Source: a virus
IMG/VR virus record: IMGVR_UViG_3300034375_007208
Span: 1-23,148 of that record
Direction: 5' to 3' (one strand)
Length of the DNA: 23,148 nt
Shown here: piece after piece, positions 1 to 23,148 of the stretch
Position numbering within the stretch: the stretch's first letter is position 1
How the letters are laid out: each line of letters opens with the position of its first letter
The notes under the pieces: model-generated
Told to the model about the DNA's origin: nothing
The model's input: only the letters and a program-made list of their open reading frames with translations
Databases searched by the model: none
Made by a program: the position numbers and the translations under genes

Positions 1-43
1 AGTCCTTACCGGACCCAATCGTCTTCGTGATGACCGTGACCAT
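1..43 (-). CDS. Partial CDS at left edge, unknown
   Basis: An ATG on the minus strand at 43 overlaps the stop of the next gene upstream (ATGA), the coupling used throughout this operon. Fourteen codons remain before the window ends, reading MVTVITKTIGSGKD. Too little is present to assign a function; its place after the capsid and decoration genes suggests a head-completion or connector gene (inference from position only). Confidence 0.5.
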   Translation of the reverse strand, partial: MVTVITKTIGSGKD

Positions 44-426
44 CAGCCGCCAGCCTTGTCTCCGGTCAGCGCCTGAATCTCAGCCCAGGTCTTCGTGATC
101 GCAGCAGCGCCCGGATCGTCGTGGTCCACCCAGGTCAGGTGCGCCGCGTCCGCCAGCGTCACCGTGTAGCGCCGCTTCCCAAGCTGCACACGGCCCATGT
201 CCGGGTCGTCCGGGTCAATCAGGTCGCCCTCCCACGGCGCCATCAGCGCCAGCACATCGGGGTCATCGTGCTCCTTGTCGGAGCAGTACACGAACCGGAA
301 CCCGCTGCCGGTGCCAGTCACCGCGCCTCCGGGGTTCACATGGCCGTCGAGAACCTGCACGACATCGTTGTCGCCGTAGGTAAGACCCCCGCTCGGGGAC
401 GCCGTGATGATGAGTGCGTGTGCCAT
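43..426 (-). CDS. Hypothetical protein, probable virion/head-completion component
   Basis: This 127-residue acidic protein is Asp-rich (for example the run DPDDPDMGR near residue 73) and shows no signal peptide, membrane segment or catalytic motif. It follows the capsid and decoration genes, where head-tail connector or minor structural proteins usually sit, so a virion role is inferred from position. It starts at the only ATG near the preceding hairpin (445-470), without a convincing Shine-Dalgarno, and its stop overlaps the next start by ATGA. I do not recognise the family. Confidence 0.65.
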   Translation of the reverse strand: MAHALIITASPSGGLTYGDNDVVQVLDGHVNPGGAVTGTGSGFRFVYCSDKEHDDPDVLALMAPWEGDLIDPDDPDMGRVQLGKRRYTVTLADAAHLTWVDHDDPGAAAITKTWAEIQALTGDKAGG

Positions 427-444
427 TTGCAGCAGGTGGGGTGT

Positions 445-470
445 GGCGCGGGAGCCGAAGCCCCCGCGCC
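445..470 (-). terminator. UUCG-capped hairpin after the decoration gene
   Basis: In the minus-strand RNA, GGCGCGGGGGC pairs with GCUCCCGCGCC (one G-U pair) around a UUCG tetraloop: an 11-bp stem of an exceptionally stable class. It lies in the only sizeable gap in this part of the operon, between the decoration gene and the next gene. No U-tract follows, so it may be a partial terminator or an mRNA 3'-end stabiliser protecting capsid transcripts rather than a full intrinsic terminator. Confidence 0.6.
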
Positions 471-483
471 GTTTCAGTAGCTA

Positions 484-966
484 TCAGGCAGGCTTGACGC
501 CGAACCCGTGCAGCCCGTCGAACAGGACGCGCTTGATGTCGCCGTCGCCGCCGGCCTCGAGCGCAATGCCGATCACTTTCTGGGTGGCGGCAGGCTTGCG
601 CAGAGCGCTGGTGCTGTCCGCCGACAGAATATCGCCAACAGCGGTACCAGCCGTAGCAAGCTCGGCGTCCATGATCCCAGAGATCATGAACATGCCCTTG
701 GCCCCACTAGCGACATCCTCCATTGCGAGAACGAAAACGCCACCGCCAATGGGGTCGTCAATGCCGTCGCTGTTGCTGCCAGCGATAGCGGCGGTCGTGT
801 CGAAGAACACCGCACCAGCATCACCCTCGGTAGTCGAGCCGGGGGTGCGGCTGACCGCGTAAACGCGACCTTTGGTAATGGCGGCGTGGGCAAGCAGACG
901 CACGGTTTGCGTGCGGATGTCAATGCCGATGCCACCGGGAGATCCGATTCCAGAGAAACTAGCCAT
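484..966 (-). CDS. Probable capsid decoration / head stabilisation protein
   Basis: A 160-residue Gly/Ala-rich protein with no Cys, no membrane segment and an alternating beta-prone pattern. The phrases KGRVYAVS near residue 32 and GTAVGDILSAD near residue 107 resemble small phage head proteins of the DUF2190/decoration type (family recall). It sits immediately downstream of the major capsid gene, where decoration proteins usually lie, and has a strong ribosome binding site (AAGGAGG about 7 bases before the ATG), as expected for a high-copy virion protein. The exact family is not certain. Confidence 0.6.
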   Translation of the reverse strand: MASFSGIGSPGGIGIDIRTQTVRLLAHAAITKGRVYAVSRTPGSTTEGDAGAVFFDTTAAIAGSNSDGIDDPIGGGVFVLAMEDVASGAKGMFMISGIMDAELATAGTAVGDILSADSTSALRKPAATQKVIGIALEAGGDGDIKRVLFDGLHGFGVKPA

Positions 967-985
967 TGTTCAATCCTCCTTGAGA

Positions 986-2155
986 TCAGGCGGTGGTGAA
1001 GCTGGGGGTGTCAGAAGTCACCGGGGACACGATGCCGTGACGCTGACGCGAGCGGCAAACGAAGTTGTACCAGGAGTCAATCGGCACGATGGTCGTGAAC
1101 GGCTGGTTCGGGTGACGCATCGCCGGGTGCTGGTACATGTAACGGGTCGTGTGGAAGATGAACTTCATGTAGTTCCCGTTGAGGAAGTAGTAGCGCGGGC
1201 CGGTCGGGTCGCCGCCGGTTGTGCTCACTTCCGTTCCGTCCGTGGTGCCGTAACCCGCGTAGGTGTCGAGCTTCGGCGCGTAGACGAGGTCAATGCCAGC
1301 GTACTTGGGCTGCATGTACGCGGGGTCCTGACGCGAGCCAGTCACAAAGGTGTCCTGAGACGCGCGCAGCAGGTGCTGATAGGCGTTCTGGCCCTTCTTG
1401 GAGCAAGCGATGAACATGGCGTTGAGGCCCGGATCATCGAAGTACTCCTGATGGGACGGGGGCGGCACGAACTGCACATCGAGGAAGATCTTGTCGAAAG
1501 CCGCGATGATGTTGCCCGAGTTGTCGGGATCCAGCGCGTTAGCACCGACGAAGGTTTCCTGCTGCGGAACCCACTTAGAGTAGGTGGCCGGGGCAAGCCC
1601 TTGGACATCCGAGAAGCCGCTATACAGACCGTTGGCTTCTTCGTTGACGAAGGCCGGGATGCTGTAGGGCTTGGTGCCGTTAGTGGCCTCCATGTCCGCG
1701 TTGGACGGAACGGCAAACAGGGCGTCCTCCATGCCGTTCAGGATCGAGGTCCACAGGCGCTGCTCCTTGATGCGCTTCAGCCGCTTGTAGGCGGTGTGAC
1801 GCGCAGCGCGGGACAGGCCGGTGCCGACATTGAGTTCAACTTCGGCGTCGGTGTAGGCCATGTGGTCCACACAGAAGCGCCAGTTGATCTCCCAGTTCTC
1901 GACGACCTGGGGGTTCTCCCAGTTGAAGGTCTGGTTCGGCTCGTAGTACTGGAAGGTGCTCTCCTCGTCAAACAGGATGGTGTCCTTGATGGACGACCCG
2001 CCCTGGATGGTTTCGGAGGGGCCCTTGCCCCGAAGGAAGCGGCGCAGCAAGTAGTTGTTCTTGCAGGCCTCGTTCACCACATCTTCGGCGCTCGTCAGGA
2101 ACGACGGCCCGGTGGTGTCAATGAAGTCAGTAAAGGTGCTCAGTGCAGAAGCCAT
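986..2155 (-). CDS. Major capsid protein
   Basis: A 389-residue protein directly downstream of the scaffold, preceded by a good ribosome binding site (AGGAG about 7 bases before the ATG). Its size, the soluble mixed alpha/beta composition, the N-terminal helical arm, and its place between scaffold and decoration genes fit an HK97-fold major capsid protein. The C-terminal third has aromatic-rich stretches (RYYFLNGNYMKFIFHTTRYMYQHP) typical of virion proteins. It forms the icosahedral shell around the scaffold. Assignment rests mainly on gene order and general character; no catalytic motif is expected. Confidence 0.85.
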   Translation of the reverse strand: MASALSTFTDFIDTTGPSFLTSAEDVVNEACKNNYLLRRFLRGKGPSETIQGGSSIKDTILFDEESTFQYYEPNQTFNWENPQVVENWEINWRFCVDHMAYTDAEVELNVGTGLSRAARHTAYKRLKRIKEQRLWTSILNGMEDALFAVPSNADMEATNGTKPYSIPAFVNEEANGLYSGFSDVQGLAPATYSKWVPQQETFVGANALDPDNSGNIIAAFDKIFLDVQFVPPPSHQEYFDDPGLNAMFIACSKKGQNAYQHLLRASQDTFVTGSRQDPAYMQPKYAGIDLVYAPKLDTYAGYGTTDGTEVSTTGGDPTGPRYYFLNGNYMKFIFHTTRYMYQHPAMRHPNQPFTTIVPIDSWYNFVCRSRQRHGIVSPVTSDTPSFTTA

Positions 2156-2177
2156 CTCTTTCTCCTAGTGAGATGCC

Positions 2178-3158
2178 CTAGCGGCCCGTCAGCCGGCGAG
2201 CTCGTTCCACCCGGTCCGGTGCGTCACTCTCAAGCAGAGCGAGGACTTGGTCCTCAAGCTGCTCCGCGCTGAGAGCGGGCGCCTCCGGGCTGGCGCCCGT
2301 CGCTTTGGCTGGCGTGCCATTAGTTCGAAGGTTACGAATCTGGGTTTTTGCAGACTCGGCCTCTTGCTTGAGCTGGTCACGGAACTCGAACGCAATCGCA
2401 TCCTCCATCAGACCGCCGAGATCCCTGTGGCTCTCGGTGTCGTAGAGCTTGTTCATGCGCGTGAGCACGCGGTTCCAGTCGTCGCTCGAGGTGTCTGCGA
2501 CCTGCGGATACCGATCCGCAAGCCGAACGCGCGCTGACTCGATCTGCTGGTTCGCAATGAAGTTCTGCATCGCCATGACTTGGTCTTGCAGGGGCTTCAG
2601 CAGCGAACTGTAGGACTCTGCCAGCAGTTCGGCGCCTTTCTCGTCCAAGCCGACATAATCCGCGAACTGCTTTGCTGCCGCTTGCAGGTTGGCCTCTGCG
2701 GGTTGGCGTTCGGTGGCCTCTGCTGTGGTGGGCTCCTCACGCTCCGTTTGGCTCTGCTCAGGCTGCTCGGCGTCCTTGGACTGCTTGGACTCGTTAAGCA
2801 TCCGATCCACATCGGACTGCACCTTCTTGCGATGGGCAGCCAGACGGGAAATGGCCTCGTCGCTCAGAGCGGCGAGATCCTCTTTGGAGAACCCGTCGCG
2901 TCGCAGGACGCTCCAAGCCTCCTCCAGCTCATCCGTGTCGATGGTGCTGGGTTTCTCCGGCTCCTCCTCGTCGGCAGCTTCCTCGGCAGGTGCCTCGGGT
3001 TCGGCTGCTTCCTCTGCAGGCTCCGGTGTAGTGTCTTCGTCGTCCCCGTCGATCTGCATGAGGTACGCATCCTCACGCTCGTCGGCGGTGGGCTCGGCCA
3101 CAACCTCAGGTTGCGGCGCTACGGCGGTGTCGATAGTGTCCGGGTTGGTGTCGGTCAT
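2178..3158 (-). CDS. Capsid scaffolding protein
   Basis: A 326-residue highly acidic, low-complexity protein. Residues 1-75 are almost entirely Asp/Glu/Pro/Ala, followed by helical and coiled-coil-prone segments rich in Glu, Gln and Lys, and a short helical C-terminus. This composition and its position between portal and capsid genes are the signature of phage scaffolding proteins, which line the inside of the procapsid and leave before or during DNA packaging. No serine protease motif is seen, so it is scaffold only. Its start overlaps the stop of the preceding small gene by one base. Confidence 0.85.
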   Translation of the reverse strand: MTDTNPDTIDTAVAPQPEVVAEPTADEREDAYLMQIDGDDEDTTPEPAEEAAEPEAPAEEAADEEEPEKPSTIDTDELEEAWSVLRRDGFSKEDLAALSDEAISRLAAHRKKVQSDVDRMLNESKQSKDAEQPEQSQTEREEPTTAEATERQPAEANLQAAAKQFADYVGLDEKGAELLAESYSSLLKPLQDQVMAMQNFIANQQIESARVRLADRYPQVADTSSDDWNRVLTRMNKLYDTESHRDLGGLMEDAIAFEFRDQLKQEAESAKTQIRNLRTNGTPAKATGASPEAPALSAEQLEDQVLALLESDAPDRVERARRLTGR

Positions 3159-3355
3159 CAGAGTTGGTCGTACTCGATGGTGATGCCCTCTTTGTCGCGG
3201 GCGCGAGCCATGGAGTTCTCGATCTCCCGGCGGCTCGTAAAGACCGGGCGACCTTTGCTGTCGAACTGCCCCTTGTGATGCTTCCAGTTGCGGGGCAGTT
3301 GGTTGCTGGCGAAGTTGGGCGTCTTCTTGACGATGATTCCGAAACGCTTGCTCAT
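3158..3355 (-). CDS. Small basic protein, unknown
   Basis: A 65-residue Lys/Arg-rich protein. The central segment GRPVFTSRREIENSMAR resembles a motif near the C-terminus of small phage and FmdB-type zinc-ribbon proteins, but the cysteines of a ribbon are absent. It overlaps the HNH-like gene (ATGA) and abuts the scaffold gene, so it is made with the head-assembly proteins. A nucleic-acid-binding or head-associated role is inferred from charge and location. I do not recognise a defined family. Confidence 0.7.
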   Translation of the reverse strand: MSKRFGIIVKKTPNFASNQLPRNWKHHKGQFDSKGRPVFTSRREIENSMARARDKEGITIEYDQL

Positions 3356-3576
3356 CGGTTGCTCTTGCGGCGGTTTACCTTGCGTGACACGACCCGCAGG
3401 TTGCGCGGCCCGTTGGATCCACCCTTCGAAAGGGGGCGTTTGTGGTCGATCTCCTTCCCATCGCCTTTGGTCACCTTGCCGGCCCGGACGGCTGCGCGGC
3501 GAGCCTTGTTGCGTTGAGCTCGCTGCTTCTTCGCCTTGCGGCTACTGTGGTACTTGCGGTACTCAGCGTTTGCCAC
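3352..3576 (-). CDS. HNH endonuclease-like small protein
   Basis: A 74-residue protein starting at GTG 3576, chosen because AGCGGAGG lies 4-5 bases upstream; the open frame extends further but has no good start. The N-terminal 35 residues are Lys/Arg-rich. The C-terminal half has EIDHKRPLSKGGSNGPRNLRV and then a final Asn-Arg-Arg-Lys, matching the beta-beta-alpha core of HNH nucleases (D-H, Gly-Gly, Asn-Leu, Asn). It lacks the CxxC pairs of larger HNH proteins. HNH proteins encoded beside terminase and portal can act with the terminase in DNA packaging, the likeliest role here. Confidence 0.75.
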   Translation of the reverse strand: MANAEYRKYHSSRKAKKQRAQRNKARRAAVRAGKVTKGDGKEIDHKRPLSKGGSNGPRNLRVVSRKVNRRKSNR

Positions 3577-3853
3577 GGGTCCTCCGCTTCTGGCCCGGGT
3601 TGATCCGGGCTGCCCGAGTAGCCTTGGCGGCTTTTTTGGTGTTCCTAGCGACCTGTTTCCCTGCCTTGGTTGCCTTGCGCTTTGCCCTAGTGGTAGCAGC
3701 GTACTCCGACGAGGAGAGGCTTGCAATTGCCTTGGCGGGCATGTAACGCTCCCCGGTTGCCTTCGGACCCTGGGTCGAGGGCTTGCCGGATTTCGTCCGC
3801 CACTTCTCACTCGTCCAGTTCTTTAGGGACTTTTGCGACTTCTTCAGGGGCAT
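3563..3853 (-). CDS. Lysine/arginine-rich conserved phage protein
   Basis: A 96-residue protein from the ATG at 3853, chosen because it overlaps the preceding stop (ATGA) and because homologous-looking sequence begins there (MPLKKSQKSLKNW). The pattern KSLKNWTxExWRTKSGKPS, then ERYMPAKAI, then ATTRAKRKATKAGKQ matches a family of small basic proteins seen in many phages and large viruses (DUF-type, number not certain). The last 35 residues are nearly all Lys, Arg and Ala. DNA condensation or binding inside the head is plausible but unproven. Its 3' end overlaps the HNH-like gene by 14 bases. Confidence 0.8.
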   Translation of the reverse strand: MPLKKSQKSLKNWTSEKWRTKSGKPSTQGPKATGERYMPAKAIASLSSSEYAATTRAKRKATKAGKQVARNTKKAAKATRAARINPGQKRRTRGKR

Positions 3854-4032
3854 CAGTCTCTGTAGCCTCCGCCCGCTTGTTTGTAGGCCGTGGCAAGCAT
3901 CTGGGCTTTTCGGGCAGACCATTGCCCGGGACGCCCACCCTTGCCATCAGCCTTGATGCGCTCGAACAGGCGCTTCCGCATGGTGGGGCGGGTGTAGTTC
4001 CCTGCCTCGTTGACCCGGCTCTTCTTAGCCAC
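3853..4032 (-). CDS. Small conserved basic phage protein
   Basis: A 59-residue protein from GTG 4032, selected because a perfect AGGAGG lies 4 bases upstream and the sequence from there reads like a complete small domain (VAKKSRVNEAGNYTRPTMRK). The motif AGNYTxPxMRKRLFxxIKA, then GGxPGQWSARKAQMLAxxYK is one I recognise as recurring in environmental phages, near structural genes, with no known function. It is coupled to both neighbours (8-base overlap upstream, ATGA downstream). Confidence 0.8.
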   Translation of the reverse strand: MAKKSRVNEAGNYTRPTMRKRLFERIKADGKGGRPGQWSARKAQMLATAYKQAGGGYRD

Positions 4033-4411
4033 TGCGCCTCCTGAGAGTGTTGGCCTTGCCTTTGGTCCCAGCCTTCCGGGCGTACTTCTTCTCCGTGATG
4101 GCCGCGTCTCTGGCGCTCTGCTTACGAGAGTGGGCCTGCGCTGCTTCCCTGCTGCCGAACTCCTTGTATGCACCGCTGCGCTTGGCCGCGACACGCATGC
4201 CAGCCTCGGTCTTGTAGGTGCGGCCAGTCAGCCTCGAGATGGTCGGCGCGTAGTAGTACTTGCCGGGTTTGCCAGGGACAGCCTTGACGGTGCCAGCGCG
4301 AGTGACGCTGTAGCCCTCTTTGTCCTCGAAGACGCGGCGACCCCGCACCTTCATCGGCTTACCCTGCCGGTTCTTCACCGGCCTGAGACGGTCATCGTTC
4401 GATTTGGCCAT
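4025..4411 (-). CDS. Basic hypothetical protein
   Basis: A 128-residue, strongly basic protein with a beta-prone middle (KYYYAPTISRLTGRTYKTE, residues about 51-69) and a Lys/Arg-rich C-terminus. No membrane segment, cysteine or recognisable catalytic motif is seen. It overlaps the membrane-protein gene upstream by 20 bases and the basic gene downstream by 8, so it belongs to the same translational block between portal and scaffold. Its function is unknown; the charge suggests nucleic-acid contact. Confidence 0.65.
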   Translation of the reverse strand: MAKSNDDRLRPVKNRQGKPMKVRGRRVFEDKEGYSVTRAGTVKAVPGKPGKYYYAPTISRLTGRTYKTEAGMRVAAKRSGAYKEFGSREAAQAHSRKQSARDAAITEKKYARKAGTKGKANTLRRRSG

Positions 4412-4589
4412 GGAGCGCGTGGTTGCAGTAGGGACAGTCGGGGTCGAAGGTGTTCGCGGCTAGCGCGTCTACCCGGTAACCAGCCAGCGCGATCTGCTTG
4501 TCCACGCGCTGGACGGTCGTGAAGATCCATGTGACAAGGCCGAGTACCAGCCCAGTCATGATGGTGTTCAGGTCGATCTTGACGGACAT
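4392..4589 (-). CDS. Small single-pass membrane protein with a C-terminal CxxC
   Basis: A 65-residue protein from ATG 4589, two bases after the preceding stop; an in-frame upstream start would overlap that gene by 28 bases. Residues 9-24 (TIMTGLVLGLVTWIFT) form one membrane helix, then an amphipathic helix and a C-terminal CPYCNH that could bind metal or form a disulfide. A holin-like or envelope role is possible from size and topology, but there is no endolysin beside it to support that. Ribosome binding site is weak, consistent with coupling. Confidence 0.6.
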   Translation of the reverse strand: MSVKIDLNTIMTGLVLGLVTWIFTTVQRVDKQIALAGYRVDALAANTFDPDCPYCNHALHGQIER

Positions 4590-4591
4590 GG

Positions 4592-4861
4592 TTACCACTT
4601 GACCTTGTTGGCCCACCACGCGGCGGACATCTTGCCTCTGGCTATGTTCTTAGCGTGACGATCCTTGAACGCCTTGCGCTGCTTGGCGTTTTGGTTCGTC
4701 TTCGCACCCTGCTCCCCGAAGCGGATGAGCTTCACCTTGTCGCCCTCCTTCGCCACAACAACATGGCTCTTGGTCGGGTGGCTCGGCGTCCGCTTCGGCT
4801 TGTTGTAGCCAGACACGCCCGCGCGGGTGAGTCGGCTGTCTTTCTTCTTGGGAGTCGGCAT
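4592..4861 (-). CDS. Conserved small basic phage protein next to portal
   Basis: An 89-residue protein starting at ATG 4861, which overlaps the portal stop by one base (TGATG); a GTG one codon earlier is also in frame. The sequence MPTPKKKDSRLTRAGVSGYN, then HPTKSHVVVAKEGDKVKLIRFGEQG, and the ending MSAAWWANKVKW match a protein I recognise as very widespread beside portal and capsid genes of environmental phages. Its function is not established to my knowledge. The persistent linkage to portal suggests a minor head or packaging role (inference). Confidence 0.85.
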   Translation of the reverse strand: MPTPKKKDSRLTRAGVSGYNKPKRTPSHPTKSHVVVAKEGDKVKLIRFGEQGAKTNQNAKQRKAFKDRHAKNIARGKMSAAWWANKVKW

Positions 4862-6762
4862 CACATTGCTGAGTTCATGCCTTGGACGGCCTGGGGTTGG
4901 CCGACCGGGGCTTGTTGCACCATCTCGTTGAGCATCTGAGCCATCTGCTGACCAGCCATAGGCACCTTCTTGCTCGGCGGCGCTTCAGGCTTCACGCCCT
5001 TCATCCCCGAGTCCTTCTCGAGGCGGGGCTCCATGCTCGTCACAGCGTTCATGACCGTCGCCTGCCGCTGCATCGAGACATCCTCGGCCAAGCGGCGCAG
5101 AAGGTTGTCGTCAACAAGCTGCGCCATGTCGGGCATGTTCATGGCGTTGCCAATCTTGTTGAAGTGGTCCTTCCACGGGTAGTCCGGGTAGACCTGCATG
5201 AGCTGCAGGCTGTTCAGCAGCATCGAGTGCATCTCAAGCGCACGCTTCTGGGCAAGGCCCTCCGAAGCACGCTCCATGCTGTACGGCTCGATCTCTAGCT
5301 CCAGATCCTCGAAGGTGTAGTCACCCGAGGTGTGCCCACCGCCACGGAAGACAACGCTCGCCCCCTTCGGTAGGGCTAGGCCCTCCATGGCCTCGCGCCC
5401 AATCGGGAACACGATGTTGTCGTCGTGGTACATGTAGAAGGCGACCTTGCGCAGCATGTCCACCACGCAGTCCGTGAAGGTCTGCTTGATGAACGCGATG
5501 CGGGTGTTGGCCGCTTCAGACGCAATGCTGTGCTCGGTCGCCGTGCCCTGGCCGCTAATCGCGCCACGCAGCGCCTCGTCCATGCCTAGCACGCGGTCTG
5601 CGCGCTGCCGGCAGGTGGCTATCCAGTTCGCCTGCTGGTCCGTCTGCCCGCCCATGACGAACTCCTGCACCAGCGCCTTGCCGTCCTCGAAAGGAACCAC
5701 CGCCACATAGTCATGCTCGGTGTTCTTGATGAGCTGCGCCGTGCGCGGGTCGTTCACGCCCACGATGCGCTTGTGCTTCATCATGCTCGAGGACGCCGCC
5801 AGCACATGGTCGTTCAGGTCGCGCACCTGCGCCTCGACCGCAGTCAGCGGCGACAGCGGGTAGACATTGTCGGGCACCTTGTAGGCGCCGAACACCACAT
5901 AGGGGCCAGTGCGCGGCCCGTAGTAGGGGCGCGGCTTGCGCACGAAGGTCGATTTGGCGTCTTCGTCGGCGTAGCCCAGGGCTTGGTTGCAGCCAAGGGT
6001 GTAGATGACGCCATTGAACCCTGCGCTTTCACCGGGGCTGTCTTCCAGCTCCGCCTCCGGCACATAAATCTCGTAGCACCAGACCTCGTCCCGATCCGGC
6101 GTACCTTCATACCCATAACCGTGTTTCCGGTTGGGGTTGTCCTGTGCGCTGAGTGACTCAATGGCGTCAATGTCCCAGCCCTGCTCGGAGTTGCTCGTCG
6201 CAAGGTCCAGCAGGTCTTCTTTGTCCATGCACCACATGTGGCCCATGAACCGCGCGCTCGCCACGCGCTCCGCCTCGGGGTCAACAAAGAATCGGCGCGG
6301 CGCGATACGCTCGCATGTCGGCCAAGTCTGCGTCTCCGCCGGCCCGAACGGCGTCTTCGTGGGGTAGGCGTACTTCTTCTTGTGGTCCGGGCGCACAAGA
6401 CCCACGCCGAATCCCAGCAGCATGTCGCTCGCGAGCTCCACCAGCACCTTCCGTAGGCTGGCATCGCGAGCCCAGCGGTTCATGCCGTGTCGCAGCGCCT
6501 CGGCCACATCCTGCTGGGGGCCAGGACGGCGCGACTCGACCTGCACGCGCGGGTTATCGAACACCAGCCGGGGCACCATCAGCGAGATGTACTCGTAGTA
6601 GGTGTTCTCCGGGCTGTACTCCGCCGAGAACTCGCCGCCCTTGTCGTAGAACGGCCCGGTGTAGCGCGCCACCTTGTCCTCGTACCCCTCGAGGTGACGG
6701 TCGCGGAACTCGATGGCGGCGTTGATCTCCGCCATGAGATTGGTGCTGGTAGTCTTGAGCAT
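4861..6762 (-). CDS. Portal protein
   Basis: A 633-residue protein directly downstream of the large terminase, starting at ATG 6762 that overlaps the terminase stop (TAATG). Length, the N-terminal helical segment followed by NTYYEYISLMVPRLVFDNPRV, a long alpha/beta core, and a Gln/Met/Pro-rich flexible C-terminus (about residues 580-633) fit large portal proteins of podo- and siphophages. The portal forms the dodecameric ring at one capsid vertex through which the terminase pumps DNA and to which the tail attaches. Order terminase-portal-scaffold-capsid supports the call strongly. Confidence 0.88.
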   Translation of the reverse strand: MLKTTSTNLMAEINAAIEFRDRHLEGYEDKVARYTGPFYDKGGEFSAEYSPENTYYEYISLMVPRLVFDNPRVQVESRRPGPQQDVAEALRHGMNRWARDASLRKVLVELASDMLLGFGVGLVRPDHKKKYAYPTKTPFGPAETQTWPTCERIAPRRFFVDPEAERVASARFMGHMWCMDKEDLLDLATSNSEQGWDIDAIESLSAQDNPNRKHGYGYEGTPDRDEVWCYEIYVPEAELEDSPGESAGFNGVIYTLGCNQALGYADEDAKSTFVRKPRPYYGPRTGPYVVFGAYKVPDNVYPLSPLTAVEAQVRDLNDHVLAASSSMMKHKRIVGVNDPRTAQLIKNTEHDYVAVVPFEDGKALVQEFVMGGQTDQQANWIATCRQRADRVLGMDEALRGAISGQGTATEHSIASEAANTRIAFIKQTFTDCVVDMLRKVAFYMYHDDNIVFPIGREAMEGLALPKGASVVFRGGGHTSGDYTFEDLELEIEPYSMERASEGLAQKRALEMHSMLLNSLQLMQVYPDYPWKDHFNKIGNAMNMPDMAQLVDDNLLRRLAEDVSMQRQATVMNAVTSMEPRLEKDSGMKGVKPEAPPSKKVPMAGQQMAQMLNEMVQQAPVGQPQAVQGMNSAM

Positions 6763-8198
6763 TAGTTGAACTGCTGGGCGTGGACTTCAGAGTGACTCAG
6801 CACATCGCCAAGGCTGCCCTCTGGGTAATCGGGGATCTGGATCTCCATGCTCATGTCACGGTTCCACATGAACATCGCCGCGTATCGCAGGCAGTCCACG
6901 GCGTGATCGGAGCAGGTAGGGTCAGGGCGTTCTTTGCCCGGGGCGCCGTCGCGACTGCGCGCCCAAGTGTAGCTGGAGATCTCCTCTTCCAAGCAGGTGG
7001 GCTTCTTCGCGTCTGTGCGCGCCTTGTCGCGTACTAGCGAGCTCCCACGACAGATGTAGATGCGCGGGCCGTGATCGACCTTGCTCAGGCCCCAACGGAC
7101 CATGTCGATACCCGTTTTAATCGAGTTCTTCGCCCTCCGGGCGATTCGGCTGCCATCACGGCCCCGCGCAGCTCCTAGCCGGTCGTTGAAGACCTTGATG
7201 TACTCCGGCTCGCTGGGGTCGCACACCAGCGCAGACAACGGGTAGTCTTCATTCGCGGCCATGACTTGCTCCGCCCACCAGTCGCTGGTCTCGCCGGTCT
7301 TGTAGATCTCCTGCACGCGGTACATGCGCTGATCGTTGACCGCCCAGATCTGCAAGCAACCAGGGTGCCGCAAGCCTTTGTCGTAGGACCCGAAGTACCA
7401 CTTCGGCTCCGGCATGTCCTCGGGGTCGATGATGTGGACCGCAGGGTCCCAATCCTCGAAGATGATGCCGTCTTCGCTGGCCCACTTGCCCTCGTACATG
7501 TTGGCGCGCCGCGTGCCGGTCAGCTTCGCGAGGACGCCGAGGACATAGTGCTCGCCGTTTTTGGTCCATGTGCCCTTTGCGTGGTCAAACCACGCAGGGT
7601 TATCTTCGTGTCGAGAGAGTAGCCGGATCCGCTTGTCGCGCTTGTGGCGATCCGGCACCTCTCGGAACCCCTGAGGGAAGTGCGTGTTCAGCCAGTGGAA
7701 CTCGCCTGCGGGGTTGGTGTCGGCCACCCGCATCTGCCACGGCATCTTGAAGTTACGGTTCGCACGCGCCAACCATTCCCAAGAGTCTGATGTGATCTCC
7801 CGCGCCTCAAAGACGCAGATCACATCGTACTGTGTCGAGAATGTCTTCGACGGTTTGTCCAGACCCCCGATAACGACATGCGAACCGTTTGGATAGTGGT
7901 AGTTCTGGCGTGTGTTGCGGGCGCTGGTGCCGTGGATCGCCGGGTGTCCGGGCCACAGCACCTCGGTCTCCCACTCAACAAGCACCGATTCGGCCATCGA
8001 CTCGCGCGTTTGGCGCAGCATCAGCACGCGGATGCCGGCGTAACGCTCGCAGAGGTAGTTGATCCACTCCAGCAGAGCCCGGGTTTTGCCCGTACCCGCC
8101 GGCCCCTCAAGCAATAGCTCGTTGGGCTGCAAGCTCCACAGCTCGCGCGCCGCCCCGTAGGGGGTGTATTCGTGGACAACCTCGGTCGTTTGGCTCAT
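6762..8198 (-). CDS. terL: Terminase large subunit (packaging ATPase/nuclease)
   Basis: A 478-residue protein with both terminase domains. The ATPase has Walker A GPAGTGKT at residues 32-39 and Walker B VICVFE at 126-131, with Glu131 as the likely catalytic base. The C-terminal RNase H-like nuclease shows YDKG near residue 250, VCDPSEPEY further on, and SDHAVDCLRYA from about 430, the conserved DH..D..RYA motif that holds the last metal ligand. It translocates DNA into the procapsid through the portal and cuts genome ends. The start overlaps the upstream stop by ATGA; no strong ribosome binding site, consistent with coupling. Confidence 0.95.
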   Translation of the reverse strand: MSQTTEVVHEYTPYGAARELWSLQPNELLLEGPAGTGKTRALLEWINYLCERYAGIRVLMLRQTRESMAESVLVEWETEVLWPGHPAIHGTSARNTRQNYHYPNGSHVVIGGLDKPSKTFSTQYDVICVFEAREITSDSWEWLARANRNFKMPWQMRVADTNPAGEFHWLNTHFPQGFREVPDRHKRDKRIRLLSRHEDNPAWFDHAKGTWTKNGEHYVLGVLAKLTGTRRANMYEGKWASEDGIIFEDWDPAVHIIDPEDMPEPKWYFGSYDKGLRHPGCLQIWAVNDQRMYRVQEIYKTGETSDWWAEQVMAANEDYPLSALVCDPSEPEYIKVFNDRLGAARGRDGSRIARRAKNSIKTGIDMVRWGLSKVDHGPRIYICRGSSLVRDKARTDAKKPTCLEEEISSYTWARSRDGAPGKERPDPTCSDHAVDCLRYAAMFMWNRDMSMEIQIPDYPEGSLGDVLSHSEVHAQQFN

Positions 8199-8638
8199 GT
8201 CGATAGCATGGAGCTCACATAGAAGGCTTGCGCCCAGCGGATCGTGCCGTAATCACTCGTTTCGAAGGCGAACTCGGCCATGTAACGATGACCCGCCTCG
8301 TACTTCGTGGCGTCGAACGCGAGTTGGTAGATGAAGTTGTAGCCCGTGTCATCCAGACCATCCCAATATCCATCGTTCGTCAGCGAAGCAGAGGGTGTTG
8401 CAGTCAGCAGGTTGTTGTCGAGGGCGTCACTCGCCAGATTCGCGCTGTGAACTTGGCGTCCGTTGGCGCCTGTGCCGAGGCTATCGCGCGAGATGTCGTA
8501 GACGCGGATCTGCAGCGCGTCAGGATTGGGCGATCCGGTGGTATCAATGACATCCCGAGACAGGATGACATTGTCGGGCCGTAGCACGCGCGCCACGAAC
8601 CACACATCGTTGCCTTCGGTGACTTTTGCTGTGTTCAT
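8195..8638 (-). CDS. Probable virion beta-sandwich protein, unknown
   Basis: A 147-residue, acidic protein with alternating hydrophobic strands, many Asn/Asp/Thr, no Cys and no membrane segment (for example NFIYQLAFDATKYEAGHRYM near residue 100, which reads like an Ig-like or jelly-roll strand pair). It lies between the terminase and two other beta-rich probable virion proteins. The ATG at 8638 lacks a strong ribosome binding site. A tail-tip, fibre or head-surface role is inferred from composition and neighbours; no family is recognised. Confidence 0.65.
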   Translation of the reverse strand: MNTAKVTEGNDVWFVARVLRPDNVILSRDVIDTTGSPNPDALQIRVYDISRDSLGTGANGRQVHSANLASDALDNNLLTATPSASLTNDGYWDGLDDTGYNFIYQLAFDATKYEAGHRYMAEFAFETSDYGTIRWAQAFYVSSMLST

Positions 8639-8664
8639 AGGTAGGTGTGGCGGTCCTCGCCGTA

Positions 8665-10077
8665 CTAGATCGTGCGGCGCGGACCGCCACTAGCTGTCGA
8701 AGCGATGATTTGAGGCGTCGTTGTCCGCGACCGGGCTACCCGCGAGCACGCAACGGTGTCTCCCCCCAGGGATGCACCAGCGACACGCTTACTCCAGGGC
8801 GTGCCGCCACTACGCGCGCTACCAACGGACTGCGCTTGCGTGAGCTCAAACCGACAAGAGCTCGTTGCAGGTCGCGAAACGGTGTGCGCCTGCACAATCC
8901 GCGCTCTGACAGCGTTCGAAGAGGATGCCGTATGGCGGGTCTGGGGCGCGGTAACCTGTCCTCGAGGCGTATCAGCCTGTTTGACAAGGAATGCTGGCGC
9001 CTCGAAGACGGGCTCTGCAGTAACCGGCGTGGACTGCAGCGGTAGAACGGTGATCCCGACAGCCACGCGCCCCACTTGGACGATACGGCTGATCTCGACG
9101 GTGATCAGGTTCGTATCAATCGCCACGCTGGCCGCATCGGGCCGCAGCAGCAGGGTGCCTATCGTGACGCTGACTGGCTGCGCCGCTGTAGAGACGGCGA
9201 CGACGCCTACAGATTTGCTGATCGGGCCGGCGCTGATCGTGACCGGCTGCGGAGACAGCGTGACGGTCGCCGGATCTAGCGAGATGACGCGCTGATACGG
9301 GATCGGCGTCTCGATGATCTGGTTGTGCCGGAACTGCAGTCCCTGCTGGCTGATCGTGCTGTTGCCGATCACCATCATCACGACTAGCTTCTCTGCCGCG
9401 CCTCCAGTCGCCTGGGGCCTCGGGTCGATGACCTGATCGCTAGTCGTCGTGAAGTTGACGCTGTACGCGCCAATCGTGCCCAGCACAGTAAACGGCGCCG
9501 TCTCCGTGTGCGTGTAGATGACCGAGGTGCCCGGTCCACCGAACACCACGCCGGATGGCGTCTGATACCAGCCGACCTTCATCACGATGACGCTGTGAAT
9601 GAACAGGCCCGCGTTCGCTGCATTCACATACAGACGCGCTGTCCAGTCACCCGCCGGCACGGTGTAGGGGTCCGTGCTCGTTATGTGCTCGATCTCACTG
9701 AGATAGACCGCGCTGGTGCTGTACGGGGTGCTTGGGATCAGCAGCCCCTTCAGCGCCGTGTTGGTGCCGGCCCCGTACTGCGTCCGCCCGATGACATTGA
9801 CCGGAAGCTTGTCCGGCGGCACATCTTGGTTGAGCCACTCGAACAGCGACCCAGTGAGCTGCCACTCTGGCTCGCTGTTGCCAGAACCGTGGTAGGCGTT
9901 CGCTACGCTGAAGAACTCAGCCGTGTCAGCGACACCCGTATCCCCGATGTCGCTGATGCCTTGGATATAGAAGCTACCCGAGGTCCCGCTCAGAGCGCCG
10001 TCGTGGTTCGACAGCGCCTGATGATCGTCCAGTTGCCTGGGTGACCAGTAAGCGGTGACCGTCAGGGTATGGGCCAT
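8665..10077 (-). CDS. Repetitive virion protein (fibre/spike-like)
   Basis: A 470-residue protein in three parts. Residues 1 to about 265 look like a folded beta-rich domain (Gly/Ser/Thr/Tyr-rich, ending in a strand-like AEKLVVMMVIGNSTI block). Residues about 268-360 repeat a loose unit of the type VTLxPQPVTIxxG / VAVSTAAQPVSVTIGT, as in phage proteins with stacked short beta repeats. The final ~110 residues are Ser/Thr/Arg/Ala-rich and of low complexity. Start ATG overlaps the previous stop (TGATG). A receptor-binding or surface role is likely but inferred; no chaperone domain or active site is seen. Confidence 0.65.
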   Translation of the reverse strand: MAHTLTVTAYWSPRQLDDHQALSNHDGALSGTSGSFYIQGISDIGDTGVADTAEFFSVANAYHGSGNSEPEWQLTGSLFEWLNQDVPPDKLPVNVIGRTQYGAGTNTALKGLLIPSTPYSTSAVYLSEIEHITSTDPYTVPAGDWTARLYVNAANAGLFIHSVIVMKVGWYQTPSGVVFGGPGTSVIYTHTETAPFTVLGTIGAYSVNFTTTSDQVIDPRPQATGGAAEKLVVMMVIGNSTISQQGLQFRHNQIIETPIPYQRVISLDPATVTLSPQPVTISAGPISKSVGVVAVSTAAQPVSVTIGTLLLRPDAASVAIDTNLITVEISRIVQVGRVAVGITVLPLQSTPVTAEPVFEAPAFLVKQADTPRGQVTAPQTRHTASSSNAVRARIVQAHTVSRPATSSCRFELTQAQSVGSARSGGTPWSKRVAGASLGGDTVACSRVARSRTTTPQIIASTASGGPRRTI

Positions 10078-10592
10078 CAGGTCACCTGCACCACGCCTTG
10101 AGCGTTGAACTGGATCGTGATGTCGCCGCCGTTGCCCATGAAGTCCGCGCCGGCTCCAGCTAGGTCGAAGTAGATCAGCGGCACATTGTCCGAGTGATCC
10201 GCCTCACCAGCCGATCCTGTGGGCACCCAGTACACCAGCAGGCCATCCACATTCGCCGTGCCCGAAGGCAGCGCCGAGATCGTGATGTCGTCCGCGTCGA
10301 ACTCTGAGCGGTTGTTCCCGTCGTCTACCGTGACCTGACGGTTCGTCAGCGACGGCTTCGAATAGCTGCCGCTGTACTCCGCAACAGCCTCCGGCGACAC
10401 CACGCTCAGGACATCGTTGACCGTGTCTAAGTCGTTCGGGTTCGTGGACGAAGCGAGGTCGCCGGAGATCAGCATGACCTTGATCGTGCTGGCTCCAGCG
10501 ACATCGCTGTCCCAAGTCAGGATCTGCTCGTTCGTGGCAAAGTTGCCACCGCCCAGAGCCTGCTTGAACTTGTTGAAGACAATATCGGCCAT
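10077..10592 (-). CDS. Virion structural protein of a conserved phage type
   Basis: A 171-residue acidic protein. It starts MADIVFNKFKQALGGG, then STIKVMLISGDLA, TNRQVTVDDGNNRSEFDADDIT, a strand ending GLLVYW, then PLIYFDLAG and a GDITIQFN near the end. This series matches a family common in phage structural regions, in which a short N-terminal helix leads into a beta domain beginning 'IKVALLTS'. The exact virion location is not known to me. Its stop and start are coupled to both neighbours (TGATG on each side). Confidence 0.75.
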   Translation of the reverse strand: MADIVFNKFKQALGGGNFATNEQILTWDSDVAGASTIKVMLISGDLASSTNPNDLDTVNDVLSVVSPEAVAEYSGSYSKPSLTNRQVTVDDGNNRSEFDADDITISALPSGTANVDGLLVYWVPTGSAGEADHSDNVPLIYFDLAGAGADFMGNGGDITIQFNAQGVVQVT

Positions 10593-10777
10593 CAGTAGCC
10601 CATGCGGGCACCGCGCATGCGAGACGCCTTGGACGCCTTCTTGCGGCGAGCCGCCGTCCCTCGAGCAGCCCCGGAGGACATGCCGGTGACCTTCTTGCCA
10701 GTCTTCTTGGACGCCTTCTTAGCGGCCTTCATCCCAGCGGCGGTGTACGGGAACTTCTTCTTTCCGACTTTCGGCAT
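10592..10777 (-). CDS. Tiny lysine-rich conserved phage protein
   Basis: A 61-residue protein, about 40 percent Lys/Arg, beginning MPKVGKKKFPYTAAGMKAAK, a start I recognise from many small phage proteins of unknown function. The middle is a Lys-Lys-Thr-Gly tract and the end a Ser/Arg-rich segment. It is embedded in the structural operon (5-base gap upstream, TGATG overlap downstream). DNA binding or packaging as an internal head protein is plausible from charge, but untested. Confidence 0.75.
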   Translation of the reverse strand: MPKVGKKKFPYTAAGMKAAKKASKKTGKKVTGMSSGAARGTAARRKKASKASRMRGARMGY

Positions 10778-10782
10778 GGTTC

Positions 10783-11196
10783 TCAGCCCTTGTTGATGTT
10801 GTCGATCAGCTTCTTGCGAGCGCCCACAGATAGGCCCTCTGCTCCAGAGATGTTCCCCGCGAGCTGGTGCAGCAGGCGGGAGTCCCCGCCCAGCACGCTG
10901 TACGGGTCCTTGAGCGCCATCTCGTAGTTGATGTAGTCGTCCTGCCGCGCGACAGCGTCTACCATCTGCCCCTGCATGCTCTCGCGCTTCGGCGTCTCCA
11001 GAGGCTGGACACCGAATGTGTCGCGGATGTACGCAGACGCGCCGGCGTTCGCAGCGCCCATTCGCATCTGACGGTACGGCGAGCTCATCGCCAGGATGTT
11101 CTGAGCCGTCAAGCCCTCTCCACCCGGCGCGCCCATCCCGTAGAGCTGGTTACCCGCACCCAGCTCCGTGAACAGATTGATCGGTACCTCAGGCAT
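10783..11196 (-). CDS. Hypothetical protein in structural operon
   Basis: A 137-residue protein, rich in Gly, Ala, Met and Asn, mainly helical in its second half (RESMQGQMVDAVARQDDYINYEMALKD region), without membrane segments or cysteines. It overlaps the probable small terminase by 8 bases. I do not recognise it. The position suggests a head or packaging accessory, or a virion protein expressed with the terminase genes. Confidence 0.65.
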   Translation of the reverse strand: MPEVPINLFTELGAGNQLYGMGAPGGEGLTAQNILAMSSPYRQMRMGAANAGASAYIRDTFGVQPLETPKRESMQGQMVDAVARQDDYINYEMALKDPYSVLGGDSRLLHQLAGNISGAEGLSVGARKKLIDNINKG

Positions 11197-11542
11197 CGTC
11201 GTCGTCCCCCGATTCCAACTCCCTCAACGGCTCAACCTCCACAAGACGCGGCTCGCTGAACCCGTAACGCTTCACATGGTGCTCCGTCTCGATCTGAGCC
11301 TTCTTCACCACGGCCCCGTCAATTCGGTCCCAGATCATCTCCAGCACCTTGTGATCCCCCATACGCGCCTTGTGGACCATTCCCATCACGATCTGCTCGA
11401 GGTACTCCGGGTTGTCCGCCAGATACCTCTTCAGTGCCGTAATCAGCGACGGCCCACGCTTACCGGGTTTGGTCAACTCCAATCCGTCTTTCTCCAGCTT
11501 CGCCCACGCCTGCCCAGGCGTCAGCTTCTTAGCCGCACCCAA
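11189..11542 (-). CDS. Probable terminase small subunit
   Basis: A 117-residue protein. I chose TTG 11542 as start because GGAGG lies 6 bases upstream and the previous gene stops one base before it; upstream in-frame codons are Arg-rich and unlike protein. The segment GKRGPSLITALKRYLADNPE, then IVMGMVHKARMGDHKVLEMIWDRIDGAV, matches the 'A..GD..ALK.i.dRiDG' core of small terminase-like proteins (DUF5681 type by recall). The C-terminus is acidic (ESGDDDDA), as often in proteins that bind the large subunit. It would recognise phage DNA for packaging. Confidence 0.65.
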   Translation of the reverse strand: MGAAKKLTPGQAWAKLEKDGLELTKPGKRGPSLITALKRYLADNPEYLEQIVMGMVHKARMGDHKVLEMIWDRIDGAVVKKAQIETEHHVKRYGFSEPRLVEVEPLRELESGDDDDA

Positions 11543-11543
11543 C

Positions 11544-11798
11544 TCAGTCCTCCGGCCACGGGCTCTCCAGCACCGTACCCTCCGCAGGCTCCTCCTCAAG
11601 ACGGAAGTCACGCGGAAGCTCCTCCTGAGCCTCCTCCGCGTCCGCCTGCACCATGATCGTCTCTGCCTGCTGCTCCAGAGCCTCCGCCTGCACCTTCGCA
11701 GTCATAGCCTCCTGCTTCAGCATCTCAGCCCTAGCACGCAACCAAGCAAGCCGCCGACGCCTCTGTGCAGGCCGCGGACCATTCGGGTCGATTTCCAT
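11544..11798 (-). CDS. Small coiled-coil protein, first gene of the late operon
   Basis: An 84-residue protein from ATG 11798. Residues 12-60 are a continuous Arg/Ala/Glu/Gln-rich helix (RRRRLAWLRARAEMLKQEAM and onward), a likely coiled coil, followed by an acidic Pro/Glu tail. The open frame runs further upstream, but that part is antisense to a plausible plus-strand gene and has no ribosome binding site. It leads the minus-strand late operon and is followed one base later by the probable small terminase. Its function is unknown. Confidence 0.6.
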   Translation of the reverse strand: MEIDPNGPRPAQRRRRLAWLRARAEMLKQEAMTAKVQAEALEQQAETIMVQADAEEAQEELPRDFRLEEEPAEGTVLESPWPED

Positions 11799-11862
11799 GC
11801 CCACAGCTTGCCATATCCTCTCAGCACATGCTAGGGTGCCCGGGTGGTTTGGGGGGGTCTCC

Positions 11863-11886
11863 CTCTGCCTCTGCTTCTGCCTCTGT
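11863..11886 (+). repeat. Four tandem hexamers (CTCTGC-like)
   Basis: The sequence reads CTCTGC, CTCTGC, TTCTGC, CTCTGT without gaps. It lies between the divergent starts at 11798 (minus) and 11889 (plus), where a late promoter would be expected. It could be a binding site for a regulator or a simple slippage repeat. Confidence 0.6.
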
Positions 11887-11888
11887 AT

Positions 11889-12167
11889 ATGGTTACTCCA
11901 GGCAAGGATGTTACTGCGGACCTCATGAGCCGATTGGCGTCCGCTTGGCACGGCCTCGATAACGAATACGCTTTGCAGTACAGCATGCGCGAGAGGCAAA
12001 ACCCCAGAGTCTACGACGGACCCAACGGCATCATCCCACGCGCTGTCGTCGCCGCATGGGTCACTCGAGACTGGGTCTCCGACTACCGAGACCTCTCCGC
12101 CGAAGAAGGCCACCTCACCCTCACCGCCGAAGGCAAGCTCATCGTCTGGGCCTTCAACGGTGACTAG
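11889..12167 (+). CDS. Small hypothetical protein, isolated
   Basis: A 92-residue protein if the ATG at 11889 is used; ATG 11922 (81 residues) is an alternative, and neither has a good ribosome binding site. The second half has G/C-rich third positions and a natural-looking ending (AEEGHLTLTAEGKLIVWAF). The protein is Trp-rich, including WVTRDWVSDYRD. It is the only plus-strand gene beside the late promoter region and is followed by about 1.3 kb without genes, so it is transcribed separately from the early operon. No family is recognised. Confidence 0.55.
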   Translation: MVTPGKDVTADLMSRLASAWHGLDNEYALQYSMRERQNPRVYDGPNGIIPRAVVAAWVTRDWVSDYRDLSAEEGHLTLTAEGKLIVWAFNGD

Positions 12168-12275
12168 AAGGTGCTGGGGCGCCCCGGACCAGGGGCAAGG
12201 CCCGTGTTAGGTGTGTTAGAGGTCTAGTCAGGTATAGGGCTGAAGAGAACTCGCACGCTCTTCGGACGCCCCAGC
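12161..12275. repeat. Two interleaved inverted repeats
   Basis: TGACTAG (12161-12167) pairs with CTAGTCA (12224-12230), and GCTGGGGCG (12173-12181) pairs with CGCCCCAGC (12267-12275). The two pairs cross rather than nest. The perfect palindrome GGGGCGCCCC (12176-12185) lies inside the second left arm. They start at the stop codon of the small plus-strand gene, so a 3'-end structure is possible. Confidence 0.45.
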
Positions 12276-12292
12276 GCAATCAGCATAACCAC

Positions 12293-12367
12293 ATGGGAAC
12301 CCATATGGGAACCCGCTCTGCAGGAGCTCTGCATACGCTCTGCATGTGCTGAACAAGTGGTGAACAA
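12293..12367. repeat. Helically phased short repeats (candidate origin or operator array)
   Basis: Three repeat types follow one another. ATGGGAACCC occurs at 12293 and 12305 (12-bp period). GCTCTGCA occurs at 12315, 12326 and 12337 (11-bp period). TGAACAA occurs at 12350 and 12361 (11-bp period) within GTGSTGAACAA. Spacing of about one helical turn puts all copies on one face of the DNA, as in iterons of replication origins or arrays of operator sites. The segment is less GC-rich than its surroundings. No initiator protein gene lies adjacent, so the role is inferred. Confidence 0.55.
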
Positions 12368-13300
12368 AAGCTGAGCACAAGCAGGGGATGGGACCCGGGG
12401 GAGTCTTGTGTCTGGGTCGGTGTGATTATGATGGTACCGCGCGATTCGGGCATCGGAGGGTGGGGGCCGGGGTGGGGGTGGCCGTATCCCCGCGCGCCGC
12501 GCCGGCGCACCCGCACGCACGAAGCTAGAGCCCTCGAGCCTAACAGCCGCCGAACCTAACGGGCACCGAACCCGCCACGCCCCCGGGCTCCACCTACGCG
12601 CGCCGCACGCGGCCAGGCGCACGCACGGGATTAGAGCCAGGCTCACCACGCTCGTTGCCGCCGACGCCCCCGTTCGCTGGCGCTAGCACCGCGCGACACG
12701 CGCGCGCCCCCGCACCCGTAGAGATTGCACGCGCGGTTCCTCTTGGCCGGGGATGGCGCATCGGACCCCGGGGGCCAGCACCCGCCAGCACCTGCCCAGC
12801 ACCTGCAGCGGGGCAACCCGGGAGCGTGCCGACGCCAGCCCCCACCCCCCCCTAGACCGCAGCTCGCCGGGATCCTCGGATTCCGCGGGACCCTAAACCC
12901 CTGCATCCCAACGCCTTGCGTGCCCGCCGTGAATTCTGCGCCAGATTGTTCTTGCGCGTTGATTCCGAGGGACCTAGATTCCTCACAACCCCGGCGGGGA
13001 CAACCCGCCACCCGTGCCCCACCCGATGGGGATCCCCGCGGGCGGGACGGCCACCGCGGCCGTGCTCCTTCACAACCCGATACCTGCAGGCCCCTGCAAG
13101 GACAGGTGTACCCCCGGCGCCACCGCGCGACCGGGGTCCCGAGGATTCCATGGGCCGCCACGCTACCCCGGACCGCATCGGGCGGGAGGGGAGCATCGGC
13201 GGTGCCCGGACGATCAAGTAGCCCCCGCGCACCCTCGGACGAGTTGAACGGTAGGGTCCTCCCGTATGCCTGCAGGCACCCCCCCAAGTAGCGGATTCAA

Positions 13301-13484
13301 CCCGTGAACGGGGGGGGAGACTAGCACCCCGCAGAAACCGATGCGGGGGGACTAGATCCAACCTAGCGGAGAGGTTTCCCGCGCGCCCGATCGTGACAGG
13401 ATCGCGGCGCGCGGACCGCAACCCCCGCCCCCCTACGATCACCCGCTGGCGCCGTGCTAGCGGGCTACCCCGGGCCTTCGGCCC
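13301..13484 (+). other. Cluster of strong hairpins before the early operon
   Basis: Five stems follow in order: CCCGT/ACGGG at 13301-13312; CCCCGCA/TGCGGGG at 13327-13348, flanked by pairing CTAG boxes; CCGCGCGCC+CGATC paired with GATCG+GGCGCGCGG at 13379-13414 (14 bp, one bulged C, 7-base loop); CCCGCT/AGCGGG at 13442-13464; and GGGCC/GGCCC with a TTC loop at 13472-13484. None is followed by a T run, so these are not ordinary terminators. They could form a structured leader, a small RNA or an origin element. Confidence 0.5.
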
Positions 13485-13485
13485 A

Positions 13486-13497
13486 CAACCCCAACCC
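13486..13497 (+). promoter_or_regulatory. CAACCCCAACCC leader box (copy 1)
   Basis: First of four identical 12-base boxes that precede ribosome binding sites in the early operon. Here it lies 9 bases before the ATG at 13507, with GGTGAG between. Confidence 0.5.
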
Positions 13498-13506
13498 CTT
13501 GGTGAG

Positions 13507-13599
13507 ATGACGGTTCCCGTTATGCTCCTTCTTGGCATCGGCCTTGTCTGCCTTGGCACGATGCCCGACGCTGGCCCCCGCAAGGACGGGTGGTCATGA
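13507..13599 (+). CDS. 30-residue membrane peptide
   Basis: The frame reads MTVPVMLLLGIGLVCLGTMP and then a short charged tail ending in GWS. Residues 3-19 form one hydrophobic helix. Its stop overlaps the start of the next gene (ATGA), which supports translation, and a CAACCCCAACCC box lies just upstream. The ribosome binding site is poor (GGTGAG directly abuts the ATG; an internal ATG at 13522 is possible). A small membrane effector or leader peptide is possible; no family is recognised. Confidence 0.45.
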   Translation: MTVPVMLLLGIGLVCLGTMPDAGPRKDGWS

Positions 13600-13931
13600 A
13601 CCCTGGCCCGTGGACCCCCGCAGAGACGCGGGTACTTCTCGCGGCCTACGATCGGATGCTGGCCCTGCAGTCTCGCGGGCTACTCGGACGCGGCAATGGG
13701 CGCGTGACGAAGGCTTCGATCGTTCGCGAATTGATGGAAGCCCTACCCGGGCGCACCCGTGGCTCGATCGAAGCGAAGGCCATGAATGTCTCGGCCGCCC
13801 GCCGGATGCTCGGGCTCCCGGGCATTGTGGACGGCTACAAGCCCCTCCCGAACTACACCCGGGACCTACCCGGATTGGTGCGGGATTGGGCCGCAGCTGG
13901 TTCGAATTCCGCCGTTGGAGGTGCCGCATGA
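13596..13931 (+). CDS. Stand-alone McrA-like N-terminal domain protein
   Basis: A 111-residue protein from ATG 13596 with AAGGA upstream. The pattern WTPAETRVLLAAYDRML, then TKASIVRELMEALPGRTRGSIEAKAMNVSA, LGLPGIVDGYKPLPNY closely follows the N-terminal helical domain of ScoMcrA-like and other HNH or EVE-containing restriction proteins ('gRs.gSiE.K..NiSAvl..lGlp.I.GYKP..Ny'). In those enzymes it precedes the DNA-binding and nuclease parts; here it is alone, with no nuclease motif. It may bind DNA, regulate, or interfere with host restriction (speculation). First substantial gene of the early operon, ATGA-coupled on both sides. Confidence 0.75.
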   Translation: MNPGPWTPAETRVLLAAYDRMLALQSRGLLGRGNGRVTKASIVRELMEALPGRTRGSIEAKAMNVSAARRMLGLPGIVDGYKPLPNYTRDLPGLVRDWAAAGSNSAVGGAA

Positions 13932-14218
13932 TGCCCCCCGATACGCGGCTAGTGGACGCCCGGATATATATCCCCAGCACCCGCTCCGAACTCGCGATTG
14001 TCCATACGCTCAACGGGGTGGACCGTGTGATCGGGCTCGTCCAACGCAAGCGATCGGGCCGATGGATGGCCGCCCCCCCCATGGGAGCGTGGCTCGCCAC
14101 TTGGCCCACGGGCCCCGTTAAGGCGCACCCTACGCGGCCCTGCAGTACGCCGGAGGATGCCTCCCGCGCGCTAGTGGACGAGTACACCCGCCGGAGCCCC
14201 GGATGGGAGGTGCGCTAG
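13928..14218 (+). CDS. Hypothetical early protein
   Basis: A 96-residue protein from ATG 13928 with GGAGG 6 bases upstream; the start overlaps the preceding stop. It has an N-terminal beta region (RLVDARIYIPSTRSELAIVH) and a Trp-rich middle, and a run of eight C inside the codons for Ala-Ala-Pro-Pro near residue 49. No known domain. It is coupled to the following gene by TAGTG. Confidence 0.65.
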   Translation: MMPPDTRLVDARIYIPSTRSELAIVHTLNGVDRVIGLVQRKRSGRWMAAPPMGAWLATWPTGPVKAHPTRPCSTPEDASRALVDEYTRRSPGWEVR

Positions 14219-14451
14219 TGTGGCCCCCCGTGTGGCCGGACCCCCTACCGGCGCCCCACCCGGACCGATTCGAGGTCTACTCCATCCGCGGCGGAACCGC
14301 GTGGGGGATCTTCAAGGCGCCGGATTGTGCCGACGCCACCGTGTGGCCGTTGGAACAAGCCCGGGCATGGATCCGGAACGAGCATGACCAAGAACCGATC
14401 GAATTTCTAGATATCGAATGGAGCGGAGACCCTGATGCAGAAGACCAATAG
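14218..14451 (+). CDS. Small acidic early protein, unknown
   Basis: A 77-residue protein from GTG 14218, chosen because GGAGGTG lies at a good distance upstream and the GTG overlaps the previous stop (TAGTG). An ATG at 14203 is in frame but would contain the ribosome binding site. It is Trp/Pro-rich at the N-terminus with a strand pair FEVYSIRGGTAWGIFKA and an acidic C-terminus. I do not recognise it. Confidence 0.65.
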   Translation: MWPPVWPDPLPAPHPDRFEVYSIRGGTAWGIFKAPDCADATVWPLEQARAWIRNEHDQEPIEFLDIEWSGDPDAEDQ

Positions 14452-15172
14452 CGCAATCGTGTGGGAGGGACCCTCCCCCATCGACGGCGGACCGATTGTG
14501 GCCGTCCTCACTGGATTGGTGAGACCTAGCGCCAATCGGAAGACCGGCCCGATGCTGCAGGTGTCCATCCTGCGGGCCGACATGGATGCCGTGGCCGCAT
14601 CCAAGGCGGGTGCGGACCGTAGCATCTGCGGGGATTGTCCCCTCCGGTGGGCAACCGGCGGCGGGTGCTATGTCAACCTAGGGCAGGCCCCGCTGGCCGT
14701 GTCCCGGGCCTACCTGCGGGGCAACCTACCCCGCATCCCGCTGGCGGATATCCCGACGCTGGTCCGCGGCAAGGCGGTGCGGCTCGGATCCTACGGTGAC
14801 CCGGGCATGCTACCTCTCGAGGTCTTGCGCGCCTTGACAGGCACGGCCCGCATGTGGACGGGTTACACGCACCAGTGGCGAACCCTGGCCCCGGAGTATG
14901 CCGATCTCCTGATGGCATCGACGGATACGGTGGCCGATCGCATGGCCGCCACGGCGCTCGGGTGGCGTTACTTCGGGCTGTCCCTTGATCCCCGCCCCGG
15001 CTCGATCGAGCGGGAGGCTGGCGACGCGATCGAATGCCCGGCGGATTCGCACGGCACGGCATGCGTCGATTGCGGGCTCTGCGCGGGTAACGCTCGCGAC
15101 GGGGCCAAGAACATCCTCATCTATCCCCACGGGGCACGAACGAAGCGTGCCCTGTCCACCGCCGGCGCTTGA
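14435..15172 (+). CDS. Conserved cysteine-rich phage protein of unknown function
   Basis: A 245-residue protein, start ATG 14435 with GGAG 6 bases upstream, overlapping the previous gene by 17 bases. Features in order: NRKTGPMLQVSILRADMD near 35-51; CGDCPLRWATGGGCYVNLGQAP near 65-86; GKAVRLGSYGDPGMLP near 112-127; WTGYTHQWR near 141-149; LGWRYFGLS near 175; CPADSHGTACVDCGLCAG near 203-220. I recognise this as a conserved phage family without an assigned role. Seven cysteines in two clusters suggest metal or iron-sulfur binding, and the central block looks like part of an alpha/beta barrel, so an enzyme is plausible but unproven. Confidence 0.8.
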   Translation: MQKTNSAIVWEGPSPIDGGPIVAVLTGLVRPSANRKTGPMLQVSILRADMDAVAASKAGADRSICGDCPLRWATGGGCYVNLGQAPLAVSRAYLRGNLPRIPLADIPTLVRGKAVRLGSYGDPGMLPLEVLRALTGTARMWTGYTHQWRTLAPEYADLLMASTDTVADRMAATALGWRYFGLSLDPRPGSIEREAGDAIECPADSHGTACVDCGLCAGNARDGAKNILIYPHGARTKRALSTAGA

Positions 15173-15176
15173 CCGG

Positions 15177-15188
15177 CAACCCCAACCC
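15177..15188 (+). promoter_or_regulatory. CAACCCCAACCC leader box (copy 2)
   Basis: Identical 12-base box, 12 bases before the ATG at 15201 and followed by the ribosome binding site GGAG. Confidence 0.5.
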
Positions 15189-15200
15189 TGGAGACATCCC

Positions 15201-15425
15201 ATGCGAGCCCCCGATGAAATCAACATCCCGACCCTCCGCGCCCTGCGCGGCTGCTCGCTGCAGGGCATCCGCGCCCTGTACAGCTGCACGGCCGCCGTGA
15301 TTGCGCCGATCCCGATCGACACCCCTGCGGGGCGGACGGCCTCGCGCCTCGCATTCGTGAAGTCGCGCGCCCTGCTGGCCCTGCGTAAGTCCCACCGGGG
15401 GCTCGATTGCCTCCGCCCCCGCTGA
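15201..15425 (+). CDS. Small basic early protein, unknown
   Basis: A 74-residue protein from ATG 15201 with GGAG 8 bases upstream. It is helical and Arg/Ala/Leu-rich, with two central cysteines. No domain is recognised. It is preceded by a CAACCCCAACCC box, which suggests a translational restart after the short gap behind the cysteine-rich protein. Confidence 0.55.
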   Translation: MRAPDEINIPTLRALRGCSLQGIRALYSCTAAVIAPIPIDTPAGRTASRLAFVKSRALLALRKSHRGLDCLRPR

Positions 15426-15445
15426 CCCCTGACCCTCGACCGACC

Positions 15446-15871
15446 ATGAAGACCATGCTCCTCTGGTGCCCTAAGGGGCGCCGCAAGCCCCTGATGCTGG
15501 GGCTCGCCACGGCCACCTGCTCGGCGGCCAATATCCACCACGCCCGCCAGCGTGCCAAGCACGGCCAAGGACGGTTCTATGTCGTCCATGCGGCCACGGC
15601 GGCGGATGCTCGGGACCTGATCAAGGACCACCGCGCGGGCCAGCTGCAGAATCAACCCATGGTGCTGGTGACAGATGATGGCCGCACCGTGGCGATCGGG
15701 CTCGAGGCATGCCTCGCCATCGGGGGTGCCGCCGAGGCATGCGCCCGCTGGGACGATCGGATTCGCCAGCACGGGAGCGTGCCCGTGCGCCACACGAAGG
15801 CCCTCACGGGCGACATCGAAACCGACATCAAGCGTGCCACCTCCCGTGGCGTCGGGGGGATGTTCGAATGA
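15446..15871 (+). CDS. Hypothetical early protein
   Basis: A 141-residue protein from ATG 15446; there is no clear ribosome binding site, and ATG 15455 is an alternative. It shows an alpha/beta pattern (GRFYVVHAATAADARDLIKD near 52-71, MVLVTDDGRTVAIG near 81-94) and His/Arg-rich segments. No catalytic motif is recognised. It is coupled to the next gene by ATGA. Confidence 0.6.
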   Translation: MKTMLLWCPKGRRKPLMLGLATATCSAANIHHARQRAKHGQGRFYVVHAATAADARDLIKDHRAGQLQNQPMVLVTDDGRTVAIGLEACLAIGGAAEACARWDDRIRQHGSVPVRHTKALTGDIETDIKRATSRGVGGMFE

Positions 15872-15990
15872 GCGAGACCCCCTCCAACCAAGGGTGGTTG
15901 TGCGGATGCGGCAACGGGTGCCTGCTCGGTGACCCGCCCCCGGCATGCCCCCTCTGCGGATTCTGTTTCGAATTCTACGATCTGGACTGA
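15868..15990 (+). CDS. 40-residue zinc-ribbon peptide
   Basis: The frame overlaps the previous stop (ATGA) and encodes CGCGNGC near residues 12-18 and CPLCGFC near 27-33, with an acidic C-terminus. The spacing of CxC...C and CxxCxxC resembles a rubredoxin-like or zinc-ribbon knuckle. The length is small but natural for early phage proteins. Role unknown; protein- or RNA-polymerase-binding is possible (inference). Confidence 0.6.
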   Translation: MSETPSNQGWLCGCGNGCLLGDPPPACPLCGFCFEFYDLD

Positions 15991-16011
15991 GGGACCCGTT
16001 ATCATCAGGCC

Positions 16012-16098
16012 ATGCGCCAGATCGCAGACCACCTGCGGGAGGAACTCCCGCACTACCTAGTCCTCGGGAGCCTTGTGGCTCTCATCTTCCTGCTCTAA
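16012..16098 (+). CDS. 28-residue membrane peptide
   Basis: The frame reads MRQIADHLREELPHYLVLGS and then VALIFLL. An N-terminal charged helix precedes one short hydrophobic segment (residues 14-28) at the very C-terminus. No ribosome binding site is evident, so the call is tentative. It fills the gap between the zinc-ribbon peptide and the next CAACCCCAACCC box. Confidence 0.35.
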   Translation: MRQIADHLREELPHYLVLGSLVALIFLL

Positions 16099-16105
16099 CG
16101 AGCGC

Positions 16106-16117
16106 CAACCCCAACCC
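16106..16117 (+). promoter_or_regulatory. CAACCCCAACCC leader box (copy 3)
   Basis: Identical 12-base box, 11 bases before the ATG at 16129, followed directly by AGGAG. Confidence 0.5.
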
Positions 16118-16128
16118 AGGAGAACGCC

Positions 16129-16632
16129 ATGCGCGTTTACATCGAAGGATCCGACTGGTGGATCCCGTCCCACCGCTTCGCCATCCACTCCGGCATGAGC
16201 CAAGAGACCGAGTGCTTCGAGGCTCAACTGTACCGCGGCGACGAATTCGTGGGCCGTGTCTGGAACGAAGGCACGGGTGGCCCGGACGGCCACACCTTCT
16301 CGTCCCGCCAGACCTACGACGAACTCAAGGCCGAGGCCGAGAAGCAGCCCCCGATCACATGGACCGACCATGAGGGGGTGGTGCACTCCTTCCCGTGCGA
16401 CATCGACACCTTCGTTGGGAGGCTGCTGGCCGAGGCCCAGAACCGCAAGCGTGCGGCGAAGTACCTGACCATCTGCAAGCAGGACGACCCGAACTGCCTG
16501 CTCCACATCAAGTACGGGCGGCGCTTCGCCAAGGCGGACGATGTCAAGGCGCGCGACGAGGTGCTCGCCGCCAACCCGGACTTCGTGGAGGTCAAGAGCC
16601 ACCGCGTGACCGCGAACGAGGTGACCGCATGA
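16129..16632 (+). CDS. Conserved hypothetical phage protein
   Basis: A 167-residue protein from ATG 16129 with AGGAG 7 bases upstream. The N-terminal block TECFEAQLYRGDEFVGRVWNEGTGGPDGH (residues about 25-53) matches a motif I recall from uncharacterised phage early proteins ('CF.A.LY.dG..vg.V.N.G.GG'). The rest is helical with basic and acidic patches and includes FPCDIDTFVGRLLAE near 88-102. No enzyme signature. ATGA overlap with the next gene. Confidence 0.7.
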   Translation: MRVYIEGSDWWIPSHRFAIHSGMSQETECFEAQLYRGDEFVGRVWNEGTGGPDGHTFSSRQTYDELKAEAEKQPPITWTDHEGVVHSFPCDIDTFVGRLLAEAQNRKRAAKYLTICKQDDPNCLLHIKYGRRFAKADDVKARDEVLAANPDFVEVKSHRVTANEVTA

Positions 16633-17021
16633 CCGAGGCAACCAAGAGGGTCAGCGTCTACTTCTGGAAGAAGATCTCCTATGAGGTCCACGACCTTGAG
16701 GTGCCGATTGATGCAGACCTCGATGAGGTGATGGAGCTCGTCGAGGCTGACGGCTCGTACTACAGCTCGGACCTGTTCGAGATCCGATCGGATCCAACCA
16801 TCGTGACGACATCCCCGTGGATCGTGAAACGATACGCCCTGATTCAGGGCGACGCCGATCTGCGCGATGTGCAGGACTTCCTGCCTAGCAACTACACCGC
16901 CACGGCTACCGACGACGGGATCCTGATCAGCGGGCACGACCACCACGGCTGGACCCTGGACGGCTATGTGCTTCCGCGACTGGGCTCTGCCCTGATCGCC
17001 GGCAAGGAGGTGTTCCTGTGA
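16629..17021 (+). CDS. Hypothetical early protein
   Basis: A 130-residue acidic protein. Residues 7-40 look like a beta-beta-alpha unit (RVSVYFWKKISYEVHDLEVP then a helix DLDEVMELVEA), and the C-terminal part is rich in Asp, Gly and His (ISGHDHHGWTLDGY near 99-112). I do not recognise it. It is coupled upstream by ATGA and downstream by GTGA. Confidence 0.65.
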   Translation: MTEATKRVSVYFWKKISYEVHDLEVPIDADLDEVMELVEADGSYYSSDLFEIRSDPTIVTTSPWIVKRYALIQGDADLRDVQDFLPSNYTATATDDGILISGHDHHGWTLDGYVLPRLGSALIAGKEVFL

Positions 17022-17221
17022 TCCGTCCGCGATTCACCATCTCGATCCTGCGTGGCCTGATGTCGATGCAGTCCCTAGCGTATGCGGTACTTCAGGACAT
17101 GGAGCGCGACGAAATGCGCGCGTACTTCGGCGGGGCCAAGGGCGAACTGGACTATGACCGCGCCGCTGAATGGCTACTTCGCATGTCGCATTGGTACCAA
17201 AGCAGGGAGGTGAAGCCGTGA
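17018..17221 (+). CDS. Small helical early protein
   Basis: A 67-residue protein from GTG 17018 with a strong AAGGAGG about 7 bases upstream; the GTG overlaps the preceding stop. Largely helical, Met/Arg-rich, ending in a charged tail. No family recognised. GTGA overlap with the zinc-ribbon gene that follows. Confidence 0.65.
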   Translation: MIRPRFTISILRGLMSMQSLAYAVLQDMERDEMRAYFGGAKGELDYDRAAEWLLRMSHWYQSREVKP

Positions 17222-17415
17222 TCCGCCTCAAGCCCTGCCCCTGCCGCTACTGGGACGGGCAGGACCCCGATACCAGCGACGGATCCCCCATGGTCCTGTA
17301 CTGCGGCGACACCGGAGAGGCGCAATGCGTCGAGTGTAGCCGACCCATGGAGTACCAGCTGGTCATCTCTGTCGATCAACTCAACCCCAACCCCAAGGAG
17401 GAAACCAATGACTGA
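17218..17415 (+). CDS. Small zinc-ribbon protein
   Basis: A 65-residue protein from GTG 17218 with GGAGG 7 bases upstream. Cysteines lie in CPC (residues 6-8), a central Tyr-Cys-Gly, and CVEC near 39-42, followed by a hydrophobic strand, which resembles a small metal-binding ribbon. Unknown partner. The CAACCCCAACCC box and ribosome binding site of the next gene lie within its 3' coding end. Confidence 0.65.
   Translation: MIRLKPCPCRYWDGQDPDTSDGSPMVLYCGDTGEAQCVECSRPMEYQLVISVDQLNPNPKEETND
17382..17393 (+). promoter_or_regulatory. CAACCCCAACCC leader box (copy 4)
   Basis: Identical 12-base box inside the end of the zinc-ribbon gene, 14 bases before the ATG at 17408 and followed by AAGGAGG. 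Its retention within coding sequence argues that it is selected for. Confidence 0.5.
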
Positions 17416-17728
17416 TGTCTCTGCGCTCTATCACGCGATCATGGACCGGCATGGATACATGCTCGAGAGCGAGGCGCGCGCTCTCGCCTGCCTGCCCGAG
17501 TTCCGACTCATGCCAATCCTGGCGCGCTACTCGAACTGCAGGTTCACCTGCTCCGCGCAGGATCTCGACTTCCTGATGGGCGCGCTCGATCACAGCCTGT
17601 GCGACTATGTGTACTTGCGCGATCTCAGCGTCCATGAGGACGAACTGCGGCGCCGCTACAACGAGTGGTACAGCAACGATCGGCGCTCTCGAGGTTCGCT
17701 CGACGCCCCTTACAGGAGGAGTTGGTAG
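17408..17728 (+). CDS. Hypothetical early protein
   Basis: A 106-residue protein from ATG 17408 with AAGGAGG 6-7 bases upstream and an 8-base overlap with the previous gene. Mostly helical, with CLPEFRLMPILARYSN near 28-43, three cysteines and a very Arg-rich C-terminus (YNEWYSNDRRSRGSLDAPYRR). No family recognised. It immediately precedes the methyltransferase. Confidence 0.65.
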   Translation: MTDVSALYHAIMDRHGYMLESEARALACLPEFRLMPILARYSNCRFTCSAQDLDFLMGALDHSLCDYVYLRDLSVHEDELRRRYNEWYSNDRRSRGSLDAPYRRSW

Positions 17729-17729
17729 T

Positions 17730-18824
17730 GTGGCTGTACATCCCCAAGCCATCAGCATCTGCACAGGCATCGGAGGTCTCGACCTCGCCGCCCGCATGGT
17801 GTTCGGAGCTCGCTCCGTCTGTTATGTGGAGAGGGAAGCAGCGGCCTTGGAAATCTTGGCAGCGCGCATTCAAGACGGCTCCATGGACGATGCGCCTGTT
17901 TGGTCGGATGCCCGATCCTTCGACGGCAAACCATGGCGCGGCAAGGTGGATCTCATCACAGCCGGATACCCTTGCCAGCCATTCAGTGTCGCCGGACGGG
18001 GATTGGCCGAAGCCGACCCCAGGCACATCTGGCCCGACATCAAGCGGGTCATCGGAGAGGTTCAACCAACTGTCGTTGTTCTCGAAAATGTCCAAGGACA
18101 CCTCAAGCGAGGGTTCGACACGGTCCTCAACGACCTTGACGAGCTGGGGTTCGATGCGGAGTGGGGCATATACTCAGCGTCCCAAGCCGGAGCTCCACAC
18201 AGGAGGAACCGCCTGTTCGTCTTGGCCCACCGCCGTGACATCGGATTCCCGATCGGCTGGACGACACTCCACGACGACGGGAGTGATGCACCCGGGCACG
18301 ACCTTGACCGATGCGTGCCGGCAATGGCCGACGCCGCGAGCGATGACGGGCGGTGCGGAGAGCGCCGACCGCAAGAAGGAGTTGGGGCGCACGGCGAGCG
18401 GAGGCGGCGACCTGCAGAGCGCAGCAGCTCAATGGCCGACGCCGAATGCTTCGGTGGTGAACGATGGCGAGAGCGTAGAGAGCTTTCTCGCACGCCAGAA
18501 GAAGTGGGCGCACAAGTACCACAACAGCATGCCGCTGACCGTGAAGGCGAAGCAGTGGGCCACACCAACGGCTCGAGATCACAAGGACGGCACAGAGCCT
18601 TCGGACAAGGCGCCCACGAATGGACTGCTTGGCCGCCAGGCCCCGAGGGTGATTGGAGCGATATCCCCCAGCACCTCTGGCCGGCAGTTGAACCCCCTGT
18701 TCGTCGAGGCCCTCATGGGGTTCCCGGTAGGGTGGACCGACTGCGCGCCCTTGGCAACGCTGTGTGCCCTGCCCAAGCAGTCGTAGCCCTCGATGATCTC
18801 CTCTCCAGAATGACCCATGCCTGA
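17730..18824 (+). CDS. DNA cytosine-5 methyltransferase (reference frame)
   Basis: A 364-residue protein from GTG 17730, with AGGAGGAG 8 bases upstream; a GTG at 17728 opens the other frame. It carries C5-methyltransferase motifs in order: I, SICTGIGGLDLA near 9-20; IV, GYPCQPFS with catalytic Cys82; VI, LENV with Glu119; VIII, APHRRNRLF near 154-162; X, RLRALGNAVCP with GNAV at 342-345. It transfers methyl groups from S-adenosylmethionine to cytosine, probably protecting phage DNA from host restriction. After about residue 164 the region between VIII and X (target recognition) has phrases typical of one family subtype (MADA, VGHTNG, AWPPGPEGDW) but less typical codon bias, and overlaps a second frame with its own methyltransferase-like sequence. 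Confidence 0.85.
   Translation: MAVHPQAISICTGIGGLDLAARMVFGARSVCYVEREAAALEILAARIQDGSMDDAPVWSDARSFDGKPWRGKVDLITAGYPCQPFSVAGRGLAEADPRHIWPDIKRVIGEVQPTVVVLENVQGHLKRGFDTVLNDLDELGFDAEWGIYSASQAGAPHRRNRLFVLAHRRDIGFPIGWTTLHDDGSDAPGHDLDRCVPAMADAASDDGRCGERRPQEGVGAHGERRRRPAERSSSMADAECFGGERWRERRELSRTPEEVGAQVPQQHAADREGEAVGHTNGSRSQGRHRAFGQGAHEWTAWPPGPEGDWSDIPQHLWPAVEPPVRRGPHGVPGRVDRLRALGNAVCPAQAVVALDDLLSRMTHA
18223..18786 (+). CDS. Alternative +1-frame C-terminus of the methyltransferase
   Basis: In the +1 frame relative to the methyltransferase, 187 open codons begin WPTAVTSDSRSAGRH, then HPGTTLTDACRQWPTP, two further WPTP/WATP blocks (QWPTPNAS, QWATPTARDHKDG), and LNPLFVEALMGFPVGWTD near the end. I recognise these as the C-terminal signature of another common phage methyltransferase subtype. 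By hand count about 80 percent of codons over 18333-18740 end in G or C, against about 55 percent in the reference frame. A +1 shift after GTC 18219-18221 would join residues 1-164 to this tail (351 residues). Independent internal initiation at GTG 18283 or ATG 18286 is possible. Expression is not shown. Confidence 0.55.
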   Translation, partial: WPTAVTSDSRSAGRHSTTTGVMHPGTTLTDACRQWPTPRAMTGGAESADRKKELGRTASGGGDLQSAAAQWPTPNASVVNDGESVESFLARQKKWAHKYHNSMPLTVKAKQWATPTARDHKDGTEPSDKAPTNGLLGRQAPRVIGAISPSTSGRQLNPLFVEALMGFPVGWTDCAPLATLCALPKQS

Positions 18825-19005
18825 ACCCATCCAGAAACTCCGCCAACGGCGCATCGCTCGCTGGCAGCAAGGCACCCAGACTCCGGGCTTCGCCCCGGGG
18901 ACTGCGCCGATGATCCTGTGGCCCCAGCAGCGGAAGCGTGCAGACCAGACGCTGGCCGTGGAGAACCTGCGGCGCGCCTACATGCGGTGGAGGGCGTCCC
19001 GGTGA
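18817..19005 (+). CDS. Small arginine-rich early protein
   Basis: A 62-residue basic protein (RQRRIARWQQG near 9-19, RRAYMRWRASR at the end) overlapping the methyltransferase stop by 8 bases. Weak ribosome binding site, so translational coupling is likely. No domain recognised. It is coupled to the following membrane peptide by TGATG. Confidence 0.55.
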   Translation: MPEPIQKLRQRRIARWQQGTQTPGFAPGTAPMILWPQQRKRADQTLAVENLRRAYMRWRASR

Positions 19006-19088
19006 TGTACGCCGTCCTGACCATCGTGGCCGTGTTCTACATCTGGTGTCTGTGCGTTGTCGCTGGGCGCAGCGACAGGAGGCGATGA
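19005..19088 (+). CDS. 27-residue membrane peptide
   Basis: The frame begins MYAVLTIVAVFYIWCLCVVA and ends in a basic GRSDRRR: one transmembrane helix with a positively charged cytoplasmic tail (N-out by the positive-inside rule). The start overlaps the previous stop (TGATG), and GGAGGG lies about 10 bases upstream. Too short for automatic gene finders, but well placed. Role unknown. Confidence 0.5.
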   Translation: MYAVLTIVAVFYIWCLCVVAGRSDRRR

Positions 19089-19091
19089 TAA

Positions 19092-19322
19092 GTGGCCGCC
19101 AAGACACAGCATCAAACCCGTGGAGGCTGGCGCCCCGGCGCTGGCAGGCCCAAGCTTCCTGAGGAACTCAAGCGCACAGAACAGTCCAAGGTCATGTGGA
19201 CCGTGGACGAGCTGGCTCGGCTTGACCGCGCCGTGGCCTACCTCAATGCGAATGGCCGCGCCGATCTAATCCGGCAAGCCGTCCTCGAGTTCATCGAGGG
19301 GCTCAAGGCCCACAAGGCGTAG
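19092..19322 (+). CDS. Ribbon-helix-helix DNA-binding protein
   Basis: A 76-residue protein from GTG 19092 with AGGAGG about 9 bases upstream. A basic Gly/Arg/Pro leader (RGGWRPGAGRPKLP) precedes a beta strand (KVMWTVDE) and two helices (LARLDRAVAYLNANGR, then ADLIRQAVLEFIEGLK), the MetJ/Arc layout in which paired strands enter the major groove. Probably an early repressor or accessory regulator. Last gene of this operon; its 3' end overlaps the convergent nuclease gene by 57 bases. Confidence 0.7.
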   Translation: MAAKTQHQTRGGWRPGAGRPKLPEELKRTEQSKVMWTVDELARLDRAVAYLNANGRADLIRQAVLEFIEGLKAHKA

Positions 19323-19583
19323 CGCGTCGTCCACACTCTCGACGATGGCGACCTGCCCACGCCAGGACTGATGCCATGCGGCCTCATCCGGCGTCAGCTT
19401 GCGAGCAGACGGCACCTTCTGGCCGTCCTTGATCTCGATCAAAAGGTTGGTGCCCCGCACTCCACACAGGAGGTCGGGGCACCCTTTGCCTACGGTGTGC
19501 AGGGGTTGCACGCTCACCCCTGCCTGCCGTAGTGCTGCGACGATCTCTCTCTGGTTGGCATCAACCCTCGCCGCTCTCCTCAT
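19266..19583 (-). CDS. VRR-NUC-like nuclease (Holliday junction resolvase type)
   Basis: A 105-residue protein, taken from ATG 19583 with GGAG just upstream. It shows NQREIVAALRQAGVSV (10-25), HTVGKGCPDLL with Asp37, and LLIEIKDGQ with Glu50 and Lys52, the PD...(D/E)xK active site, followed by LTPDEAAWHQSWRGQVAIVES, typical of small phage VRR-NUC nucleases. It would cut branched DNA during replication or recombination, fitting the neighbouring helicase loader and RecT. It overlaps the loader gene by 23 bases and the convergent regulator by 57 bases. Confidence 0.8.
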   Translation of the reverse strand: MRRAARVDANQREIVAALRQAGVSVQPLHTVGKGCPDLLCGVRGTNLLIEIKDGQKVPSARKLTPDEAAWHQSWRGQVAIVESVDDALRLVGLEPLDELEDGLPD

Positions 19584-20094
19584 TCTCCAGACGGTACTGC
19601 TTGGCGAGGGGCGCAGCAAGGTTGAGCAGGTGGTCAGCACCTGCGAGGGCCTCACGCTTCTCGTCCCGCGCCTCGATGTTCTTGTAGGCGTCAAGGAACC
19701 GGGCACGCAGCGCGACCAGCTCGCCAGCCAACAGCGTGCGGCACATGGTTTCCCACGGGCCGCCCACAGCCTCGATGGCCCGCCTTGCGCGCGGGGTCAA
19801 CTCCGGGGTGCCGGTGTACCCGACCCTCGAGATCTCCTTGCGCACCTGCCCCCATGCCTCCTCCGGCGTCTCTTCGTCGTCGGAGAGGCTGGTGAGGAGC
19901 TCCCCCGGCGAGGGCGGGTGGGGCTTGTTGGACCGGATCCAGGCCACGGCTGCGGCGAGGACCGGCTTAGGCGGGGCGTCAGCTAGGACCGCAGTCCACA
20001 CGCCCACGGTCTTCTTGGCGTCCCCGCTGCCGATGCGACGAGGGTAGACCTCGTTGAGCATGGCGAGCAGGGCTGTGATCTCACTTCGGTTCAT
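19561..20094 (-). CDS. Probable replicative helicase loader
   Basis: A 177-residue protein with a very good ribosome binding site (GGAGG, 6 bases before ATG 20094). The N-terminal ~70 residues (MNRSEITALLAMLNEVYPRR, VWTAVLADAPPKPVLAAAVAWIRS, HPPSPGELL) match the layout of phage helicase loaders of the G39P type. The C-terminal part, AIEAVGGPWETMCR then FLDAYKNI, also recurs in phage replication proteins. It should load a helicase (host or phage) at the origin. It overlaps the DUF1376 gene by 14 bases in one replication operon. Confidence 0.65.
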   Translation of the reverse strand: MNRSEITALLAMLNEVYPRRIGSGDAKKTVGVWTAVLADAPPKPVLAAAVAWIRSNKPHPPSPGELLTSLSDDEETPEEAWGQVRKEISRVGYTGTPELTPRARRAIEAVGGPWETMCRTLLAGELVALRARFLDAYKNIEARDEKREALAGADHLLNLAAPLAKQYRLENEESGEG

Positions 20095-20788
20095 CGAATT
20101 CCTCCGTCAGCAGGTCAGCGAACTTGTTGCCCATCATTGTGCCGGGTTTCACCTGCACAGCCTTCTTGGGGTGGACCGACGCCCAACCGCAGCGGGTGGC
20201 CGTCTCGTAGGCTGCGGCCCACTCCTTCACCGTGTGCGTGGAGGCTAGGTTGCGCATCCACATCTCACGCCCCCACAGGGGCATCCTGCGCTCTTTGCGC
20301 AGCGCGGCATAGTCCCCGAGGGCATTGCGCAGGTCGCTGGGCATGGGCCCATTGATGCGCTCCCAATCGACGACCGCCTCGGCCAGCTCATGCTCCGCAT
20401 TGCGGCGCTTGCGCTTGCCTTCCTGCACCTGCTTTGCAGGTGCTGTGCTTGTGCTGGGCTTGTGCCTAGCACGACCTGCCCTGCGGCGGTTCTCGATCAT
20501 CTTGCCGGCGGACGCCCGCTCGCCCTCGAGGCGCTTGTTGACGAGGTTCCCGTCCTCTTCCACCTCAAAGCATTCCCCCACCGGACCGTCCAGCAGGCTC
20601 GCGATCTGCTCCTCGCTGAAGCCCAGCATGCCGCGAAGGTGCCGGCGCTCGACATACCCGTGCTCCCATTGCAGACAGAGCATGCGGATGTACGCGCCCT
20701 GCTCCTCCAGGCTCATGAGCATGACCGTGGGGGAGGTGAGCCAATCGCGAGGGAAGAACTTGAAGTAGGGGAGGTAGTCACTCGCCAC
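20081..20788 (-). CDS. DUF1376 replication-associated protein
   Basis: A 235-residue protein from GTG 20788, chosen because GGAGGAG lies 7 bases upstream and the domain starts right there. The first 90 residues (YLPYFKFFPRDWLTSPTVMLMSLEEQGAYIRMLCLQWEHG) are a clear DUF1376 domain, a winged-helix-like module common in phage replication genes, where it acts as an origin-binding or replisome-organising protein. The middle is a Lys/Arg-rich linker, and the C-terminal ~100 residues are helical. It lies between a Cro-like repressor and a helicase loader. It overlaps the repressor stop by 11 bases. Confidence 0.85.
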   Translation of the reverse strand: MASDYLPYFKFFPRDWLTSPTVMLMSLEEQGAYIRMLCLQWEHGYVERRHLRGMLGFSEEQIASLLDGPVGECFEVEEDGNLVNKRLEGERASAGKMIENRRRAGRARHKPSTSTAPAKQVQEGKRKRRNAEHELAEAVVDWERINGPMPSDLRNALGDYAALRKERRMPLWGREMWMRNLASTHTVKEWAAAYETATRCGWASVHPKKAVQVKPGTMMGNKFADLLTEEFDEPK

Positions 20789-21002
20789 CTGTGAGCTCCT
20801 CCGCAGCGATGTCCATACCCCAGCGGTGCTTGGCCTCGTAGGAGAGCAGGCGCGCCGCCTGCTGGGGCACACAGCCCTTCTTCTGCCAGTATCGGACGCC
20901 CCCCTCGGTCATGCCTAGTGAGGCAGCCAAGGAGGTGATGCCTCCTGCCTTGCGAATTAGGTTGTCGAGCACCTCGAGGGGCGCCTGCTTCTTGTCTTCC
21001 AT
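20778..21002 (-). CDS. Cro/YdaS-like transcriptional repressor
   Basis: A 74-residue protein from ATG 21002. The core VLDNLIRKAGGITSLAASLGMTEGGVRYWQKKGCVPQQAARLL is a helix-turn-helix of the YdaS/Cro type ('aGG...LA..LG.....V..W...G.VP...a'). It has no ribosome binding site and its ATG lies 6 bases after a -10-like hexamer, so its mRNA may be leaderless. It faces the exonuclease gene across a symmetric operator-promoter region and probably regulates both directions. Confidence 0.8.
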   Translation of the reverse strand: MEDKKQAPLEVLDNLIRKAGGITSLAASLGMTEGGVRYWQKKGCVPQQAARLLSYEAKHRWGMDIAAEELTGGE

Positions 21003-21008
21003 GGCCGG

Positions 21009-21061
21009 AGCGTAGAATATCCGGCAGCCACTTGCCAAGGGCTTGCCGCAGGTTCTACGCT
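21009..21061. promoter_or_regulatory. Symmetric divergent promoter/operator
   Basis: AGCGTAGAA (21009-21017) and TTCTACGCT (21053-21061) form a 9-bp inverted repeat. On the plus strand TTGCCA (21032-21037) and TACGCT (21056-21061) are 18 bases apart; on the minus strand TTGGCA (21038-21033) and TACGCT (21014-21009) are also 18 apart. The two -35-like boxes overlap at the centre (21035). Both ATGs (21068 plus, 21002 minus) are exactly 33 bases from it, 6 bases after their -10-like box. A direct CTTGCC repeat (21031, 21042) is also present. The -10 boxes fit the bacterial consensus poorly. Confidence 0.55.
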
Positions 21062-21067
21062 GGGCAC

Positions 21068-21892
21068 ATGTCCAGACCCAATGAACCGGGGCTCTACCCC
21101 GATGTCTCCTTCAAGGAGTACCTGTCCTGGGATGCAGTCAGCTCCCACGACCTGATGTCGATCAGGCGCTCGCCTGCGCACTACATCGCCAGCAAGGCCA
21201 GCAGCACCCAGACCGACGCCATGCGCTTCGGGACGGCTGCGCATGCGTGGATCCTGCAGCCCGCTGAGGCGCCTGACCTCATCCTCGTCGCACCGAAGGT
21301 GGACCGCCGCACAAAGGCTGGCAAGGCCGCGTGGGCTGAGTTCATGGCCGATGCCGGCGACCGCACCATCGTCAATGAGGACGAGGCGGACACGCTGGCG
21401 AAGATGGCCGGCGCTGTGAATGCCTCTCCCGCCGCACGCAGCGTGCTAGAGCAGGCGGGCGTTCGCGAAGCCTCCGCCCTGTGGCGCCACAGCGAGTGCT
21501 GGGGCAGGGGTCGACCCGACGCCCTGTCGACCGAGGGGCTCATCGTCGACCTGAAGACGGCGCAGGACGCCAGCCCTGACTCGTTCGCCCGCACCTGTGC
21601 GAACTTCAACTACCACCTGCAGGCCGCGTACTACCTCGATGGGCTGCACGCTGCCGGCGTCACGCCCGAGGTCACGGCATTCGTGTTCGTGGTCGTGGAG
21701 AAGACGCCGCCGTTCGGCGTGGCGGTTTACACTCTTAGCGACGAGGCTATCGAGCTTGGTCGTGAGCAGTACCAGAGCGCGCTCTCGGCCTACGAGGATG
21801 CCCTTTCCACCCAGATCTGGGGGGGCTACACCGCCGCATACCAGATCGAAACCCTTGACCTGCCCCGCTGGGCATTCCGCAAAGACTCATGA
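21068..21892 (+). CDS. RecE-like PD-(D/E)xK exonuclease
   Basis: A 274-residue protein from ATG 21068; an upstream in-frame TTG would extend into the promoter region. Key parts are a start like other RecE/DUF3799 enzymes (YLSWDAVSSHDLMSIRRSPAHY), GTAAHAWIL with His59, GRPDAL with Asp151, and VDLKT with Asp161 and Lys163, then NYHLQAAYYLDG. The PD-(D/E)xK residues mark a metal-dependent exonuclease that resects double-strand ends to give 3' single strands for the RecT-like protein. The stop overlaps recT (ATGA), as is usual for such pairs. Confidence 0.85.
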   Translation: MSRPNEPGLYPDVSFKEYLSWDAVSSHDLMSIRRSPAHYIASKASSTQTDAMRFGTAAHAWILQPAEAPDLILVAPKVDRRTKAGKAAWAEFMADAGDRTIVNEDEADTLAKMAGAVNASPAARSVLEQAGVREASALWRHSECWGRGRPDALSTEGLIVDLKTAQDASPDSFARTCANFNYHLQAAYYLDGLHAAGVTPEVTAFVFVVVEKTPPFGVAVYTLSDEAIELGREQYQSALSAYEDALSTQIWGGYTAAYQIETLDLPRWAFRKDS

Positions 21893-22608
21893 GTGACATC
21901 CAACCCGTGAACAACGAAGCCGCCGTTGCCCCGGCTAACAAGGGCAAGGAGATGTGGGACATGGCTACGGCCTTGTCGCGCAGCACCATCATCCCCAAGG
22001 CATTCCAAGGTCAGGCGGCTAACTGCTTCGTCGCCCTGGACATGGCGAACCGCATGGGAGCCTCGCCCATGGAGGTGATGCAGAACATCTATGTCGTGCA
22101 TGGCACGCCGGGGTTCAGCGCCAAGTACGCCATCGCCATGGCGAACCGGAGCGGCATCTTCAAAGGGCCGATCTGCTTCGAGGAGCGGGGCTCCGGGGCC
22201 AGCCTCGAGGTCGAGGCCTACGCCATCGTGCGGGAGACGGGGCAGCGCATCTCGTTCACGGCCAGCATGGCTATGGCTAAGGCGGAGAAGTGGGACTCCA
22301 ATCCAAAGTACAAGAGCGGGCTGGCAAGCCTGATGCTGAAGTACAGGTCGGCCACCCTCCTCATCCGCACCTCCTGCCCCGAGGTTCTGCTGGGGATGCA
22401 GACCGCCGAGGAGGTCGAGGATGTTCGCTACGCCCGCACCGTGGAAGCCACCCCCGTTGTTGCGAAGATCAACCAAGGGTTGCTAGAGTCAGGCGAAGCA
22501 ACGGTTGAGGCCCCCACTTCCCCTCAACCGGAGCGACAGGAAGTGCCGTCTGAGGTCTCTCCCTCCCAAGACCCGGACGAGAACTTCTTCGAGGGCATCG
22601 TAGACTAA
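21889..22608 (+). CDS. recT: RecT-family single-strand annealing protein
   Basis: A 239-residue protein. The sequence STIIPKAFQGQAANCFVALDMANRMGASPMEVMQNIYVVHGTPGFSAKYAIAMANRSGIF is the RecT core, followed by AKAEKW, MLKYRSATLLIRTSCPEVLLG and TAEEVEDV, all landmarks of phage RecT proteins. The C-terminal ~50 residues are acidic, Pro/Glu/Ser-rich and probably disordered. It coats single-stranded DNA from the coupled exonuclease and anneals complementary strands. It is the last gene of the divergent recombination operon, ending at a strong terminator. Confidence 0.88.
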   Translation: MSDIQPVNNEAAVAPANKGKEMWDMATALSRSTIIPKAFQGQAANCFVALDMANRMGASPMEVMQNIYVVHGTPGFSAKYAIAMANRSGIFKGPICFEERGSGASLEVEAYAIVRETGQRISFTASMAMAKAEKWDSNPKYKSGLASLMLKYRSATLLIRTSCPEVLLGMQTAEEVEDVRYARTVEATPVVAKINQGLLESGEATVEAPTSPQPERQEVPSEVSPSQDPDENFFEGIVD

Positions 22609-22632
22609 GCCCCCCCTACGAAACCTCACCCA

Positions 22633-22669
22633 GGGGGCGCGTTCGTGCGGGACGCGCCCCCACCTTTTT
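22633..22669 (+). terminator. Rho-independent terminator after recT
   Basis: GGGGGCGCGT (22633-22642) pairs perfectly with ACGCGCCCCC (22652-22661) around a 9-base loop, followed by ACC and a T-run (22665-22669, then CTT). It lies 25 bases after the recT stop and clearly ends that operon. Confidence 0.88.
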
Positions 22670-22684
22670 CTTAAGATCGAACAC

Positions 22685-22752
22685 GGCAGGGGCGTGCCCC
22701 AAACTTTCCTACCAAGGGGTTGGTTGGACGCTAGGGGGGGGGCGCCCCTGCC
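22685..22752. repeat. Long-spaced inverted repeat between convergent genes
   Basis: GGCAGGGGCG (22685-22694) pairs with CGCCCCTGCC (22743-22752) across 48 bases. The left arm also forms GGGGCGTGCCCC (22689-22700), and nine G residues (22734-22742) precede the right arm. It lies just after the stop of the minus-strand membrane gene and could act as its 3'-end structure, though no T run follows on that strand. Confidence 0.5.
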
Positions 22753-22757
22753 ACCTT

Positions 22758-23148
22758 CTACTCTTTCTTCTCGGGCTCTTTGGCCTCTTTGGCCTCGTCC
22801 TTGCCCTCGGTCACGATGGACCGCAGAAGCGCCGAGATGTTGGTGACGAGCAGGGTGATCAGTCCTGCGACCACAGCGACGAGCTCCGCCTCGAGCGTGC
22901 TGACGGCGTACAGGAACGCCAGCACAGCGATGAGCATGTAGAGGCCAGCGAAGTTAGCAAGGTGCAGAGCTGCAGCCTCACGCGCCGGCATAGCCAGCTT
23001 CATGCGGCGCAGCTCGACCTTGGCCTTGGTCTTCTCCGCTTCGGCCTCAAGCTTCCGGGCCTCGGCATCTGCCTTGGCCTGGACACGCTTGAGCTTGACG
23101 GTGGTGGCGAGGTCTTCGACCCGGACGATCTTCTTGGTGGGCTTGTCA
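22758..23148 (-). CDS. Partial membrane protein with coiled coil
   Basis: The frame stays open to the right edge, so the start is outside the window; an ATG at 23003 is internal. The visible 129 residues begin with a Lys/Glu/Ala-rich coiled-coil segment (DKPTKKIVRVEDLATTVKLK and on, through EARKLEAEAEK), then two hydrophobic segments (GLYMLIAVLAFLYAVSTL and LVAVVAGLITLLVTNISALL), and an acidic-basic tail (EAKEAKEPEKKE). It is a two-pass membrane protein with both ends on the same side. A holin-like or envelope role is possible; no lysis enzyme is visible nearby. Confidence 0.7.
   Translation of the reverse strand, partial: DKPTKKIVRVEDLATTVKLKRVQAKADAEARKLEAEAEKTKAKVELRRMKLAMPAREAAALHLANFAGLYMLIAVLAFLYAVSTLEAELVAVVAGLITLLVTNISALLRSIVTEGKDEAKEAKEPEKKE

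Follow-up and report, generated by a model that had tools for sequence, protein, structure and literature searches.

Two overlapping reading frames of a phage C5-cytosine methyltransferase gene appear to encode complementary subunits of one enzyme

We propose that one locus in a 23,148-nucleotide stretch of viral DNA (the whole of which we call the window) encodes both halves of an orphan phage C5-cytosine DNA methyltransferase. The two halves, alpha and beta, would be translated from two frames of one DNA segment, with the start codon of beta lying two bases before that of alpha and one Shine-Dalgarno (SD) sequence serving both; we put the probability of this reading at about 85%. Alpha, in the reference frame, would be responsible for AdoMet binding and catalysis through motifs I-VIII and X, and beta, in the +1 frame, would contribute the target-recognition region and motif IX. 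Sequence comparisons establish the dual coding, the division of the motifs and the conserved start sites, and the fold of alpha is predicted by modelling. The features are collected in Table 1.

The window matches families of the major head protein, portal/head-tail proteins, the terminase large subunit, exonuclease VIII and RecT (986-2155 and 4861-8198 on the minus strand, 21032-22608 on the plus strand), and these matches identify it as a fragment of a tailed phage.

Table 1. Features of the two-frame methyltransferase locus (positions in the window)
Feature	Position	Strand	Details
Probable shared Shine-Dalgarno, AGGAGG	17714..17719	+	8 nt before beta GTG, 10 nt before alpha GTG
Beta subunit gene, +1 frame	17728..18786	+	GTG...TAG, 352 aa; recognition region and motif IX; proposed start codon
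Alpha subunit gene, reference frame	17730..18824	+	GTG...TGA, 364 aa; C5 methyltransferase motifs I-VIII and X
Alpha catalytic domain, residues 1-170	17730..18239	+	pLDDT mostly 85-98
Beta N-terminal helical segment, residues 34-77, dual-coding with alpha	17827..17958	+	lowered alpha third-position divergence; CCT at alpha Pro56
PCQ of alpha (motif IV)	17970-17978	+	
ENV of alpha (motif VI)	18084-18092	+	
AGGAGG, incidental codons of motif VIII (HRR)	18201..18206	+	
Beta PTP-repeat region (WPTA, WPTP, WPTP, WATP)	18223..18687	+	homologous to separate BabyBack gene
Alpha linker, residues 193-332	18306..18725	+	pLDDT <50 over most; substitutions at alpha first positions
Motif IX (LNPLFVEALMGFPVGW), beta frame	18688..18735	+	near-invariant alignment columns; pLDDT 82-91
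Motif X (GNAV), alpha frame	18753..18764	+	invariant in alignment; pLDDT 85-96; C-terminal helix after

An earlier note on this gene had described two open frames after motif VIII, with extents that our analysis bears out (Table 1). It had also reported that the same DNA reads MADA and WPTP, VGHTNG and WATPTA, and HGVPGRVDRLRALGNA and LMGFPVGWTDCAPLAT, and all three pairs are present as claimed. Third positions over 18333-18740 have a G+C content of 0.793 in the +1 frame and 0.551 in the reference frame, close to the 80 and 55 percent given before, and GNAV is indeed restricted to the reference frame. Furthermore, both frames proved to be genuine coding sequence belonging to the methyltransferase family, as the note had supposed. 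A frame scan extended the observation beyond the tail, the +1 frame having no stop from 17665 through 18786 and thus across the whole gene. On the other hand, openness by itself proves little in such a GC-rich locus: synonymous codon permutation leaves the +1 frame open with a probability of 0.33 in the tail and of 0.03 in the N-terminal part. It is far above chance because it is conserved across relatives.

Alpha matches the Pfam C5 methyltransferase family PF00145 over residues 7-171 (1e-30), has a catalytic domain with motifs I, IV (PCQ), VI (ENV) and VIII, and is grouped with M.HaeIII and M.HhaI when its AlphaFold model is searched with Foldseek. Motif X (GNxV) is present in the same chain, with G342 and N343 invariant, and the C-terminal helical part that holds it is modelled confidently. 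Between motifs VIII and X, the chain is unconserved and disordered in the AlphaFold model, for which the input alignments left out rows from annotated phage records. Neither a recognition region nor motif IX was found in the alpha chain; both lie in the +1 frame.

When the two tails were searched separately, the +1 tail matched phrog_1008 (7e-16) and the reference tail gave only weak matches, mainly around motif X. The PTP-repeat region of beta is the probable target-recognition region, and we read LNPLFVEALMGFPVGW as the C5 methyltransferase motif IX from its sequence pattern and position. Modelled alone, beta is poorly predicted (pLDDT 54) except for motif IX and an N-terminal pair of helices (residues 41-57 and 66-77, at moderate confidence), which may reflect the missing partner. 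A profile search of the PDB with beta returned nothing credible, and no Pfam family was matched. Phrog_1008 and phrog_27243, labelled 'DNA methyltransferase' and 'unknown function', are matched by beta with 56 and 43 of 56 members, respectively. The assignment of beta as a recognition subunit is therefore built on motif IX, on relatives with split or single-polypeptide versions and on analogy with known enzymes.

We compared three segments of the gene (motifs I-VIII, the +1 tail and the reference tail) with those of related loci. At 81 of 90 loci, motif X is in frame with the catalytic part and the match to the +1 tail is in the +1 frame. Since one retrieval had used the +1 tail as query, the other searches were run with alpha alone. 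In the 176 non-redundant loci retrieved with alpha, PTP repeats numbered 515 in the +1 frame, four in the alpha frame and seven in the +2 frame. All together, 178 of 264 loci have the recognition region and motif IX in the +1 frame and motif X in the alpha frame, with about a fifth of the loci unclassed and a few having their motifs in unusual frame combinations. The two-frame layout appears to recur in well over a hundred related phage genes. A search of plasmids gave three distant records only. The two-frame arrangement was also seen on a bacterial replicon, that of Shinella sp. PSBB067 (L299, NZ_CP069303), where no gene is listed at that place.

Substitutions reveal which frame is under selection. 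At alpha codon positions 1, 2 and 3, they numbered 398, 220 and 1020 in the catalytic region and 1196, 449 and 406 from motif VIII to motif X, where alpha first positions are beta third positions. The excess at beta third positions in this overlap was found in 45 of 46 disjoint pairs; the p-values are descriptive only, the loci being related even though disjoint pairs were used. The pattern was also examined in a larger set. Selection switches directly after motif VIII and switches back at RL(R/K)ALGN, just before motif X. This pattern indicates that between motifs VIII and X beta is the selected protein and alpha is free to change. We suppose that the alpha stretch opposite the recognition region would serve as a disordered linker whose main requirement is to stay open.

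Homologues keep both frames open, a point that the earlier note had wished to see checked, and the overlap is constrained in the +1 frame (1196 versus 406) and not in the reference frame only. As for its notion of overprinting, the +1 tail is a conserved domain, and the MADA-type reference sequence behaves like an unconstrained shadow of it that serves as a linker. The converse reading, in which the +1 similarity is a mere shadow translation of a conserved reference frame, could appeal to the partly compositional openness of the tail (the permutation value of 0.33), but has almost nothing left to recommend it, since beta outscores alpha over the same DNA in 62 of 66 comparisons with the window, substitutions fall at beta third positions, and some homologues encode the region without any overlapping frame.

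Such homologues include split and single-polypeptide genes. In the mycobacteriophages BabyBack (L096) and GaugeLDP (L097), a stop codon closes the catalytic frame after motif VIII, and the PTP region is found together with motifs IX and X in a second gene, in the +1 frame. The first residues of this second gene in BabyBack, VTDAASAARHTTTTGVMNPGTTLTDAV, match VTSDSRSAGRHSTTTGVMHPGTTLTDAC of the window beta, and the two profiles match at 97% probability. In Mycobacterium phage ShiLan, gp70 (L300:2189-3358) holds motifs I-VIII, the PTP repeats, IX and X in one polypeptide, and this fusion supports alpha and beta as parts of one enzyme. Two more PTP repeats lie in the +1 frame of ShiLan gp70 just after motif VIII. 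These apparent leftovers suggest that gp70 arose from a two-frame ancestor.

The existence of this single-polypeptide version could also invite the view that the two frames of the window were created by a single-base sequencing error or a recent frameshift mutation. We regard this as next to impossible: with motif X in the reference frame, it would take two errors of opposite direction, and about 180 related loci have this arrangement too. An identical sequence is present in a second contig record as well, possibly not an independent one.

A third arrangement was observed in Gordonia phage Baddon (L121), L008-L012 and L185, which have the PTP region in the +1 frame and motifs IX and X in the alpha frame. 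A class of 'fused' genes considered for L008, L009, L121, L185 and others was discarded, as their PTP region is still in the +1 frame. At L136, L191, L128 and L129, motif IX or X lies in yet other frames, and decay, assembly error or further variants are possible there.

Where beta starts is a separate question. The probable SD sequence is followed by TAGTGTGG, in which the stop codon of the upstream gene, a GTG for beta (17728) and a GTG for alpha (17730) each overlap the next by one base. The upstream gene is a 106-aa ORF of no known function (window 17408-17728, plus strand), whose TAG shares one base with the beta start (TAGTG); given this overlap, the methyltransferase is probably translated within a series of overlapping genes.

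A motif M-x-W-[LI]-[YI]-x-P next to the alpha start is encoded at 110 of 136 loci with an open +1 frame and at none of 48 loci with a +1 stop; in the +2 frame, it was found at one of the 136. The alpha and beta starts are 2, 4 or 5 bases apart in 106 of the 110 loci that bear the motif. The alpha codon overlapping the W codon of beta is CTG in 55 of these 110, and because CTG is an unusual start codon, the W is not merely forced by the alpha start. Across the catalytic region, the +1 frame is open at all 110 loci with the motif, compared with 26 of 74 without it. We prefer this comparison to the stop-avoidance test on class (i), which is circular, its loci having been picked partly for openness.

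Constraint on the N-terminal part of beta is visible in alpha as well. Third-position divergence of alpha over codons ~30-60 is ~0.097 in the subfamily with near-coincident starts versus 0.33-0.39 in the group with internal starts, and a minority codon, CCT, encodes alpha Pro56 in 47 of 51 sequences, a choice that keeps beta Leu57. Judged by these substitutions, the N-terminal part of beta is itself constrained and dual-coding in the subfamily of the window. The other group has +1 stops in the catalytic region and, in many members, an ATG or TTG preceded by an SD sequence and lying ~97 codons ahead of the point where motif VIII ends. In a quick tree of the catalytic part, the window fell with the co-start relatives. 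The beta start proposed for it at 17728 is a GTG and not an ATG, a point against the proposal.

It is nevertheless conceivable, if rather unlikely, that beta is a real subunit started internally, for example at the ATG at 18088 or at the GTG at 18235 that matches the BabyBack start, given that the other nested relatives have SD-preceded internal starts and that the second gene of BabyBack starts just after motif VIII. However, none of the internal +1 starts in the window is preceded by a recognisable SD sequence, and the co-start motif and the N-terminal constraint are conserved in its subfamily. Internal initiation, an alternative raised in the earlier note, is likewise improbable at 18200-18240 in this gene, though other relatives appear to use internal starts. 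More than one beta product may be made from the window gene.

The earlier note had suggested a +1 shift near 18219-18223 as the source of two alternative tails, possibly with two target specificities. In its programmed form, ribosomes that shift would make motifs I-VIII joined to the +1 tail, and those that stay in frame would make the tail with motif X. The beginning of the +1 tail right after motif VIII and the AGGAGG upstream agree with this scheme, which we nonetheless consider very improbable. No conserved slip site or stimulator was found at the frame junction, as scored by an SD-like string and a first-frame stop: the AGGAGG at 18201 is real, but an SD-like string occurs there in only two of 110 close relatives, which argues against a conserved signal, and the first frame has no stop. 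Moreover, a conserved start belongs to the +1 frame itself, constraint on this frame is already apparent upstream of the presumed shift position, and in split relatives the +1 part has its own start codon. Nor do two specificities follow, as the recognition region and motif IX, missing from the reference product, are provided by the +1 product. From their sequences, the two products look like complementary subunits and not alternative tails.

Returning to the two-subunit reading, beta would be translated from its own start two bases before that of alpha, with one shared SD sequence, in this gene and its subfamily, so that about 1.05 kb of shared DNA would yield two proteins of similar length. 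Alpha and beta presumably assemble into one enzyme that methylates the phage DNA, which might protect it from host restriction. For the whole phage methyltransferase clade, we consider it probable, with somewhat less confidence than for the window, that two obligate enzyme halves lie on the same DNA in two frames and that, in its largest sampled part, the starts are at most 5 bases apart behind one ribosome-binding site, with nearly full overlap (352 and 364 codons in the window).

If this is true, the choice between near-coincident starts would set the ratio of the subunits, and these genes would count among the longest same-strand gene overlaps in double-stranded DNA phages and among the most widespread. 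They would be a natural system for studying start-codon choice by ribosomes when the candidates lie two to five bases apart, and for asking how a long domain can evolve within the sequence that codes for its partner. The states found side by side in relatives (nested with a shared start, nested with an internal start, split, and a single polypeptide) would make the evolutionary route traceable. Since gene-calling programs tend to retain a single frame, the annotation of many phage methyltransferases probably lacks half the enzyme or follows the other frame, and an annotated gene expressed alone could look inactive. At L124:1499-2665 and L100:1102-1806, the annotation of gp46 of Acidovorax phage Alfacinha3 follows the beta frame and omits alpha, and the +1 ORF of Paenibacillus phage Shelly is named 'g55 internal gene'.

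Among known two-polypeptide methyltransferases, the closest likeness is to M.EcoHK31I, whose beta gene lies in the +1 frame inside the alpha gene; in the window too, the second gene is nested in the +1 frame of the first. The large polypeptide of M.EcoHK31I (YGGCCR) has motifs I-VIII and X and the small one has motif IX only (PMC3404938), which by description is the same division as in the window, with I-VIII and X in the large polypeptide and IX in the second. In contrast to M.EcoHK31I, beta in the window's subfamily begins at the alpha start and extends over nearly the whole gene instead of starting within it, and the conserved recognition region is in beta, whereas the predicted TRD of M.EcoHK31I is in its large subunit (PMC3404938).

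M.AquI (CYCGRG) is likewise one enzyme of two polypeptides, the first with motifs I-VIII (PMC3404938). Its second polypeptide contains motif IX as well as motif X, an arrangement that BabyBack and GaugeLDP resemble and the window does not share, having motif X in alpha and two almost fully overlapping genes. The single-chain enzymes M.HhaI and M.HaeIII match the alpha catalytic domain in sequence and fold; unlike them, alpha is without the recognition region and motif IX, both of which are in the +1 frame.

An out-of-frame protein within a phage methylase gene has been described in a mycobacteriophage, namely an HNH endonuclease (ShiLan domain) in ShiLan gp65 (PMC11855218). That case is a mobile homing-endonuclease insertion in another methylase, whereas the second frame of the window appears to be part of the enzyme. 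Our literature search, which had most subscription journals outside its reach, found no description of the present arrangement in phages. Compared with these systems, the near-coincident start codons and the breadth of the arrangement in phages appear to be new.
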